DNA of 64,000 nucleotides from a virus. The notes under the pieces were generated by a model, which searched no databases, had not been told where the DNA came from, and was given only the letters and a program-made list of their open reading frames with translations. Made by a program: the position numbers and the translations under genes. Each line of letters starts with the position of its first letter. The first letter of the stretch is position 1. The stretch is taken from the IMG/VR virus record IMGVR_UViG_3300042991_000159, positions 35,796-99,795 of that record; one strand, 5' to 3'. Positions 1-64,000 of this stretch are shown here, in pieces.

Positions 1-2857
1 TAAATTGATGTTGATCAAGAAGTTCTGGTACAAGCATATCAGCATTAATAGCATCTTCTATGTCTTCTTTAGAAGCAAGACCTTTTTTAAACTTGTTGAT
101 ATATTTTCTTGCAAGATATGCAAGTTTAGTAGCCCCCGATCTAACTCTAAGATAATCTGTCTTAATGTTATTTTCACTTGGGTCTTCATCTATATTCTTT
201 CCGTTAATTACTACATCAATCTGATCTTGAGCATTTTTAATTTGCTCATTAGTATTGTCTGTATATTGAGTTTTAGTACTCACGTTACCATGAGAATTTT
301 GTCCGTCTATTTCTCTTCGTTCATCAACAGTGGGTTTAATAAACTTATTAAAATCTCCTATAATCTGGTAGTTGGGATATATTATTTTATATGCTTCTTC
401 GAGTGCGGGAAAAGCATTTTCGGTAGCAACAACTCCTACTCTATCAATCATTTCGTCAACTACATCCTCGATACTTACACCTAGACTATTTTTAGCTGTC
501 TTTGTAAGATTTATTAAGGTGTTGGTTAAAGATACCTTATCTGAACCTTCTAGTGTAAGATTAGTAGTGGCATCATTAAATTCTGAATCAAGTTGTAATT
601 TTCTTTTCTCTTGTTCTATTTGATCTGCTGGAATATCAGTTACATCCTTATCTTCAGGAATTTGAGCATCGGCTGCTGCTTCAACATCAAACATATCTGG
701 TGTTTCATCCTCTACTATACCTGCTTCTTCAGCTTGTTGTTCAGCTTGTTGTTCAATTTTATCTTTTTTTTCAGCCTGACGTTCTTTATCAACTTTATCT
801 TTCTTTTCCGCTTTTTTTCTTTTGGTTTCAACTTCTTCTTCTTTTCTTTCTCTCTTAACTTTATCTTTAAGGTCTTTTATAATTTTCTCTTGTTGCTCTT
901 TTTTATCTTTAACTTTCTTTCTTTCCTTTATCTGAGTTTCAGGAGAAATCATAAATTTATAAGCTACATCAAGTTCGTTTAGATTTTCAGTCAAAGTTTC
1001 TAATGTCTTATTATATTCAGTTAATCTATCTTCCATTTGAGGATCACGATTCTCTTGAAATTCAAGGTCTGCTTCAATTTCATCTCTAACTCGTCTTACT
1101 TCATTAATATCCTGTTGTAGAGACTGTCTATTCTCACGATTAAAGAATATATCTGCTTGATTTTCATAACGACCATACCTATTATAATCGCTTTCCATTC
1201 TCTGAAGTTCTCTAAGTTGAATTTCAGCTTGTTCTTTATAATTATTATCCCAACCATTAGCTTTAGCTTCTTCAGGTGTAGTGTTAGCTACATCTTGAAG
1301 ATCACGTTCAAGTTTTTCAGTAGTTCCTTTTTGGAAGTTTTCTTTAGCTATCATACGAAATACGGACTTCTTAACTATTTCAGCAAAGTTATCTTTTCCT
1401 GTTGCATATGATTCTGCTTTAAGAGCTTCAGCTTGAGCTAACCAAGAAAGTTTCTGATTTACAAATTGTTTATTAGCTTCAATTTGTTCTTGTTGTTCTT
1501 GATATCTTGCCGCATATTGTTTTTTAGAACTAGGTGCTAAATTACCACTAACAGCTTCAGTAAAAACACGTTGTGGACCACCACCAAATACACCCATCAG
1601 ACCTTCAAGAAGAGCTTGGTCTGATGTAGCGAATTGAATTACTCTCTGAGTTAAATCTTCAGGAATATCAGATACGTCTAATCCTGCTTCTTTTCTGGAT
1701 TGATACTGACCTTCCATCTGAATTATATTTTGACCAATTTCTTCAGCACCTTCCTTAGCACCTTGAATTAATAGATTATCAGTAGAAAGTGTGCCAAATC
1801 TTTTTGCCCAAGTAGTTAAATTCTTTTCTTTTAATAGATTACGAGTAACCCCTTTGGCTTTAAATATACCATGAAGTCCTATTGCATCTGTAAGAGCAAA
1901 TACTTTATTACGATTGATAAACTGGTTTGCTTTTTCACCAGCAATCGTTTCAAATTCTTTTAACTTATCTGTTTCTAACTGAAGATTAGTAATCTGTTCA
2001 GCTTTTTGTATAAGCTCTTCCTTGCTCATCTCAGGATTAAGAGCTTGTTGTTCATTATAATTTTGTTCAAAAAGACCTTGTTGCATTTGTCCCATAGAGT
2101 TTTCAAATTGCTCTATAGCCATCATTTTACCTTCAGCAAAATTTGTAATATAACCAGAAACTCCTGAATTGATTGCTTGTGCTATTTTAGGATTTTGACC
2201 TATCATACTAAGATATTTGTCAAGTCTAGCCGATCTTTGAACAAATTTATTAACTCTTGTTAGTTCTGCACCAAGTTTTATACCTTTCTGAACAGCACCT
2301 ATACCTTTAGATACGGCCATACCGGGAATAGCAAAACCTACAGCACTGTCAAGTATTCCTTTGAGAGAAGAGAAATAGAAGCCGGGATCAGACCAATCAA
2401 ATACTTGATCCGTCTCTCTGTGAATAGGCATAGCTTGTTCCAGACCCTTCTTAGCGTCTTCCATTACTTGAGAAAAAGCATTAGTATCTACTTCTTCAAG
2501 TCCTTGTAAACGTTTGATATTATTGTCAAAGTCAAGAAGATAACCAACATCCTCTAAAGCAGTAAGCGCACCTGAAGCGATACCACCAACAATAGCATTG
2601 AAAGCTTTGTGTGAAGTAGGTTGATGTAATGCTCTCTCACGTTCAAGATTATTAAGGTCTTTAAGAGTAAGATTTTCGTCATAACGTGAACGTTTTCCTA
2701 CAATGCCACCTACCTGTACTACAGGCTCATGTTTCGATACAGAAGTTCCCGGTAATAATGTATAATCAAGATAATCTGAACCGTTCGATGAATTAGGTTT
2801 TTGAGTTAATCCTGAAGCAGGATCAATCATTTCATAGTTTAAATATTCTTCATTCAT
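1..2857 (-). CDS. Large internal virion (cargo/ejection) protein, 3' end outside window
   Basis: Open frame of at least 951 codons running off the left edge. The ATG lies one base after the TAG of the 621-residue gene upstream. The N-terminal third has two long glycine/alanine-rich hydrophobic stretches (roughly residues 85-110 and 150-180) of the kind that could insert in membranes. The middle is Gln/Glu-rich and helical, and residues about 636-720 are a dense Lys/Glu/Arg/Gln coiled-coil segment. No enzymatic motif is visible in the part present. Position, last in the late operon after the big tail protein, fits the cargo proteins and giant virion RNA polymerase of crAss-like phages. Whether this is the start of that polymerase cannot be told here. 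Confidence 0.8.
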   Translation of the reverse strand, partial: MNEEYLNYEMIDPASGLTQKPNSSNGSDYLDYTLLPGTSVSKHEPVVQVGGIVGKRSRYDENLTLKDLNNLERERALHQPTSHKAFNAIVGGIASGALTALEDVGYLLDFDNNIKRLQGLEEVDTNAFSQVMEDAKKGLEQAMPIHRETDQVFDWSDPGFYFSSLKGILDSAVGFAIPGMAVSKGIGAVQKGIKLGAELTRVNKFVQRSARLDKYLSMIGQNPKIAQAINSGVSGYITNFAEGKMMAIEQFENSMGQMQQGLFEQNYNEQQALNPEMSKEELIQKAEQITNLQLETDKLKEFETIAGEKANQFINRNKVFALTDAIGLHGIFKAKGVTRNLLKEKNLTTWAKRFGTLSTDNLLIQGAKEGAEEIGQNIIQMEGQYQSRKEAGLDVSDIPEDLTQRVIQFATSDQALLEGLMGVFGGGPQRVFTEAVSGNLAPSSKKQYAARYQEQQEQIEANKQFVNQKLSWLAQAEALKAESYATGKDNFAEIVKKSVFRMIAKENFQKGTTEKLERDLQDVANTTPEEAKANGWDNNYKEQAEIQLRELQRMESDYNRYGRYENQADIFFNRENRQSLQQDINEVRRVRDEIEADLEFQENRDPQMEDRLTEYNKTLETLTENLNELDVAYKFMISPETQIKERKKVKDKKEQQEKIIKDLKDKVKRERKEEEVETKRKKAEKKDKVDKERQAEKKDKIEQQAEQQAEEAGIVEDETPDMFDVEAAADAQIPEDKDVTDIPADQIEQEKRKLQLDSEFNDATTNLTLEGSDKVSLTNTLINLTKTAKNSLGVSIEDVVDEMIDRVGVVATENAFPALEEAYKIIYPNYQIIGDFNKFIKPTVDERREIDGQNSHGNVSTKTQYTDNTNEQIKNAQDQIDVVINGKNIDEDPSENNIKTDYLRVRSGATKLAYLARKYINKFKKGLASKEDIEDAINADMLVPELLDQHQF

Positions 2858-2858
2858 A

Positions 2859-4724
2859 CTATTGAATTTTACCCGGATTGCCCGACAAACCTTCGTAATT
2901 ATTAAATCTTGTATCAACTGCTCCTGCTACCATTTCTTGATACTGTTCAAGACTAATAGGTTGTCTTGTTCTAGTATTGTGGTCAATAAGAATTATCTGT
3001 TTCTTATTTCCGTTAATTATACTTCCTTCTCCCTCCACATAAACTTGTTGACCAGTTGGTTCCCCTTTATAATCAAGAATATCAACAGGTCTCATTTCAC
3101 CCGGAGCAATACTTGTTGGGTTATAGTAAGATTCAGTTACGAATTGTGCTGACTCTAACATATCTTGTGTTTGAACGTCAGGTGAAAAATTAATAGTTAC
3201 TGGTTTGGCTCCTTTTTTTCCTTCTTTAGCGGGTATAGTCATAGATATTGTTCCTTCTGTAACATTAATGCGAGTATCAAGTTTCTTATCTGCCATAGCT
3301 TCTTCCAAATCCTGATAAGTATTGTAACCTAATTGATCGGCAACACCTTTTTTACCAAATACATCTCCCGTAGTTTCTATTCCTTGAACAGTAAAATCAC
3401 CAGAATTAATATTGCTAAACGCTTGAATCTTCAGATTAGAAGAAGAATCTTCTAATCTTGTATTCCAAGTAAGTCTTGCAGATTCGGATGCGTTCTGAAG
3501 ATAATTTTCATATGCTTTAAATGCTTCATCACGTGTAAGATTCTTTAATTCAGGATATTCTGAACCAAGAACATTATAATAATCGTTCAAATACTTCTCT
3601 CTTACACCAAGAGCACGTTGTCTTTCATTTTCTCTCTGCTGCGCTGTCATATTGTCATAGAAAACAGGGGTACTTCCAAGAGGTCCACCTGCTGTAGGAG
3701 CACCTGTACCTCCTGCTCCCGGTTCTCTTAGCATAGCTTTATGTTTTTCTAATCTACCATTAGCTTCAGTTGAAAGTACCGGTTGATAGTTAGCTGAACC
3801 AAAATAAGGATTGACAACTTCCCCCTCCAGACTCTTTTTAAAGTCTGCAATCTGATAAGGATTAACCTCAAGACTCATATCTTGTTGACGGAATACAGAA
3901 GGAGCAATATTACCAAGAAGGGTTTGTCTCGTAGCTTCAGCTAACGTATCTCCTTTAAGTCCAAATTTCTCTTTCTGAGTTGGATCAAGACTACTAAAAC
4001 CTTCAACAAATTCAGGATGTGATTGTTGGAAAGCTAATTGAATAGCGGGGTCTTTCGCCATCTCTTCAATTTTCGTACGAGTAACCTGAGTTACCTTAGT
4101 ACCTGTAATGAATCCTTCAAATTCTTCAGGACTAATATTATATCTTTTATATTGATCCGGAGTAAGAGAAGAGAAAATATCTCTTGCTGTCTTTCCCCAA
4201 TCTCCTTGTTCAACCACTCTACCTGTAAACTGATCAACTCCACGTACCTGTCCTTGTTCATCCATTGTAGTAAGTTGCCTTGGGTCTTGACCAAATATCA
4301 TAGCTTTTGGACCAAACTTAGTAACTTGTTCTTCAAATGCTTGTCTTTTTTTCTCAACCTCTTTTTGAGCATTCCAAAACGGATTAGCTCTAAGTTCACT
4401 CACTTGTCTCGCTACAGTTTTAGCTGCTCTTCCCCAATCACCACCGAATTGTTCTTCAACAGTCTTATCAATATTACTCATAGAATCATTAATAATTTGA
4501 TTCTTTGAAGCAATATCTGCCATACCTACTTGTTGTTGAGCCATAGCATCTTTATCCGCAAGTGCTCCTGCAAACGCTGTATCATAACCAGCTTGTCTTC
4601 CTCTTAGTTGTTCCTGAAGAAAGTCAATAGGTATAGGATTAAAAAACGATTGATAGTCTCCTATCATTGGTTGATTCGAGTATTGACTCGAATATCTTTG
4701 TTGCGGTGGATATTTAGTCGCCAT
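2859..4724 (-). CDS. Internal virion/cargo protein, 621 aa
   Basis: Not recognised at family level. Soluble and glutamine-rich, without membrane segment or signal peptide. The N-terminus carries many Gln/Tyr/Pro residues followed by helical, charged sequence (residues about 30-150); the C-terminal half looks more beta-rich. It sits between two other large virion-type proteins with 1-2 base spacing, so it is probably translated from the same late message and packaged in the head or tail. It ends in TAG directly before the next ATG, evidence that TAG is a functional stop in this phage. Confidence 0.75.
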   Translation of the reverse strand: MATKYPPQQRYSSQYSNQPMIGDYQSFFNPIPIDFLQEQLRGRQAGYDTAFAGALADKDAMAQQQVGMADIASKNQIINDSMSNIDKTVEEQFGGDWGRAAKTVARQVSELRANPFWNAQKEVEKKRQAFEEQVTKFGPKAMIFGQDPRQLTTMDEQGQVRGVDQFTGRVVEQGDWGKTARDIFSSLTPDQYKRYNISPEEFEGFITGTKVTQVTRTKIEEMAKDPAIQLAFQQSHPEFVEGFSSLDPTQKEKFGLKGDTLAEATRQTLLGNIAPSVFRQQDMSLEVNPYQIADFKKSLEGEVVNPYFGSANYQPVLSTEANGRLEKHKAMLREPGAGGTGAPTAGGPLGSTPVFYDNMTAQQRENERQRALGVREKYLNDYYNVLGSEYPELKNLTRDEAFKAYENYLQNASESARLTWNTRLEDSSSNLKIQAFSNINSGDFTVQGIETTGDVFGKKGVADQLGYNTYQDLEEAMADKKLDTRINVTEGTISMTIPAKEGKKGAKPVTINFSPDVQTQDMLESAQFVTESYYNPTSIAPGEMRPVDILDYKGEPTGQQVYVEGEGSIINGNKKQIILIDHNTRTRQPISLEQYQEMVAGAVDTRFNNYEGLSGNPGKIQ

Positions 4725-4726
4725 GA

Positions 4727-5803
4727 TTATGAAACTTTATCATTTGTGTTTCTGAATGTTACTTTCTTTATTGGATCAGTTATTCCAAGAATCCTTCTTA
4801 ATAAAGTAGGATCGGATTGTAACAGACCATAGTTCGGATTTCGTGATAGTTCCATATTAACCATCTGATCATAATTACCTGCACTTGTCTTATCACGTAA
4901 ATATCCAGATAACGCATCAGTAATACCAGAAATCGAATTTGCTTTACGTTCATTATTAATAAATGCGTTTTCTCTTTTTAACTGAGTAGAAAGTAGTTGA
5001 TTCCTGTCATTAATCTGTCTTGCTTGTAATGCCTGTTGAGCATTCATTTGTGAAGTCTGATTCTTAATTTGGGCATTAACATTTCCTTCTTGTTGTAGAC
5101 TTTGTCCAAATTGTTCACCTGCAACTCTTTGTGTTCCTGTTCTACCTGCTATGATATTTTCCATAGCACCAGCCTGAGAACCTGCGGATGCTGCACCACG
5201 AGTTATCATCGCATTAGATAAATCTCTCTCACGCATAACCTGTTCACGCTCCCTGCTATAATCTACAAGGTTCGGAGCAATTTTTTCAGGTGTGTATGTA
5301 TCTGGTTCATAAGTTGGTAAATCTAATGGTCTATTTGCAAACAGATTTCCAATAGCTCCTGCTGCATATCCCATCCAAGGAACTCTTGATTGAAAAGGTT
5401 GTTCACCAGCACCGGCTGTCGGAGAAGTACCTCCCATACTTGTTGGGTTAAGAGTTGGATTCAAATATCCTTCTCCTGTATTAAAGTTTATTCCTGTACT
5501 GAAGTTTGTAGCCATAGCAGGAGTATTAAGTTTTGGTGCAATTCCTTCTTGATAACCCATACCGGGAAGAAATGTACCACCAGTATCATACATGGGAAGT
5601 GAACCACCCATAGCGAATTGTTGTCCACCTTGAGGTCCAATACTCATTCTAACTTCTTCTTGCTTTTGCTGTAAAGCAGTAAGTTCCGCTTCCATAGCCT
5701 TACGAGCTAACGGATCGTTTTTATCAAACTTATCTCCGAGTCTAAGTTTGTATCTGTTCATTATTTTCTTTGCTTCCTGAGCAAAAGTCTTTTCACGTTT
5801 CAT
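4727..5803 (-). CDS. Structural protein with Gly-Gly motifs and helical Gln-rich core, 358 aa
   Basis: Residues 1-55 are a charged helix. They are followed by glycine motifs (FAMGGSLPMYDTGG near residue 65) very like those in the 505-residue gene upstream, and then an Ala/Gln/Asn-rich helical segment (about 190-290). There is no signal peptide. It lies 1 base after the previous gene and 2 before the next, in the cargo-protein block of the late operon. I infer a virion protein; the repeated Gly-Gly signature suggests it shares a processing or assembly signal with its neighbour. Confidence 0.75.
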   Translation of the reverse strand: MKREKTFAQEAKKIMNRYKLRLGDKFDKNDPLARKAMEAELTALQQKQEEVRMSIGPQGGQQFAMGGSLPMYDTGGTFLPGMGYQEGIAPKLNTPAMATNFSTGINFNTGEGYLNPTLNPTSMGGTSPTAGAGEQPFQSRVPWMGYAAGAIGNLFANRPLDLPTYEPDTYTPEKIAPNLVDYSREREQVMRERDLSNAMITRGAASAGSQAGAMENIIAGRTGTQRVAGEQFGQSLQQEGNVNAQIKNQTSQMNAQQALQARQINDRNQLLSTQLKRENAFINNERKANSISGITDALSGYLRDKTSAGNYDQMVNMELSRNPNYGLLQSDPTLLRRILGITDPIKKVTFRNTNDKVS

Positions 5804-5804
5804 C

Positions 5805-7295
5805 TTAATCGAATTTAAGTCGGTTACTAAATACGTATCCGTTCCATGTAACTTCCCCTTTCTCAGTCATTCCTACTGCTGAAGTCCTTGACATTTTTGC
5901 AGGATTACCTTTTGCGTCAACAGGGATACCACCTACACCTTCTTGGTGAGTATTACCATTTGAATATTCTGTTATCTGAGGTTGCTGATTCATGAATCCC
6001 ATTCCTATTTGTCCACCATCTTCATGTTGTATTAAACCATTTTGAGAATAATACTTTGCTAATTCGAGATCAGTAGTTATTCCTGTTTTATTTTTAATAG
6101 CATATTCTCTAGCTTCATCATTATTCATATGTATTAAACTATCTCCTTGTTGTACAATTTCAGGAAAAATCATTGCTGTACTATCTGACAACGGATGATA
6201 ACTAAGACCGTGTGAACTTGTTTTTCCACTACCGGGATTGTAAGGGTCTGGAATATTTAACTTATTACCTTCAAGATATCTTTTAATCCAAGGGTTATTT
6301 TTGTTAGCAATAGTAAGACTATCAGCTCTACTTTTTAAATCTCCACCATTCTCAAACGTAGCACCGTAGTTAACTTGTTTAGTATCAAGTACATTACCAA
6401 GTCTTGTCTTTCTGTTTGCAAGTCTTTCTTGTTCTGCTTGTGATGCAGCTAATTCATCTGCTTGTTGTTGCATCATATCTTCTTGAGAGTTCTTCTGTTG
6501 AATCCCGGAAATTGCACTACCAGCAGTACTTAGAATTGGTCCAGCTATTTGTCCAATTGCCGGTATCATACTTACCAGAGAACCTGCTCCTTTAAGTAAT
6601 CCAGCACCGTTTTCTTTTAACCAACTACCAAACCCATACTGCATAAGACCCCCACCATATCCATGCTTTGCAAAACTTTTTTCCATTTCAATTAACCTGT
6701 TATAATAATCAGGACCCTGATTCTTGAAATGATCTGTTGCAATTTTTCTTGCTATCTTAGTTGATTCAGCTTTATTTTTAACATTTCCGGTATGTTCATG
6801 TTCTATTTTAATACCTTTTTTCATGAAGTCCTTAGAAGGAGAACCTTTATAAGTCTGACCTTTAGGTTTTTTCAGGTCTTCTCCTATCTTAGCAAGCTTC
6901 TTATAATATGTAGGACCAGCTTCTTCGAAATGATCCTTGGCAACTTGTTTTGCTATTTTAAGATTACCAGAATGTTCTTTTTCAACTCGTACACCTGCAC
7001 TCATAGCACCAGCAGGAATCTTTCCCCCATAAGCTCTAAGCTGTAATGCTGGTTTACCGTCAACAACAGGTCCAGCTACAAGTGTACCTCCATTAGCATA
7101 CAGCATTCCACCAAGCTCGTGATTCCACTTTCTAGCATTAATAGCAAACTGTTTTTTCTTACGTATAGCAGGAGAGTCTCCTGATTTGATACTCAGCTTA
7201 CTAGCTGGTATTTTTTGCCCTTCTGAAACTCCAAGATGTTTGCGAAGCGATCCTCGTTTTGAAGGCTTGATATAAATTTTTGGTTTAGTGGACAT
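5805..7295 (-). CDS. Virion protein with two DUF5661-like repeats, about 496 aa
   Basis: The basic N-terminus (IYIKPSKRG, then RKKKQFAINARKWN) resembles the start of many Bacteroidetes phage cargo proteins. Two tandem copies of a motif follow, at about residues 101-138 and 160-205: G-x-x-(V/I)-E-x-EH-(S/T)-GN, A-(K/R)-(K/Q)-(I/V)-A-x-DHF, then (T/D)YYx-(K/R)-L. This matches the DUF5661 pattern as I remember it. A glycine-rich hydrophobic stretch follows near residue 230. The C-terminus has a NGNTHQEGVGGIPVDAKG segment and ends YVFSNRLKFD, another signature common in this phage group. An in-frame start 27 bases upstream (7322) is possible; I prefer the ATG at 7295 because it gives MSTKPKIYIKP directly. 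Confidence 0.8.
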   Translation of the reverse strand: MSTKPKIYIKPSKRGSLRKHLGVSEGQKIPASKLSIKSGDSPAIRKKKQFAINARKWNHELGGMLYANGGTLVAGPVVDGKPALQLRAYGGKIPAGAMSAGVRVEKEHSGNLKIAKQVAKDHFEEAGPTYYKKLAKIGEDLKKPKGQTYKGSPSKDFMKKGIKIEHEHTGNVKNKAESTKIARKIATDHFKNQGPDYYNRLIEMEKSFAKHGYGGGLMQYGFGSWLKENGAGLLKGAGSLVSMIPAIGQIAGPILSTAGSAISGIQQKNSQEDMMQQQADELAASQAEQERLANRKTRLGNVLDTKQVNYGATFENGGDLKSRADSLTIANKNNPWIKRYLEGNKLNIPDPYNPGSGKTSSHGLSYHPLSDSTAMIFPEIVQQGDSLIHMNNDEAREYAIKNKTGITTDLELAKYYSQNGLIQHEDGGQIGMGFMNQQPQITEYSNGNTHQEGVGGIPVDAKGNPAKMSRTSAVGMTEKGEVTWNGYVFSNRLKFD

Positions 7296-7377
7296 AATAT
7301 TTTTTATTATAGTGATTTTCACCCTATTCTGTAAAAATAGTCATTAATATATTACCCACCAAATAAACGATATAGTA

Positions 7378-10300
7378 TTATTTATTAGATGGAGTATAAG
7401 AAGTTATTATATCATGAGCAACAAATCGTCTATCATTTACATCATTTGTATATGTAAGCTTTATAAATAAGTGAGTATCACGGAATCGTGAGTCTCTTCT
7501 TAATTTAGCTGTAGCTCCATCCGGTTCGTATCTTGCTCTTGGTATAGCATATCTCCATTTTCTCATTCTACGTTTTACATTTACATTTGGAGTTAATGCA
7601 ATACCTGCTGCAAGTGTACCTTGATATGTATTCCATGCTTTAAATCTTGTAAAGGTAGAATCAACTTCAGTTCCATTAGGAGCATAAAGTTCTGATAACC
7701 AAGCAAGATTGTTGAAGATAGCAACATCTGTCTGAGGATTGATAAGTAATGTTATACTTGAATCTACATAACTTCCATACAGATATCCTCTATTTGCATA
7801 AACATCATTATGTTTAAAGAAATTAATATGATCTCTTGATCCAAGAACTTTATCTCTGTAGTTAATAACATAGCTAGGATAATAATCAAAGAACCCTGTA
7901 AATGCATCTGTAAGTTCGTTATATACAAGTGACCAGTTGTTTACATTGTTATTTACCCATATCTCGTTAAACTCCGGATCGTTGAATAACTGAAGATGGG
8001 TTGGTGTAGTTATAGCTGATCTGAAATATGAATCCATTCCTTTCATTATAGACACTTCTTCCGGACCACCAGTATATTTATACAACGCTTTATTGATAGC
8101 ATCAATCCAATATAATCCGTTAGCTGTCAATAGGACATGACGTTTATCTGAAGCTCCAACATTAGTTTTGGCGTAATCAAATCTATCAAGAACTCCTGAA
8201 GTACCAAGAGACAGTTGAGAAATCTGAGTTGTCTGTAACAAAGCACGTTCATTAACTGAGAGAATACCGAAAGCTCTCGGTTGGAAGAAAAGTAACTTCT
8301 CGTTGACAGTAATCAATTTGGTAATCTCTCCCCACTGAGGATCAACGTCTTTATAAGAATTTACTCTGAAATTTAACCAACTATCAGATAACTCATTAGT
8401 AGTCTTTATATCAGAAGCATATGTTCTAACAGGATATTCAAGTTGAGAAACAAAATCAAACGGAGCTTGAATGAATATCTTAGTATCATTTTCTTTGCTA
8501 TAAACCGTATTATATCTGTAAAGATCATTTGGTTGAACAAGATCGTCTGCTATACCATTACTCCAAATTCCTGCTGATTCATGAATAAGATCAGATGTTG
8601 TGAATATACGATGATAACAATTATCTAATCTCAAAGGGAGGTTAATACTTGTCTCTACAGGAAAATATATAACTTCCGGTTGAGTTGAAGTAGCTGAATC
8701 CTGTTCCCAAGAACTGTAGAGATAATCAAACATTCCAATATACGTATCTCCACCGAATACAAGAATACTTGTATTCGCAATATCTTGTATATCAGATGCA
8801 ACCATATAGGTGTTCTGTTTTCTATTATTGAAAGTAAGACCTCCATATATAGTTGAGAAAGAGTTCCTTCTATAGTTAATCAATTTTCTCGCACTATCAT
8901 ATGCTGTATTCTTACTTCTCCAAGATGTATTATCTGCTCCAAAAACAAAAGATATACCTTTATCCGTATGATCTGTAGGATTATTTACATAAAATATGTT
9001 TGTTCCAATAATAGCTTCTACCTGCTCCTGAGTAACAATTTTTCCATCATAAATAGTTGTTTTGGATGTAATATCGTTCTCGTCACCCGCAGCCGATCCA
9101 GCACCACCGGGAGTCTCCGGTAACTGAGGATTATTCATTGCATTTACAGCATAATATCTATATAATATCAAGTCTGTAAGATAAGTATCTACTGCTACGT
9201 TTGTACTAAACTCTCCCACCTCTTGTAAACGATCACTTGATCTTTGAGTAAGATTTTTATTAAAAGCTACTTCAGGAGAAGCAAAGGTATGAATGTCAAG
9301 TGTTGATGAACCAATAGTCCAATTTACTGAACGTGGATATCCAGAAACTGTTTGTGTAGGACCAACTATTCCCTGTGCCATTACTGTTCTATCAGCAGAC
9401 TCTCTTTTAACTCTAACAATTTGATAACTCTCTGCCTCAGAAGGAAGATTGCTAAGTTCAAATTGAAGATGAAGAATATTACCTTTTGTAACATTACTAT
9501 CATACCATGCTATAGTATGATCAGCAGATGCTGCTGTTCCCGGTGTATAAGCGAATGTTTCAGTATAATTTATATATGTTCCACCATAATCATTTACGTA
9601 ATAACTGCCGGGATTCTTATCCCATTTGATTGTCCACAATCCTCCCACGTTTGCACTTTGAGTAACATCGTTTCCAACAATAGGATGACCTGCTATCATA
9701 TTACGTATAATGTTTCCGACCATCGTTCTGTCAAAGTCGGTAATACTATTGTCATAACTAAAAGTATATATATTACCATCACTTCCTCTAATCTGTATCC
9801 TATAATCATTATAGGGACCTTCATAGTTAATATATATTGTACCTTCTTGATTTACACCACCTGAACCACCGGTAAGATTGTACATATCTACATCTGAAAT
9901 TGTACTAATAGAAGGCATACGAATATCTGCAATCCATTTAACGAAAGAGGCTCTTCCTTTTTCATCAAAGAAAACGACACCAAATCTATAAATTTCATCT
10001 CTATGGTATCCAAGATAATTAACTACGTTATAAGGACTTGCGTATCCTTCATAAGAAGGATTATCAACAGTTCCTTCAGGAACAGTATAAAGTTCTTGTG
10101 GTATTCCAGTAAACTCATCTATTGTTGTTTCTTTTATCTTAAATTTGTAAGATACATTTGGTCCTTCTCCACCGGGAACTATACCATCTGCTTGATACAT
10201 ATATCTATATTCGTGATTCCCATCATTATCAAGATCGTTGAATTTGTTGATAGCATCAGCGTCTTCAGGAATGCTCCACGCTGTTCCATATCCACTTTGA

Positions 10301-11604
10301 TCATAATCAGGATGTGTAGATTGATAAACATCAGCAGCATCATAGTATTCCCAATCTCCTTTAGCAGCAGTACCACCTGCTCCTAATCTTGTGATTGCGG
10401 CTCCATATATCAAAAAATAAGAATCATCTTCCTGATATACACGTGAGATGTTTCTACGGGTTGATAGTTCATTATAGTTAGGCTCAGTGCTTGTAGCATT
10501 TGCTCCACCAAAACGGTAAGCTCTTGCATCAAAATCTACGTTGAAATATTCTTCAACTATGTTTGATGGGAAAAGTATATTATCTTTTGTTTCAAGGAGT
10601 CCTGCTGAAAACAAAATAGTTCCTACCGTTCTAATATCTTCCAGAATTAAACTACCAAGACTTAATCCTGTATCTATAAAGATAATAGTTTCTATATTAC
10701 CACTGATTTCACGTTCATCGAAAATCCTTATCTCTGGATCATTATTGCTTGTTGTATAATGAATTGCAACAATACGTAGTCGAGTATATCCTGTAGAGTT
10801 AATATCAATAGTTCCCTTTACTGCTTTTCCGGTATCTTCGTCAAGTTCTGAACCACGATAGTTCTCCGAGGTAGTATCAACTTCAGAATAATTTACAAGA
10901 TTTATTAATCCGCTTGTAGGAGAGAATACAGTTTCTGCTCCATGCAACGAATAGAGTTGATAAACGTATTGAATTTTTCCAGCTTTAAGATTACCATTAA
11001 CAAGTTCTGTTATAACAGGTGCGGTCATTTCGATATTACCAACTACTTCAAGTTTGTCAACAGACATACTGGTAAGATCATTAGTATCAGCATTATATAC
11101 TGTATTGAGATGTCTAAGTCTATTATACCCGTCAACCCAATACACCTTTTGAACAATAGAACTTTCGTATCTAGCAATACTACTAATAAGATTTCCGGTA
11201 CATAACTCAAGATTACCTTCGTATAACAGATTTCCTCCAAGATGATAATAAGTTTCAGTAAGATTGAGAATACTCGCTAAAGTAAGGGATTCAATATCAT
11301 CAATATCAACTTTCCAAATACGATCTACAGAAGTTAGATTTGGTATAGCAGTATTGTTATCAGTAGTCCAAAGCACTAAATGATCATTCATCACTACATG
11401 ACCACAAATGTAATTGTTAGTTGATCCACTATCAGTATCTAAACGTTGTTGTGTTCCTCTTAAATTCTCTTGAGCACCACCACTTAAACCTTCCTGAGTC
11501 ACAATTCTCATATTACGTGCATCAAAATAATGTACGTTATCGTATTTTTTGATAGAAGAATCTCTATCCATTCCTTGTGAAAAGGTATTCGTTATTGTAG
11601 CCAT
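7378..11604 (-). CDS. Large tail protein, P22 gp10/crAss muzzle-like stabilization protein, 1408 aa
   Basis: The N-terminus has the signature of the tail stabilization family: MATITNTFSQGMDRD followed by DNVHYFDARNMRI. The rest is beta-rich with many aromatic and Asn/Asp turns, as expected of a propeller-like tail protein. In crAss-like phages a protein of this size in this place forms the distal tail (muzzle), beyond the ring proteins. It starts immediately after the 245-residue ring protein (its last base, 11604, overlaps) and precedes the cargo genes, which matches that order. It contains no catalytic motif I can name. The family call rests on N-terminal pattern, length and synteny. Confidence 0.8.
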   Translation of the reverse strand: MATITNTFSQGMDRDSSIKKYDNVHYFDARNMRIVTQEGLSGGAQENLRGTQQRLDTDSGSTNNYICGHVVMNDHLVLWTTDNNTAIPNLTSVDRIWKVDIDDIESLTLASILNLTETYYHLGGNLLYEGNLELCTGNLISSIARYESSIVQKVYWVDGYNRLRHLNTVYNADTNDLTSMSVDKLEVVGNIEMTAPVITELVNGNLKAGKIQYVYQLYSLHGAETVFSPTSGLINLVNYSEVDTTSENYRGSELDEDTGKAVKGTIDINSTGYTRLRIVAIHYTTSNNDPEIRIFDEREISGNIETIIFIDTGLSLGSLILEDIRTVGTILFSAGLLETKDNILFPSNIVEEYFNVDFDARAYRFGGANATSTEPNYNELSTRRNISRVYQEDDSYFLIYGAAITRLGAGGTAAKGDWEYYDAADVYQSTHPDYDQSGYGTAWSIPEDADAINKFNDLDNDGNHEYRYMYQADGIVPGGEGPNVSYKFKIKETTIDEFTGIPQELYTVPEGTVDNPSYEGYASPYNVVNYLGYHRDEIYRFGVVFFDEKGRASFVKWIADIRMPSISTISDVDMYNLTGGSGGVNQEGTIYINYEGPYNDYRIQIRGSDGNIYTFSYDNSITDFDRTMVGNIIRNMIAGHPIVGNDVTQSANVGGLWTIKWDKNPGSYYVNDYGGTYINYTETFAYTPGTAASADHTIAWYDSNVTKGNILHLQFELSNLPSEAESYQIVRVKRESADRTVMAQGIVGPTQTVSGYPRSVNWTIGSSTLDIHTFASPEVAFNKNLTQRSSDRLQEVGEFSTNVAVDTYLTDLILYRYYAVNAMNNPQLPETPGGAGSAAGDENDITSKTTIYDGKIVTQEQVEAIIGTNIFYVNNPTDHTDKGISFVFGADNTSWRSKNTAYDSARKLINYRRNSFSTIYGGLTFNNRKQNTYMVASDIQDIANTSILVFGGDTYIGMFDYLYSSWEQDSATSTQPEVIYFPVETSINLPLRLDNCYHRIFTTSDLIHESAGIWSNGIADDLVQPNDLYRYNTVYSKENDTKIFIQAPFDFVSQLEYPVRTYASDIKTTNELSDSWLNFRVNSYKDVDPQWGEITKLITVNEKLLFFQPRAFGILSVNERALLQTTQISQLSLGTSGVLDRFDYAKTNVGASDKRHVLLTANGLYWIDAINKALYKYTGGPEEVSIMKGMDSYFRSAITTPTHLQLFNDPEFNEIWVNNNVNNWSLVYNELTDAFTGFFDYYPSYVINYRDKVLGSRDHINFFKHNDVYANRGYLYGSYVDSSITLLINPQTDVAIFNNLAWLSELYAPNGTEVDSTFTRFKAWNTYQGTLAAGIALTPNVNVKRRMRKWRYAIPRARYEPDGATAKLRRDSRFRDTHLFIKLTYTNDVNDRRFVAHDIITSYTPSNK

Positions 11605-12341
11605 TATAGACCTGCGTTATTATGTAGGATTAATCTTTCTTTCTCCATAGAGTAAATAAATGAAGCATCATGGAAATCAGTGTGGATTTTAAGTCTAAGG
11701 TATCTATTCTTAATTGATTCCATTTGATCTAGAGATGGGATTTGTGCTTTACTTTGAGCTGCACCTACATACCACATCCTTTCCTGTTCAAGTTTACTAT
11801 ACTTCTGTTGCGGTAATTTTTCCTGCATCCAGAGTCTGAATCCAATTCGTTCGGCAATATATGCCTGAGTTGCCATTACGAATTTTATATCATCCGGAAT
11901 CAAAGGCATACCTAAAGCGTTTGTGGGGAATGCTTGATAATGGAGTTCTACTTCACCTTCCTCGAAAGAGGTGAATATATAGCTGTCGTTGAGAGTGTAA
12001 GTGTATTGCGATTCTCGAACATATAATTGTTCGGTGTCCTTTACGTAAGTACTTGACTTACAAAGCATCGGCATCTTGGTTTCATAATCTCTCGCAAAAC
12101 TGACAGCATGAAGATCAGAAGGTAGCGTTCCTCGGTAGTTACTGATGGTTATTGGTTCAGGCATACCTTCACTTCCATCTGTAACTTTGTCCACAAAAGA
12201 TTGTGGAGCACCAATCAAGGACATAACATCCCAAATCCATTCAATTACTTCATCATATTTGATCTCAAGATCGAACCCGTAATCCCTATAGACACGTTCG
12301 ATTATAAAACTTACATCAACATATTTTCCTGTTAGACTCAT
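11604..12341 (-). CDS. Tail connector/ring protein, 245 aa
   Basis: Mixed helical and beta protein with a helical N-terminus (VSFIIERVYRDYGF) and a C-terminus rich in helices and Arg/Lys. The pattern and length are those of head-to-tail adaptor proteins (P22 gp4 / T7 gp11 type), and the gene lies directly upstream of the big tail protein with a 1-base overlap. In crAss-like phages several ring proteins of about 200-250 residues stack below the portal. I infer it is one of these; which ring cannot be decided by eye. Confidence 0.75.
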   Translation of the reverse strand: MSLTGKYVDVSFIIERVYRDYGFDLEIKYDEVIEWIWDVMSLIGAPQSFVDKVTDGSEGMPEPITISNYRGTLPSDLHAVSFARDYETKMPMLCKSSTYVKDTEQLYVRESQYTYTLNDSYIFTSFEEGEVELHYQAFPTNALGMPLIPDDIKFVMATQAYIAERIGFRLWMQEKLPQQKYSKLEQERMWYVGAAQSKAQIPSLDQMESIKNRYLRLKIHTDFHDASFIYSMEKERLILHNNAGL

Positions 12342-12351
12342 GTTTTAATAA

Positions 12352-12678
12352 TTAGAATGATGGTTTGTCTATCCAACTAAACATCTTTGCGTCTTTAGTT
12401 GTAAGTTCTCCTTCTTCTTTTTCATCTCCTCCTTCTTTGAAAGGATTGGTAAGACTGACTTTTTCTTCTCTTTCACTAATGTATTCTCCGGATTCTTTCC
12501 CCTCTTCATCTCTGGGAGTACCGTATTTCTCTTCGACAATTATATATCCACCCTCAACTTTTTTTACTTCAACACTATGATGAATACCTTTCTTATCCCA
12601 AGATTTACGAAAAGTTACAGTTTCTTTACCTTCTTTGTCAATCTCCTTACTGACATTGGTTCTAGTTTTTTCGCTCAT
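12352..12678 (-). CDS. Small charged protein, 108 aa
   Basis: Not recognised. Very rich in Glu and Lys with a central beta-like stretch (HHSVEVKKVEGGYIIVEEKYG), ending MFSWIDKPSF. It overlaps the upstream gene by 17 bases and lies 10 bases before the ring protein, so it is clearly part of the connector operon. Its acidity and size would suit an assembly cofactor or minor virion protein, but this is inference. Confidence 0.7.
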   Translation of the reverse strand: MSEKTRTNVSKEIDKEGKETVTFRKSWDKKGIHHSVEVKKVEGGYIIVEEKYGTPRDEEGKESGEYISEREEKVSLTNPFKEGGDEKEEGELTTKDAKMFSWIDKPSF

Positions 12679-13195
12679 AATTCTGATACTTTAGTTTTTG
12701 TTCATAATAATCTACATCTAAATTTTCATTAAAAATCGCCTCTGACAATTTTCTTTTATTTGCTCTGCTCATGGTGAGAGAATATGCAGTTTGATTAGGA
12801 ATCCCACAAGTACTCTTATCCCAAAACCATTTACAGTTGTAACCACCAAAATGTTTATTTAAGTGGAAAACCAACCTTTTTTCTTTCTTAGCACTCTCGT
12901 CCCTTTCCCAGAGTTCTTTAGTCGATTTCCAATCTGGTCGCAAATATCTTTTATCAATACTTCCATCCGGATTCATCTTCACCTTTATCTTTTGTTTCCT
13001 AATGCCTACAGAACCCAATCTGAAGGGCATGGTGAAGTCTTTTCCCTCTTCGACGATACCTTGTGTCACTTTACCTATAAAGTCTGTCCAAACGTCTCTA
13101 AAGAGCTTAAACGGGACAGGATTATCAGAGTATGATTTATAAAATTTATATGCATCTCTAATACCAAACTTATTTGAGTGTATCGTCTCCATCAT
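12662..13195 (-). CDS. Conserved basic protein of the connector cluster, 177 aa
   Basis: Lys/Arg-rich protein with the pattern YKFYK, FRDVWTDFI, then a Phe/Leu-Gly loop and a basic middle (residues about 65-110). A Trp/Cys-containing segment (YNCKWFWDKSTCG) precedes a basic C-terminus. I recall similar proteins beside the ring-protein genes of crAss-like phages, without known function. The strong positive charge would suit contact with packaged DNA or with RNA. It begins MM; either Met could start. It overlaps the upstream gene by 26 bases. Confidence 0.75.
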   Translation of the reverse strand: MMETIHSNKFGIRDAYKFYKSYSDNPVPFKLFRDVWTDFIGKVTQGIVEEGKDFTMPFRLGSVGIRKQKIKVKMNPDGSIDKRYLRPDWKSTKELWERDESAKKEKRLVFHLNKHFGGYNCKWFWDKSTCGIPNQTAYSLTMSRANKRKLSEAIFNENLDVDYYEQKLKYQNYERKN

Positions 13196-13874
13196 TTATT
13201 TTATCACTTGGAGCTTGTGCTTCCATTCCAAGTTTTTCCTTTAAGATTATATTTTCAATATCTTCTTTCATTGATCTGCTTATCGGATAAGCTCTATCAT
13301 CAGAATAAAGAGAATCACCGTTATTATCTAAAAAAGTAGCAACCTGAGAAGGATTCTGAAATACTCCTAGTATATCAATAAATTGAACAGCCTTATGATA
13401 TGATCCACTATTGCTAATCAAATATATTTTGTTATCTCTAAGAAAGGCAAAAATGCGATCCTTATTAAATCTCCCGTTTCCTGAATATAGTGCCCTATCG
13501 TAACTAACTAAGTTATAAGGTGTTGCAAGTTTATCAGCAGGTCCAATACGTATGAAAGTTCCTTCATAATTTGTTCTGTCAATCGTAGGAGGAATTTCAC
13601 GTACTGTTCTGTACATATAACGACCAGCTTTTATAGTCGAATGAGCAGATGCATCTACCGCTTCAATTTCAAGAGCACCTAAAGATTGAGTATATACATC
13701 ATCAATTACTCTTAAGTTCTTATCAAATTTCTGTTTTAATAATCTTGCACGAGTGCTATGAATCAAATCTTTGATATGGTCTAACGAAATATCGTCGTCG
13801 TCAGTGAGTTTCCCCCTGACGACTTCGAATATTCCGTATGCAATTTGGTTAAGTGTTACGTTGTGTAATTCCAT
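13170..13874 (-). CDS. Ring/connector protein, 234 aa
   Basis: Begins MELHNVTLNQIAYGIFEVVRG, followed by a helix with IHSTRARLLKQ (residues about 35-50) and a beta-rich core. This N-terminus is typical of a conserved structural protein next to the muzzle-type gene in crAss-like phages, where it forms one of the tail rings. The C-terminus is acidic and probably flexible. It starts one base before the stop of the 102-residue gene and overlaps the next gene by 26 bases, consistent with translational coupling in the tail operon. Confidence 0.75.
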   Translation of the reverse strand: MELHNVTLNQIAYGIFEVVRGKLTDDDDISLDHIKDLIHSTRARLLKQKFDKNLRVIDDVYTQSLGALEIEAVDASAHSTIKAGRYMYRTVREIPPTIDRTNYEGTFIRIGPADKLATPYNLVSYDRALYSGNGRFNKDRIFAFLRDNKIYLISNSGSYHKAVQFIDILGVFQNPSQVATFLDNNGDSLYSDDRAYPISRSMKEDIENIILKEKLGMEAQAPSDKINDGDDTLK

Positions 13875-14183
13875 TTATTTTTCTTTAAACTTTTTATAAA
13901 GAGTATATTGAGCAAAAGTTAATTCCTCTTTTTCATTTAGTTTATCTAAAGCGGCAACTAATAAATCTTTTTGGACTTTTGTAAACTTAAAAGGAATTGG
14001 TTTTGCACCTTCAGCATTCCAACGAATGTTGTTACTTTCTTGTTTAATTTCAAACTTTATGATCTCTTCTTCACTAGGATAAAGTACACTCCTAAGAGCC
14101 TCGATAGTTTTCATCGTTTCAAAATTTCCTTTTTCAGGAAGTAAATTTACAGCAGTTAGCCTTTCTTGAACATTTAGTTCCAT
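13875..14183 (-). CDS. Small alpha-helical protein, 102 aa
   Basis: Not recognised. Mostly helical with charged repeats and no cysteines or membrane segment. The start is supported by a clear Shine-Dalgarno-like AAAAGGAG about 5 bases upstream of the ATG on the coding strand, unusual for a Bacteroidetes-type phage. It lies between the fibre genes and the ring proteins, so a minor structural or assembly role is likely. Confidence 0.7.
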   Translation of the reverse strand: MELNVQERLTAVNLLPEKGNFETMKTIEALRSVLYPSEEEIIKFEIKQESNNIRWNAEGAKPIPFKFTKVQKDLLVAALDKLNEKEELTFAQYTLYKKFKEK

Positions 14184-14199
14184 AATTCTCCTTTTTTAA

Positions 14200-14481
14200 T
14201 TAAAACTTAATCATATAATTAGTACCACAAATATTATTAATATGTTGTGCTACATCTCTTGCTTCTTCGGTAGTGAAGAAGTTTACGTTTTCGTAATCAT
14301 CTGTATCGAAATAATCAACCAGTATTCTTACGAGATATTTTAAAATACGAAATTTCATTTCATAACAAAGCAAATCAGTTCTTCCAAGTCGCTGTGCATT
14401 AGCGAGATTGCTTCCATAATCAACGAACACACTTCTAATGTTATACAGGAAAGCGTTGATTTCTTCAGTTGTTGCAGCCAT
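14200..14481 (-). CDS. Small protein of tail operon, 93 aa
   Basis: Not recognised. Helical N-terminal half, then a motif YFDTDDYENVNFFTTEEARDV. The size, the 16-base gap to the next gene and the shared strand place it in the tail operon. No domain, signal peptide or membrane segment is visible. Confidence 0.65.
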   Translation of the reverse strand: MAATTEEINAFLYNIRSVFVDYGSNLANAQRLGRTDLLCYEMKFRILKYLVRILVDYFDTDDYENVNFFTTEEARDVAQHINNICGTNYMIKF

Positions 14482-14547
14482 AGATATTCAAATTATTAGT
14501 AAAATTAGTAAAATTATTCGATATAATTATAATTAGATTCATAAAGA

Positions 14548-14823
14548 CTAACTATTAGATTCAAATAATGTATCAGGTAATACTGAAGTATCAACAGCTA
14601 AAGCTAAAGCTATAACCTTTTTGAAAAACGCTTTAATTATAGTAAGGTTAGTAGTGGAAGCGTTTGCGATCTCTTCAGTTAAATCGACTGATACTGTTAT
14701 CACTTTATCAGTACTTCCCATAATATTAATGGTCACAAGAGCTGTTTTTTCTTCTATTAAAAAAGTCACTTCTTTTATGAGATGAGATTCTTCTACTTGT
14801 GGGATTATCTTATTTATTATCAT
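14548..14823 (-). CDS. Small beta-rich protein after the S74 fibre, 91 aa
   Basis: Alternating hydrophobic pattern (EVTFLIEEKTALVTINIMG) suggests a beta sandwich, followed by a helix rich in Ala. It overlaps the stop of the 1258-residue fibre by 4 bases, so it is probably co-translated with it. A fibre chaperone or small tail component is plausible, but I recognise no family. Confidence 0.65.
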   Translation of the reverse strand: MIINKIIPQVEESHLIKEVTFLIEEKTALVTINIMGSTDKVITVSVDLTEEIANASTTNLTIIKAFFKKVIALALAVDTSVLPDTLFESNS

Positions 14824-17800
14824 TTTGTTAAATTTTTAATTATGCTTTTAAGTTCTCTTATTTCTTTTTTCAATTTATTGATCTCAAAATTATGATCTTT
14901 TACTCCTTCTACAAGTAAAGCGCAAACAGCACGATCGTCAATGTTATAATAACCTGTATCTGCTATTTCCATAACTGCTTCAGGAAGAACTTCCATTAAA
15001 TCTTGTGCTATAACAGATGCTCTCCTTCCGATCATTGATTGACCTGTAATACGACTTCCAAGTTCATTATATTGATATGTAATACCCTTTAATCCGAGTA
15101 ATCTACCCATTGGATTAAGAATGGGTTGAATATCATTTTTAAACCTGATATCAGATGATTCTGCTACTACTCCTATTTCTTCCCATGAATTATTATTAGT
15201 AACCAATCTATACGATTTTGAATTCGGAGATTTTGCCGCCATAGCTAATACAGAAGCATAAAGACCTGAATAATAATAAGAACTTGATCCAAGCGATAAT
15301 CCGCTTGCTGTATTTGGTCTTAGATATGTTCCATCAAGATATAATTCAGCTGTCCCTGCAACATAAAATATATGTCTTGTACTTGCAAGACTCCATCCAG
15401 ACCTGTATGTTGCAGTAGAATCATATATTCCAAATAACATTTCCCCGGCATTGTTGCTACCAAATCTATTAATGTTTATTTGGGCAATACGTTTATCGGT
15501 ATAAGAAGAAGCTTCGTTATGAAACGAAAATCCAGTAACCCATGTATCTGTTGTCTGATTCCCTCCCATCTCTATAGAGGTATTGGTAGCTGTTCCTGTT
15601 TTTGCAAGTGTTATAGTTCCTTCAAATGATGAAATATATTGAGTTGTTTTGTCTCCTATTATTAAATAGCTTCCAGTAACTAATACATTTTGTGCAGCTG
15701 TTACCTGTATAGCTTCAGTAAGTGTACCTGAAGTATTAGCTGTATAAAATCTAAGTTTACCAGCATCATTATCTCCATCTCTTTCTGCTCTTATTAGTGC
15801 TATTCTTTCATTAGTTACAGCTGATGCTGTATTACAAAAACTTACATCAGCAACAGCAAGTGCATCACTTGTGTTATTCCCGACTATTATAATTCCTGCC
15901 GATTCAGAAGTTCCCGTAGCTGCTACCTGTATATAATTAGTAACTGTATTGGCTATTAAACTCCCCGTATCACCTACTCGCAGATTATCGGAAACATACA
16001 TTACAGTCCCATCAAAAGAACAATTTGCTTCTGCATTAAGAGCGTCTGTTGTTGCTGTTGCTGTAACAATCCTGTTGTTTGCTTGGTTCGCTACAGAAAC
16101 ACCACCTCCTCCGCTTGCTTCGATAACATTCCCAGAAGCATCAACCGCCAGATAATATGCTACTGTTCCTGTATATGTACCAACTCCATATTGAACTAAA
16201 TCCAGATCACCATATAATGCGTTCCCTGTTGCAGTAGTGGCAAGCATTCCTGTATTATTATAATACAATGTTGTAGCCCCATTTGCAACTGCTGAAATAA
16301 AAGCATCTGACACATTTACATACATTGTAAATGTACCAGTTGTGTATGCTTGTAACGATGAACTACCAAGATATACAGCTGTTCCTCCTGTGTTTATTCC
16401 TAAATCTGTTCCGTTATAAGTGAGTCCATTATTTCCTTCAATGGTAGAACCGTCTGTCCATACGGCAACATAATTATTAGCAGGAGTACCTGATATCTGA
16501 ACACCACCAGATGTACCATATGTAAGTAATCCAGTAGTAGTATTGTAATAAACTACGTTAGTTTCTGATCCTTTAGCTAATAATGCTCCGGCTCCTCCTG
16601 TACCAAAATAAAGTTGACCAACAGTAGAACCAACAGATGTTCCACCATAAAAATAAATATTACCTCCTCTTCCACCACCTACTCCTACTGATGCTCCTGA
16701 ACCAAATGTTAAATCTCCTCCTGTATGCGCTGGATTTGTACTTGATGTAGCTCCACTTGTAAATGTAACGTGTAATCCAGATGCTGATGTAACAGAATTT
16801 ACATTAGTATAAAAATAACTACCATCATTAACGAATGAAAATCCAGCAGTAAAACCAGTAGCATATATACCCAATGAAGATATAAAGTTAGTTGAAGTGT
16901 TATTAAACCTTAATCTTTCAACTGAATTTTGATAATATGAAAGATAATCACCTGCATTATATGCAAAATAATTTGTAGCATCTGAAAATTGTAATTGTTC
17001 ACCTACTGCAAGTCTTACATCATCTCCAGAAACTGATGGGGAAATAACATTAGAAGTTACTGTCCAAGGAGATGCTCCTGAAGTACTGGTACTTAAAGAA
17101 GTCCAACCACCATTTATATAAGCTCTAAACTGATGATCAGTAGAATCATAAGCAATGGTTCCATTTACTACAGTAGTAAGATTTGTATCCGGATCAGTAT
17201 CACTCATTATTCTTACTCCCATAAGAAGTCCTGCATGAAGTACCGTAGTACCTCCAAACATTACCTTAAATGAGTTAGCGTTTGCATTTGTGGGAGTGCT
17301 TCCATACCCCATTATAATTGAACCTCCACCAGTAGCTACACAATCATATCCATAAGCTGCTGCTCCTGCTGCTGAAGATAGAGCTTGTGCTCCTATTGCT
17401 ACTGTATTGGCTGCTGTTGGTCTTGCCCAATATCCCACACCAGTAGAATAATCTCCAGTAGCTGTTGTGCTTGTACCTATTCCTACGCTACTATTCCCGG
17501 CAGCAGTACCACTTCTTCCTATACTCATAGCGTGATGTCCCATACTTGCTGTTGAAAAGTTTCCTTGCATTTTAATTATAGGAGCCAATACACCGGCAGA
17601 AACAGATTGTATTTGAAATAAAGAATCTTCACTTCCCGGTGCAGAAACATCTACTAATACGTGCTCTATTCTTACTACTTCATAAGAACCTGAATCATCC
17701 TCCACAGAAAGAGTTATGTATCCTCCTATTCCATCACCAGCTGTACCTGAAGTGGTTCTTCTAAATTCTGCTATCTCAATCGAGGTATTAGTTGAGGCAT

Positions 17801-18596
17801 CATCTATAATATAAGGGAAAAGTGAAAGAGAAGCAGAAAGGCTGGCCACCGATCTCTTAGTTACTAATCCAGTTGAATCATCAATAGCCAATATATGATC
17901 TTCTGCATCATCTGAACCCAAAGCAGGAATATAAACAACCCCGGTTTCTCTAATATCAAATGTAAGTGTATTAGTTGCATTTGCTACTCTTACTGTACTT
18001 GTAAGATTACTGTTAGTATCTCTAATAGATAAAAAAGTAGTACCGGAAGAATAGTCTCCTATTACTACAATTGGGGATGTTGCAGAAGAAGATAAAAATA
18101 AAATATTAGGAGATGTAATATGACCATTATTAGAAGAGGTTGTAGTTAAATTAAGACCTAATATAGAATTATACTGTAGTCTAAGTTCTCCTGTATCAGT
18201 AGCACCACCATTAATTGTTAAACAATGATCCGTACTATCCCATACTAAATTGGCGTCTGATTGAATATCTCCTGAAGCAGAACCAAAAACAAGATATTGA
18301 TTAGTTGCTGTTCCCCAAGATACATCTCCATAACCTAATCCAGCAAGATAATCAACTACTGCACCCGAAGTTGGAATATGAGTATCGTCATCTGTAATAG
18401 TAGTTTCAATAGTATCTACGAATGCACCCGAAGTAAGTGCCATTCCACTCGAAGTAAGTGTCATGACATTTACCGAGTTTGCGTATATATCAAGAGTTCC
18501 TGCGGAAGTTTCTGTTATATACGATGTTGTACTTGCAAAAATTAAATTGCACGCAGCATTCGTAAGTTGAATACTTGATTCTATAGGAATTGCCAT
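14820..18596 (-). CDS. Tail fibre with YadA-like repeats and C-terminal S74 chaperone domain, 1258 aa
   Basis: Long Ser/Thr/Gly-rich beta protein. Residues about 352-433 carry repeats of the trimeric adhesin head type (SVGIGTSTTATGDYS, then NTVAIGAQALSSAAG). The last 112 residues (from about 1147) are an intramolecular chaperone of the peptidase S74 family: SSDIRFKNDIQPI at its start, a GITYQY beta strand, and a terminal coiled coil KLKKEIRELKSII. Known S74 domains trimerise the fibre and cut themselves off just before the S-D-x-R motif. It lies 6 bases after the 667-residue fibre gene and is the best candidate for host-receptor binding in this cluster. Confidence 0.9.
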   Translation of the reverse strand: MAIPIESSIQLTNAACNLIFASTTSYITETSAGTLDIYANSVNVMTLTSSGMALTSGAFVDTIETTITDDDTHIPTSGAVVDYLAGLGYGDVSWGTATNQYLVFGSASGDIQSDANLVWDSTDHCLTINGGATDTGELRLQYNSILGLNLTTTSSNNGHITSPNILFLSSSATSPIVVIGDYSSGTTFLSIRDTNSNLTSTVRVANATNTLTFDIRETGVVYIPALGSDDAEDHILAIDDSTGLVTKRSVASLSASLSLFPYIIDDASTNTSIEIAEFRRTTSGTAGDGIGGYITLSVEDDSGSYEVVRIEHVLVDVSAPGSEDSLFQIQSVSAGVLAPIIKMQGNFSTASMGHHAMSIGRSGTAAGNSSVGIGTSTTATGDYSTGVGYWARPTAANTVAIGAQALSSAAGAAAYGYDCVATGGGSIIMGYGSTPTNANANSFKVMFGGTTVLHAGLLMGVRIMSDTDPDTNLTTVVNGTIAYDSTDHQFRAYINGGWTSLSTSTSGASPWTVTSNVISPSVSGDDVRLAVGEQLQFSDATNYFAYNAGDYLSYYQNSVERLRFNNTSTNFISSLGIYATGFTAGFSFVNDGSYFYTNVNSVTSASGLHVTFTSGATSSTNPAHTGGDLTFGSGASVGVGGGRGGNIYFYGGTSVGSTVGQLYFGTGGAGALLAKGSETNVVYYNTTTGLLTYGTSGGVQISGTPANNYVAVWTDGSTIEGNNGLTYNGTDLGINTGGTAVYLGSSSLQAYTTGTFTMYVNVSDAFISAVANGATTLYYNNTGMLATTATGNALYGDLDLVQYGVGTYTGTVAYYLAVDASGNVIEASGGGGVSVANQANNRIVTATATTDALNAEANCSFDGTVMYVSDNLRVGDTGSLIANTVTNYIQVAATGTSESAGIIIVGNNTSDALAVADVSFCNTASAVTNERIALIRAERDGDNDAGKLRFYTANTSGTLTEAIQVTAAQNVLVTGSYLIIGDKTTQYISSFEGTITLAKTGTATNTSIEMGGNQTTDTWVTGFSFHNEASSYTDKRIAQININRFGSNNAGEMLFGIYDSTATYRSGWSLASTRHIFYVAGTAELYLDGTYLRPNTASGLSLGSSSYYYSGLYASVLAMAAKSPNSKSYRLVTNNNSWEEIGVVAESSDIRFKNDIQPILNPMGRLLGLKGITYQYNELGSRITGQSMIGRRASVIAQDLMEVLPEAVMEIADTGYYNIDDRAVCALLVEGVKDHNFEINKLKKEIRELKSIIKNLTK

Positions 18597-18602
18597 ATGT
18601 TC

Positions 18603-20606
18603 TTATTCTTGTATAGCTGCTACTATATATCTGAAAGTTCCGATACTTGGATTCAGTGCTGCTGCACCAAACGAAACTGTTACAGTATCAAGAGTAGCTG
18701 CTGTTATTTCAACTGCAACTTGTTTATTATCTGATTGTCTCCATATTTGAACAATCACATCGGTTATTTCAGTTAGATTAAAGTTGTGAGTAATTGTTGG
18801 AGATGCACCTAAGCCAAGATCACCTGCTGCAATTTTAGCATATCCTGCTGTATTTAAGGTTGCTTCTAACGCTGTAGAGAGTTGTGCAAAGGTAATCTTT
18901 CTATTTGCAGCAGCAGTAACATCATAAAAAGGAATTGTATCAGTAGATGCGATTGCAGATTCCCCTGTAAGTTCATTAATGTCAAGATCAATAGTAGCAG
19001 AAGAAGCAATGTTAGTTCCACCAGTACTATATGACAAACCAGAACCTGCTGTAATAGTTACGCTTGTGTGATTAATGTGTTCATTAGCAACGAAATCTGA
19101 GAAACCATTATGGAATGCTCCACCAGCATATGCAACAACACCAACACCGCCAACAGTAGTCGCTGCATTAAGATTAAACGTAGGAGTTGTACCAGCAGTC
19201 AGTGTAGCAAAAGTTGTATAAGAAACACCGTCTGTATCATACGCTTGAAACAATAATGTATTTGTAGCAACCAAAGATGTTCGAATAGCTCCACCTGCTG
19301 CAAGAACTACGTTACTTGACCAAGACACATCAGTACCATTAGAAGTTAAAACAGTTCCAGCACCACCAATCACAAGTTCATCCCACAATGGAGTCGAATT
19401 ACCATAGATAAGAGAACCACGAGATACAGCTTGTGTAACGGTATCAGGGTGTTCACTTCCGTTAAGCAAATTATGATTACCAATACCTGAAGAGGGAGTA
19501 AACGCTTCCCAAGCGGTTCCACCCGCATTAAGTCTAATACTCTGACCATTACCAACTTGTAAAGCTACAAGTGTATCAGCAGCATTAGCTACAAGAATAC
19601 TATCTTCTGTAATTGTATTCGGTATTGTCAATGTACTCCATGCAGGAGCAGTTGCACTACCTGCTGATCTCAAGAATGAACCTGCTGGAACAGCAGCCAA
19701 TCTTGATAGAGCACTTGTTGTACTTGCATAAAGTAAATCACCAATAGCGTATGTTCCTTGTCCTGTACCACCTCTACTAGCAGCTAATGTACCTGACCAT
19801 CCAAGAGTTAGAGAAGTAGCCTGTAAAAGAGCACTTGCAGGAGTTCCACCCAACGTAAGAGTTACGTTTGTATCATCTGTCTTAGTTAAAGCTGATGCAG
19901 TATATAAGTTGTTGTTGAAGTTTGAAAGACTGTACGTAGCTGGATTAATAAATTCAAGAGCATTAGGCGAAGAATTTACCATAACCATATATCCACCTGC
20001 TCCTGTATAAACAGAAGGTGTATCACCAAGCTCAAGGAAAGTCTCGTTCCATTCTCTCGCTACAATAGTCCATTCAGCAAGTGTTGTAGGAGCATCGTTC
20101 TCAGCAATCAAAACATCTCCAATAGCAAGAACATCTGTAAAAAAAGTACCTGCTACTGTAACAGTGTACATATATCCTTTAAGAACACCTGTACCTGCTT
20201 CAAGATCGGGAGTATTAGTTGAAGCGTTATACCCACCTTGATAATTTACACCACCAGAGATAGCAGATGCAATCGCTTCACGAATACCTTGTTCTGTAAC
20301 AACAGATGTATCATCTCCTGTTACTCCAACAGTTGTCTTAAGTTGAAGACCTGTTGATAGTTTATTACCAATAGTACCACTCCATTGAGGGATATAAGTA
20401 TTGGTTGTAGTAGCTGGACCTTGCACCAAAGAGTTCCAAAGACTATCATTGTTATTATAGACCTTTAGATCATAGGTTGAGCTATCCCACCACATCATAC
20501 CACCTAAACCTGATGCGTTAGTAGGAGCTGATCCCGAACTATGAGTAACGAAATTCAGAATCTGAAAATCGTTCATGTCTATTGATTGTACGTAGGGAAT
20601 TGCCAT
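18603..20606 (-). CDS. Tail fibre/receptor-binding protein, 667 aa
   Basis: Begins MAIPYVQSIDMNDFQILN, close to the N-terminus of the downstream fibre (MAIPIESSIQ), suggesting a common attachment end. The middle is Ser/Thr/Gly-rich with repeated GGTGQGTYAIGDLLYAS-type fibre motifs. The C-terminus ends in a compact domain with ITHNFNLTEITDV and VTVSFGAAAL, the pattern of phage tail-tip domains. An AACTAAACAAAC stretch lies 6 bases upstream of the ATG on the coding strand. No cleavage domain is seen, unlike its neighbour. Confidence 0.85.
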   Translation of the reverse strand: MAIPYVQSIDMNDFQILNFVTHSSGSAPTNASGLGGMMWWDSSTYDLKVYNNNDSLWNSLVQGPATTTNTYIPQWSGTIGNKLSTGLQLKTTVGVTGDDTSVVTEQGIREAIASAISGGVNYQGGYNASTNTPDLEAGTGVLKGYMYTVTVAGTFFTDVLAIGDVLIAENDAPTTLAEWTIVAREWNETFLELGDTPSVYTGAGGYMVMVNSSPNALEFINPATYSLSNFNNNLYTASALTKTDDTNVTLTLGGTPASALLQATSLTLGWSGTLAASRGGTGQGTYAIGDLLYASTTSALSRLAAVPAGSFLRSAGSATAPAWSTLTIPNTITEDSILVANAADTLVALQVGNGQSIRLNAGGTAWEAFTPSSGIGNHNLLNGSEHPDTVTQAVSRGSLIYGNSTPLWDELVIGGAGTVLTSNGTDVSWSSNVVLAAGGAIRTSLVATNTLLFQAYDTDGVSYTTFATLTAGTTPTFNLNAATTVGGVGVVAYAGGAFHNGFSDFVANEHINHTSVTITAGSGLSYSTGGTNIASSATIDLDINELTGESAIASTDTIPFYDVTAAANRKITFAQLSTALEATLNTAGYAKIAAGDLGLGASPTITHNFNLTEITDVIVQIWRQSDNKQVAVEITAATLDTVTVSFGAAALNPSIGTFRYIVAAIQE

Positions 20607-20618
20607 TTTCTTGTTTGT

Positions 20619-21260
20619 TTAGTTGCAATAGGCTGTTCCAGAAAATGTTGCATTTCCAAATACAGCTTGTGCATTATTGTTATCTATATGTATAATCTGT
20701 GGGATCATTTCATTCCCACTCATATCTTCAATGTGAATAGCCGGTCTCTTTCCAAGGTTATGTGCTATGTTCCAAACTTGTGCTGCCATCCCCTGATTAT
20801 GAATATAGTGTAAATCAAAACCAGTACCGGTTGGTGCAACGTGTTGATAAGAGTTAGTAGCTTGAACGTAAACAATAATATTTCCGTCTGTTCTACCAGC
20901 TATATCAACGTCTTCTAAATCTTCAAGTCTCTTAACTCCTACTTCTATATTACCATCTCTTAAAAAGTCAGGTATTCGTATTGATTCAAGCAATACTACA
21001 CCGTCCGGTGGAACAAAGTTAGGAATTGTTATTACATCCCCTCTGGGAGTAATAGTATCCATACCAATAAGTTCGACAGTCGGAAGCGTTTTAGGAAGCT
21101 GAATAGTTGCTCCTACAGGAACTACCGACTCTGAAACGAGAGGTTGTGGCGGTGGAACTACGTCCGGAAGCGTAATGGGCGTAAGATCATTACCGACAGG
21201 AACACTCTGCGGTTGAACAAGTTCAACAACTGAACTATTATTTGTTACGTCATATCCCAT
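20619..21260 (-). CDS. Proline-rich fibre protein with tail-tip domain, 213 aa
   Basis: Residues 1-80 are Pro/Val-rich (LPDVVPPPQPLV), an extended linker-like region. Residues about 90-145 are mixed. The C-terminal about 60 residues (AQVWNIAHNLGKRPAIHIED, then a Gly/Ala/Tyr end) match the small beta tip domain found at the end of many phage tail fibres. It overlaps the stop of the next fibre gene by 1 base. I infer a short fibre or tip protein. Confidence 0.75.
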   Translation of the reverse strand: MGYDVTNNSSVVELVQPQSVPVGNDLTPITLPDVVPPPQPLVSESVVPVGATIQLPKTLPTVELIGMDTITPRGDVITIPNFVPPDGVVLLESIRIPDFLRDGNIEVGVKRLEDLEDVDIAGRTDGNIIVYVQATNSYQHVAPTGTGFDLHYIHNQGMAAQVWNIAHNLGKRPAIHIEDMSGNEMIPQIIHIDNNNAQAVFGNATFSGTAYCN

Positions 21261-22597
21261 TATATTGCAAGTATTAACGCTTGTGCATCACCGACATCTC
21301 GTTTAGTATCTTGTAATATCTTACCTGCACTATTAGCAGTAGTATGAGTTGTTAAATCTTCATCCCATACAGCATCAGCAACTTCTCCTGCTGTTGGTGC
21401 TCCACCTATTGCAGCATCTCCCAATGCTTCCCCGGTACTTCCAACATCTTGATGTAATATTAATGGTTCATCCCAAACAGCAGTACTGATTGTTTCCTTA
21501 CTGATTAAATTATTAGTAATTGTAACACCACCGTTCCAAATACCGGTTTCTATATAGTTATTAGATTCATCTACTAATCTTCCAATACCACTAACTGTAA
21601 TATTACCAGAAGTTACAGTTGCAGAATCAAGTATAACTGTACCTGAAATAAGTCCAATTCCCGCTTTAGATGCTCCGGTCAGGTTCTCTATCCAGATAGC
21701 TCCTGCATAATTAGGCATTACAAGGTCTTGACCGCTACCTCCCATATTAATTACAGGGATAAAAGAAATATCTAACCTCGAACAATTTACAATATAAGCA
21801 TCTTCCCCACCTCCTAGAGTAATAGTTCCATATAAAGATGAATTATGAATATGCCCATTAAAAAAAGTAATATCTCCAACAACACAATCATCAATAGAGT
21901 TTCCACCATCAAGCGTTCCAAATATAGAAGCATTCATAAAAGTCACTCCTATCACATCAGCATCCTCAGCAATTTCCAATTCGGTAAGAACGTGACTCTG
22001 CCCAACTATCGTAAACTCAGATAAATCAGAACCTCCATCGAGTTCCATGCTTTCATTAATATACAATTTTTTGAATCCACGATATTCAGCAATAAGTAAA
22101 GCATCTACTAAGTTATTTACAGGAAGTTGTTCAGTACCTCTAGGAAATATTGTTCCTGTTACTCCCCTAATCGTATCAACAAGTACCCCTCCGTTAAACG
22201 AAGCAAACTCAATAGCGGGAGAAGAAATCAAACCAGCAGAGTTTTGAGAACGAACAGATACTTGGTTTACGTTTACTCTGTCTGATACGTTACTATTAGC
22301 ACCAATAAGATTTACAGCATATTGCCCGTCTTCAAATGTAATAGTATATGGTGCAAGTATCTCTATTACTCTAGCAAACGTTAAACCCCCAAGAGAAACT
22401 TCAGTATTATGAGTATGTGTTTTAAGAAAAGTTATACCTCCTTCAAGTCCATTCCCTTCATCTTCCCACGATTTTAATTCTAATCTAAACCAATTAAGGT
22501 CCATATTATAAATCTCAGTAGGAAGTAATTGAACTAGAGTCAAATCCGCTTTTGGGACATTGATTACAAACGTTAAAGGATTTACTGAAATTGCCAT
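21260..22597 (-). CDS. Fibre/baseplate-type beta protein, 445 aa
   Basis: N-terminal beta domain (residues 1-110), then a stretch of short repeating beta strands (about 180-330) typical of a beta-helix or stacked-strand shaft. A C-terminal repeat follows: ISTAVWDEPL..H and DAVWDEDLTTHTTANSAGKIL, motifs that recur in head- and tail-fibre proteins. It overlaps neighbouring genes by 1 base on both sides. Function as a fibre is inferred from composition and location. Confidence 0.75.
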   Translation of the reverse strand: MAISVNPLTFVINVPKADLTLVQLLPTEIYNMDLNWFRLELKSWEDEGNGLEGGITFLKTHTHNTEVSLGGLTFARVIEILAPYTITFEDGQYAVNLIGANSNVSDRVNVNQVSVRSQNSAGLISSPAIEFASFNGGVLVDTIRGVTGTIFPRGTEQLPVNNLVDALLIAEYRGFKKLYINESMELDGGSDLSEFTIVGQSHVLTELEIAEDADVIGVTFMNASIFGTLDGGNSIDDCVVGDITFFNGHIHNSSLYGTITLGGGEDAYIVNCSRLDISFIPVINMGGSGQDLVMPNYAGAIWIENLTGASKAGIGLISGTVILDSATVTSGNITVSGIGRLVDESNNYIETGIWNGGVTITNNLISKETISTAVWDEPLILHQDVGSTGEALGDAAIGGAPTAGEVADAVWDEDLTTHTTANSAGKILQDTKRDVGDAQALILAI

Positions 22598-22839
22598 TAT
22601 GTGCCTTCATTATACAATTTTTGTTGTAAGCTTGCTATTTGTTTCTTCATTCGGTCAATGTCTATATCTCGTTGAAGAATACCCTGTTCCAAATTTACCA
22701 CTTTTTCTTCCAAAGTTCTAAACAATTTACGTGTTTCTTTTGTATAATTTAAAATAGAAAGAACATTTCGTGTAGTAACTTCTTCAAATGCCTTTTTAAG
22801 TTCTCTCTCTCCTGATTGAAATATTTCTTTTTCACACAT
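22597..22839 (-). CDS. Coiled-coil protein, 80 aa
   Basis: Almost entirely helical with a heptad-like pattern (TRKLFRTLEEKVVNLEQGI, MKKQIASLQQKL). It starts within the 3' end of the 594-residue gene (8-base overlap) and ends on the start of the next fibre gene. A short trimerising or bridging factor for the flanking fibres is a reasonable guess. Confidence 0.7.
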   Translation of the reverse strand: MCEKEIFQSGERELKKAFEEVTTRNVLSILNYTKETRKLFRTLEEKVVNLEQGILQRDIDIDRMKKQIASLQQKLYNEGT

Positions 22840-24616
22840 CTGGTATCATTAAAATATTTGAAGTTAATCCTACTGTATTACTAACAGTATCAGAAATTGG
22901 TTGTTGTTTATATAAAGTTCCAGTAGTTGCTCTTCTTACTCGACCTAAAACCGGTTGACTTCCTGACGGATAGGTTCTACTGTCAGATACTTGTCCGTTA
23001 CTATCTGTAATTGTATTGATAATAGCAAATGTAGAAGTTATAGTTCCTGTTGCAGGAGTTGTAGTTGACGCCACCATCGTATAGGTATAAGTATCTACAC
23101 CAGTTACTGTTATTTGATATGCTCCATTATATGCTTCTTCTACTGCACCTAAAATAATAACATTATCGTTAGTAGAAAGTCCGTGACCAGTATGAGTTAC
23201 TGTCGCAGTTGTTCCAGAACTTGTTATTGAAACAGAATCTTGATATGGAAAATTAGTTCCGTTAGCAACCCAAAGAAGAATCCTAGCTCCTACAATAACG
23301 CTATTAGTTTCAATATCTTTAACTGTAAGTAATACTGTTACAGGGTCTTGTACAAGTACAACTGTTGCTCCTGCTGATTTATAAGTCATATTTCCGCTAC
23401 ATCCTACAAGATTGATAGTTACAGTTCCAGATGTTCTAGACACAAGAAACGTAGAATCTGTTTGTCCGTTAGAAGCATTATAACCAGAGAAATCTATTCC
23501 TCTTAATGTCATCGTAGTAGGAGAAGATGTTCCAAATTCGATAGCATGAGTTGCGGCTGTCCCTTTAGTAAAACTCATGTTATCCATCTCTCCATCAGGA
23601 TCAACTGCTGCATTATAAAAAAGAGCAGCAGTATCTGCTGTTCCTTCATATCCTGCAATGGTACAACCCCTCATGTCTGAACCACCGTGAATTATTTGTT
23701 GACAATTATTGAAAGTATTCCCTGTAATAGTTTGTCCAGATGTAAAAGAAGATAGTCCTGCTCGTATGAAAACGGTATCTGTAATAGAAACTGAACCGGG
23801 ACTATTCGTAACCATATCAATATCTGGTCTATTAGCATTTCCTGTTCCGGATGCTTTTATTGTTGAATTATTGATTACAAGATTACAACCAGAACCATTA
23901 CCATTAATAGCATAAAGACCATCTGCAACAGACTTATCGGTAAAAACAAGTACGTCTCCATCCATTTCAAAATAAGTAGTTGTTGTTCCATTACCTACTT
24001 GAAATTTCCCAGAAGAGAAATAAACACCTTCGATTTCTTCAATGATACCGTAGCCGAACAAGGTTGTTGTTCCTTTATCAGCAACAGAAACATCCATTAG
24101 TGTAACCTTGTCTCCACTTGTTCCACCGGTTATATAATATCCATCTGTATAACGGATAAAATCAACCCATGTATTAATGGCGTTCTTAGCGTTAGTTGTA
24201 TGATTTGATCTTATTCCCCATCTTCTCGCATTAGCAAGAGTTATACCAGTAAATAAAGAACAATCAATTACTACATTAAACCAACCACCCGGATATGTAT
24301 CAGAACCAAATATTGTATAATAATCACTATTTGTACCATCATACATATATGCCTCATATCCCCCATTGACTTCAGTTTTCATATAAGGAGTGTTAATTGT
24401 ATTAACCCACATCCTTATATGTTTTCCTACTGCTGAACGTGTAGTAGTATCATCATAATATGCAAGTGTTAAGTCAGTACGAACTATACCAGACATAGAG
24501 TTAGTTCCTTCTTTCTTTATGTCAGGATCAGCTGTAGTTACACCAACCCAACTTGTATTAGCATCTGCATCATCTATTTCAACATGATTCAATAAACCTA
24601 TTGTGGGTGCTGCCAT
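22832..24616 (-). CDS. Fibre-type structural protein, 594 aa
   Basis: Beta-rich throughout. Residues about 200-400 show short repeating strands with Asn/Gly turns (parallel beta-helix-like), followed near residue 430 by an Ig-like VLLTVKDIETNSVIVGARILLWV segment and a domain containing STNDNVIILGAVEEAYNGAY. No signal peptide or catalytic motif. It overlaps the YkgJ-type gene upstream by 19 bases. Probably another adsorption-apparatus protein. Confidence 0.75.
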   Translation of the reverse strand: MAAPTIGLLNHVEIDDADANTSWVGVTTADPDIKKEGTNSMSGIVRTDLTLAYYDDTTTRSAVGKHIRMWVNTINTPYMKTEVNGGYEAYMYDGTNSDYYTIFGSDTYPGGWFNVVIDCSLFTGITLANARRWGIRSNHTTNAKNAINTWVDFIRYTDGYYITGGTSGDKVTLMDVSVADKGTTTLFGYGIIEEIEGVYFSSGKFQVGNGTTTTYFEMDGDVLVFTDKSVADGLYAINGNGSGCNLVINNSTIKASGTGNANRPDIDMVTNSPGSVSITDTVFIRAGLSSFTSGQTITGNTFNNCQQIIHGGSDMRGCTIAGYEGTADTAALFYNAAVDPDGEMDNMSFTKGTAATHAIEFGTSSPTTMTLRGIDFSGYNASNGQTDSTFLVSRTSGTVTINLVGCSGNMTYKSAGATVVLVQDPVTVLLTVKDIETNSVIVGARILLWVANGTNFPYQDSVSITSSGTTATVTHTGHGLSTNDNVIILGAVEEAYNGAYQITVTGVDTYTYTMVASTTTPATGTITSTFAIINTITDSNGQVSDSRTYPSGSQPVLGRVRRATTGTLYKQQPISDTVSNTVGLTSNILMIPDV

Positions 24617-24924
24617 AATTCGTCAACTATTTTTTGTAACTGTCTTCCTTTTTGTTGTGTTAAACAATAAAACAACTTACACATATTTGGTCTTTTATCA
24701 TAAACACCACATCTGGTAAAACCGTTATTTAATTTTATTAAATATATGCAAACATCATCTTCATTTACAGGTATTGTAAAACCATATTCTGTTTTTTCCG
24801 TTTTAATACCATCAGGAATAATTTCATCTTCTGCATAGGAAACACCACCAAAATCTTTCTCCATCCTATATCCACAACAATGACCACACATTATACAATC
24901 TACTTTCCCGACAAGTTCTCTCAT
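24598..24924 (-). CDS. YkgJ-type metal (Fe/Zn)-cluster protein, 108 aa
   Basis: Carries the signature of the YkgJ family (CxBxxxCC): C10-IM-C13-GH-C16-C17, then D-x-C-I-Y-L, F-x-R-C-G-V-Y-x-x-R-P-x-x-C and a final C at about residues 57-88. All the expected cysteines are present and the length is normal for a single domain. Bacterial members bind zinc or iron clusters and their biochemical role is mostly unknown. It sits between two fibre genes, overlapping both (1 and 19 bases), so it is translated with the adsorption proteins. Why a late fibre operon needs it is unclear. Confidence 0.85.
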   Translation of the reverse strand: MRELVGKVDCIMCGHCCGYRMEKDFGGVSYAEDEIIPDGIKTEKTEYGFTIPVNEDDVCIYLIKLNNGFTRCGVYDKRPNMCKLFYCLTQQKGRQLQKIVDELWQHPQ

Positions 24925-26699
24925 TATTCATCTGTTGTACGAATTACTGCGATACTCTGGTTAGCCGATCCAAATGTCCATCCAGAGATAAACTGCTTAA
25001 TAGGAGTAGCTTTACCATCACGAACAAGAACTACCAAGTTTCTATCAGAAACATAAGTTCCTTGATACGAATGAGAGGTTGCAGTAGCTTCGAGATCAAG
25101 ATAAGTTATATAAACATTGTTACCTATACTTGCATTTACTGATAGGAAATCTTCATTTCCATCTGTTGTGTCAATAGTAAACACACTACCTGTCCAAGAG
25201 GAATAATGTAATTTTCTTTCAAATCCGTTATTATCAGTAACTCTGATATATCCGGTACTTGGGGTATCTGTTGGAATACTAGCCCCTTCAATTCTACCTG
25301 CCTGAATAGTAACAGATGTTACATTATCTGTAGTTAAAGCAACACCAACTTCAAATTGATTTTTGTCGATTGCTGGATCACCATTAGTATCTGTACCAAA
25401 TGCAGGAGCTACAAGTATGTAGTCTTCACCTATAACAACACCGGTTACAGAGTTTGTAACAAGGTTTGGTGGACTCCATTGAGCATTAGAAAGGTCAAAT
25501 ACCTTATCACCTGAGTTAATATCACTAGGTTGAATACCCACACCATAAGCACCAATAATTTGTGTACCAGTTGATACTCCAATAAAAGGTTTAGATATAA
25601 GAGCAGAACGATCTGTTATAGTACCTGCTGTTGCAGATGCTGCATCAGGAGTTGTTTGAGATAAAGAAGCAGTCGAAACAGGAGCTACTCCTGTAAGTAA
25701 TTGAATCCAAAGTTTATTTGAACCATTATCAGCAAGAATCTGTCCTGTACCAACCGAAGCACCTGACCATGATATTCCATATCCTTCGTCAAATGTTCCT
25801 GTAAGAGATGTATAAGCAACCTCATGAGTTATACCTCTAAACAACTCTCCATTAAGTCCATAAAACGTTGAAGCAGAACCATCCCTCGTTAACCATTTCA
25901 TTCTCTCATAGAAGTTATTAATAGTATTAGTAGGATAGTTAGTATTCCATTCAGAATAGAAATACTCAACTGTTGCATCATCGTTAATATCAAGACCCAC
26001 GTAACCCTCAGTTACGAGTGTAATACCTGTCCAACCTGCTACAGTTCCTATAGCAGTCTGGTTATTAAGGTCAGTACCATCAGCAAGTGCAAGTACATTA
26101 TTACCACGAGCAGAACCGTTAATTTTAAATTCCTGATATGTGTACCCGAATCTACGTGCAGTACCAATAACCCTACGACCATCAATATCTCCACCATCAG
26201 CCACGAAGTCATGTACCTTCAGCATAAACCTGTGTGATATACCGGCATCATCATCATAGTTTAGACCACCGTCACCATAAACCTTATCTCTGGTATTCCA
26301 CCAATCATCAGTAAGAACTGCTCCATCCTGAATAAGTTGTATCTGAACATCAGAGTTCCCAAAGTTTACAACACCGTCCCATATAATCTGATCGACACCA
26401 ACAGTTCCTTGTATAATAGAACCATCATATAAGTGTTCAGGTGCAGCAGCGTTAAGTGTATAACCATTAATAAGCGTGATAATGTTATCGGTTGATCTTC
26501 TTGATGGGTCAACATTGGTGATATCAAGTTCATCACCGCTTGCAGGTATAGCTACAGCATCATCTGCGAGTTGCTGTAACCATCTGTGAAATTGAATTAC
26601 TGTTGCATATGACGGAGCAGTACCTGTATGGTCATCTCCTATATAGGCGATTACTTTCGTATCTCTGTCAATCGTCCAGTCTGTTGCTACTATTGCCAT
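24924..26699 (-). CDS. Major fibre-cluster structural protein, 591 aa
   Basis: Beta-rich protein beginning MAIVATDWTIDRDTKVIAYIG, with a recognisable structural segment (VIQFHRWLQQLADDA) near residue 45 and Ser/Thr-rich C-terminal repeats. Proteins with this start are common in phage adsorption clusters of environmental and gut Bacteroidetes phages as I remember them, without assigned function. An AACCAAACAAAC motif lies 10 bases upstream of the ATG on the coding strand, the same as before the 815-residue fibre. Confidence 0.75.
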   Translation of the reverse strand: MAIVATDWTIDRDTKVIAYIGDDHTGTAPSYATVIQFHRWLQQLADDAVAIPASGDELDITNVDPSRRSTDNIITLINGYTLNAAAPEHLYDGSIIQGTVGVDQIIWDGVVNFGNSDVQIQLIQDGAVLTDDWWNTRDKVYGDGGLNYDDDAGISHRFMLKVHDFVADGGDIDGRRVIGTARRFGYTYQEFKINGSARGNNVLALADGTDLNNQTAIGTVAGWTGITLVTEGYVGLDINDDATVEYFYSEWNTNYPTNTINNFYERMKWLTRDGSASTFYGLNGELFRGITHEVAYTSLTGTFDEGYGISWSGASVGTGQILADNGSNKLWIQLLTGVAPVSTASLSQTTPDAASATAGTITDRSALISKPFIGVSTGTQIIGAYGVGIQPSDINSGDKVFDLSNAQWSPPNLVTNSVTGVVIGEDYILVAPAFGTDTNGDPAIDKNQFEVGVALTTDNVTSVTIQAGRIEGASIPTDTPSTGYIRVTDNNGFERKLHYSSWTGSVFTIDTTDGNEDFLSVNASIGNNVYITYLDLEATATSHSYQGTYVSDRNLVVLVRDGKATPIKQFISGWTFGSANQSIAVIRTTDE

Positions 26700-26722
26700 G
26701 ATTGTTTATGTTTGTTTGGTTT

Positions 26723-27091
26723 TTATAATACGGTTACATCAATGGATGTGATAACACCGTCTGTTCTTATGATTTCTTTTAAATATATTCCGTCATTTAT
26801 TTCTATTATCAGTCCATCCACATCCCTTATTATATCAATTACTTTAGTTTCCTTGATTACCTGACTAATAAGACCGTCAGTTCTAATAATAGTTGTATCT
26901 TCAGGAACTAAACCCCCTTCAATTGTATAATAATTATTGTTATTAATAATAGGAGTCTTCTGTTCAAAACGATCCACACCTTCCATAAGAACTATTGGAT
27001 CAATAGGAAGGTTCTCAGGTATTGGAACTAAACGAGTAAAACCACTCTCAACGGGTGATTGACCTGCACTACCAAGTAATATTGCTCCCAT
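26723..27091 (-). CDS. Small structural protein, 122 aa
   Basis: Not recognised. Starts MGAILLGSAGQSPVESGF and continues as alternating beta strands with Ile/Asp repeats (IRTDGLISQVIK, IRTDGVITSIDV), two near-identical units of a small repeat. It overlaps the 254-residue gene upstream by 23 bases. Likely a minor virion or fibre-associated protein. Confidence 0.65.
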   Translation of the reverse strand: MGAILLGSAGQSPVESGFTRLVPIPENLPIDPIVLMEGVDRFEQKTPIINNNNYYTIEGGLVPEDTTIIRTDGLISQVIKETKVIDIIRDVDGLIIEINDGIYLKEIIRTDGVITSIDVTVL

Positions 27092-27833
27092 TTAAAATAA
27101 TATTGTTGAGTACAACAAGCATATTTAACAATTCCTCTGTCTTAGCTACGTATGCTGAGTTTTCTATCGAAGATAAATATGCTCCGCAAAGGTCTGCCTC
27201 CTGAATACCCTTCGTAGGACACCCATCTGTACACATATAAAGGACATTGATGCTTCTCAGTTTCTCGTAGGTCGCCACTTTAACCACACCATATACAAGA
27301 ATTGTAACAGTGAGGGTATCGGTTTTAGTATTTACAACACCGTCTCCCATATAAGAAAACTTATATACGAGTTCATAAAGACCGTCTTCAAGCACACTAC
27401 CTATAGCATCTCCTAACATAGCTGCTGTAATTGTGTACACTAAATCGTCCTGACTTGCAAAAGGTCCAAATTCAGACAAAAGATCAACTTGATCTTTCGC
27501 AACTGCAATCGAATCAACCCCTGTTATTGTAGTGTCAAGAGTTGCAGCAGTAATTTCAGCAAATGTAGGAGTAACAGGAAGTAAAGAATCACCTGTTCCA
27601 AGAGTAGATGTTCCACTTCCTACAAACCTAGTACCTACTACATTATCGGGAGCACCATAAAGAGTGAAATTCAGAACAGCTTGTGATACAATTTCGTAAA
27701 AATCTCCTGCAACCATACTATCACCGTCTATTAAAGCAGTGTCACTATCGTTCCAATCGACTGTAGTATCTGTCAAAACGATAGCTTTATTATCGTTTTG
27801 TTCTTGATATGATAGACTTAAAGTTAAATCCAT
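27069..27833 (-). CDS. Beta-sandwich structural protein, 254 aa
   Basis: Beta-rich N-terminal two thirds resembling an Ig-like or tail-tube-associated fold (DGLYELVYKFSYMG, DTLTVTILVYG). It has a helical C-terminal segment with three cysteines (YMCTDGCPTKGI, DLCGAYL). This follows a pattern seen in phage proteins of unknown function beside fibre genes. It lies 4 bases after the lysis cassette and is probably structural rather than lytic. Confidence 0.65.
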   Translation of the reverse strand: MDLTLSLSYQEQNDNKAIVLTDTTVDWNDSDTALIDGDSMVAGDFYEIVSQAVLNFTLYGAPDNVVGTRFVGSGTSTLGTGDSLLPVTPTFAEITAATLDTTITGVDSIAVAKDQVDLLSEFGPFASQDDLVYTITAAMLGDAIGSVLEDGLYELVYKFSYMGDGVVNTKTDTLTVTILVYGVVKVATYEKLRSINVLYMCTDGCPTKGIQEADLCGAYLSSIENSAYVAKTEELLNMLVVLNNIILNGSNITW

Positions 27834-27837
27834 TGTA

Positions 27838-28488
27838 TTATCTTTTAAAAAGTGTAGATAAGTTTATTCCTATTTTCACACCATATACGTTTTGTTCTCC
27901 ATACTTACGATATTGAAATCCATAAATATGATTTTCTTTAACAAAATCATAATCTACTCCAAAGTTAAACATTTTATCATTACCACCCACAACTAATGAC
28001 AAATAATGTCCGTTGTAATATTTGGGAACCTCAACTTCAATTGTAGTTAGTATTGGATATGGTATCTTCTTTTCAATTATCGTTTCAATTTCATGAATTA
28101 TTGGAGTATATTCCCAATATATAGGAGTTGTTAATTTTCCTGTAGATGTAAAAGCAATTTCAACATCAATCTCATTTTCAACCTTTAGACTATCTTCATA
28201 GTAAGTAAGTTTACCTTCTTCCTCTGAATAAGGGGTAGTAACTGCACTTACAGGGTCTTTAATATATACTGTATCAAGTATATATATTGTATCAGGAGGG
28301 AGATTAGCAATAACTTGGAGAGAATCAGAGAGTTCTATATAAGCGTTAAGGGAATCTAAAGTAGATTGAGGAACAAGAACCATTCCATCAGGTACTCGAT
28401 TCCTTAGATAATCAACTATCATGTTTGTTATAATACATATTAAGATCAGGACAAACGCTACTAGTAACCATTTACTTGTTTTTTTCAT
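27838..28488 (-). CDS. Membrane-anchored protein, possible spanin-like lysis factor, 216 aa
   Basis: One N-terminal transmembrane helix (residues about 8-28) with an MKK start leaves the rest outside the inner membrane. The middle is an extended segment with DTIYILDTVYIKD and Glu-rich stretches. The C-terminus has alternating aromatic strands (GFQYRKYGEQNVYGVKIGIN) resembling a small beta domain. It follows holin and endolysin genes, so a role in bridging inner and outer membrane is plausible, but no spanin family is recognised. Confidence 0.7.
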   Translation of the reverse strand: MKKTSKWLLVAFVLILICIITNMIVDYLRNRVPDGMVLVPQSTLDSLNAYIELSDSLQVIANLPPDTIYILDTVYIKDPVSAVTTPYSEEEGKLTYYEDSLKVENEIDVEIAFTSTGKLTTPIYWEYTPIIHEIETIIEKKIPYPILTTIEVEVPKYYNGHYLSLVVGGNDKMFNFGVDYDFVKENHIYGFQYRKYGEQNVYGVKIGINLSTLFKR

Positions 28489-28705
28489 TTACTTCAATCT
28501 CCTTTTGTTTCGTTTTGTTCCATCCGGAACCAGTTAAAAGAGCAGCAAGACCAGCAATAAATATACCCATTTCTGACCATTGTGGTTCTATACCGGCAAC
28601 TGCTTTTATTACTATATGAACACTAATAGCTAAAAGAACTATACATATCGAAATTGATATAACAGTTAAACTAAATCTCATAGCTGAATTTTTAACTACG
28701 CTCAT
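28472..28705 (-). CDS. Holin-like membrane protein, 77 aa
   Basis: Two hydrophobic segments (residues about 12-37 and 45-60) separated by a short turn with Pro-Gln-Trp, and a Lys/Glu-rich cytoplasmic tail, which is the layout of small phage holins. It overlaps the endolysin gene by 4 bases and the spanin-like gene by 17, so the three are translationally coupled. The call rests on topology and context. Confidence 0.75.
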   Translation of the reverse strand: MSVVKNSAMRFSLTVISISICIVLLAISVHIVIKAVAGIEPQWSEMGIFIAGLAALLTGSGWNKTKQKEIEVNEKNK

Positions 28706-29190
28706 GGCTTATATATTTCAACGTGTGGACGATCATAAAGTTTATTATCAGCAAGGTCTCCATCTTTATCCCAATTTCCTCCCCATCTGATTTTGTGAGT
28801 AATCTTTCCTTGTAAGTATAAAAACTCAGCAGCCATAACGAAACTTGCTGCAATATAAGTAAGATGTGGAACATCCCACTCTAATTGAGGTTTATCCTTA
28901 ACATATGCTTTAAAGTCGAGAGCATGGGACGGATTATAATTATGATTACTCAATTTGTGATATCCGTCTGCATTAGTAATTACGGCTTTTTGATTTACTA
29001 CAACCCATCTACCGTTTTTAAACTCTCTTCCTTTCTTATAATATTCGAATTGCTTCTCAGGTTTTCTATGACCTTCGTATAGAGTTAAATCTACAACACA
29101 ATACTTTAACACCCAATCTACAACTAATTGCAGATCAGGATGTAAAGTATCATAAACTTTTTTAGAAGTTGTTCCTAATGAGTTTCCCAT
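28702..29190 (-). CDS. Endolysin, M15-type L-alanyl-D-glutamate peptidase, 162 aa
   Basis: Matches the M15 (VanY/phage T5 endolysin) pattern. An Arg-containing YEGHR segment lies at about residues 38-42. The zinc motif S-N-H83 is followed by A90-L-D92, with a two-residue insertion relative to the usual S-x-H-x-x-G-x-A-x-D spacing. A GGNW motif and the final zinc His in RPH156VEIY complete the site. No signal peptide, so access to the wall requires the adjacent holin. It would cut the peptide side chains of peptidoglycan. Length is typical of single-domain lysins. Confidence 0.9.
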   Translation of the reverse strand: MGNSLGTTSKKVYDTLHPDLQLVVDWVLKYCVVDLTLYEGHRKPEKQFEYYKKGREFKNGRWVVVNQKAVITNADGYHKLSNHNYNPSHALDFKAYVKDKPQLEWDVPHLTYIAASFVMAAEFLYLQGKITHKIRWGGNWDKDGDLADNKLYDRPHVEIYKP

Positions 29191-29191
29191 A

Positions 29192-29662
29192 TTAAAATAA
29201 TTTTACAAAGAATCCAAAAATATCAACAACTCCTTCTCCTATAACATCTCTGATTTCTTTAATACTAAAAAGATAAAGAGAGACAACTAGGATAACAGTT
29301 ATTTTAGGATATTTATGCATGAATCTAACAACCTTAGTATTCTTTTCCAGTTCACCAACTTTATTCGTTAGTTCTTCTGATTCAGTTTTATATATTATTC
29401 GAGATGTTTCGAGACTAGTAACTCTCCCGTTTGTTTGTTTTACTTGAGCCAAAATTTCTCTGGTGCTAGTTCGTATTTCATCAGTACTTTCTTTCAAATG
29501 ATTAAATTGAATTTCATTTTTCTGTTCAACTGTATCCATTCTTTGATGTAGAGTGTCTCCTAATGCCATTACCTGTCCCTTTACACCTTGAAGTTTTTGT
29601 TCTAATATTTCCTGTTCGAGTGATTGCTTTTCGTTTTGCAATTTACTAATTTCTACTGACAT
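29192..29662 (-). CDS. Coiled-coil protein with C-terminal membrane helix, 156 aa
   Basis: Residues 1-125 form a long coiled coil with many Gln/Glu/Lys heptads. A transmembrane helix (TVILVVSLYLFSI) follows at about residues 132-146, with a short hydrophobic tail. It directly precedes the endolysin with a 1-base gap and follows a terminator, so it opens the lysis unit. It may be a lysis regulator or membrane-tethered structural factor. Confidence 0.7.
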   Translation of the reverse strand: MSVEISKLQNEKQSLEQEILEQKLQGVKGQVMALGDTLHQRMDTVEQKNEIQFNHLKESTDEIRTSTREILAQVKQTNGRVTSLETSRIIYKTESEELTNKVGELEKNTKVVRFMHKYPKITVILVVSLYLFSIKEIRDVIGEGVVDIFGFFVKLF

Positions 29663-29687
29663 TTTATGAGAGTTTTAAGGAAGATGT

Positions 29688-29722
29688 AAAAAAAGGGAAC
29701 ACAGATATTATCCATGTTCCCT
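29688..29722 (-). terminator. Rho-independent terminator after the putative decoration gene
   Basis: On the minus strand AGGGAACA pairs with TGTTCCCT (8 bp, 13-base loop) and is followed by seven T residues. It sits 25 bases after the stop of the 422-residue gene and separates the head genes from the lysis cassette. Confidence 0.8.
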
Positions 29723-29746
29723 GTAATTTATATTACTCACTAACTG

Positions 29747-31015
29747 TTAGGCAGTTGGAGTTTGGGCTGAAACAGGGCTACCCCACGCTAAGAAAATAGC
29801 ATTAAGTACTGTTACAACTCCGGTTTGAGCATCATCACCAAGAGCAGTGTTAGCTTCAAGAGCTACTGCAATTTGCTTTGGAGATTTTACATCACTTCCA
29901 AGTCCACCTTGAATTACTCCGTCATACTCAACAAGCACGAAGTCATACAGTGCACCAGTAATTTGTGCTCTGTCAACAGGTGCTCCTTCAAGGAATGAGC
30001 GATATATATATTCGTCAGCTTGCAATTCTTTCTCAAGTTTTGCCATCTTCTGATATGTACCAACTCCGGGGAAAGGTTTAATTGATTCAGTTACAAGTGC
30101 TGTTGCATCTTCTCCGAAATCAATAGTAGTTTTCCAAACAACTACTGAAGAATCAAATTTTCCAAGAACAAAACTTCTGTCTTGACCCGTCAGTTTGATA
30201 CCATAATCATCAATACCTGCTACACGAACAATTCCGTATTGGGTATCTTGAGTAAGAGTAGCGGTTGCACCTTGATATTCAACGTCAAATTCACCAGTAT
30301 TGCTAGTAGTGTTAATACTAACAACTGTATAAACAGGACCTGTCAAAGCAGTACCGATTCTTAGAAGATCACCAACAACAAGAGCTGCGTCAGTTGTTGC
30401 ATTATCAATGTCAGTAACTGTGAAATACTTGCTTCCTTTAACAACATTCAGAGAACCAATTGCATCAGGCAAAGAAGTACTAGCTCCACTATTAACTCTT
30501 TCGAAAAGGATTTCCTTTTCTGGTTCACGACTCCAGTTCTTAATAAGACTCTTAACCAATCCAAGAGCTACAGCAGCTTGAGTTGTTGTACTAGGAGACT
30601 TATAGAAGCCTTCTTTAATTTTTTGTTGCATGAAATCAGCGATACTTGATCCACGAACATACATTCTGATTGTGAACAGGTTGTTTGCAGTAGTATCAAG
30701 TTCTCCTGATACACCATTAAAACCTACATAATCAACTTGCTGAACCTCAGCAGATTGTTTACCTAGATTATAATTTCTTACTGTTCCTTTCGTAACTACG
30801 TCAGAATGAAGAAGTTTACCTCCTGCATTAGCAACGAGTTTGAAAGCGGTCAGTCCTGCCGGTAGAGATGTTGCATCAAGAATCACGTTTTTCAGATCAG
30901 TTACAACCACTTCACCACTAGCTACAGTAGATGTACTAGCTACTGAACCTTCAGAACCTGAAGCAGCTATGTTAGCAGCAACAAAAAGCTGCATTACGTT
31001 TTTAATAGTTTCCAT
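29747..31015 (-). CDS. Putative capsid decoration/auxiliary protein, 422 aa
   Basis: Beta-rich soluble protein with Val/Thr-rich strands, a helical insertion (IADFMQQKIKEGFY) and a central beta domain. It is followed by its own terminator, which suggests strong expression. In crAss-like phages an abundant auxiliary capsid protein is encoded near the major capsid gene. I infer a similar role from size, composition and place. No motif proves it; a tail-tube-like protein is the main alternative. Confidence 0.7.
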   Translation of the reverse strand: METIKNVMQLFVAANIAASGSEGSVASTSTVASGEVVVTDLKNVILDATSLPAGLTAFKLVANAGGKLLHSDVVTKGTVRNYNLGKQSAEVQQVDYVGFNGVSGELDTTANNLFTIRMYVRGSSIADFMQQKIKEGFYKSPSTTTQAAVALGLVKSLIKNWSREPEKEILFERVNSGASTSLPDAIGSLNVVKGSKYFTVTDIDNATTDAALVVGDLLRIGTALTGPVYTVVSINTTSNTGEFDVEYQGATATLTQDTQYGIVRVAGIDDYGIKLTGQDRSFVLGKFDSSVVVWKTTIDFGEDATALVTESIKPFPGVGTYQKMAKLEKELQADEYIYRSFLEGAPVDRAQITGALYDFVLVEYDGVIQGGLGSDVKSPKQIAVALEANTALGDDAQTGVVTVLNAIFLAWGSPVSAQTPTA

Positions 31016-31044
31016 TTTTTATAAGGAATTAAGTTAAAAAATAT

Positions 31045-31776
31045 TTATTGTTGTTCTTTTAAAGAACTGATTTGAAATCCTTTTTCATCTTGAAGTGCAG
31101 CATAAGCAAGCTTAACTGCTCTATCAACGATTTCACGATGTATAATACTGTTTAGTTCACTATCTAATCCTGCTGTTGTATGAGCAGATAGTGCAACTCC
31201 ATCTAATGTTTCAGTTGTGTAATCACCATCCGGAATTACAATAGGAGACGGTTTTCTGTAAAAATGCACACGTACACTTGTAAGAACCGTATCCGAATCA
31301 ATTACATAGGTTAACTTACCTTTCCATCCACTATTATCTTCTCCATAATCAAGTCTCCAAATTTTTTCATGATTAGGTTTCTTATATGGATTTTTAATAT
31401 TTAGATGATAATAGTCATCATCTATAGGTTTTACTCTTACGTCTGAAAACACAATCCCCGGATAGAAATGTGTAGATTGTGCGGTAAGAGTAGCTACTTC
31501 ATTAATAACAGCGAATCCGTCCGGTAAATCTGCCCAAAAAGAGTTTGCATAAGGACCAGCAACAAATGTACTAAGATCATCATACGTTTTCAGTACGTCA
31601 AGTATTCTCTTATTAGATTCAACAAAGGCGTTCCCTCGTTGAATATCAATTACAATTTGTTCCTGAGCTTGCGTCAGGAACGTAGATTTCTCTAACGGTT
31701 CGTAACCGGGATTATCGAAGTTAGCTATTTTATCATAGCTAACATCGAATGCATATCCCATTTCTTCTGCTGTCAT
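31045..31776 (-). CDS. Head-tail connector (ring) protein, 243 aa
   Basis: Begins MTAEEMGYAFDVSYDKIANFDNPGYEPLEKSTFLTQAQ, the conserved start of a Bacteroidetes-phage head-to-tail connector family as I remember it. A central beta region and a helical C-terminus follow (HREIVDRAVKLAYAALQDE). It is located immediately after the capsid block, overlapping the previous gene by 1 base. It probably forms the first ring under the portal, through which DNA and cargo leave. Confidence 0.8.
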   Translation of the reverse strand: MTAEEMGYAFDVSYDKIANFDNPGYEPLEKSTFLTQAQEQIVIDIQRGNAFVESNKRILDVLKTYDDLSTFVAGPYANSFWADLPDGFAVINEVATLTAQSTHFYPGIVFSDVRVKPIDDDYYHLNIKNPYKKPNHEKIWRLDYGEDNSGWKGKLTYVIDSDTVLTSVRVHFYRKPSPIVIPDGDYTTETLDGVALSAHTTAGLDSELNSIIHREIVDRAVKLAYAALQDEKGFQISSLKEQQ

Positions 31777-32717
31777 TATTTAGCAAGTTCAATTTGATTC
31801 TTTAATGTCAAATATTCATCTTGATGCCTGTCATCTTTAAACCATTGAATAGCTTGTGCTAAACCTGTACCAACCGGTATTCCATCGACAGTCTCAATTT
31901 TGTCGCTACCCTTCATTACAAGTGCTCCAACTTTAAGACCCCTATGAACTAAGAGTTTATATTCGTAGTTCTTAGCATCATCAACAATAGCAACGAATCC
32001 ATCAATGTCATTGTCGATAATATCCTGAAGCCATGAATAGTAAGTCTCCTTACTTGAATCTTCAGATGGACGTTTTGATTTACCATTCTCTAGATAATAA
32101 ACTGTTAAGAAGTCGAACATTTCTTCTTCTGAACTATCAATTTTAGCTAGATATTTATAGGCTTTCTTCATCTTATCAGCACGTTTAATCTTCTCTTGAT
32201 TCTGCTGACCTTCGTGTACCAGTGCTATTCTGTATGTTCCACTACTTGTTCTATTTTCCCAACTTGGTGCAACTAAGCCTCCGTCAGGTTTAGTGTTCAA
32301 CATTAGAACTTTGTACTGAAGATAATCCATAGGCTTAGAAAGATCGAGGGTCAAAAGAATTGTTTCATCTGTTACGATATCATCAGTCTTTCTTACCGAT
32401 ACCTTAAAATCATGCCAAAAATTATCTTTTTTCTTATAAGGATTAAGATCACCTTTTTGTAAATCCAGACCTGCCTCATTTTCAAAGAACGCCTGTTCTT
32501 CAGGAGTTAAGGGGTTCATAAGTCTTCCTGTATTTCTATCAAGAGGAACTTGAAGTCCCATTACAGTATGATCATACATGAACGCTCCTGAGTGTCCTTC
32601 GGGAAGCCATCGTCCACTACGAACGATGGGCTTCACGTGGACTTTAGTGTTAGGTAGCGTGAACGCTTCCGTTCCTTTGCTACCTGACTTTACTACTTCT
32701 TCACTTTTACTTGCCAT
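31776..32717 (-). CDS. Conserved head-module protein, 313 aa
   Basis: Not assigned to a known family. Basic N-terminal segment, then KVHVKPIVRSGRWLPEGHSG and a helical middle (residues about 165-240) with an acidic patch. Start chosen at 32717 because TAGGAG lies about 9 bases upstream on the coding strand, a clear Shine-Dalgarno. Lies between capsid and ring protein, so a head-completion or capsid-vertex role is likely. Confidence 0.75.
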   Translation of the reverse strand: MASKSEEVVKSGSKGTEAFTLPNTKVHVKPIVRSGRWLPEGHSGAFMYDHTVMGLQVPLDRNTGRLMNPLTPEEQAFFENEAGLDLQKGDLNPYKKKDNFWHDFKVSVRKTDDIVTDETILLTLDLSKPMDYLQYKVLMLNTKPDGGLVAPSWENRTSSGTYRIALVHEGQQNQEKIKRADKMKKAYKYLAKIDSSEEEMFDFLTVYYLENGKSKRPSEDSSKETYYSWLQDIIDNDIDGFVAIVDDAKNYEYKLLVHRGLKVGALVMKGSDKIETVDGIPVGTGLAQAIQWFKDDRHQDEYLTLKNQIELAK

Positions 32718-32743
32718 TTTCTTCTTCTCCTAAAATTTAAGTA

Positions 32744-34207
32744 TTAAAGTATAATCGGTTTATATGTTGCAGTCCTTGTAGGATCATAAACAATAGAACC
32801 ACCAGTATAAGCTCTGTGTTCTGTCCATGCGTCCTTCGGGTTGCTCATAATTCTGTTAGTTTGACCAATCGTGAAAGGATCACGTAGTCCGGGTTCGTAA
32901 CCACGAATATCACCAAATTTCGAAAGAGCTACCTTCTGAATATTAGGTCTTCCATCAGAAGTACCCATGTTCAGGATGTCATATACACGTGACTCAGCAA
33001 GTCCTTGTCCACCGGGATAAAATACTTTGTTCCTTGCGAAATCGTCTTTCAGAGCATCGTGAACGATGTTAACTTTGATTCCGTTTGGTCCAATATACTC
33101 TAGGAATTGACCCCTGAATCCCATTGCATTACCCTTACTTGAGTAAATTCTGTATTCATCCCTTGCAGGAGTGTACAGTGTAGTATAGTCTTCAAGAGCT
33201 TCGTGGAATTGATACATTCCCCATTCTCCTGTAAGAACAGTTACTTCACGCTGTCCCATAACAACCTTACCAACGGTCAGGTCAAGAAGCATTTCAGTAA
33301 ATTTCTTGATGTCGAATGAGTTATATGTATTGTAGTTAGCAGCTTCCATTTGTTGCTTAATACCAGCACCCATCTGGATCACTCTACCTGATTTACCACG
33401 TTGCATATATTTACCATCTTCGGTTTTATTCGAAATAGCATATACAAGCATATGGTTAATCTCGTCTTGATACTGCATTTCAAGCTCGTATGAACGATAG
33501 TCCATCCAAGTTGTCATGAGTTTTTTCGTAGCTGGATCAATCCAAGAGAATTTAACAGGTCTTTCGATCATGTTACCCGGAATTGTATCTTGCATACGAA
33601 TCATAGTCATGGCGTTCATCATTTTATACGGAAACGTATAATGAACTCCACCACCTTTTACAGAAAGTTCCTTCTCAACCGGTGAGAAATCTTTACTGAA
33701 ACGCTTTCCGGCTACCAGTTCTTCGTAAGGGATAAACAGACTAGGATCACCAGTTAACAGGCGACATCTGTATCTCCAAGTACCACCTACGTTAACAGGG
33801 TCTTCCAAGATTTGAATTGGATAGATTTCATTACGTTCACCAACAATCACGTTGACATCAGTGAAGTAAGCTTCTGCAAAGTATAGATAGAACTCAGCGT
33901 AGTTAAGACCTGCTTGGGATGTTGCTGTAACAGCAGTACCAAGTGTAATTTCAGCCTTAACAAGTGGGATATTTTTCTTACCGTTAGTAGTAATGTCCCA
34001 TGTAAAATCGTCATCAGTGTCGAAGGTTTTAACCGGAAACTGATTCAGATATGCGTTTACAGTAGCACCAAGATTCGCTTGATGAATCATAGTGGCAACT
34101 TTAGACGCTTGTTGAGGTTCGATACCAAATCTATAACCTAAGTGTGACTTGGTTACCAGACCTGTTATGTCCTCTGATTCATAAAGTTGAAATGGTGAAA
34201 TTTTCAT
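32744..34207 (-). CDS. Major capsid protein, 487 aa
   Basis: Length, position after portal and scaffold, and N-terminus (MKISPFQLYESEDITGLVTKS) agree with the HK97-fold major capsid proteins of crAss-like phages. There are beta-rich segments with many aromatic residues (LLTGDPSLFIPYEELVAGKRF), a mid-protein helix (HEALEDYTTLY) and a long C-terminal strand region. No cleaved propeptide is apparent. It would form the icosahedral shell around the portal. Confidence 0.85.
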   Translation of the reverse strand: MKISPFQLYESEDITGLVTKSHLGYRFGIEPQQASKVATMIHQANLGATVNAYLNQFPVKTFDTDDDFTWDITTNGKKNIPLVKAEITLGTAVTATSQAGLNYAEFYLYFAEAYFTDVNVIVGERNEIYPIQILEDPVNVGGTWRYRCRLLTGDPSLFIPYEELVAGKRFSKDFSPVEKELSVKGGGVHYTFPYKMMNAMTMIRMQDTIPGNMIERPVKFSWIDPATKKLMTTWMDYRSYELEMQYQDEINHMLVYAISNKTEDGKYMQRGKSGRVIQMGAGIKQQMEAANYNTYNSFDIKKFTEMLLDLTVGKVVMGQREVTVLTGEWGMYQFHEALEDYTTLYTPARDEYRIYSSKGNAMGFRGQFLEYIGPNGIKVNIVHDALKDDFARNKVFYPGGQGLAESRVYDILNMGTSDGRPNIQKVALSKFGDIRGYEPGLRDPFTIGQTNRIMSNPKDAWTEHRAYTGGSIVYDPTRTATYKPIIL

Positions 34208-34250
34208 TTTTACCGTTTTTAAAAGGGTTTCTCTTATTTGTATTTACTAA

Positions 34251-35531
34251 TTATAATCTTCTAAAAGCTCTTTCAAAGTCATCAATTTCGTCGTCATCTG
34301 TTTTAACAACTTTTGTCTTCCCAGTAACTATCTTTTCCTTAGATTCAAAAACACTTCTGAGTTTGTCAGTAGCTTCGGTTGTTGCAGTTTTTGCAATCTT
34401 ACTAAAGTCTGGTTTTGCTACTCCGTCCTCATTTATATTAAATATTCCAAGGTCATGATAATAATGAAGCATCATTTCAAACAGTTCCGGATTTCGATTC
34501 CTTGTTGCCATTACAGGATTAAGCGGACGACCTTCAGCATCACGTGCTATTGGTTCTATCATAGACTTCATTATCTTTTCACGTGCAGGTTTAGTCAGTT
34601 TAATCCCCGGTATAATCTCCGGAGTGTTATCAACTAATTGTTTCATCCTAGCAACGCCTTGTCTAATTCTGTCCTTTTCGGCTTCTTGAGCAGCTTTAGC
34701 ACCTTCTTCAAGATCAGTCATCTTTTTCTTGAAAGTCTTCGGTAATATCGGAAGAGCCTTTGCAGCTTTTTCTGCTAAATTTTCTAAGGTCTTATAACCG
34801 TCGATCTCTTCTTTTATTTCCTCTTTACTGAATCCTCTGAGTTCGAGTACCTTAGTAACAACTTCTTCTTGCAATTTCTCGTTCTCTTTTAAATCCTCAA
34901 TGTTAATCTTTGAGTATTTATCATAACCGGTTTTTGCCTGTCCGTAAGCATCAATTGGTACACCTTTCTCTTTAGCTTCATAAAGTGCTCTATCCTGTTC
35001 TGTAAGCGACTGTTTGTAGCTTTCAATACCCTGTTCAATTTGTGTCTGTACTGAAATCTCAGATAATTCACGCAGGGCAGCAGCTTCATCTCCACCATTC
35101 CTCTCCACCAGTGTTTTCCAATCCTCTTCTTCAAAATCGAGAAAGACCCCCTCATTGGCTCTGTCTCTTGCGAAGGCTAAGTACTGTGAAGAAGAAGGAG
35201 AAGAGTCGCTCGAATCATCGCCATCCGAGGGAGTCTTAACTTTTTCTTGCTTTTTTTCAGTCTTTTCAATGTGCGCTCCGTCTCCACTTTCACCTTCACC
35301 TTCAAGAGGTTTTGCTTGAGTTTCAACAGTTTTTTGGAGAAATTCATCCAGCTCAATTGTACCATCTTCATATTCAGTGAATCCAGTACCTGCTGTTTTT
35401 CCTTCTTTCGAAGGTTCTTTTGTTTCAGAAGCGGGTTTTTTATTAACTTCCTCTTCTACTTTGTCTGGAACTTCAATAAGACCTTCTCCAAGAGTCATAT
35501 TAAATAATCCATCTTTTTCTTCTTTTGCCAT
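34251..35531 (-). CDS. Scaffold-like acidic protein, 426 aa
   Basis: Strongly acidic and lysine-rich, with low-complexity Glu/Lys/Ser regions at residues 1-125 and long helices after, the usual make-up of a scaffolding protein between portal and capsid genes. A start at 35567 is possible, but the ATG at 35531 has AAAGGAG about 9 bases upstream on the coding strand, so I use it. It would guide capsid assembly and be lost or degraded before packaging. No protease domain seen. Confidence 0.8.
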   Translation of the reverse strand: MAKEEKDGLFNMTLGEGLIEVPDKVEEEVNKKPASETKEPSKEGKTAGTGFTEYEDGTIELDEFLQKTVETQAKPLEGEGESGDGAHIEKTEKKQEKVKTPSDGDDSSDSSPSSSQYLAFARDRANEGVFLDFEEEDWKTLVERNGGDEAAALRELSEISVQTQIEQGIESYKQSLTEQDRALYEAKEKGVPIDAYGQAKTGYDKYSKINIEDLKENEKLQEEVVTKVLELRGFSKEEIKEEIDGYKTLENLAEKAAKALPILPKTFKKKMTDLEEGAKAAQEAEKDRIRQGVARMKQLVDNTPEIIPGIKLTKPAREKIMKSMIEPIARDAEGRPLNPVMATRNRNPELFEMMLHYYHDLGIFNINEDGVAKPDFSKIAKTATTEATDKLRSVFESKEKIVTGKTKVVKTDDDEIDDFERAFRRL

Positions 35532-35616
35532 TTTAATCTTCTCCTTTGTTACAAAATTAACTTCCATAAAAATCTAATACAAATTATTAGATATTATTTT
35601 CTATTTGGTATAGCTT

Positions 35617-38031
35617 TTACTTACTTTTTGAGACTGTTTTTGGTTGCATAGCTTTCTTCTTATCAATCACTTCAGTTGCCTTATTATGACGAATAGTTTC
35701 AAGTATGTCCTTATTCTTCAGTTCATAATCCTTTCGAATTTTTTCACGATCTAATTTAAGTTTCTCAATAGCAAGAATTCTTTCTTCTATACCATTACCT
35801 TCTTGCCCATCGTCTTTACCCGCAATAGCAAGTTTAGTCTGGGCTTCAAGCATTTTTTCTTCCCATCTTTGTTGACGTTCGGCTTCCTTATCAGCCATTT
35901 GAGCTTGAATCTGTTGTTGTTGAGCTTCAAGATTTGCTTGTTGTTGTTCAGCTATAAGTTTTTCAGCATTTTCTTCATACTTCTCAATCTTTCTTCTCAT
36001 AGAACTCATAGAATCAGATAAGTATATATCCATTAGAGCAGAGAAATTAAGCTTGTCATTTTGCAGACCAGCTTGAGCAAGACTCTTCATAGCCGCCATC
36101 AGTTCAGCATCTTGAGTAGAGTTACTAATCATAATACCGTAATCAGCATCGTTGAATAGTTGTCCATCAATCTCTGTAATAACCGAACTCATTTCATCGG
36201 AAATGTATTGCAGTTTCTCATGATTCTTATTTCTCCAAGCATACTTTGCAGTCTCAAGAAGAGTTTCAAGAACTCTCTTCTTAGTATTATCGTGCATCAT
36301 AAACCATTTCTCTGTAATATGAGAAGACTGAGTTACAGCACGTTCAACACCACCAACAGTCTCACGATTTTCTATCTGACCCTGACGTTGCTGATTTACA
36401 CCGGCAATTTCACCAAGTTCACGCTTAATAAATTCAAGCATCATAACGTGTTGCTGGATATAACTACCCATCTCAAGATCAAGTACTTTAGTATTCTGGT
36501 TCATTTGACCAGCAAGTTTTCCTTGTGCTACCCCTTTATTACCTTCTTTAAACGGGTCTTCAATCGCCCATCCAAGAATCTCAGCATAGTACATCCACTT
36601 GTCCATATCCCAACCTTCCGGAATACGAGATGTATCCATTACAGAAATCTTACCTTTACTCTTTGCAAAGGCAAGTTCTGTTCTATACATAAATACATTA
36701 TATAGGTATTGATAAGGCTTCATCCTATCCATTAAAGAACGAGCCTGAGACGTATTAGTATTATAAATGGTTCCTACATAACCTGATCCACCAATAGATT
36801 TATTACCCATACTACGGAATTGGATTGGTCTTGGACCCCACTTAACATAAATATCTTCTGCGATACGAGTACCTTCCCACCACTCATTAATCCAGAACCA
36901 TTCAATTTTTTCTCCAAGAGCTTCATTAACAGGATAGTTCTCGTCAACAAGTTCCTTTTGAATTTCTCCGTCTTCATCATACCAACTCTTTTCTCCCACC
37001 TTTCTCATACTTACCCACACAACTTTTAGAACACGAACTTCTCCGTTATCACTATATGCTGCAACGTTTCTTGTATTATAGTTGTTGAGATCAATAAGAC
37101 TATACTCCCATTCACCGTTTTCATTCTGAGAAGCATTGGTTGCAGAAATAGGATTTTGAACTGGTCTTCTGGGATAATACTTAACAATATCCTTACTACT
37201 ACCTCCACTGGAAATATATCCTCTTTCGATTTTATCAATTTCAGCAGGAGTAAGATGATCATAATAATTATCAATAACCCATCTAATAGGTTGATAAGTA
37301 TCTTCAATTATAACATCTGCATCTTCAACTAAGTAACTCGGTCCAGTACGAAGAACTGTGAGAGTCATGGGATCAACTTTTCGTACAACCGGTTCACCAC
37401 CAACAATATCTACATTATATACTTCCATTCCACCAACAAGAGCATCTTCAAATCCTCTGTTGAACTTAATTTTTAAGTCTTGTTCTTTCCATAAATAAGT
37501 AAGATATTGCGTAGCTCTTCTCTCTCTAAGGTCTTGAGCTTCATACTTGCTCCACTTTTCGAGTTTCTGAATTTCTTCAGCAAGTTTTTCCTCACTATAG
37601 TTTTCATCTTCAACTGCTTTCATTAGCAGTTGTTTCATCAAATTCTTTTGCTTCTCTTCTTTCTGAGAAACTGCATCCGGATTTACTACCATTACTCTCC
37701 AATCAAAACGTCTTTTTGATTCCTCACCAATAAGAAGGTCAATTTTAGGATTAGCAATAGGATAGTTCTGCATCTTAGCAGGGAAGGACGCATTTTTTAT
37801 TCCCCAAGGATTAACTGCTTGTTCAATATCTCTCTCGTCAAGAATATCATTACGCAAATTGTAATTGACCATCATGTCTTTTTTAGTCCTCATAAGAAGA
37901 CTATCTCTGTTGTATGATACATCAATAGCTGACTCCATACAATCAATTACAAACTGCTTATTCTTTTTAGCAGTTGATTTCTTTTGGTACGGGAAATGTG
38001 CTGTCGTTTTAATTATTTGTCCTGTAGCCAT
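35617..38031 (-). CDS. Portal protein, 804 aa
   Basis: Lies directly after terL and before the scaffold, with the size of the crAss-like portals. It shows a helical N-terminus, a conserved QGQIENRETVGGVERAV segment near residue 560 typical of large podoviral portals, and a Gln/Glu-rich helical C-terminal barrel region (IAEQQQANLEAQQQQIQAQM, residues about 690-715). It would form the dodecameric vertex through which terminase pumps DNA. Identity rests on order and these features. Confidence 0.85.
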   Translation of the reverse strand: MATGQIIKTTAHFPYQKKSTAKKNKQFVIDCMESAIDVSYNRDSLLMRTKKDMMVNYNLRNDILDERDIEQAVNPWGIKNASFPAKMQNYPIANPKIDLLIGEESKRRFDWRVMVVNPDAVSQKEEKQKNLMKQLLMKAVEDENYSEEKLAEEIQKLEKWSKYEAQDLRERRATQYLTYLWKEQDLKIKFNRGFEDALVGGMEVYNVDIVGGEPVVRKVDPMTLTVLRTGPSYLVEDADVIIEDTYQPIRWVIDNYYDHLTPAEIDKIERGYISSGGSSKDIVKYYPRRPVQNPISATNASQNENGEWEYSLIDLNNYNTRNVAAYSDNGEVRVLKVVWVSMRKVGEKSWYDEDGEIQKELVDENYPVNEALGEKIEWFWINEWWEGTRIAEDIYVKWGPRPIQFRSMGNKSIGGSGYVGTIYNTNTSQARSLMDRMKPYQYLYNVFMYRTELAFAKSKGKISVMDTSRIPEGWDMDKWMYYAEILGWAIEDPFKEGNKGVAQGKLAGQMNQNTKVLDLEMGSYIQQHVMMLEFIKRELGEIAGVNQQRQGQIENRETVGGVERAVTQSSHITEKWFMMHDNTKKRVLETLLETAKYAWRNKNHEKLQYISDEMSSVITEIDGQLFNDADYGIMISNSTQDAELMAAMKSLAQAGLQNDKLNFSALMDIYLSDSMSSMRRKIEKYEENAEKLIAEQQQANLEAQQQQIQAQMADKEAERQQRWEEKMLEAQTKLAIAGKDDGQEGNGIEERILAIEKLKLDREKIRKDYELKNKDILETIRHNKATEVIDKKKAMQPKTVSKSK

Positions 38032-38064
38032 TATTTTTAACTTTGCAAAGTTTCCATAAAATTA

Positions 38065-40311
38065 TTAATTTTTTACGTTATCTGTCTTAATAAAGTCCAT
38101 GATTGTTTTATTGCTATAGCTTTTTGTACCATGAAAATGTCTATCAAAAAATGGATCATTGGTAATAGCCTTTGTTTGTTTCTCTCTCAAATGAGTTTTA
38201 AACTGTAATCTATCCTCTCTGTAAATCATTAACATAATCAACGCTGAAATATCATCAAAGTTATCATCCGAGTTCCATGCAATTATTTCGTGAAGTAAAG
38301 GTATTGATCTTATCTTATCTAAATTTGTTGTTTCAGACGCAATCACGTTTCCGTTTTCATCTTCAATTTCTTCACCATATGCAGGAGAAGACATCCATTG
38401 TACTGCTCTCTGTAAACCATAGAGATTAACGGGAGTAGAACCATAAGTTCCTTTCGAGTTATTTCCAAAAGTATTAGCTTTGCTAATTCCTTTATCTCTT
38501 AAAATCTCAGGTTCGTCACACAATAGATTTAGTTGACCCCTATTATACAGATATCCGTAAAGACCCTTTTTATTACGTTCATAATTTCCTGTAGCATTGT
38601 AAAATTTCAATATTCGTCTCACTGTCTCGAAGAAAATATCAGCTGTAGAAGGTCTTCCTTTATAATGACACACAATCCTATCGGTTAATAAATCCAAAAC
38701 TAGGATAGAACCAACAGAGCTGGTGGATGATTCGTCGTCATCATAGGGGTCAATTCCAGCAATATACCTTCCAAAAGGAACTGTTCCGTCTTCTCTTTTA
38801 AAAGGCATTTCGTATATTTCGATTACTCCCGCCTGTTTATTATTCTTGATTGGGAAATCATGAAGAGGAATTCCTTCAGTATTATATTCAAACTTAATAC
38901 GTTGACCTACTGGATCAACAATTAAATCAGCTTTAAAGATACTATCAACATAGGTCTTACGATTAGTCATTATCTGTCCAAGTCTTGCTGACGCACGAAC
39001 AGTATCAAACATTGTCCCTTGTACACGTAAGAATGCTTCTGCCGGTGTCTTAGGCTGTTGCGTAATAAATTTATTATATGCAGAACGTGAACCCTTGCGT
39101 CTTATAATTCTTTTTGTATCAAGAGACTCTTCAGCTAGAACTCTATAAGAATTTCCTTGTTCGTCTACAAAGGGAAGTTCTTCTTCTTTTTCAATCTTCT
39201 TTCCCCACTTATCTACAATATAATGTTTTTTCTTAACAGAACCGGGATAGTACCACATATCATCAATGAACCATCCACAGTCACCTGTAGCATTTTCATC
39301 ATAAATATTCTCATATGAAGCAAGCCCATAAGGGTCTGGATTATAATACATTTCAGCAAAGTCACGAGTACCTCTTTCCATATCACCACCGGTTCCCCAT
39401 ATTAAAGGAACACCGGTTATAATATCTCCATCACGAAAGGTTGGTTCAGAAATCGTATATGCTGTTAGAAGATGTTCAAATTTACCAGCTTCTTCAAATC
39501 CCATTAGATCAGTAGATTCACCAATAGACTTGAAAGGATTGTCTTTGAAAGAAACAGCTTGTATTTCAGACATATAACCATCTTCAATCTCAACACCCGT
39601 ATATTCATTTTTCATTACAAACGAAGCTCGGAAATGATCACGTTTGTTCAGTTTATCTCTTTTCTTTCCCCAATCCGTTACTTTATTAACATGATTCATA
39701 GTAAAATGAATACCATCCAATGTTACTTTGTAGTGACCTTTTTCGTAAGCTGCAAGTATATTTTGAGATGCAGGAATGAAATTAAAATTATATCCGTATA
39801 CTCCACCTGTTACCTGATAGGTAAATCCTTTACGACGACTCTTGGCAACAATCATTCCTTTCTTTTCTCCACCGGCATAAATTCCTTCAGCAGAATGTTT
39901 CTCAAACTCATTGAACCAATAGTAATTATGATCTAGGAAACGGGGAAGAGTAATAATCTTTCTGTTTTCACCCTGCTTTTCAGCACCCGTATTTGGATCA
40001 ATAGGACGAGCTTTAATCAGACAAAAGTTCAGATAAAAATAATGGCGACCTGTCACTCTGACACCACCTACACTATAACCATTTAATACCCTATGTTCCT
40101 GTTCATCCCAATAATCATTGTAGTCCTTAGAACTGAAAGGAGCATTAGTATAATATCCATTTTTAAGAAAATATCTTCCATCCTCTTGAAATACACTACT
40201 ATTAATAAACTTCAGATACGGTTGTTCTGTGTTTCTTAACGGATTTGGTACTCCTGTCCAAGGTTGTGCTACAACAATTTTTGGTCTCTCTACTACTGTT
40301 ATGTTACTCAT
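38065..40311 (-). CDS. terL: Terminase large subunit, 748 aa
   Basis: ATPase half: a deviant Walker A (AKSRRKGFT, residues about 156-164) and Walker B with the catalytic Glu pair (LMGFEEAGKF, 269-278). Nuclease half: RNase H-like Asp site in AGIDPYDDDES (D521), a central CDEPEIL segment near residue 598 and a C-terminal NFDDISALIM (about 683-692) giving the third acidic position. It powers DNA packaging and cuts the concatemer. It overlaps the 84-residue zinc-ribbon gene by 8 bases. The start ATG fits the conserved length. Confidence 0.92.
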   Translation of the reverse strand: MSNITVVERPKIVVAQPWTGVPNPLRNTEQPYLKFINSSVFQEDGRYFLKNGYYTNAPFSSKDYNDYWDEQEHRVLNGYSVGGVRVTGRHYFYLNFCLIKARPIDPNTGAEKQGENRKIITLPRFLDHNYYWFNEFEKHSAEGIYAGGEKKGMIVAKSRRKGFTYQVTGGVYGYNFNFIPASQNILAAYEKGHYKVTLDGIHFTMNHVNKVTDWGKKRDKLNKRDHFRASFVMKNEYTGVEIEDGYMSEIQAVSFKDNPFKSIGESTDLMGFEEAGKFEHLLTAYTISEPTFRDGDIITGVPLIWGTGGDMERGTRDFAEMYYNPDPYGLASYENIYDENATGDCGWFIDDMWYYPGSVKKKHYIVDKWGKKIEKEEELPFVDEQGNSYRVLAEESLDTKRIIRRKGSRSAYNKFITQQPKTPAEAFLRVQGTMFDTVRASARLGQIMTNRKTYVDSIFKADLIVDPVGQRIKFEYNTEGIPLHDFPIKNNKQAGVIEIYEMPFKREDGTVPFGRYIAGIDPYDDDESSTSSVGSILVLDLLTDRIVCHYKGRPSTADIFFETVRRILKFYNATGNYERNKKGLYGYLYNRGQLNLLCDEPEILRDKGISKANTFGNNSKGTYGSTPVNLYGLQRAVQWMSSPAYGEEIEDENGNVIASETTNLDKIRSIPLLHEIIAWNSDDNFDDISALIMLMIYREDRLQFKTHLREKQTKAITNDPFFDRHFHGTKSYSNKTIMDFIKTDNVKN

Positions 40312-40558
40312 TAAATTTAATATCTAACTGTATTGAATCCGTTGTTATACTTGGTGGTAGACAATCACAAGAATATTTATAAGGAGAATGTACCACTTGA
40401 CATCTTGGGCAAATCCATCCAATCGTTGATGGTATTAGATTTTCAGTATTAACAACATGTGGAATCTTTATATCAAATCCAGCATTTTTACATGAAATAC
40501 AAATTCCATCTACATCTACTGTAGTAAGCTCCGACTGACAAAATATACAATTTTTCAT
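40304..40558 (-). CDS. Zinc-ribbon protein before terL, 84 aa
   Basis: Two zinc-knuckle pairs: CIFC and CISC in residues 4-23, then CPRC near residue 53 and a CDC near 67. No other domain. It overlaps terL by 8 bases and the preceding gene by 4. A DNA-binding or terminase-partner role is plausible; the sequence alone shows only metal binding. Confidence 0.75.
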   Translation of the reverse strand: MKNCIFCQSELTTVDVDGICISCKNAGFDIKIPHVVNTENLIPSTIGWICPRCQVVHSPYKYSCDCLPPSITTDSIQLDIKFNE

Positions 40559-40866
40559 AATTTAATTGGTTTTTCTGCTAAACGTTTTCCCCTCATATTA
40601 TCTTCTATCTCACCCACTAATATCCACTTTTCATCAATTCTTCTACATTCTTGAAGAAAATCAGTTATATAACATTGCATCATATCTGCTCCAAACAAAC
40701 CGACTTTTTCATGATATTCTTTTATACAATCAACAGTATAATGTTTTTCATCTCTTTTAATGACAACCTGTGCTCTAATGATAAAGTTGACCATAGCCAT
40801 CCATTCATTAGGTCCAGTATCCTTAGTATAATAATACGATGTGGTATTGAAATCTTTTAGTAACAT
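40555..40866 (-). CDS. Small protein upstream of terL, 103 aa
   Basis: Not recognised. It has a hydrophobic beta stretch (MVNFIIRAQVVIKRDE) and a helical end containing TDFLQECRRIDEKW. An AGGAGAGGATAA sequence on the coding strand just before the ATG acts as ribosome-binding site and lies within the end of the upstream gene. It is part of the packaging operon. Confidence 0.7.
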   Translation of the reverse strand: MLLKDFNTTSYYYTKDTGPNEWMAMVNFIIRAQVVIKRDEKHYTVDCIKEYHEKVGLFGADMMQCYITDFLQECRRIDEKWILVGEIEDNMRGKRLAEKPIKL

Positions 40867-40867
40867 T

Positions 40868-41416
40868 TTATCCTCTCCTATCTGGTGGAAGTTCTCTACG
40901 TCCTATCGTACTACCACCCCTTAATTGCATAGCATTACTTAATTCTTTTTCTACTTCTTCACGTAGAACTTTCATTCCCTTAACTAATTCCCCCATTTGC
41001 TTGACGTTAGCAATAAAGTTCTTAGCTGCCGCACCATTTTCGTCTTCACTAAAATCCACATCTCGAAAATAATCTCTGAGTTTTGTTAGTCCAAACTCTG
41101 CATCAATGAGCAGTTCAAGGGAAAGAGTTGTTTGAAGTGTTCTATACTTCTCCTGAGCAAGTATAATTAAGGAATCCGGTTTCCACTTTCTATCAGCAAA
41201 TAGATCAAGTATTATCTTACTCTCCTGAATATCCGGATGATAATTTCTATAAATCGACTGAAAATCAGTCGTATGATACACATATGCAAGTTCTCTCAAC
41301 GCTTTATCCTTCGTCTTAGTTTTATCACGTTTCCATATATCATGGAATTCCTTGATTACTAATGCTTCAGGAGCGATTCTTAGAACATTGTTTTCTATTG
41401 TTATTAGATTTCTCAT
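40868..41416 (-). CDS. Possible small terminase or packaging factor, about 182 aa
   Basis: All-helical protein. The ATG at 41416 is preferred over an upstream TTG (41431). It has an N-terminal Leu-rich helix, a KDKALRELAYVYHTTDFQSIY segment, a long charged central helix with ELLIDAEFG, and a basic C-terminus (REELPPDRRG-like). Helical proteins of this size just upstream of terL are often the small terminase subunit, but no HTH is obvious. I give it as a possibility only. Confidence 0.75.
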   Translation of the reverse strand: MRNLITIENNVLRIAPEALVIKEFHDIWKRDKTKTKDKALRELAYVYHTTDFQSIYRNYHPDIQESKIILDLFADRKWKPDSLIILAQEKYRTLQTTLSLELLIDAEFGLTKLRDYFRDVDFSEDENGAAAKNFIANVKQMGELVKGMKVLREEVEKELSNAMQLRGGSTIGRRELPPDRRG

Positions 41417-41537
41417 TTGCTGCTTTTCCAATCATTTCTTCAACAAATCTGGTTAGTTCCTCAATAGTGAAACTATTATCATATATCGGAAGATTTTGTT
41501 CTTCTATTTGAGCTTTTAAGCCCATGCCTTTTTTCAT
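41367..41537 (-). CDS. Small overlapping helical protein, 56 aa
   Basis: Frame bridging the 3' end of the HU/IHF-like gene (59-base overlap) and the 5' end of the 182-residue gene (50-base overlap). The first in-frame ATG is at 41537. The sequence (LPIYDNSFTIEELTRFVEEMIGKA) looks like real protein, with an amphipathic helix. Its stop lies inside the next gene, so expression would depend on coupled translation. It could be a chance frame. Confidence 0.45.
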   Translation of the reverse strand: MKKGMGLKAQIEEQNLPIYDNSFTIEELTRFVEEMIGKAANEKSNNNRKQCSKNRS

Positions 41538-41757
41538 TGTATCTTTCAAAGTATTTCCTCCTACCTTCTTTTACACGAAATACTCCCCATCCCATGAGTC
41601 GTACTTCGTCGAACCACATTAGTTTTCGATTACTATTTGTCATTGTCTGAGCAGTAAATCGGAACATTGATTCCGTAATTTCTAAAACTTGTTTTGGTTC
41701 AAGATTATATTTTTTTGCCAATATATTAATATAATCTCTAGTCCTCTTCGTTCTCAT
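41479..41757 (-). CDS. HU/IHF-like DNA-binding protein, 92 aa
   Basis: The pattern RTRDYINILAKKYNLEPKQV, then helix EITESMFRFTAQTM, a beta turn and RLMGWGVFRVKEGRRKYFE agrees with the HU/IHF fold: a dimerising helical half and a beta arm ending in Arg/Lys. Length is right for one subunit. crAss-like phages carry IHF-like subunits among their core genes. It could bend DNA at the packaging site or compact the phage chromosome. It overlaps the tiny zinc-ribbon gene by 20 bases. Confidence 0.7.
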   Translation of the reverse strand: MRTKRTRDYINILAKKYNLEPKQVLEITESMFRFTAQTMTNSNRKLMWFDEVRLMGWGVFRVKEGRRKYFERYNEKRHGLKSSNRRTKSSDI

Positions 41758-41896
41758 GTTCGTAACTTCCTGCTATATTTCTTATCTCGTCGATACACTG
41801 TTTGCAAACTACTGAAGGTATTCCACCGGGAGCAATAGCTTTATATATTGCTTCTCCCGGTTCCCTTCCCATTGCTTCACATCTTGGACATTTCAT
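41738..41896 (-). CDS. Short zinc-ribbon protein, 52 aa
   Basis: Read directly from the sequence: MKCPRCEAMGREPGEA at the start, then CKQC at residues 31-34 and an acidic end. The two CxxC pairs make one treble-clef or ribbon zinc site. The ATG lies 3 bases below the stop of the metallophosphoesterase gene, and the TAG falls inside the start of the HU/IHF-like gene (20-base overlap). It fills what would otherwise be an empty gap. Confidence 0.75.
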   Translation of the reverse strand: MKCPRCEAMGREPGEAIYKAIAPGGIPSVVCKQCIDEIRNIAGSYEHENEED

Positions 41897-41898
41897 TT

Positions 41899-43293
41899 TT
41901 ATATAACTACTTGAACTATTGTTTCTCTTTGTCTTGTGTTATCTGCAAGTTTCGAGTTATACGCCTCCAAGTCATCTTTAATATCGTATCCTTCATAATC
42001 ACTTGCGTACTGTAATCCCACCCTGAGCGAATTGATCGTCCCATCTGTCTCCATGATATGAATGACTTGTGACGCTTTCGTAATAAGGTTGAGACTGCGG
42101 TCACTATAAACATTATTACCAACGAGACTACCACTACGACTATATATATCAGTAATATTAGCAAAATGAATATGTCCAAAAATAGCATAGTCAAGAAGAA
42201 TCCCTTTAGCGGCATACTTACCGAAAACTTGTTGCATTGCTGCTTGTCCCTCTTTAATTCCTGTTCCATGAGTAATTAAAACATTATTTCCATTAATATT
42301 AATAACTTGTTCTACAGGATCACCGTCAATAAACTCAACCCCTTTAGCTTCTCTAAAAAGCATCTTCAACATATTGAGAACCAGAAAATCATAGTTATCA
42401 GTCATTGTCAGTTCACTCATCCCAAAATCTTCTTTGATCCTTGATTCGTTTCCACTTACTCCAACAATTTTCAAATTGGCTGCACGATTGATATCCTGTA
42501 AGAAATGAAAAAGTATTTGAGTAGCAATTAGAGACGCTTTTGTTCTATTTGTAGCCATATAAAGTATCTCATCTAATCTTCTATCAGAATTAATAATATC
42601 TCCTGTTAACGCTACTACAATATGAGACACCTTATATAATCGTGCTACTTCTCTAATAGTTTGAGCATACTTTTGAAGTCTTCTTGCACCTACCTTGAAC
42701 CCATATTCATTATCAGGCATTTCTACAAGTTCATTAAAGTGAAGATCAGTTACTTGAACTAAAAGCACTGTTCCCTCTTTTTCCGGATGTTCATATGTAA
42801 TTGGTTTAAAAGTCTGATTTGTAAGTTGTTCATTCAAACTCTCTCCTAAAGCCGTCAGTGCATTTTCCACACGTGCATACTCTCTGAAGTATTTTTTAGT
42901 GACGTTAAGTTCGTCAGTCTTTCGTTGAAGTGATTTTTGTTTCTTTTGAAAATTTTCCAGTTCAATTTCTTCCATCACTTTTTTAAGAGGTGTCGGTTTT
43001 GTTTCAATAGATATTCGATCATGTCCATCTCTTCCTTCCGTTACTCTTGTTCTAATAATTGTCGAAGGATCAATTCCTCTTTGTAATGCATAAAGATTAA
43101 CAATATTAGCATTACATATATTGTCGGTTTTATCATAACTCCATTTAAAACCACCTGCTGAAGCCCTTCTACCCATTGCAGCTTTGCTAATATGGGAATC
43201 ATCCGCACCTGTTATTTCAGTTGCATCTTTGAGAGAAGGAAAAGATTGAATATAGTCTCCTGTTTCTATATCATATTGATGTATAATTCTCAT
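41899..43293 (-). CDS. NUMOD1-like domain fused to metallophosphoesterase, 464 aa
   Basis: Residues 1-57 (QYDIETGDYIQSFPSLKDAT, then HISKAAMGRRASAGGFKW) match the DNA-binding NUMOD/ENOD module that accompanies homing endonucleases. A coiled coil at 100-150 links it to a calcineurin-like phosphoesterase. The metal ligands of the latter are visible: D183-x-H185 (TDLHFNE), G231-D232, G281-N282 (GNES in place of GNH[E/D]), H342 (THG) and G373-H-x-H376. It could cleave nucleic acid or a nucleotide. It sits among packaging genes, 1 base after the 74-residue gene upstream and 2 before the zinc-ribbon gene. Confidence 0.85.
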   Translation of the reverse strand: MRIIHQYDIETGDYIQSFPSLKDATEITGADDSHISKAAMGRRASAGGFKWSYDKTDNICNANIVNLYALQRGIDPSTIIRTRVTEGRDGHDRISIETKPTPLKKVMEEIELENFQKKQKSLQRKTDELNVTKKYFREYARVENALTALGESLNEQLTNQTFKPITYEHPEKEGTVLLVQVTDLHFNELVEMPDNEYGFKVGARRLQKYAQTIREVARLYKVSHIVVALTGDIINSDRRLDEILYMATNRTKASLIATQILFHFLQDINRAANLKIVGVSGNESRIKEDFGMSELTMTDNYDFLVLNMLKMLFREAKGVEFIDGDPVEQVININGNNVLITHGTGIKEGQAAMQQVFGKYAAKGILLDYAIFGHIHFANITDIYSRSGSLVGNNVYSDRSLNLITKASQVIHIMETDGTINSLRVGLQYASDYEGYDIKDDLEAYNSKLADNTRQRETIVQVVI

Positions 43294-43294
43294 G

Positions 43295-43519
43295 CTATTC
43301 TTGTTTTATTTGTAAGTGTAATTGATTATCAGTTAAGATTATAGTATAATTATAATTCGGATGGTTAGTTCTCCATGTTTGTAAAAAAGAATGAAGGGCA
43401 ATCGCCAGATTAGCCATCTGGTCCTCAGTCCCTTCATACTTCTTTTCGATCTTCTTGGAATTTAAAGATGATCCCTGTAATTTGGAGATATCTATATTGG
43501 TATTTCCTATTAATTCCAT
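43295..43519 (-). CDS. Small protein overlapping HTH gene, 74 aa (start uncertain)
   Basis: Not recognised. The first in-frame ATG is 43519, which overlaps the 3' end of the HTH gene by 86 bases. Another ATG at 43417 would avoid overlap but leave only 40 residues. The C-terminal half (LAIALHSFLQTWRTNHPNYN) is the more protein-like part. Coupled to the metallophosphoesterase gene by a 1-base gap. Confidence 0.55.
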   Translation of the reverse strand: MELIGNTNIDISKLQGSSLNSKKIEKKYEGTEDQMANLAIALHSFLQTWRTNHPNYNYTIILTDNQLHLQIKQE

Positions 43520-43811
43520 CTTTTGTAAGTAAATCAAGTTGTCTCAGCTCTTTATATATATTGTATAAGTTACCTTTCGTAATCTTTAGTCTCTTAGCTA
43601 TTTCTTCTTTAGTCTTATAGTCAAATACTAAACGTTCTCTAACATCTTCACTCTCATTACGAAACAAGTAAAATTGATACAATATCTCGGCAAACGCTTC
43701 TCGCTGTCTCTTGCGTAGTTGGTTAAATGGTTTAAATATTCTCAAAATCTCAACGAGTTGATGAAAATATTTCTCCGGATTAGTTCCAACGTCAAACGAT
43801 ACTGTCTTCAT
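43434..43811 (-). CDS. Winged-helix/HTH DNA-binding protein, 125 aa
   Basis: Helical N-terminus, then a clear helix-turn-helix at about residues 68-95 (TKEEIAKRLKITKGNLYNIY) followed by a Lys/Arg turn and a beta wing (YQYRYLQITG). It resembles an initiator or regulator of the late cluster. It overlaps its upstream neighbour by 1 base. A role in late transcription or in recognising the packaging site is inferred from position. Confidence 0.75.
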   Translation of the reverse strand: MKTVSFDVGTNPEKYFHQLVEILRIFKPFNQLRKRQREAFAEILYQFYLFRNESEDVRERLVFDYKTKEEIAKRLKITKGNLYNIYKELRQLDLLTKDGINRKYQYRYLQITGIIFKFQEDRKEV

Positions 43812-44191
43812 TAGTTTATAAATAATAGTCTTTTCGGTAGTGTATTACGAAAATCAGATTTATTGATTTCAGTAATCACTGACTTGTCTTTAGTTCTATT
43901 AAAAGAAGCGATGTTCATAAGAGAAACACCAGCCATGACAAGATCGTTAATGACACTATTCATAAACTCATCTTCGATCTCAGATGCTAAAGTGTTTATT
44001 ATCATAAACTTACTATATAGCTTTCCAAACTCTTTAGAATTAAGTTCAAAATAAAGTCCTCTTTTGCCTTTCTCGTCTTCTCCTATAATATAGACTACTT
44101 CGTAACCAAGAGCAAGAGGGAATGCATTTCCCAGCATCTCTTGGAGTTGCAAAGTAAATTCATTCTCTCTTGGTTCTATTTTTTTGATCAT
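43811..44191 (-). CDS. Protein of packaging cluster, 126 aa
   Basis: Not recognised. I start it at the ATG 44191; an upstream TTG in frame (44206) is less likely. Beta strands (YEVVYIIGEDEKGKRGLYFEL) precede a helical C-terminal half. It lies 17 bases after the coiled-coil gene upstream and overlaps the HTH gene by 1 base, suggesting joint expression with the regulator. Confidence 0.7.
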   Translation of the reverse strand: MIKKIEPRENEFTLQLQEMLGNAFPLALGYEVVYIIGEDEKGKRGLYFELNSKEFGKLYSKFMIINTLASEIEDEFMNSVINDLVMAGVSLMNIASFNRTKDKSVITEINKSDFRNTLPKRLLFIN

Positions 44192-44208
44192 GTTGTAAAG
44201 ATACAAAA

Positions 44209-44610
44209 TTATTTTCTTGGTTTTCCTACCTTTGGTAGAATGATTTTAGGCGTATCCGCCTTCGCTTCTCTTTGATTCTTCTCTGCTTCCATTAATTGCA
44301 TTTGTTTTTTTTTTCTTTGTTCCGCAATAATGGCTTGTTCTCTTGCTTCAAGAGCTTCTAGTTCCGGACCAAGGTCCATCCATTCTTTCTTATTCTTAAA
44401 ATAAGCAATGTTTAACTCAAATTCCTTTACCTGAAGTTCCTTGAGTTCATTAGACTCACGAAGACGCTTTTTATAATCAGCCAATTCCTGAATTGCACGT
44501 TTACGAATTATCGCTTGCGTTCTTTTTTGTTCTTCAATTTCAGCCTTAGTTGGCATAACGGGTTTTTCTACAACCTCTGCTTGTACTTGTACTCCTTCTT
44601 CTTCACTCAT
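44209..44610 (-). CDS. Coiled-coil charged protein, 133 aa
   Basis: Residues 25-125 form an almost continuous charged helix (Glu, Lys, Arg, Gln; EEQKRTQAIIRKRAIQELAD, AIIAEQRKKKQMQLMEAEKN). It ends in a basic KVGKPRK. It could be an assembly or packaging accessory factor. Overlaps the preceding gene by 8 bases. Confidence 0.7.
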   Translation of the reverse strand: MSEEEGVQVQAEVVEKPVMPTKAEIEEQKRTQAIIRKRAIQELADYKKRLRESNELKELQVKEFELNIAYFKNKKEWMDLGPELEALEAREQAIIAEQRKKKQMQLMEAEKNQREAKADTPKIILPKVGKPRK

Positions 44611-44842
44611 GATTAATTAATTTTTGTATTTGTTCTAACTTTTCTTTCCCAACTGTTGATATATCAATCAGTTCGTTTTTTCCACTTTCTATGTCTGTAA
44701 CTACGGGAGCATAACCTCTGTTCTGTGAATCCCAAATTACCAAACCATAAACTCTCCAAATCTCTATTAATCTATCTAAACATATACCCTGCGGTACAGA
44801 GACAACATCGTAGATTAATCTAATTTTTTTATCACCACTCAT
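44603..44842 (-). CDS. Small protein, 79 aa
   Basis: Not recognised. Compact alpha/beta composition with IRLIYDVVSVPQGICLDRLI at the start and a helical end. It is 15 bases downstream of the zinc-ribbon gene and overlaps the coiled-coil gene by 8 bases. Confidence 0.65.
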   Translation of the reverse strand: MSGDKKIRLIYDVVSVPQGICLDRLIEIWRVYGLVIWDSQNRGYAPVVTDIESGKNELIDISTVGKEKLEQIQKLINHE

Positions 44843-44857
44843 AATTACTTATTTTAA

Positions 44858-45133
44858 TTACACTTTTACACTTGTAGAAATCGCAGTATCACGATCATAA
44901 TCGTACTTTTTGATACTCCTGTTATTATAATTCCTAGCGTTTTCAGGTTTAAACCAAGGAACTTCTATCGGTCCCGGTTCTTTAACAACATCCCTCTGCT
45001 CTCCACAGACAGGACATACTGCTTCTTCAGCCTCAAGTTTTTTTGTTTTCTCGTTCCATACGAACCTAACATGAGGGGTTAATTCCTCTTCATGATGGGT
45101 ACATGAGGGGTTATTACATTTAAATCTGGGCAT
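44858..45133 (-). CDS. Zinc-ribbon protein, 91 aa
   Basis: MPRFKCNNPSCTHHEEE at the start and AVCPVCGEQRDVV in the middle form a four-cysteine zinc ribbon (C6, C11, then two in CPVC near residue 50). A longer frame to 45193 exists, but the ATG at 45133 puts the ribbon at the N-terminus and cuts the overlap with the upstream gene to 14 bases. The C-terminus is basic. Confidence 0.7.
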   Translation of the reverse strand: MPRFKCNNPSCTHHEEELTPHVRFVWNEKTKKLEAEEAVCPVCGEQRDVVKEPGPIEVPWFKPENARNYNNRSIKKYDYDRDTAISTSVKV

Positions 45134-45467
45134 CGTCGATATATTTTTGCCATTTACGAACTTCTTTCGCTCTTTGTATGCGAGGGTTCTCATGACGATT
45201 ATTAAACTCTATTTTTAATTTACGTTTATAAGAAGCGATTCTTTTATCAATATCCCCCATTGGAAACTCTCTTTCCGTAAAGGACTCAAATCCATGTTTA
45301 CTTGGAAGAAAGAACTTCACACGAACAATTGCACCATTACTTGTAACCTCTGCTGCTTTCCAAGTTTTGAGAAATCTTCCATACAATCTAACTATCCTGT
45401 CAAGGTAAATAAGTTTATCCACTACCTCTGAATCAAGTATGTCTATAAGTTTCACTATTTTTTCCAT
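45120..45467 (-). CDS. Basic protein, 115 aa
   Basis: Not recognised. Helical start (KIVKLIDILDSEVVDKLIYL), a beta middle with KFFLPSKHGFESF and a strongly basic C-terminal half (KRKLKIEFNNRHENPRIQRA). It is the first gene after the terminator at 45.5 kb, so it probably opens the packaging-cluster transcript. Confidence 0.7.
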   Translation of the reverse strand: MEKIVKLIDILDSEVVDKLIYLDRIVRLYGRFLKTWKAAEVTSNGAIVRVKFFLPSKHGFESFTEREFPMGDIDKRIASYKRKLKIEFNNRHENPRIQRAKEVRKWQKYIDDAQI

Positions 45468-45499
45468 ATTTCAAAGATAATGATTTTTATTATATCATC

Positions 45500-45554
45500 C
45501 AATAAAAAATATAAAAAATGTGAAATCCCCTAAAATATCAGTTTAGGGGATTTC
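45500..45554 (-). terminator. Strong terminator between adsorption and packaging clusters
   Basis: A perfect 13 bp hairpin (GAAATCCCCTAAA with TTTAGGGGATTTC, 7-base loop). On the minus strand it is followed by a T-rich tract with two runs of six T. It lies 60-110 bases after the 118-residue gene and ends the fibre transcript. Confidence 0.88.
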
Positions 45555-45616
45555 GGAGAGAGATTGTTATTAATGAAAACAATCGTGTTAAAACAAAGAT
45601 AAAAATTATTTTTCAA

Positions 45617-45973
45617 TTACCTATCAATTGTATTAATAATTAAAAAATCTACTCTTCCTACTCGTTTAGTTGCATTTTCGTCTGCTAATTCAGGAAGTTC
45701 ATGATATTGGTGAATAACTTTTCTTATTCTAGGATCGGTTTCCAGTTGCTTCATAGCCTCTATTATTGTTGCAATTTCAATAACCATATCCATCGGACGA
45801 CTAGAAAATAATCTAACAGTCACTTCATCTGCATCATAGACAGAATCACCCTTCTCTTTTCTAGTAGTAATAACCATGTGTCTCTCTCCTTGAGGACTAG
45901 AGACGCTTCCCGGTTCCCAGATTTGTAGTATTCTCTCGTTTGCTTTTAGCAAATCTTCTATTTCTGTTTTCAT
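45617..45973 (-). CDS. Small protein ending the adsorption cluster, 118 aa
   Basis: Not recognised. Helical N-terminus, beta middle (HMVITTRKEKGDSVYDADEVTVRLFSS is too general to assign) and a helical segment with IATIIEAMKQLE. It follows the 355-residue protein with a 1-base gap and precedes the terminator. It may assist fibre assembly. Confidence 0.65.
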   Translation of the reverse strand: MKTEIEDLLKANERILQIWEPGSVSSPQGERHMVITTRKEKGDSVYDADEVTVRLFSSRPMDMVIEIATIIEAMKQLETDPRIRKVIHQYHELPELADENATKRVGRVDFLIINTIDR

Positions 45974-45974
45974 A

Positions 45975-47042
45975 TTATGGACAAGTTGTATAAGTTGCAG
46001 CTACCCATGTTATATTCTCAATGGTTACATATCCTATTTCATCATAAGACCAAGTATTACCACTTTGTAGAGTACCACTAATGTATGTATTACTAAGATG
46101 ACTCATAGCACCACTATAAACTAACTGCTTACCTCCATCATGTGTAAGATATATATTACAATTGCTTACTGCTAACACTCTCTCATCACCTGCGTTAATC
46201 CCTCTAATATGAGTGTAAAAAGCAAAAGTAGTTCCACTCCAAGTTTGTGTTTGATCATAATCATCATCACAAGTATTTGCCGTCGGAACAACTTCTATCC
46301 ACGTTGCTGTATATCCCTCTCCTGAAGGTGGGGTTACGTTTCCACTAGCAGTAATATAAGGAAGTTGTTCTTGATGAGCAATAAAACTAAAATATCCACC
46401 AGATATAGTAGGACCAAGATTTATTTTTCTTGTTCCGGTTATAGGAGCACACAAAAAACAATCTCCATATAAATTCTGGTTTGGAGTAGTAAATCCATTA
46501 GTTACAGAACTATACTCTATACTATCACTCACTTGCGTACTACCAACTATTTTTGTTTCGCTTCGTGTATGACCTTCAGGAGGTACTGTAGTAGAATATG
46601 TTAAAGCCTTTATTGGATCACCAGAATCTACTACTAAAGGACTCCCTTCAGTTGCTCTATCGGCAATCTCCTTATATATCTTAAAAGTAAAAGCATCTGC
46701 TGGATCAGCATATTCCCACACGTTCATCTGTTCTGGTAAAGCAGCAACTACTATTGATATATTTCCTGCACCATTATAGTTTGCTTGAGATGGTCCATGA
46801 ACAGATGGAATATTAGATGCATGATTATATGATCTGAAATCTCCTATCTTCACATTGGAAGAAGGTGGGGTCAGAACAGTACTTTTAGTTGCATCAACAC
46901 TTAACGCACCCGGAGCATAACGTGCAAACTTATTTATACCAGCATAACCCATTAAGTCCAACCAATCCGTCTCGACACTTGGACTTAATCCTAACTCAGT
47001 GCGTACCGCATTAACTGATATATTTGTATTACCTAAAGCCAT
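45975..47042 (-). CDS. Adsorption-cluster structural protein, 355 aa
   Basis: Begins MALGNTNISVNAVRTELG, a start seen in many phage fibre-associated proteins, with a short helical region containing DWLDLMGYAGINKFARYAP and then KIGDFRSYNH near residue 70. The rest is Gly/Thr/Ser-rich beta sequence with cysteines. It lies 2 bases after the S74 fibre and is probably an adaptor or tip protein of the fibre. Confidence 0.75.
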   Translation of the reverse strand: MALGNTNISVNAVRTELGLSPSVETDWLDLMGYAGINKFARYAPGALSVDATKSTVLTPPSSNVKIGDFRSYNHASNIPSVHGPSQANYNGAGNISIVVAALPEQMNVWEYADPADAFTFKIYKEIADRATEGSPLVVDSGDPIKALTYSTTVPPEGHTRSETKIVGSTQVSDSIEYSSVTNGFTTPNQNLYGDCFLCAPITGTRKINLGPTISGGYFSFIAHQEQLPYITASGNVTPPSGEGYTATWIEVVPTANTCDDDYDQTQTWSGTTFAFYTHIRGINAGDERVLAVSNCNIYLTHDGGKQLVYSGAMSHLSNTYISGTLQSGNTWSYDEIGYVTIENITWVAATYTTCP

Positions 47043-47044
47043 AT

Positions 47045-49492
47045 CTAGTTATTTTCAAGTTTTTCTAATCTCCCTATTACTTCTTTAAGAGCTTCAATAA
47101 TTAAAGGAATACTTTTATCAAGTTTAACAGTCAAATAATCTTCTCCTGAAATAGAATTTCCATGATAATCCCTATCGAATGGAGCAAAACTAACAGCGTC
47201 TTTAATTACAGAACCGAGATTTTGAGCTATCATTCCTGTTTCTACTTCATGTGCAGGAACAAATCCTACTCTGTTACAAACATCTTGTCTCCATTCATAA
47301 GTAACACCATACAGTCGTTTAACTTTACCAACAGGATTAGTGATTCTTTTTATATTGGTCTTCAATCTTTCATCAGATGAATAAGCAGTAATTTCACCAG
47401 TTGCAGTGATAGCACCAGTTACAGCAAGTGTAGAACCAGAGAAAGTTAGATTTGCTTCGGCAGTCATCGCACTTGTTCCATTTCCTGTAAGAATATAATT
47501 TACTCCGATTGTAGATAATCCTGTACCACCATGAGATACAGGCAACACTCCTGTAGCAGAACTCACGCTTATATTTCCACCTAAAGTCAAACTACCAGAA
47601 GAAGTAACTGTACCTGAAAGTGTTATCCCATCCACTGTTCCTGTACCAGAAACCGAAGTTACTGTACCAACAGTAGTACTATATCCCAATCCTATTACAA
47701 AATCGTAAATTTGATCTCCTGTAGCCAAAGCTGTTCCACCATTAGTAACCGCTCCTGTAACAACGGTTAATGCAGGAGTTGTGGTTCCATTTGCAACAGT
47801 CAGTTGATTAGTTGTACTAGATGTAACCTCAGTTACAGTACCACCTCCACTAATAGAAGTCTCAATAATATTACCTGTTGCATCTACTGCAAGATTATAA
47901 GTTGGAGTTCCTGTAATTGTACCACTACCATATCCCCCAAGTCTGAGACCTGTTGAACTAAGTCTCATTCTTAATGCACTTGCTGAAGCTCCAATCTTTA
48001 AGAACCACTCCATTTCAGTATTGAAGTTGTCCGTTGCTACAGCCCCGTCAACATTAACATAGAAACTACCAGCAGTTCTTGTATTAGTTCCATCCCACAC
48101 CTGATAGGTTGTGCGAACTATTGTTGCGTCTGTGGGAGCTGCGGTTGGAGCAGAATAAGTTCCTCCTGTTTTAGTAAACTTTATAAGATTGGATATACCT
48201 GCAACATCCCCCCAGTTCTGAGAATCATAAGTCGAATAACCGAAGGAATCTCCTTTAATAACATATATTGTACTTGAAGTTAATGAAGCATTGTTATCTG
48301 ACGGACCTACTCTTAGCAAGCCAGCTGCATATACAAAATCAGCATTATAATCAAAATCATTCGTAGTTGTATTGGTATAAGGTATCTGATACTGAGCAGT
48401 ACCAAACGATACAGGAGTTCCACCACCAACACTATCAGCATAAGCTTTGACAGCTCTGTAAGAAGGAATCCAATTATCATCAAGAACTCCATTAGTATCA
48501 TAATCAGCAGCGTAAACAAGTCCTTTCAACTCTTTTGCATCCGTAACAGTCATTGTAGTATTGGTAATCTCAATCATCTTGTAATTTATTGATGTTGTAT
48601 GATAACCAAAAGTTGCAGTTGAAGCTTTTAGATACAATAAGGAACTTCCTAAATTTAAGTTTAAACTAGCACCGTTAACTGAATTAACTTTAAATTCACC
48701 TGCCTCGCTTGAGACTAATGATGAATAACCTACTTCCAACTCATATATCCTGAATGGATTACCGGGATTAGTAGTTATAGATGCTCCTTGTGTTAATGTT
48801 CCTCCAAGAGTCACGGTTCCTCCTGATTCAGTAAGACCTGAACTAAAAGTATATGATCCACCACCAACTGAGTCTGCGTAAGCTTTCACTGCTCCATAAT
48901 CCGGTATCCAGCGATCATCAAGAACACCTGCTGCTGAGTAATCACTTTCATAAATCAGACCTTTCGTATTAATATTATCTTGAACTAACATCGAAGTAGT
49001 GGTTAAATAAAAACGACTATATAACCACGATCCTGTATTTCTCATTAAACCTACATCTGTAGCAGATGTACCCGCTGATATTCTATGATAAATTGTACTT
49101 GTATCATCTTTGGGTTCGTCTCCACATTGTATACTCCATAAACTATATTCTTGTGTAACTCTTGTATGAGACCCACCACTACCAGTAGCACTGCTAACAG
49201 TAAATATATATTGATATGGTGCCGGCATATTAAGATAACACCAATCATCAAAGTGTATTGTTGAAGCTCCTGATAATGGACTACCAATCCTTACAACACC
49301 ATCTGTTTCTGTTAGTCCATTTTCAAAAGTATAGGATTGAGGATTTTCTACAAGATTGTTTACATTGTCAATTACCATACTAAGTTGGTCATTCAACATA
49401 TTGAGATGCAAACCTCTACCTACGAAAGTATCGTGCTGATCCTTATAGTCCCAGTTTATATTCCTAAATTCAGGAAGTTTTTCTATTGCCAT
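47045..49492 (-). CDS. Tail fibre with C-terminal S74 chaperone domain, 815 aa
   Basis: N-terminal anchor with DTFVGRGLHLNMLNDQ (residues about 21-36), shared with the 145-residue gene upstream. Two tandem shaft repeats follow, each with GVLDD-(R/N)-WIP and AVKAYADSVGGG (near residues 190-210 and 335-355). The last 111 residues start at SSDERLKTNIKRI and end in a coiled coil (EALKEVIGRLEKLE), the S74 self-cleaving trimerisation domain. An AACCAAACAAAC motif precedes the start by 12 bases. This is a likely host-recognition fibre. Confidence 0.88.
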   Translation of the reverse strand: MAIEKLPEFRNINWDYKDQHDTFVGRGLHLNMLNDQLSMVIDNVNNLVENPQSYTFENGLTETDGVVRIGSPLSGASTIHFDDWCYLNMPAPYQYIFTVSSATGSGGSHTRVTQEYSLWSIQCGDEPKDDTSTIYHRISAGTSATDVGLMRNTGSWLYSRFYLTTTSMLVQDNINTKGLIYESDYSAAGVLDDRWIPDYGAVKAYADSVGGGSYTFSSGLTESGGTVTLGGTLTQGASITTNPGNPFRIYELEVGYSSLVSSEAGEFKVNSVNGASLNLNLGSSLLYLKASTATFGYHTTSINYKMIEITNTTMTVTDAKELKGLVYAADYDTNGVLDDNWIPSYRAVKAYADSVGGGTPVSFGTAQYQIPYTNTTTNDFDYNADFVYAAGLLRVGPSDNNASLTSSTIYVIKGDSFGYSTYDSQNWGDVAGISNLIKFTKTGGTYSAPTAAPTDATIVRTTYQVWDGTNTRTAGSFYVNVDGAVATDNFNTEMEWFLKIGASASALRMRLSSTGLRLGGYGSGTITGTPTYNLAVDATGNIIETSISGGGTVTEVTSSTTNQLTVANGTTTPALTVVTGAVTNGGTALATGDQIYDFVIGLGYSTTVGTVTSVSGTGTVDGITLSGTVTSSGSLTLGGNISVSSATGVLPVSHGGTGLSTIGVNYILTGNGTSAMTAEANLTFSGSTLAVTGAITATGEITAYSSDERLKTNIKRITNPVGKVKRLYGVTYEWRQDVCNRVGFVPAHEVETGMIAQNLGSVIKDAVSFAPFDRDYHGNSISGEDYLTVKLDKSIPLIIEALKEVIGRLEKLENN

Positions 49493-49522
49493 AATATTTT
49501 TCTAGTTTGTTTGGTTAAGATA

Positions 49523-51046
49523 TTATAATGCTCTTGTTAATAGTTGATAATCCCAATAAGTACCATCCGATTCTATTCTATAAAGTAATCCGGTTCCATC
49601 AGAATCTAATATTGTTACAGTCCATCCTGCTCCTACCACTGCCGGTGTTGTTCCGGTAATAGCGTCTATCTCTGCGTCTGTCGGTGCGCTATCTGTGAGT
49701 GATCCGGTAAGTTGTGGTTGTTTGTAGTATTTAACTCCTCCATTAACAGATATATGGTAATTCTTGTCAAGATTGAGGGTATTATTTCTAAAATCGGTAT
49801 CACCAGCAAAATTTGTATAACCCCCTGCTTTCATCTGAGGAAGAGCAATATAAATTCCCGCATCATACACATCAGAAATATTCATAAAATTGGTAACGTT
49901 CTCACAAATAAGAGAATCATAACCAGCTGTCCATGTATCTTCTGCTTCAGTAACAAGATGATATCTTGGATCATGCAGATGTAAAAAAGTAGTAGCATTT
50001 CTTGCTAAAGTCGATCCCATAGATATAGCAGCATTTCCATCATTCTTAATACTGTATTTATGGGTATCAAAAACATTATGATATATTTCCCCACTTGACA
50101 TGGGACGAAATTCCAATCCATCATTAAGAGGTCCTCCGACTCCATGTATGTAGGAATTTATTATAGTATTATCCGGTCCAGTAAGTTCTATACAGTCTCC
50201 GGTTGTACTTTTTGCGTAATGTTCTAAAATACAACCGTTAATAGTAAGAGTTCGAGTTCCCCACACGCTCACAGCACCATATGTAGGATAGTCATTAGAC
50301 ATATAACACGTATTGAGATCAACATCATTAGTAAATATAAAATCATAATTTACAATTGCTTCAGCCTGAACAAATTTGATATTTTGAAATCTTATTCGAT
50401 CTCCCCTCAATACATCTTCTGTTTGAACTTCTATCTCAGTTACCCAATTCAGTATAACCCTGTTAAGACCGACTCCTGTACTTATCATAGGAGAAATAAA
50501 AGCAGATGCACTATTGGAAACTATTGGATATCCAATCCATGCTTGGGTTGTTCCGTTTTTACTTGTTCCTAAGAGATGATTGCTTACATCTCCAATAATC
50601 GTACTATCGGTTCTCCACCTGAAATAACTCTGGATTCCAGTTCCGGGGTGGGTTACATTAATTACCTGAACAGTGTCCATTTCACCTGCAAGAATGATTC
50701 TTGCTCCAAGAGTATTTATCCTGTTTATTTTTGGAAATATCTCAGAGGCTTGCCATTTTCCCGGACCCAGATGTACTGTTAAAGGAAAAGCCCCACTTAA
50801 AGCAGAATCTCTATATTCTTTTATTACTTTATCAAATGTCCTCCAAGGAGATTCCTCTGTTCCCTCATTACTATCTGATCCGGTAAGGGAAAGATAAACC
50901 AAATTAGTAGAACTCATAAGACTTCCATATTCCGTACTTACTATATTACCTTCTACTACAAGGTCTCCACGTATTACCCTTGTTTGACTTTGAACTCCAA
51001 TGAAGAGAACGAGTAATGATACAATTAATATTATTTTTTTCATCAT
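49523..51046 (-). CDS. Exported right-handed beta-helix protein, 507 aa
   Basis: A signal peptide is clear: MMKKIILIVSLLVLFIGVQS with a likely cut before QT. The mature part begins with VYLSLTGSDSNEGTEESPW-type sequence, the entry motif of pectin-lyase-like beta helices, and continues with short Asn/Gly-turn strands (residues about 110-340). A C-terminal domain follows. No polysaccharide-lyase catalytic residues can be named. It overlaps the upstream gene by 4 bases in the adsorption cluster. A secretion signal on a virion-type protein is odd; it may act in the periplasm or outside. Confidence 0.8.
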   Translation of the reverse strand: MMKKIILIVSLLVLFIGVQSQTRVIRGDLVVEGNIVSTEYGSLMSSTNLVYLSLTGSDSNEGTEESPWRTFDKVIKEYRDSALSGAFPLTVHLGPGKWQASEIFPKINRINTLGARIILAGEMDTVQVINVTHPGTGIQSYFRWRTDSTIIGDVSNHLLGTSKNGTTQAWIGYPIVSNSASAFISPMISTGVGLNRVILNWVTEIEVQTEDVLRGDRIRFQNIKFVQAEAIVNYDFIFTNDVDLNTCYMSNDYPTYGAVSVWGTRTLTINGCILEHYAKSTTGDCIELTGPDNTIINSYIHGVGGPLNDGLEFRPMSSGEIYHNVFDTHKYSIKNDGNAAISMGSTLARNATTFLHLHDPRYHLVTEAEDTWTAGYDSLICENVTNFMNISDVYDAGIYIALPQMKAGGYTNFAGDTDFRNNTLNLDKNYHISVNGGVKYYKQPQLTGSLTDSAPTDAEIDAITGTTPAVVGAGWTVTILDSDGTGLLYRIESDGTYWDYQLLTRAL

Positions 51047-51480
51047 ATTCCCAAAGTTTTAATTTGTGCATCTAATCTGCCATTCTCTCCCGTAGAAGCA
51101 AGAGTAACAGTTAATATAATATCCAAGCCTGAAACGGATGAAGTAAAAATTACTTGAGGGGAAGTTCCGTTATCCTGAAAATCATCAAGAACGGATACAC
51201 TTGTCCCATCATAAAGAATCCTTACAACACCTTCCTGAAAAGCTGATCCTCTTCGCAAGAGATATGTGACATGGATAGAGCGAATCGTCTTAGCGTTTCC
51301 CACAATAACATTTGTAGATTGTCCATCTCTTAATAACAGATTCTCAACCGCTCCTGATAAACCTCCATACTCAACAATATACTTCAATAGTTTATTTATA
51401 TGAACACCTCTTGCAATAAAGCTATCATTAGGAGAACGATATTCTTTTGGATTATTTGTAAATTTTTCAAATTTTCCCAT
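51043..51480 (-). CDS. Fibre anchor/adaptor protein, 145 aa
   Basis: The N-terminus has DSFIARGVHINKLLKYI (residues about 20-36), matching the anchor motif of the S74 fibre. A beta-rich C-terminal domain follows (HVTYLLRRGSAFQEGVVRIL, IILTVTLASTG). It may be a short attachment protein competing for or sharing the fibre's socket. Separated from the 62-residue gene by 65 bases. Confidence 0.7.
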   Translation of the reverse strand: MGKFEKFTNNPKEYRSPNDSFIARGVHINKLLKYIVEYGGLSGAVENLLLRDGQSTNVIVGNAKTIRSIHVTYLLRRGSAFQEGVVRILYDGTSVSVLDDFQDNGTSPQVIFTSSVSGLDIILTVTLASTGENGRLDAQIKTLGI

Positions 51481-51545
51481 GATTGATACGTATATATATT
51501 TTTCAAAGTTAATTATTTTTTCTGAGAAAGGAAAGGAACGCTCTC

Positions 51546-51734
51546 TCAGGCAAAGACTTTATTTTTTGATAATTCCTGCTCAACATACCAATCTCTGTTT
51601 TCCGTATTCCATACTACATAATAAGAATACCTTTCAGTAGATGCGAAGTACCTCCAATCAATGACAACTCCAATATCACTTTCGGGAGTAATGTGGTAAA
51701 CTCTATCTCCGATATTATATTTATTTTCCCACAT
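51546..51734 (-). CDS. Small SH3-like protein, 62 aa
   Basis: The pattern YNIGDRVYHITPESDIGVVIDW, then YSYYVVW, suggests a small five-stranded beta barrel of SH3/KOW type, common in phage small genes. No other feature. It is the only gene of its short spacing block and may be expressed from its own site. Confidence 0.65.
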   Translation of the reverse strand: MWENKYNIGDRVYHITPESDIGVVIDWRYFASTERYSYYVVWNTENRDWYVEQELSKNKVFA

Positions 51735-51745
51735 TCGTCAAAATT

Positions 51746-51898
51746 TTATTTAAAACTATTGATTCTTAAATTTATTTCCTTTAACTTCGCCTCATGAGCA
51801 TTTTCATAATGCGAATTTAAACTCCCTTTAAAATCACCACTTTTTTTCTTTTTGCTACTTTTTCTTTTTTGTTCACGCTTTACTTTATATAATATATA
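51746..51898 (-). other. Open frame lacking a normal start codon, about 50 codons
   Basis: The minus-strand frame between the 62- and 142-residue genes encodes a Lys-rich start and then GDFKGSLNSHYENAHEAKLK and NLRINSFK. This reads like a genuine helical small protein, but the frame opens after a TAG without ATG, GTG or TTG. Either it uses a rare start (ATA), it is a remnant, or the sequence has a small error. Confidence 0.35.
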
Positions 51899-51906
51899 CT
51901 AACTAC

Positions 51907-52335
51907 TTATATACGAAGAAGTAAAGATACTCCAGCCGCTAAAAGAAGAATCCTTGGAATCCAGAACGTAGGACCGGGATATTGTTTTTTCGTAATCCTT
52001 GCAAGTATTCTGTCATAAAACTTTACTGTACCTATATAATACAAGTCAAGTTTCGCAGCAAGGTTATGTATCCCATCAAATAGTGCATATCGGACGAACA
52101 ACCATCCGAGAATAAAGTGTGGTAGAAAGAATCTGTAAAATTTCCAAGGATAAAAAGGATTGAAATAATCCTGATCATATTGCGTATCGAAATACACGAC
52201 AATAATAAGCGCAGGTAGTCCAGCAAGCTTTATAGCTTCAATCATTCCTGCTACGGTTCCTTTACCTCTGAGGGCAAGTCCTTCATGTACTGCCTCAAGT
52301 ATAGTAAAGAATACAATAATCCATAATAATGTCAT
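51907..52335 (-). CDS. Membrane protein, 142 aa
   Basis: Four hydrophobic segments are visible (residues about 1-20, 35-47, 68-85 and 126-140) with a Lys-rich loop between the last two. First leftward gene after the divergent intergenic region. Proteins of this size and topology in phages may act in superinfection exclusion or on the cell envelope, but no family is recognised. Confidence 0.7.
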   Translation of the reverse strand: MTLLWIIVFFTILEAVHEGLALRGKGTVAGMIEAIKLAGLPALIIVVYFDTQYDQDYFNPFYPWKFYRFFLPHFILGWLFVRYALFDGIHNLAAKLDLYYIGTVKFYDRILARITKKQYPGPTFWIPRILLLAAGVSLLLRI

Positions 52336-52500
52336 AGTGCAAGTTATGAAATTTTTTCTGGAAAAATAAAATTTTTTGAAGAATAAAAATTTTTTGGAAA
52401 AATATCGGGAGAGCTGACCACCTTATCAACAACCCCCACTAAGTTTTGCGGTTGGGAGATACCGGACACTTAATCATTGTTCAATTAAAACTTATTTGCT
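52336..52500. promoter_or_regulatory. Divergent intergenic region with AT-rich repeats
   Basis: The two gene arms diverge here. Positions 52349-52403 hold three imperfect copies, 17-19 bases apart, of AAATTTTTTxxGGAAAAAT, each able to form a small A/T hairpin. To the right, CAACC and GGTTG flank a short loop (about 52430-52455). No standard promoter box could be assigned with confidence. Likely holds divergent early and late promoters, possibly an origin. Confidence 0.5.
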
Positions 52501-52755
52501 ATGTTACGAAACATTTCTGTATCGGAGTTCAAGCGGATCGAAGGAGTCGATACCGTTCAGATCGTTAGAAATCCTAATACAACCAAGCTCTTTGCTTCGG
52601 TTGGTAATGGAAAGAATTACCGTGTGGAGGCTGCTATTGATACAGCCAAGCCGGTTGAGTTCTTGTACGACGATGATGCTACCTTGGAAACAGGTGGCAT
52701 TGAGAACGGTTGCTTCATCAATCAGCGTGCTAACAACGTTGTTGCTACCCTGTAG
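52501..52755 (+). CDS. Small conserved early protein, 84 aa
   Basis: Compact beta-rich protein: ISVSEFKRIEGVDTVQIVRNP, then a KLFASVGNG turn and an acidic middle. I have seen this pattern as a frequent small protein of Bacteroidetes phages, without known function. It is the first rightward gene, directly followed by a strong terminator, so it probably has its own short, abundant transcript. Confidence 0.8.
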   Translation: MLRNISVSEFKRIEGVDTVQIVRNPNTTKLFASVGNGKNYRVEAAIDTAKPVEFLYDDDATLETGGIENGCFINQRANNVVATL

Positions 52756-52764
52756 GACACCAAT

Positions 52765-52809
52765 ACGTCTCTGCATCTGCTATTAACGCAGGTGTAGAGG
52801 CGTTTTATT
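52765..52809 (+). terminator. Strong terminator after the first early gene
   Basis: A 16 bp stem (with three G-T pairs) formed by ACGTCTCTGCATCTGC and GCAGGTGTAGAGGCGT around a 7-base loop, followed by TTTATT. It starts 10 bases after the stop codon. Confidence 0.88.
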
Positions 52810-52997
52810 GAAGGACTGTTGATGATCATAGTTGATTAGTTTAGAACGTATTAAGTGTTTGACGTTGAAGAAGATGAGAGTTGGTTGGACTTCAATAACC
52901 CACCAATATCATACTCATCACCTATAATCCAACCATGTTATCTCATATTAATATAGCTTAAATAACACATAAACATCAATTATAATCTAAATACATT

Positions 52998-53132
52998 ATA
53001 AAGATAAGAAGACGCTCTCTTACCAGCAGAGCGTATAGTTCTCCGTAAAGTTGTATCACTCAATGATTGTTAGTAATCTGATACATAAAACTAGAGTAAT
53101 AGCTGTTTTAAGAAATATCTTCTTATCTTTAT
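52998..53132 (+). other. Intergenic element closed by a 15 bp helix (E1), possible structured RNA
   Basis: The gap 52756-53161 holds, besides the terminator, a 15-base perfect inverted repeat (52998-53012 with 53118-53132: ATAAAGATAAGAAGA). Inside are three smaller stems: 53012-53018/53028-53034 (7 bp), 53052-53058/53079-53085 (7 bp) and 53086-53094/53103-53110 (8 bp with a bulge). Together they give a cloverleaf-like branch plan, T-rich downstream. No open frame longer than 20 codons. Could be a small RNA or a chance repeat in AT-rich DNA. Confidence 0.35.
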
Positions 53133-53161
53133 TCTTTTGTAACTAACTAACTTATAATATT

Positions 53162-53398
53162 ATGAACAAAGACAGACTTACATTCAGAAGTGGATTGAAC
53201 TACATATTAAATGTATTTCTTGTAGTACTTACTGTTTATCTATTTGTGCAATTTAGTAATCAAATCAAATCACAAAGATATGAAAACTCTATTAAGAATC
53301 CGGAGAATCAACCGTTTGTTCTTGAATGTGCTTTTAATCTTGGTATTCCTATTGATAGTGTAACTCAGGAACAATTTAATGAGCGTTATTTAAAATAA
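53162..53398 (+). CDS. Small single-pass membrane protein, 78 aa
   Basis: One transmembrane helix (residues about 13-32, YILNVFLVVLTVYLFVQF) after a basic N-terminus, so the C-terminal 45 residues face the periplasm. Function unknown. It is the first gene after element E1. Confidence 0.7.
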   Translation: MNKDRLTFRSGLNYILNVFLVVLTVYLFVQFSNQIKSQRYENSIKNPENQPFVLECAFNLGIPIDSVTQEQFNERYLK

Positions 53399-53432
53399 TT
53401 ATTATCTTTATACAAACTAAATACTTTATGCT

Positions 53433-53588
53433 ATGTCAACATCATGGAGATCGAAAGCAAAGAAATTTTCTCACAGGATAAAGGATGATACAATCTTCCT
53501 CAATCCTCAGAACAACAGGAAACGTATACGTGGAAGGAACGTGCAAGTTGATCCTAAAACAGGTCGTAAAATAGTTCATACATCATGA
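53433..53588 (+). CDS. Small basic protein, 51 aa
   Basis: Read directly: MSTSWRSKAKKFSHRIKDD at the start and RKRIRGRNVQVDPKTGRKI in the second half, rich in Arg and Lys and likely to bind nucleic acid. AAACTAAATA lies 9 bases upstream of the ATG. It overlaps the next gene by an ATGA junction. Confidence 0.65.
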   Translation: MSTSWRSKAKKFSHRIKDDTIFLNPQNNRKRIRGRNVQVDPKTGRKIVHTS

Positions 53589-53764
53589 GACGATCAAAAA
53601 CTCACTTCAAGAACACGGAAGCCGATATTAAGGTTTCACGAGCCAACGATGGACAATTACCTGCTAAACGTCAGGCTATTCACGATATGAAAGAATCTGG
53701 AATACCATTTCCATCTATCATTAATTGTGAAAGTTTGATTAGGTCTTATTGCCAATTAAACTAA
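53585..53764 (+). CDS. Small protein, 59 aa
   Basis: Starts MRRSKTHFKNTEADIKVSR at the ATGA overlap with the preceding gene, and ends in SLIRSYCQLN. Basic N-terminus, one helix in the middle; not recognised. Its stop lies in the leader motif of the next gene. Confidence 0.6.
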   Translation: MRRSKTHFKNTEADIKVSRANDGQLPAKRQAIHDMKESGIPFPSIINCESLIRSYCQLN

Positions 53765-53778
53765 ATATACTTTACGTT

Positions 53779-54060
53779 ATGAACACTAGAACAATCTCCC
53801 ATAAAAGGGACATGGAAAAAATTACTATTTTTGTTATTCACATTGTAACTGTTATTCTTCTTGCATGGTGGATTGATTCAAAGATTGATCATGTTGCATT
53901 TAGAGAGAGTGAGATGATACAATGGTATTATGATGCTCATTTTTTTGCAAGACTTGGAGTATCTACAATATATATATTTGTGGTAACTGCATTTGTATTC
54001 TTGTGGAGAACAATCATTAAATATCTTGTTAGCTCAATCTTTTATAAGATATATAGGTAA
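53779..54060 (+). CDS. Two-pass membrane protein, 93 aa
   Basis: Two transmembrane helices (residues about 15-33 and 58-78) with a short charged loop and a basic end. I take the ATG at 53779, which follows AAACTAAATA by 11 bases, rather than the in-frame TTG at 53749. It overlaps the outer-membrane-type gene by 1 base (TAATG), so both may act at the envelope. Confidence 0.65.
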   Translation: MNTRTISHKRDMEKITIFVIHIVTVILLAWWIDSKIDHVAFRESEMIQWYYDAHFFARLGVSTIYIFVVTAFVFLWRTIIKYLVSSIFYKIYR

Positions 54061-54569
54061 TGAGAAAACAAGTAATAGTACTTTTAGGAATTTTAGTTGG
54101 CATAGTTCTGTCTGTTAATGGACAGGACTATCGCCAGCTACGTGAGACACCTCACGATGCTATCTACTTAGCCTATCAACCTTGGGATCATGGCTTAGGT
54201 ATAAGATATGATCATCATATCAACTATTGGGCTGGACTATATGGTTCAGCATCTTATGGTAGATTAGGATTGTATAAATATTCTGGATTAGGACAACACG
54301 TAAAATTAACTACTGGTGTTCTTATTCCATTTAAGGATTGGAGAGGTAATCAACATGATTTTACTCTTGGTTTAAACTATCATTGGGTATCTGGTGTAGT
54401 AGAAACTAATGAAACATTTAAAGATAATCCTATATTCCATGAGCCATTCTCATTCGAAATTGGTTTAACAATTAAAATGGAACGCTTTGCTCTTGGTATG
54501 AGAACTGATATATTACGTTGGGAACCATGTATTGATATTGGTATTCCGATAAGAAGAAATTCCCATTAG
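54060..54569 (+). CDS. Secreted outer-membrane beta-barrel-like protein, 169 aa
   Basis: Signal peptide MRKQVIVLLGILVGIVLSVNG with a probable cut before QDY. The mature part alternates aromatic and polar residues in strands (AIYLAYQPWDHGLGIRYDHH, YWAGLYGSASYG, HDFTLGLNYHW), as in small outer-membrane barrels. There is no lipobox. Overlaps the membrane-protein gene upstream. A change to the host surface, for instance superinfection exclusion, is a possible role. Confidence 0.75.
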   Translation: MRKQVIVLLGILVGIVLSVNGQDYRQLRETPHDAIYLAYQPWDHGLGIRYDHHINYWAGLYGSASYGRLGLYKYSGLGQHVKLTTGVLIPFKDWRGNQHDFTLGLNYHWVSGVVETNETFKDNPIFHEPFSFEIGLTIKMERFALGMRTDILRWEPCIDIGIPIRRNSH

Positions 54570-54582
54570 TTTAGCTTGTCCG

Positions 54583-54789
54583 ATGAGGGCAATAAAACAA
54601 CCGGACCTAAGAAATCTGGTAGAACCTGAGAAAAGAATAAACAGGATGGGTGTAAAAGAGTCACAAGCAAGATACTTAATCATAAATGCCTTCTGCCGGT
54701 AGTGCAGTGACAATCCATTAACGATACAATATGCTCGTATTGATGAACGTGTACAGCGTAATGTAATTGGAATAAACGATTCCTTATAA
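54583..54789 (+). pseudogene. Gene-like frame interrupted by TAG (39 + 28 codons)
   Basis: From the ATG at 54583, 39 codons (MRAIKQPDLRNLVEPEKR start, GVKESQARYLIINAFCR end) reach a TAG at 54700. After it the same frame continues for 28 protein-like codons (CSDNPLTIQYARIDERVQ) to a TAA at 54787. The two parts join into a sensible helical, Cys-x-x-Cys protein. It may be a decayed gene, a sequencing error or a site of stop readthrough. Positions 54570-54950 otherwise hold element E2 and no gene. Confidence 0.4.
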
Positions 54790-54799
54790 AGATGTGGTA

Positions 54800-54915
54800 G
54801 AAAGAAGATGACTCGCTCTAACTGACAAACACGGAGTATATGCAAAAATGACAACACTTTCGATTCAGCTCCGAGGTGAAAAAAGCTCTAACATATCTTG
54901 GAGTCGTCTTCTTTC
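54800..54915 (+). other. Intergenic element closed by a 15 bp helix (E2)
   Basis: GAAAGAAGATGACTC (54800-54814) pairs with GAGTCGTCTTCTTTC (54901-54915), 15 bp with one G-T pair, enclosing 86 bases that include a CGGAG/CTCCG hairpin. T-rich sequence follows. Its frame is without long ORF. Similar in layout to E1 and E3. Confidence 0.35.
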
Positions 54916-54950
54916 AATTTTAATTGCGTTTTTAAACTAAACATTTACAA

Positions 54951-55391
54951 ATGAATAATAAATCTAAAACGTTGCCAGTAGAACCTGAGAGGTTAGAGGT
55001 AATCAAAGCTCAAGTCGTTGATGAATTTTATGCAAAGGCTTTACGAAAAGAAGAACTTGAATTTAGTAGTGGTCAAGTTGTTGAAATTATCCATGAAATT
55101 TCTATTACTAAAGAAGAGTGTAAGAACATTACTATGTTGGAAACTGAGCATATCATGACCAACAAAAAGCATATTGAGAACATCTTTCATGCTGTTATTG
55201 ATCGTGCTCACAAAGAAATAGGAGATTTTCATGATTGTAAAAAATGTCCTTTAGAATATCTTTGTGAACCCTCTCAATTTGATAGTATGGAAGAGTTTGT
55301 GAAAGGTCTTGGTTTATCCAAAGAACGTGAAGCTGTTCTTATTCAGATGTTAATGTCTCAACTAAAACATGATCTAAGAAACATGAATTAA
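54951..55391 (+). CDS. Helical protein with a cysteine cluster, 146 aa
   Basis: Helical throughout. The motif FHDCKKCPLEYLC (residues about 95-107) offers three cysteines for metal binding. The C-terminus is a long helix. The leader motif AAACTAAACA lies 7 bases before the start. Not recognised. Confidence 0.7.
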   Translation: MNNKSKTLPVEPERLEVIKAQVVDEFYAKALRKEELEFSSGQVVEIIHEISITKEECKNITMLETEHIMTNKKHIENIFHAVIDRAHKEIGDFHDCKKCPLEYLCEPSQFDSMEEFVKGLGLSKEREAVLIQMLMSQLKHDLRNMN

Positions 55392-55413
55392 AACATAATT
55401 AAATAGAAATAAA

Positions 55414-55722
55414 ATGTTAAAAACTATATTTGTTACTTATTTTAGCGATAGAACTAATATTGCTAATGATTGTAAAATCAAAAGATATGCATTCAACACT
55501 GAATCTGATGTAAAAATTGGTGATGAGTTGAAATCAAAGTCATATTCCAGTTCAATGAGTGTTGTAGAAATATTGGATAAAGCGTACACCTATTATAATA
55601 ATATTAATGGGGATTTGTCCAATGAAATTACATCCACTTCTATGAGAAAGATTAAGGTGTTGGAAATAAGAGAAGAGGAAGACAACATTGTATACGCCAC
55701 CAAAGTTGAAGAAACTAAATAG
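55414..55722 (+). CDS. Small early protein, 102 aa
   Basis: Beta-rich N-terminal half starting MLKTIFVTYFSDRTNIAND, then KAYTYYNNINGDLSNE and a C-terminal strand IKVLEIREEEDN. Not recognised. Two hairpins with T runs follow it, so it ends a transcript. Confidence 0.7.
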   Translation: MLKTIFVTYFSDRTNIANDCKIKRYAFNTESDVKIGDELKSKSYSSSMSVVEILDKAYTYYNNINGDLSNEITSTSMRKIKVLEIREEEDNIVYATKVEETK

Positions 55723-55773
55723 TTATGACGATAAGATGAAGTCGCTATTAAAAACAGTTCATAAATATTTGGT

Positions 55774-55802
55774 GAGGGAAGGAGAAAGACCTTCTCTTTT
55801 TG
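55774..55802 (+). terminator. Probable terminator
   Basis: A 7-9 bp stem around AGAAAGA (GGGAAGG with CCTTCTC, one G-T pair) followed by a run of T residues, about 50 bases after the 102-residue gene. Confidence 0.6.
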
Positions 55803-55862
55803 GGAGAAAATGAGAACGCTCCCGTATATTAAATAGGTTATTCTCAATAGGTTTCATCTTGG

Positions 55863-55893
55863 GGGTATATACAGAAATGTGTGTACCCTTTTT
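55863..55893 (+). terminator. Strong terminator with GAAA tetraloop
   Basis: GGGTATATACA and TGTGTGTACCC form an 11 bp stem (two G-T pairs) closed by a GAAA tetraloop and followed by five T residues. It lies 15 bases before the next start codon. Confidence 0.82.
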
Positions 55894-55907
55894 ATAAATT
55901 TACTCAG

Positions 55908-56171
55908 ATGCAAAAAAAACAACATCAAAGTAAGAAACAAAATCGTAAACCAAAGCTTTTAGAATGTGTAAGAGTATCAGAGTTTGATATTGCTCGTAGA
56001 ATAGCATTACTTACAAATATCAGACAAGGATATGGGAAAGCTGTACAAGTTGGACTAGATATTAAATATACTGTAGGTACTGAGTTTCATGGTCTTGTTG
56101 AATATACTATTGTCAATGCGAAAATCCATGGATATGAAACGCAGAATATGGAAAATTTTGGAAGAATATGA
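55908..56171 (+). CDS. Small early protein, 87 aa
   Basis: Not recognised. The ATG at 55908 is used because an upstream in-frame ATG (55881) lies in the terminator. The basic Lys/Gln-rich N-terminus (MQKKQHQSKKQNRKPK) is followed by an alpha/beta domain with VRVSEFDIARRIALL. Confidence 0.65.
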   Translation: MQKKQHQSKKQNRKPKLLECVRVSEFDIARRIALLTNIRQGYGKAVQVGLDIKYTVGTEFHGLVEYTIVNAKIHGYETQNMENFGRI

Positions 56172-56271
56172 TAAGAATCCTTGTGCTATTGTATTATTTA
56201 CAATATTCATTATGATATTAATTATAGGATTTGCATTATTAATGGCAGTTATAAAACTGTTATGGTTCTAA
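56134..56271 (+). CDS. Tiny single-pass membrane protein, about 45 aa
   Basis: MKRRIWKILEEYDKNPCAI leads into one strong transmembrane helix (about residues 18-40). It overlaps the preceding gene by 38 bases, and its TAA overlaps the next ATG by one base (TAATG). In-frame ATGs at 56089, 56116 and 56128 are alternatives. Confidence 0.55.
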   Translation: MKRRIWKILEEYDKNPCAIVLFTIFIMILIIGFALLMAVIKLLWF

Positions 56272-56933
56272 TGAATAATTTCAGTGAAAAAAACTACTCA
56301 GAGTTCTTCAAGGAAGACCTCTATGGTGGGTTCGTTGATTATTTGATTAACGAATACGGAGTCAAATATTGTTTGGCTGTTCTTCGGAACGATGATTTAA
56401 TTACCAAGAAGGGAATACATCCTGTATTTCAGAAAGACTTTAAAGTTTTTCTTTCCCTTAATCCTCTGATAAAGAAAGAGTTTGCAAGAAATCACAATCG
56501 TTTCATGCAACTCCGGAATATAGCAGATGAAAATCTTGCTTTTCCTATTGATACTGCTGATGAATCAGTAATGGTTCAACAAAAGATTAGAATACCGGAG
56601 TTTATTTCTGTTAAAGACGATATTATTCGTGCAACAAAGGAAATGAAACGTTCCGCAGCTCCTATGAAAGGACAAATTCTGAAAGGCGAATGGAAAGAAA
56701 AAAGGTATCATTTACCAAAACGCCTTACTATCCATCTCAAAAAGGGATTAGCTATGAGAATGAGAAAGACAACTCTCAATTTTATGGTTAATTCCAGACA
56801 AGAGGCAATCTCTATTATGATTGATCGTTTTACTGACAATGTTGCGTATGCTACAATCCAGAACGAAGAAGAGTTTGTATTTGTAAAACCGAGAAATGGA
56901 AAAATCAAAAGGAGTCGTAAACTTCGTGGTTAG
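56271..56933 (+). CDS. Protein of unknown function, 220 aa
   Basis: Start taken at the ATG overlapping the previous stop (TAATG). Helical N-terminal half, with DYLINEYGVKYCLAVLRND, then a basic region and a C-terminal beta part rich in Arg/Lys (RMRKTTLNFMVNSRQEAISI). A nucleic-acid-binding role is possible; no family recognised. Confidence 0.7.
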   Translation: MNNFSEKNYSEFFKEDLYGGFVDYLINEYGVKYCLAVLRNDDLITKKGIHPVFQKDFKVFLSLNPLIKKEFARNHNRFMQLRNIADENLAFPIDTADESVMVQQKIRIPEFISVKDDIIRATKEMKRSAAPMKGQILKGEWKEKRYHLPKRLTIHLKKGLAMRMRKTTLNFMVNSRQEAISIMIDRFTDNVAYATIQNEEEFVFVKPRNGKIKRSRKLRG

Positions 56934-57219
56934 ATATAACAGTGATCCGGTAGCCGGTATCTCTGAAAACCACTGTTCTGATATATTATCTCTTACTGAC
57001 ACTGATGAAAGAGGTTTTGATACTCAGAATGAAGCTATATTATTTTTGTCTGAATGTACGAGTCCGATAACCTGTCTTGAAGAACTCGTTCCGGAATTAA
57101 AGAATTTAAAGTGTAGTAAAAACTTTAAGTTCTTGCTTCCCGAACGAAATATTAAACCGAAACATCAATTGATGGCTTCAATGGACTATGTGTTACACTC
57201 TACAAAGAGATGGGAATAG
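56896..57219 (+). CDS. Protein of unknown function, 107 aa
   Basis: Not recognised. Overlaps the preceding gene by 38 bases. Beta start (GVVNFVVRYNSDPVAG), several cysteines (ENHC, SECTSPITC, NLKC) and a Lys-rich end. It is the last gene before the 500-base intergenic region that carries the tmRNA. Confidence 0.65.
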   Translation: MEKSKGVVNFVVRYNSDPVAGISENHCSDILSLTDTDERGFDTQNEAILFLSECTSPITCLEELVPELKNLKCSKNFKFLLPERNIKPKHQLMASMDYVLHSTKRWE

Positions 57220-57227
57220 TATAGTAT

Positions 57228-57363
57228 AGGAATATTGCTTGTTCAACTAACAATTAATTATTATTAATTATCTTTGGGTAGTCATTGGTAAACGTTCTTT
57301 ATTTGATTGTTACGAAAAATCCTATGATACAGATTTCAATAGAACGAGCAATATTCCTTTTTT
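57228..57363 (+). other. Intergenic element closed by a 17 bp helix with T run (E3)
   Basis: AGGAATATTGCTTGTTC (57228-57244) pairs with GAACGAGCAATATTCCT (57342-57358), 17 bp with one G-T pair, followed by TTTTTT. The enclosed 97 bases contain a 7 bp hairpin (AATTAAT/ATTAATT). As a whole it may stop upstream transcription. It shares TGATTGTTA and TGATACA with element E1. Confidence 0.45.
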
Positions 57364-57370
57364 AAAATAT

Positions 57371-57691
57371 GGGCGTATAATTGGATTTGATTGCGTTGAT
57401 TGGTAAATGTGGCAACCAAGCTGGTGAGCTTTGTACACGCAAACATAAGTGGAGACAATAAAGTTGTACCCATGTACACAAACTACTACTCACGAGTAGC
57501 AGCTTAGTACGGACTTGTCAGAGAGTTGGCAACAGAACTCTGACACATTGTAAGTTTGTTCAAACTATAAATGAACTGGTGGAGCTGACAGATTCATTTC
57601 TGTCTCCTAGTGAATGACAGTAAACTGTCTATGGTTGTAAACTATATTTATGCGACAATGTAAGACGGGGGTTCGATCCCCCCTACGTCCA
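57371..57691 (+). ncRNA. ssrA: Phage-encoded tmRNA
   Basis: The ends form a tRNA-like domain: acceptor GGGCGTA pairs with TACGTCC (one G-T) and discriminator A. TTGGATTTGAT near the 5' end is the tmRNA D-loop hallmark. The T arm is GGGGG-TTCGATC-CCCCC. Between them lie hairpins and an H-type pseudoknot (GACAG/CTGTC with loop ATTCA pairing TGAAT), plus a hairpin at 57516-57545. A short reading frame ends ...YYSRVAA then TAG (stop 57505-57507); its resume codon is GCA at 57439 or GGA at 57451. It would rescue stalled ribosomes with host SmpB. CCA is not encoded. Confidence 0.92.
57439..57507 (+). other. Proteolysis-tag reading frame inside the tmRNA
   Basis: From GCA at 57439 the frame gives 22 codons, from GGA at 57451 it gives 18 (starting GDNKVVP), ending in SRVAA and TAG. 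An A at -4 is present before both candidates. Bacteroidetes tags usually begin with Gly, which favours GGA. A terminal VAA fits recognition by ClpXP-type proteases; it is longer than usual bacterial tags. Confidence 0.75.
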
Positions 57692-57720
57692 CAAATAGTA
57701 TTAACTAAATATAAAAATGT

Positions 57721-58230
57721 ATGAAACTCAAAGTAGCTAAGTGGCAAGAGAAATCAGGAAGTAAGCTTGAAGCTGAGGGACTGATTCGAAGGAATAGTAA
57801 TAAACCTGAATATGGTAGCCTGATGTTGACAGCAAATACAGTTGCAGTCAATAAAGGATATTTGAACTTCAAAACAAAAATTGGATTCATTACTGCAAAG
57901 GTTGAAGACTTAATGAAACTGATTGAAAATAAGAAACTCTCAGAAGGAAGTGATTTCAGTGCATTGGTAGCACCACATCGGATTGTTACACTGGAAAAAG
58001 TATCTAGTGAAATGACTGATGATGATAGGGGATATACTCCTAAAATCAATCCTTCAACCGGAGAAATTCTTACCAGAGGTGGAGAAACTATCTTCAGAAA
58101 AACTGAAGTAGTAGAACAAGGTTCTGATGTTATAGATTTACTTGTATCACACGATACTGTACCGGTAGTAGATCAGGCAAATACAGAATTTATTAAAACC
58201 AGTAAACAGAATATAGTGGCTGAATTGTAA
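57721..58230 (+). CDS. Early protein before DNA polymerase, possible ssDNA-binding protein, 169 aa
   Basis: Beta-rich first half (KLKVAKWQEKSGSKLEAEG, then TANTVAVNKGYLNFKTKIGF) with an acidic, flexible C-terminal part. TAACTAAATA lies 9 bases upstream. A single-stranded DNA-binding or replication-accessory role is suggested by location only. No OB-fold signature can be assigned with certainty. Confidence 0.7.
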   Translation: MKLKVAKWQEKSGSKLEAEGLIRRNSNKPEYGSLMLTANTVAVNKGYLNFKTKIGFITAKVEDLMKLIENKKLSEGSDFSALVAPHRIVTLEKVSSEMTDDDRGYTPKINPSTGEILTRGGETIFRKTEVVEQGSDVIDLLVSHDTVPVVDQANTEFIKTSKQNIVAEL

Positions 58231-58247
58231 TCGAAATTTATTCTGTT

Positions 58248-58293
58248 AAGAGTAGCCCTTTTTCGTTCCGATTTTGAGGGCTACTCTTTTTAT
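58248..58293 (+). terminator. Terminator before DNA polymerase
   Basis: AAGAGTAGCCCT and AGGGCTACTCTT form a perfect 12 bp stem around a 17-base loop, followed by a T run. It is 18 bases after the stop codon and separates the 169-residue gene from the polymerase. Confidence 0.87.
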
Positions 58294-58316
58294 TATCTTA
58301 TTTAATATTTGTTATT

Positions 58317-60212
58317 ATGGATGTTGAGAAAAAAATTTGGGTATATGATCTTGAACAATTAAGGAATTTTCATTCTGGAACCTTCATGGATCGTGATGAC
58401 CCAACTAATGTGAGAGTATTTGTTATCCATAAATCAAGAAATGATATGTTTGAGTACTACAAATTCCTTAAAGAAGAAGTAGCTGGACTCATTGGATTTA
58501 ATTGTATAAATTATGATTATCCGTTATTACATTTCTTTATGGCAATAATGACTATTGCAAATGAAAAAACTACAGCAGATGGATTTAATGAATTATTATC
58601 TGAAGAGTCCCAGAGAATTATAAATACGGAATATTCGGCTATACCTGAGAGAGATACAAGGATACCACAATTAGATTTATATCGAATACATCATTTCGAT
58701 AATAAGGCTAAGATGACGAGTTTAAAATATCTACAAATAAATATTAAATATCATAATGTACAGGATATTCCTTTTGATGAAGATCATTATATTACTGAGG
58801 AAGAGATACCAGAGATTCTTGCTTATAACTTTAATGATGTAGATTCAACCAGAGAGTTCTATTTTCTGAGTGTGGATATGATAGAATTAAGAAAGAAATT
58901 AAGTACAAAATATAGAATAAATTTACGTAATGCAAATGACCCTAAGATTGGTCAGGAGATATTTGGAAGGGAGATTGCGAGGAAATTAAATATAAATTAT
59001 AAAGTTCTCAGAGATATGAGAACATATCGGAGGTCAATAAATTTAAAGGATTGTGTACTTCCACAAATAAAATTCAAGAGCAAAGAGTTCAATAGAATTT
59101 TAGAATTTTTTAAACAGACTACAATAGTAACAACATATAAAGCATTTGAAGAGTCAGTAATATATAAGGGATTTAAGTATGATTACGGAACCGGAGGTTT
59201 ACACGGATGTATAGATTCAGGAGTATATGAATCTGATGAATATTATGAGATCATAGATATTGATGTAAGCTCATATTATCCCAATATAGCGATTCAAAAC
59301 AATTTCTATCCTCAACATTTGGGTGAATCTTTTGTTGAGGTATATCGAGAGATAATTGAGCTTAAGAACGAAGCAGGAAGAATAGGAGATAAAACAACTA
59401 AATCAGGTATGAAATTATCTGCTAATGGAGTTTATGGTAAAAGTAATGATCAATATTCGTTATTTTATGATCCAAAATATACTATGAGAGTAACTATCAA
59501 TGGTCAACTCATGTTATCTATGTTGGCTGAAAGTTTAGCATTGACGTTAGGAGAATTAGTTATTTTACAAGTAAATACTGATGGGATAACTATTAAAATA
59601 CCAAGAAATTATAGAGGTGTAGTAGATAGGATATGTAAAGAGTGGGAAGAGGAAACAGGATTAACGCTTGAGTATGCTCAATATAAGAAGATGGTTATTA
59701 GAGATGTAAACAACTATCTAGCTATTACTACTGATGATAAAGCAAAACCTAAAGGATGTTTCGAGATCATACCAATGCAGAATGGAGCTATCGCATATAA
59801 TAAAAACTGGTCCATGAGAGTTGTACCTAAAGCACTTCATGCGTATTATATAGATGGTATTAAACCAGAAGATTTTGTAGTAACACACGACGATATATAT
59901 GATTTTACTATCGGATTTAGAGCAAAAGGTAGTTGGGATGTATGGGCAACATTTATTGAAAATTGTAACAAAGTCAAGGTAAAACAACAAAAGACTCTTA
60001 GATATTTTATGTCTAAGACAGGTGCAGTTCTTACTAAAGAAAATCGTGATGATGGTAGAATAATATCTCTCGAAGCAAGTAGAACAACTACTATATTCAA
60101 TAAATATGTTGATTTATCAATGGAAGAATATAACATTGATTATGGATATTATTTGAGAGAAATTAATAAAATTATAAATGCTGTAGACGATGGACAACTT
60201 AAATTATTTTAA
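58317..60212 (+). CDS. DNA polymerase, family B, with 3'-5' exonuclease, 631 aa
   Basis: Exonuclease motifs: VYDLEQ (D11, E13), GFNCINYDYP (about 61-70) and YNFNDVD (about 170-176). Polymerase motifs: A in DIDVSSYYPNIA (314-325), B in KLSANGVYGKS (366-376) and C as NTDG (420-423). All catalytic aspartates are present. The enzyme is compact compared with many family B polymerases. It would copy the phage genome with proofreading. The upstream terminator and 3-base gap to the next gene suggest it leads the replication operon. Confidence 0.93.
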   Translation: MDVEKKIWVYDLEQLRNFHSGTFMDRDDPTNVRVFVIHKSRNDMFEYYKFLKEEVAGLIGFNCINYDYPLLHFFMAIMTIANEKTTADGFNELLSEESQRIINTEYSAIPERDTRIPQLDLYRIHHFDNKAKMTSLKYLQINIKYHNVQDIPFDEDHYITEEEIPEILAYNFNDVDSTREFYFLSVDMIELRKKLSTKYRINLRNANDPKIGQEIFGREIARKLNINYKVLRDMRTYRRSINLKDCVLPQIKFKSKEFNRILEFFKQTTIVTTYKAFEESVIYKGFKYDYGTGGLHGCIDSGVYESDEYYEIIDIDVSSYYPNIAIQNNFYPQHLGESFVEVYREIIELKNEAGRIGDKTTKSGMKLSANGVYGKSNDQYSLFYDPKYTMRVTINGQLMLSMLAESLALTLGELVILQVNTDGITIKIPRNYRGVVDRICKEWEEETGLTLEYAQYKKMVIRDVNNYLAITTDDKAKPKGCFEIIPMQNGAIAYNKNWSMRVVPKALHAYYIDGIKPEDFVVTHDDIYDFTIGFRAKGSWDVWATFIENCNKVKVKQQKTLRYFMSKTGAVLTKENRDDGRIISLEASRTTTIFNKYVDLSMEEYNIDYGYYLREINKIINAVDDGQLKLF

Positions 60213-60215
60213 TAT

Positions 60216-60788
60216 ATGGAAGAAATAGATATTCGACGCTCAAAGATAGATAATGATCCATACACAAAATTTGGTAAATATTTATTATTTCATTTGGGTG
60301 TAGACATTGATCCTGATGAACTTGATTGGCTGTATATTATTAAAGGATTTTTAAAGCAAACGATTTCAATTCAACCGGGATTAATGTACATTAATTGGGT
60401 TGTGTGTCATCATTTCGAAGTTGATCCATTAGAAGTAAGATATAGCAGAAGCAAAAAAAGAGAATATGCATATCCAAAACATATAGCTACATATTTAGCA
60501 GATAGGGTATTTAATATTGCTCAAGAAAAAATACGGGATTTTTATGAGTATAAAAACAGAAGTAGTATACCAAATGCAAATACTAATGTTGAGAATCTTA
60601 TGAAAACTAATAAAAAATTTAAATCAGACGTAGAACACATTACAAACAAAATTTTAGGATATGAACAAATCTTCAAAGAGTCGATCTCAAGTACAATGGG
60701 AATCCCTTATGGCATTCAAAAGACAGGAATCAAAGAGGGGAACAATTTGCCTCTCTACAGGAACGGGGAAATCCAAAGTAGCGATTGA
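60216..60788 (+). CDS. DnaA-domain-IV-like origin-binding protein, 190 aa
   Basis: Residues about 65-150 (CHHFEVDPLEVRYSRSKKRE, then YPKHIATYLADRVFNIAQEK) follow the pattern of the DnaA C-terminal DNA-binding domain, including the basic helix and the helix-turn-helix. The usual DHSTV element is replaced by SIPNANTNVENL. There is no AAA+ ATPase part. It probably binds the phage origin. The last 42 codons overlap the next gene in another frame. Confidence 0.72.
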   Translation: MEEIDIRRSKIDNDPYTKFGKYLLFHLGVDIDPDELDWLYIIKGFLKQTISIQPGLMYINWVVCHHFEVDPLEVRYSRSKKREYAYPKHIATYLADRVFNIAQEKIRDFYEYKNRSSIPNANTNVENLMKTNKKFKSDVEHITNKILGYEQIFKESISSTMGIPYGIQKTGIKEGNNLPLYRNGEIQSSD

Positions 60789-61947
60789 TTTCATAAAGGA
60801 AGAAACGTCTATTTTGGACGTATTGATTACTTCTCCACGAACTAATCTTAAAGAAAATTGGCGTAAAGAATTAACTAAATGGGGATTAATAGAGTGGGGA
60901 GAAGAAATATGGGTATGGAATCATCGTCATGTAAGAATTTTTATTGAGAATGTTCAAACAGCTTATAAATGGAAAGATCGTGAGTTTGATTTTATCATAG
61001 CTGATGAAATTCATACAATGGTAACTCCTGAATATTCTTCGGTATTTGAAATTAAAGCGGAATGGATTATGGGATTGACTGCAACTCATGATATTACAGA
61101 TAAGAATGATAAACAATATTATTATGATAAATATTGTCCTGTTATCTATGAATATTATGAATCAGCAGAAGATGGTCTTATTAACAAAACACGTTTTTTT
61201 ATTGTTGAGCATGAGCTTGGAGATCATCCAACAAAAGCTGGAACAAAGAAAATGCCTTTTATGACTACCGAGGCTAAGAATTATGAATTTCTTACAAGAC
61301 GAATAAAGGAAGGTCAGGCGGCTATGATGGCTGAAGGATCACAGGATTGGTTTACTGATGCAGCAAACTGGTTCTGGAATAATATGGGATCACCATCTGA
61401 GAAACATGCTGCTATGAAGTATTTAAATTCAATTAAGGCAAGAAAAGAGTTCCTTCTCTCTCTTAGTTCAACTGCATCATTAGCACGTATGATTAAGAAT
61501 GGTATTCTTGCATCACTTCCCGGTTCAAAAGTTCTTATATTTTCAGAGTTAACTAAACAAATTGAAAGAATTACTGGTTTAACAGTGCATTCTCATAATT
61601 CTGAAGAAAAAAATTTACAACGAATAGAAGATTATAATGAAGGTCTTATTCGTGAACTTGGTAGTTGCCAATCTCTTACACTTGGATTGAATCTTAAAGG
61701 TGCAACTCATGGTATAATGGAATCTTATGTAGGTTCTGAAACCAGATCAAAACAGAAGAAAGGAAGATTAGACAGATTAGGAACAGATGATGTTGCTGAT
61801 ATGTGGTTTATTCTTGTAAAAGGAACACAATCAGAGAAATGGTTTGAATCAATGGTAAAGGGTTTCGATCTTAGTGAAGCAATTTACATTAATAGCAAAA
61901 AAATTATGCACGATGAGTTCGATTATACAACGTCTCAGATTAAATGA
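60661..61947 (+). CDS. SF2 DNA/RNA helicase, 428 aa
   Basis: Walker A in STGTGKS (32-38), SPRTN (motif Ia, about 58-62), DEIH box (115-118), motif III GLTATH (138-143), and a motif VI region with GRLDRLG (near 368-374). Substrate not evident; similar phage enzymes remodel recombination or replication intermediates. The ATG at 60661 overlaps the DnaA-like gene by 128 bases; the QVQWESLMAF segment before Walker A supports this start, while a second ATG at 60709 would shorten it. Confidence 0.9.
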   Translation: MNKSSKSRSQVQWESLMAFKRQESKRGTICLSTGTGKSKVAIDFIKEETSILDVLITSPRTNLKENWRKELTKWGLIEWGEEIWVWNHRHVRIFIENVQTAYKWKDREFDFIIADEIHTMVTPEYSSVFEIKAEWIMGLTATHDITDKNDKQYYYDKYCPVIYEYYESAEDGLINKTRFFIVEHELGDHPTKAGTKKMPFMTTEAKNYEFLTRRIKEGQAAMMAEGSQDWFTDAANWFWNNMGSPSEKHAAMKYLNSIKARKEFLLSLSSTASLARMIKNGILASLPGSKVLIFSELTKQIERITGLTVHSHNSEEKNLQRIEDYNEGLIRELGSCQSLTLGLNLKGATHGIMESYVGSETRSKQKKGRLDRLGTDDVADMWFILVKGTQSEKWFESMVKGFDLSEAIYINSKKIMHDEFDYTTSQIK

Positions 61948-62167
61948 GACATCGGAACAGCATAGTCTTGACATATTAATTCAATTGATTGAGGTTGAGT
62001 ATCCAAATGAAGATGTCAATGACATAGCCAACTTGCAAAGACTTTTGAAAGCTGAATTTGGTATTGAATTTAGTGAAGGAGACATCTTAAATCATTATAT
62101 AGTTTCTTTTGAAGAAGACGATGCAAGATTGCAGTATAAACATTTAAATATTAAGGCTAATGCTTAG
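61913..62167 (+). CDS. Small replication-operon protein, 84 aa
   Basis: All-helical protein with acidic patches, starting MSSIIQRLRLNETSEQHSLD at the ATG 61913 (an in-frame GTG at 61874 is the alternative). Overlaps the helicase gene by 35 bases and the next gene by 8. Not recognised; possibly a replication cofactor. Confidence 0.7.
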   Translation: MSSIIQRLRLNETSEQHSLDILIQLIEVEYPNEDVNDIANLQRLLKAEFGIEFSEGDILNHYIVSFEEDDARLQYKHLNIKANA

Positions 62168-62762
62168 TGATTATCAACAAGTGTACAAGGAAGCGGAACT
62201 CAGGTTATATGAGTTCTCGCTTCTTGTACTTGTGTACGAGCAGAACTTCGAATTTCTTGAAATAATATATGATAATAATTTTATTGATTATACCAGTGCA
62301 ATAAAATATCTTGAATTTAAAGGATATATCAAACAGTTTGGTGATAAACCTACTGATATTACATTAAGAAAATCAGGAGAAAGCTTGTTTTCAAAATTAA
62401 CCAAACAAAAGAGAAAAACAATTACGCAAGAAGAAGTAGATCAATGGTTTAGTGAATGGAGAGATATATTTCCTAATGGATCAAATGCAGCAGGATACAG
62501 ATACAAAGGTAGTCGTTTGGAAGGATTAAGAAAAATGACTAAATTTGTGAACCAGTATGATTTCACGAAGGAAGAGATTTTTAAAGCGACTAAACATTAC
62601 GTAAATAGATTTGCTATCCGAGGGTATAACTATATGCAGCAATCTCATTATTTTATTGATAAGAAGGATTCAGGTTCTAATTTAGCATCTGAGTGTGAAG
62701 CTATTAGAGAACAAGGTGAACAACCTGTAAAGAAACCCAATCATGGCGACAGACTTATCTAA
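62160..62762 (+). CDS. Replication accessory protein, possible helicase loader, 200 aa
   Basis: Helical first third with a winged-helix-like segment (SAIKYLEFKGYIKQFG, residues about 45-60). The second half contains DQWFSEWRDIFPNGSN and YVNRFAIRGYNYMQQSHYFI, resembling domains seen in phage primosome proteins. It precedes the DnaB-like helicase and overlaps it by 20 bases. Role as helicase loader is an inference. Confidence 0.65.
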   Translation: MLSDYQQVYKEAELRLYEFSLLVLVYEQNFEFLEIIYDNNFIDYTSAIKYLEFKGYIKQFGDKPTDITLRKSGESLFSKLTKQKRKTITQEEVDQWFSEWRDIFPNGSNAAGYRYKGSRLEGLRKMTKFVNQYDFTKEEIFKATKHYVNRFAIRGYNYMQQSHYFIDKKDSGSNLASECEAIREQGEQPVKKPNHGDRLI

Positions 62763-63699
62763 TAAGAAATTACAATTCATTTCCCTTGAAGACGCTGCTC
62801 GTCAAGAGCTACGTTACATTAAAGGAAGAATGGACGGTAATATCAAATCTCTATTAACACCTTGGAGGAAGTTTAATATTGCTTCCATGAATGGTATTGA
62901 ATGGGGAAGTATTATCACTATAGCTGGTATGAGTGGTAGTGGTAAAACTGCTATCCTCAACGAGTTAGAAACAGGACTGTTCGAGAAAAATCCTCAAGAA
63001 AATTTTGCAGTGTTATCTTTCAATTTTGAGATGATGGCACGTAGATTGGTTGGCAGGAAGATTTCTAAAGCAATGAATAGAACAGTCAAACAAATGTATA
63101 ATGCAGATTTAGAGCAGAAAAATAAGAATTTTACATTAACAGATTATAACGCAGCAGTAGAGTATTTAAGGACAATAAAGAATTTACCGGTATCTTATGT
63201 AGATATACCGGGAACAACGCAGGAAATTGTGAATACTATCGAACATTTTGCGATGGGTATTCCAGATAATTTAGATAAAGGAATATTAGTCACGCTTGAC
63301 CATAGTATTCTTGTAAAAAAATTTGGTGAACAGACTACACTCGACGTTCTTTATGATCTTGCGAGTGCATTTAACGGATTGAAAAAGAAGATTAAATCTT
63401 CTTATATAATTGTAAGTCAACTAAATAGAGGGATTGAGAATGTAGAACGTATTCAAAATAAGAATCTACATTTTCCTATGAAATCGGATGTATTTGGTGC
63501 AGATGCACTATATCAATATTCAGATGTGTTCATGATAACACATCGCCCTGATATATTAAAACTTCAAACATATGGTCCTAATGATTGGGAGGTTGAAGAT
63601 TTAATATATTGGCATTACCTGAAGGTTAGGGACGGTGATCCCCTTGTCGCTAAGATGAAGAACCTTCTTAAATATAATCAAGTCATTGACTTTGATTAA
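62743..63699 (+). CDS. DnaB-like replicative helicase (RecA-fold ATPase), 318 aa
   Basis: Walker A GMSGSGKT (62-69), SFNFEMMARRL (about 92-102, the DnaB E-motif region), Walker B in ILVTLDHS (181-188) and SQLNR (225-229, the sensor Gln/Asn). Only the ATPase domain is present, without the N-terminal domain of bacterial DnaB. It would unwind DNA at the phage fork. Confidence 0.88.
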   Translation: MATDLSNKKLQFISLEDAARQELRYIKGRMDGNIKSLLTPWRKFNIASMNGIEWGSIITIAGMSGSGKTAILNELETGLFEKNPQENFAVLSFNFEMMARRLVGRKISKAMNRTVKQMYNADLEQKNKNFTLTDYNAAVEYLRTIKNLPVSYVDIPGTTQEIVNTIEHFAMGIPDNLDKGILVTLDHSILVKKFGEQTTLDVLYDLASAFNGLKKKIKSSYIIVSQLNRGIENVERIQNKNLHFPMKSDVFGADALYQYSDVFMITHRPDILKLQTYGPNDWEVEDLIYWHYLKVRDGDPLVAKMKNLLKYNQVIDFD

Positions 63700-63720
63700 T
63701 GTTAAACGAAAACAAACACT

Positions 63721-64000
63721 ATGAGAAAGCGAATCGTACTCTTTCTATTATTTGTGCTTGTCATTTCTGTTAATTTACGTGCTCCCAACCTTTCCGAAAG
63801 GTATGTGGAAGAGCAACTTTTCAATCTCAATCGAAGATTAATAAAAGAACTTGTCGAACTGAGAAAGGAAAGGGAACTCCGCAGGTATCTTGATTCTATA
63901 GGTTATAGTGAATCAAGAAATAATCCTAAAGCATGGAACAGATTTGGTTATATTGGAAAGTATCAATTTGGATACGCAGCAAGAGCATTTTGTGGGTATA
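63721..64000 (+). CDS. Exported lysozyme-like (lytic transglycosylase) protein, 5' part
   Basis: MRKRIVLFLLFVLVISVNL is a signal peptide. A charged helix follows (about 25-60), then SESRNNPKAWNRFGYIGKYQFG, the catalytic Glu and hydrophobic motif of lysozyme-like/SLT domains. The gene runs off the right edge. It may help DNA entry or exit through the wall, separate from the late lysis cassette. Confidence 0.75.
   Translation, partial: MRKRIVLFLLFVLVISVNLRAPNLSERYVEEQLFNLNRRLIKELVELRKERELRRYLDSIGYSESRNNPKAWNRFGYIGKYQFGYAARAFCGY

What the first reader, a model, noticed from the sequence alone, without database searches (positions are those of the whole stretch)
57371..57691. Phage-encoded tmRNA (ssrA) with a long proteolysis tag
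The tRNA-like ends, the TTGGATTTGAT D-loop signature, a T arm, an H-type pseudoknot and a short frame ending in VAA and stop agree with tmRNA. It is encoded between early genes of a crAss-like phage. tmRNA is known from some other phages; I know of no established role in this group. It could secure ribosome recycling after host mRNA decay or mark phage or host proteins.
Basis: partly seen in the sequence, partly recalled or inferred. Interest (0 to 1): 0.85.

Follow-up and report, generated by a model that had tools for sequence, protein, structure and literature searches.

The report
tmRNA gene in a crAss-like phage
This gut-type bacterial virus carries its own copy of tmRNA, the bacterial RNA that frees stuck ribosomes and tags unfinished proteins for destruction, with a tag about twice as long as its likely hosts use; viral tmRNAs are already known, but close relatives of this virus have shrunk theirs to a stub that may block the host's version.

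Summary
ARAGORN and Rfam RF00023 (72 bits, E 4.6e-26, cut-off 47) both place a complete one-piece tmRNA at 57371-57694. It has a 7-bp acceptor with G3-U70 and A73, a T arm, long H2, and an 18-codon tag GDNKVVPMYTNYYSRVAA-stop. The window lies in a 99.8-kb Crassvirales genome (capsid PF23898, muzzle PF25731) with 24 tRNAs for all 20 amino acids. The tmRNA sits between a 107-aa gene and an SSB-position gene, a slot shared across the clade. Homologues have covarying helices and synteny, so it is maintained, not a recent host copy. It most likely performs trans-translation with host SmpB, AlaRS and protease; no phage SmpB was found.

It is a new member of a known kind: phage tmRNAs are published, and RefSeq already annotates SsrA in other Crassvirales.

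Two points go further. (1) Crassvirales tags are 13-43 aa, against 9-10 aa in nearly all of 30 Bacteroidota chromosomal tmRNAs. (2) In one sister subclade the same slot holds an 86-119-nt RNA reduced to the tRNA-like domain, with a covarying helix, resembling mycobacteriophage DS6A's RNA, a form reported to inhibit tmRNA. No expression or function was tested.

The parts
57371..57694 (+). tmRNA (ssrA) gene, one-piece form
   Evidence: ARAGORN; Rfam RF00023 72 bits, E 4.6e-26; fold z -3.7
57371..57377 (+). acceptor 5' strand GGGCGTA (G3 pairs U70)
   Evidence: sequence; pairs kept in all six clade tmRNAs at positions 1-3, two-sided changes at 4 and 7
57378..57391 (+). D-loop region with TTGGATTTGATT
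   Evidence: sequence; Rfam alignment
57418..57438 (+). candidate pseudoknot PK1 (S1 AAGC/GCTT, S2 GTG/CAC)
   Evidence: not above chance here (26/60 shuffles), stronger in sister tmRNAs, where both stems covary
57451..57507 (+). tag reading frame GDNKVVPMYTNYYSRVAA + TAG; UA at -5/-4 before resume codon GGA
   Evidence: 14 of 15 Crassvirales tmRNAs have UA at -5/-4
57517..57544 (+). 8-bp hairpin GTCAGAGA.../...TCTGAC downstream of the tag
   Evidence: minimum-energy fold
57667..57683 (+). T arm GGGGG-TTCGATC-CCCCC
   Evidence: sequence; covarying pairs
57684..57694 (+). acceptor 3' strand TACGTCC, discriminator A73 (57691), then CAA; CCA not encoded
   Evidence: sequence
57228..57363 (+). upstream element: 17-bp stem enclosing ~97 nt, followed by TTTTTT, ending 7 nt before the tmRNA
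   Evidence: fold z -4.5, 0 of 200 shuffles as stable
56896..57219 (+). 107-aa gene of unknown function, conserved upstream neighbour
   Evidence: tblastn in 9 relatives
57721..58230 (+). 169-aa gene at SSB position, conserved downstream neighbour (function inferred from position only)
   Evidence: alignment A1; no Pfam/PHROG match
58317..60212 (+). DNA polymerase gene
   Evidence: phrog_1252 E 3.7e-157

Best explanation
The locus is a working phage tmRNA. Shown by sequence: a complete tRNA-like domain with alanine identity elements (G3-U70, A73), a resume codon in the normal context, an open tag ending in VAA, and covarying helices conserved at the same place in sister phages. Inferred: host RNase P and the CCA-adding enzyme mature it; host AlaRS charges it; host SmpB and EF-Tu bring it to ribosomes stalled on broken or stopless mRNA; the ribosome switches to the tag and stops at TAG; a ClpXP-type protease removes the product. 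The likely benefit is keeping ribosomes available during infection, when mRNA and tRNA are being cut or run short. The phage also carries its own tRNAs for all 20 amino acids. The longer tag keeps a degradable end but differs from host tags; why is unknown.
For: Rfam and ARAGORN hits. Fold z -3.7. Six-member alignment with 20 of 45 predicted pairs showing two-sided change with pairing kept, and G3-U70 in all six. Same gene slot in window, L008, L013, L016, L017, L018/L019. UA at -5/-4 of the resume codon in 14 of 15 Crassvirales tmRNAs, the position of the E. coli U85-A86 signal (the E. coli comparison is from memory). Nearly all tags end in AA or VA. 24 tRNAs covering all 20 amino acids in the same record. 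No SmpB gene in nine Crassvirales records, while controls ring, so host SmpB is implied. Independent occurrence in Fpv3, phi14:2 and others.
Against: No expression, charging, SmpB binding or tagging data. The score (72 bits) is well below Bacteroidota chromosomal tmRNAs (105-198 bits); parts of the pseudoknot region are poorly resolved. phi14:2 and Fpv3 have a tmRNA but no detected tRNA, so tmRNA does not simply travel with tRNA sets. Several sequenced Crassvirales records lack a detectable tmRNA, so it is not essential to the lifestyle.
Confidence: 0.75

Rival explanations
1. Interference: the phage RNA competes with host tmRNA for SmpB and so dampens or redirects host quality control. In its extreme form, in relatives, only the tRNA-like domain is kept as a decoy.
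For: In one subclade (L010/L015, L011, L097) the same slot holds an 86-119-nt RNA: 7-bp acceptor, AYGGTGAC, 7-9-bp H2, T arm. It was found nowhere else in 2.06 Mb of phage loci and never in 3 shuffled sets; the H2 sequences differ but pair in all three. The tree nests it among full-tmRNA phages with support 1.0. Mycobacteriophage DS6A has a TLD-only RNA, and such an RNA inhibits tmRNA in E. coli (PMC4131195; PMC11915505).
Against: The window copy keeps a full tag frame, resume-codon context and degradable end, none of which a decoy needs. Only three distinct reduced sequences are known. Inhibition by them is untested.
Confidence: 0.12
2. Retargeting: the longer tag gives tagged proteins a different fate, such as another adaptor, slower decay, or use of the tag itself.
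For: Tags are 13-43 aa in 15 Crassvirales tmRNAs against 9-10 aa in nearly all of 30 Bacteroidota chromosomes. K-V-[VI]-P-M-Y is shared by window, L008 and L016 despite codon changes mostly at third positions (6 of 9 variable sites in the first ten codons).
Against: Nearly all keep a C-terminal AA/VA, as an ordinary degron does. The motif rests on three related sequences. Third-position excess is only marginal and is not seen in the L013/L017/L018 set.
Confidence: 0.1
3. Passenger: a host ssrA fragment picked up by transduction or left from an integration site, without function.
For: tmRNA genes are common integration sites and fragments occur in prophages (PMC9004378).
Against: Complete gene; identity to Bacteroidota tmRNAs only 43-50%, no closer than to distant phage tmRNAs, while sister phages share 62-66%. 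Conserved position and covariation across the clade.
Confidence: 0.03

Closest known systems
Bacteroidota chromosomal tmRNA (RF00023, one-piece)
   Same: Complete one-piece form, resume codon often G, tag ending in AA
   Different: Host tags 9-10 aa such as GENNYALAA; phage tag 18 aa; only 43-50% nucleotide identity
SsrA of Crassvirales cr7_1, cr10_1, cr273_1, cr124_1, cr130_1, cr131_1 (RefSeq)
   Same: Same virus order; phage-encoded tmRNA already annotated
   Different: Where tested (cr7_1, cr10_1, cr273_1) those are circularly permuted two-piece genes (RF04321) with 13-15-aa tags; the window gene is one-piece
tmRNA of Flavobacterium phage Fpv3 and Cellulophaga phage phi14:2
   Same: One-piece tmRNA in cultured crAss-like phages
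   Different: Tags of 35 and 38 aa; not annotated in the deposited records
tmRNAs of mycobacteriophages (Bxz1 group, Wildcat), Bacillus phage G, methylophage Melnitz
   Same: Phage-encoded tmRNA, function unproven (PMC4131195, PMC9004378)
   Different: Unrelated phages; the Melnitz form is two-piece under a glutamine riboswitch
Mycobacteriophage DS6A TLD-only RNA
   Same: Resembles the reduced RNAs in sister phages L010, L011, L097
   Different: The window RNA is full length; DS6A itself was not fetched or aligned here

Membership tests
tmRNA, RF00023 | Covariance model score above gathering over full model | tested here: met
   72.0 bits vs 47, positions 1-374
tmRNA, RF00023 | tRNA-like domain: acceptor, T arm, D-loop without anticodon arm | tested here: met
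tmRNA, RF00023 | Alanine identity G3-U70 and A73 | tested here: met
   GGGCGTA/TACGTCC + A; G-U in all six clade members
tmRNA, RF00023 | Resume codon, short open tag, stop, degradable C-terminus | tested here: met
   GGA...VAA-TAG; UA at -5/-4
tmRNA, RF00023 | Pseudoknot PK1 upstream of the tag | tested here: inconclusive
   Not above chance in the window, covarying in sister phages
tmRNA, RF00023 | Binds SmpB, is charged, adds a tag | not testable with these tools
   needs experiment; no phage SmpB found
Permuted tmRNA, RF04321 | 3' half precedes 5' half in the gene | tested here: not met
   Normal order; no RF04321 hit in this record
TLD-only RNA (DS6A type), for relatives L010/L011/L097 | tRNA-like domain with no tag or pseudoknots | tested here: inconclusive
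   86-119 nt, acceptor + AYGGTGAC + H2 + T arm; a very short tag such as GCC-AUG-UAA in L011/L097 cannot be excluded, and sequence comparison with DS6A itself was not done
Crassvirales | Crassvirus capsid and muzzle genes | tested here: met
   PF23898 E 2.6e-128, PF25731 E 6.7e-196

The most novel reading that the evidence does not exclude
In this crAss-like clade one gene slot carries either a full tmRNA with a phage-specific tag or, in one subclade, a tRNA-like stub derived from it that acts as a decoy for SmpB. The phages would thus have switched from supplying to suppressing trans-translation.
Probability: 0.3. Interest if true: 0.75.

Novelty: new member of a known kind. Interest (0 to 1): 0.42.

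Why it matters
What phage tmRNAs are for is unanswered. This clade offers a natural comparison: the same slot holds full tmRNAs in some phages and tRNA-like stubs in close relatives. Cultured crAss-like phages with tmRNA (Fpv3, phi14:2) exist, so deletion and tag-swap tests are possible in principle. The stubs are a further, independent candidate for an RNA that blocks ribosome rescue.

Tried and rejected
blastn of the tmRNA region against INPHARED: no match. Exact T-arm pattern in viral contigs: none. SSB-position protein in INPHARED and in bacterial genomes: none, so no prophage or direct host link was found. Tag motif pattern in bacterial genomes: three hits, all apparently in protein-coding sequence, none in a tmRNA. 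The idea that L010's reduced RNA is an ordinary tRNA: ARAGORN finds none in L010, Rfam reports no tRNA there at its cut-off, and no anticodon arm is conserved; note that its RF00023 score (22.9 bits) by itself is no better than that of short tRNA-sized hits in bacteria, so the case rests on synteny and covariation. The idea that the L010 group is permuted: rejected, both acceptor strands are in normal order and RF04321 does not hit G008 or G051. A second tRNA-like end in L097 (3543-3773, acceptor 6 of 7, fold z -2.7) remains undecided. A tmRNA-plus-tRNA package hypothesis is weakened by phi14:2 and Fpv3, which have no detected tRNA.

Full report
Observation. ARAGORN finds one tmRNA and no tRNA in the window, at 57371-57692 on the + strand, with tag GDNKVVPMYTNYYSRVAA*. 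Rfam cmscan gives a single hit in 64 kb: RF00023 at 57371-57694, 72.0 bits, E 4.6e-26, cut-off 47, full model. The sequence shows the acceptor GGGCGTA/TACGTCC with G3-U70 and A73 at 57691, the T arm GGGGG-TTCGATC-CCCCC, the D-loop TTGGATTTGAT, resume codon GGA at 57451 and stop TAG at 57505. CCA is not encoded (CAA). The fold is more stable than all 100 shuffles, z -3.7.

Context. The window is positions 35796-99795 of a 99,795-base virus record. It is a crAss-like phage: major capsid PF23898 E 2.6e-128, muzzle PF25731 E 6.7e-196, portal and terminase PHROGs, terminase closest to Crassvirales. The rest of the record holds 24 tRNAs covering all 20 amino acids at 12.8-22.3 kb. The tmRNA lies alone, far from that cluster, between a 107-aa gene and a 169-aa gene at the SSB position, just before DNA polymerase and helicases. 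Directly upstream is a 17-bp stem with a T6 tail, z -4.5. Stems of a similar kind are seen upstream of the tmRNA in L016 and upstream of the reduced RNA in L010.

Relatives. A DNA polymerase search gave 67 IMG/VR loci. Full tmRNAs pass the Rfam cut-off in 11 of 50 records searched. In the nearest clade the tmRNA occupies the same slot in L008, L013, L016, L017, L018 and L019. The six-member alignment has 45 predicted pairs, 20 with two-sided changes that keep pairing, and an invariant G3-U70. The H-type pseudoknot is not significant in the window sequence alone. In L008/L016, L018/L017 and L013 both stems covary at the same place: GAGU/ACUC with GAAC/GUUC, GGUA/UACC with UGGUU/AACCA, and GGUAG/CUACC with UUGUUC/GAACAA.

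Tags. Thirty Bacteroidota chromosomal tmRNAs have 9-10-aa tags such as GENNYALAA or ANDYSYAMAA; one ARAGORN frame, in L162, looks misassigned. Fifteen Crassvirales tmRNAs have tags of 13-43 aa. Fourteen have UA at -5/-4 of the resume codon, which supports the frames, and nearly all end in AA or VA. Window, L008 and L016 share K-V-[VI]-P-M-Y. Of nine variable nucleotide sites in the first ten codons, six are third positions, which is only mild evidence for selection on the peptide (counted by eye). The window tmRNA is 62-66% identical to its nearest phage homologues and 43-50% to host-phylum tmRNAs, so it is not a recent host copy.

Reduced forms. In L010 (identical to L015 in this region), L011 and L097 the slot instead holds an RNA of 86, 119 and 97 nt: a 7/7 acceptor, A-Y-GGTGAC, an H2 of 7-9 contiguous pairs starting at once, a two-base spacer, and a 5-bp T arm. 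A descriptor of this kind hits only these places in 2.06 Mb (both strands of the phage loci) and nothing in three shuffled sets. The H2 strands are unrelated in sequence (AUAUAUAG/CUAUGUAU, GCAACAC/GUGUUGU, GCACGAUC/GAUCGUGU) but all pair. L010 and L011 keep G3-U70 and A73; L097 has G3-C70 and U73 and by the usual rules should not be charged with alanine. The tree puts them in one subclade (support 1.0) nested among full-tmRNA phages. Hudson et al. describe mycobacteriophage DS6A as TLD-only and note that a similar molecule, chargeable or not, inhibits tmRNA (PMC4131195; PMC11915505). The reduced RNAs are therefore best read as decoys or as relics under constraint; three sequences are too few to decide.

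Function. No SmpB gene was found in nine Crassvirales records, so the phage RNA would use host SmpB. The simplest reading is ordinary trans-translation that frees stalled ribosomes and removes truncated proteins during infection. That the phage carries tRNAs for all 20 amino acids suggests translation is under strain in its host, but phi14:2 and Fpv3 carry tmRNA with no detected tRNA, so the link is loose.

Prior knowledge. Phage tmRNAs are established: 402 of 18,146 phage genomes in one survey, 53 of 133 unique forms two-piece (PMC9004378), and 79 unique bacteriophage sequences in the 2025 database (PMC11915505). RefSeq already annotates SsrA in six Crassvirales records, which are permuted where tested. 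No paper on tmRNA in Crassvirales was found in the library searched. Hence: a new member of a known kind, with an interesting clade around it.

Noticed in passing
L010:3128-3213, L011:686-804, L097:3783-3879: Reduced tRNA-like RNAs of 86-119 nt in the tmRNA slot of one sister subclade, with covarying H2; possible SmpB decoys.
   Followed up: yes
L097:3543-3773: A second tRNA-like end in series (GGAGCGA...GCGCTCC, U73) enclosing a segment that could encode GIGSVPMYPYKV; the homologous segment in L010 lies in a plain 14-bp hairpin.
   Followed up: partly
NC_031904.1 82006-82420 (Flavobacterium phage Fpv3; L116, L126): tmRNA with a 35-aa tag in a 2.3-kb stretch without any annotation.
   Followed up: partly
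KC821624.1 4031-4502 (Cellulophaga phage phi14:2; L109, L127): tmRNA (46 bits, just under the Rfam cut-off) with a 38-aa tag, not annotated and overlapped by small predicted CDSs that are probably spurious.
   Followed up: partly
NC_055889.1 93093-93328 (cr53_1; L176): Permuted tmRNA over the RF04321 cut-off, not annotated.
   Followed up: no
L130 (cr53_1 region) and L129 (cr10_1 region): Three hatchet ribozymes and a RAGATH-14 RNA in cr53_1, a RAGATH-9 RNA in cr10_1.
   Followed up: no
L021, L022, L058: tmRNA tags of 33-43 aa with a loosely shared pattern GN...(L)GS..DL...EL, long for tmRNA tags.
   Followed up: partly
L006 12774 to L007 4339 (record positions 12.8-22.3 kb): 24 tRNA genes covering all 20 amino acids in the window's phage; relatives with the reduced RNA have only 1-3.
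   Followed up: partly
window 57228-57363: 17-bp stem with a loop of about 97 nt and a T6 tail just upstream of the tmRNA; stems of a similar kind precede the tmRNA in L016 and the reduced RNA in L010. Terminator, processing element or separate small RNA.
   Followed up: partly
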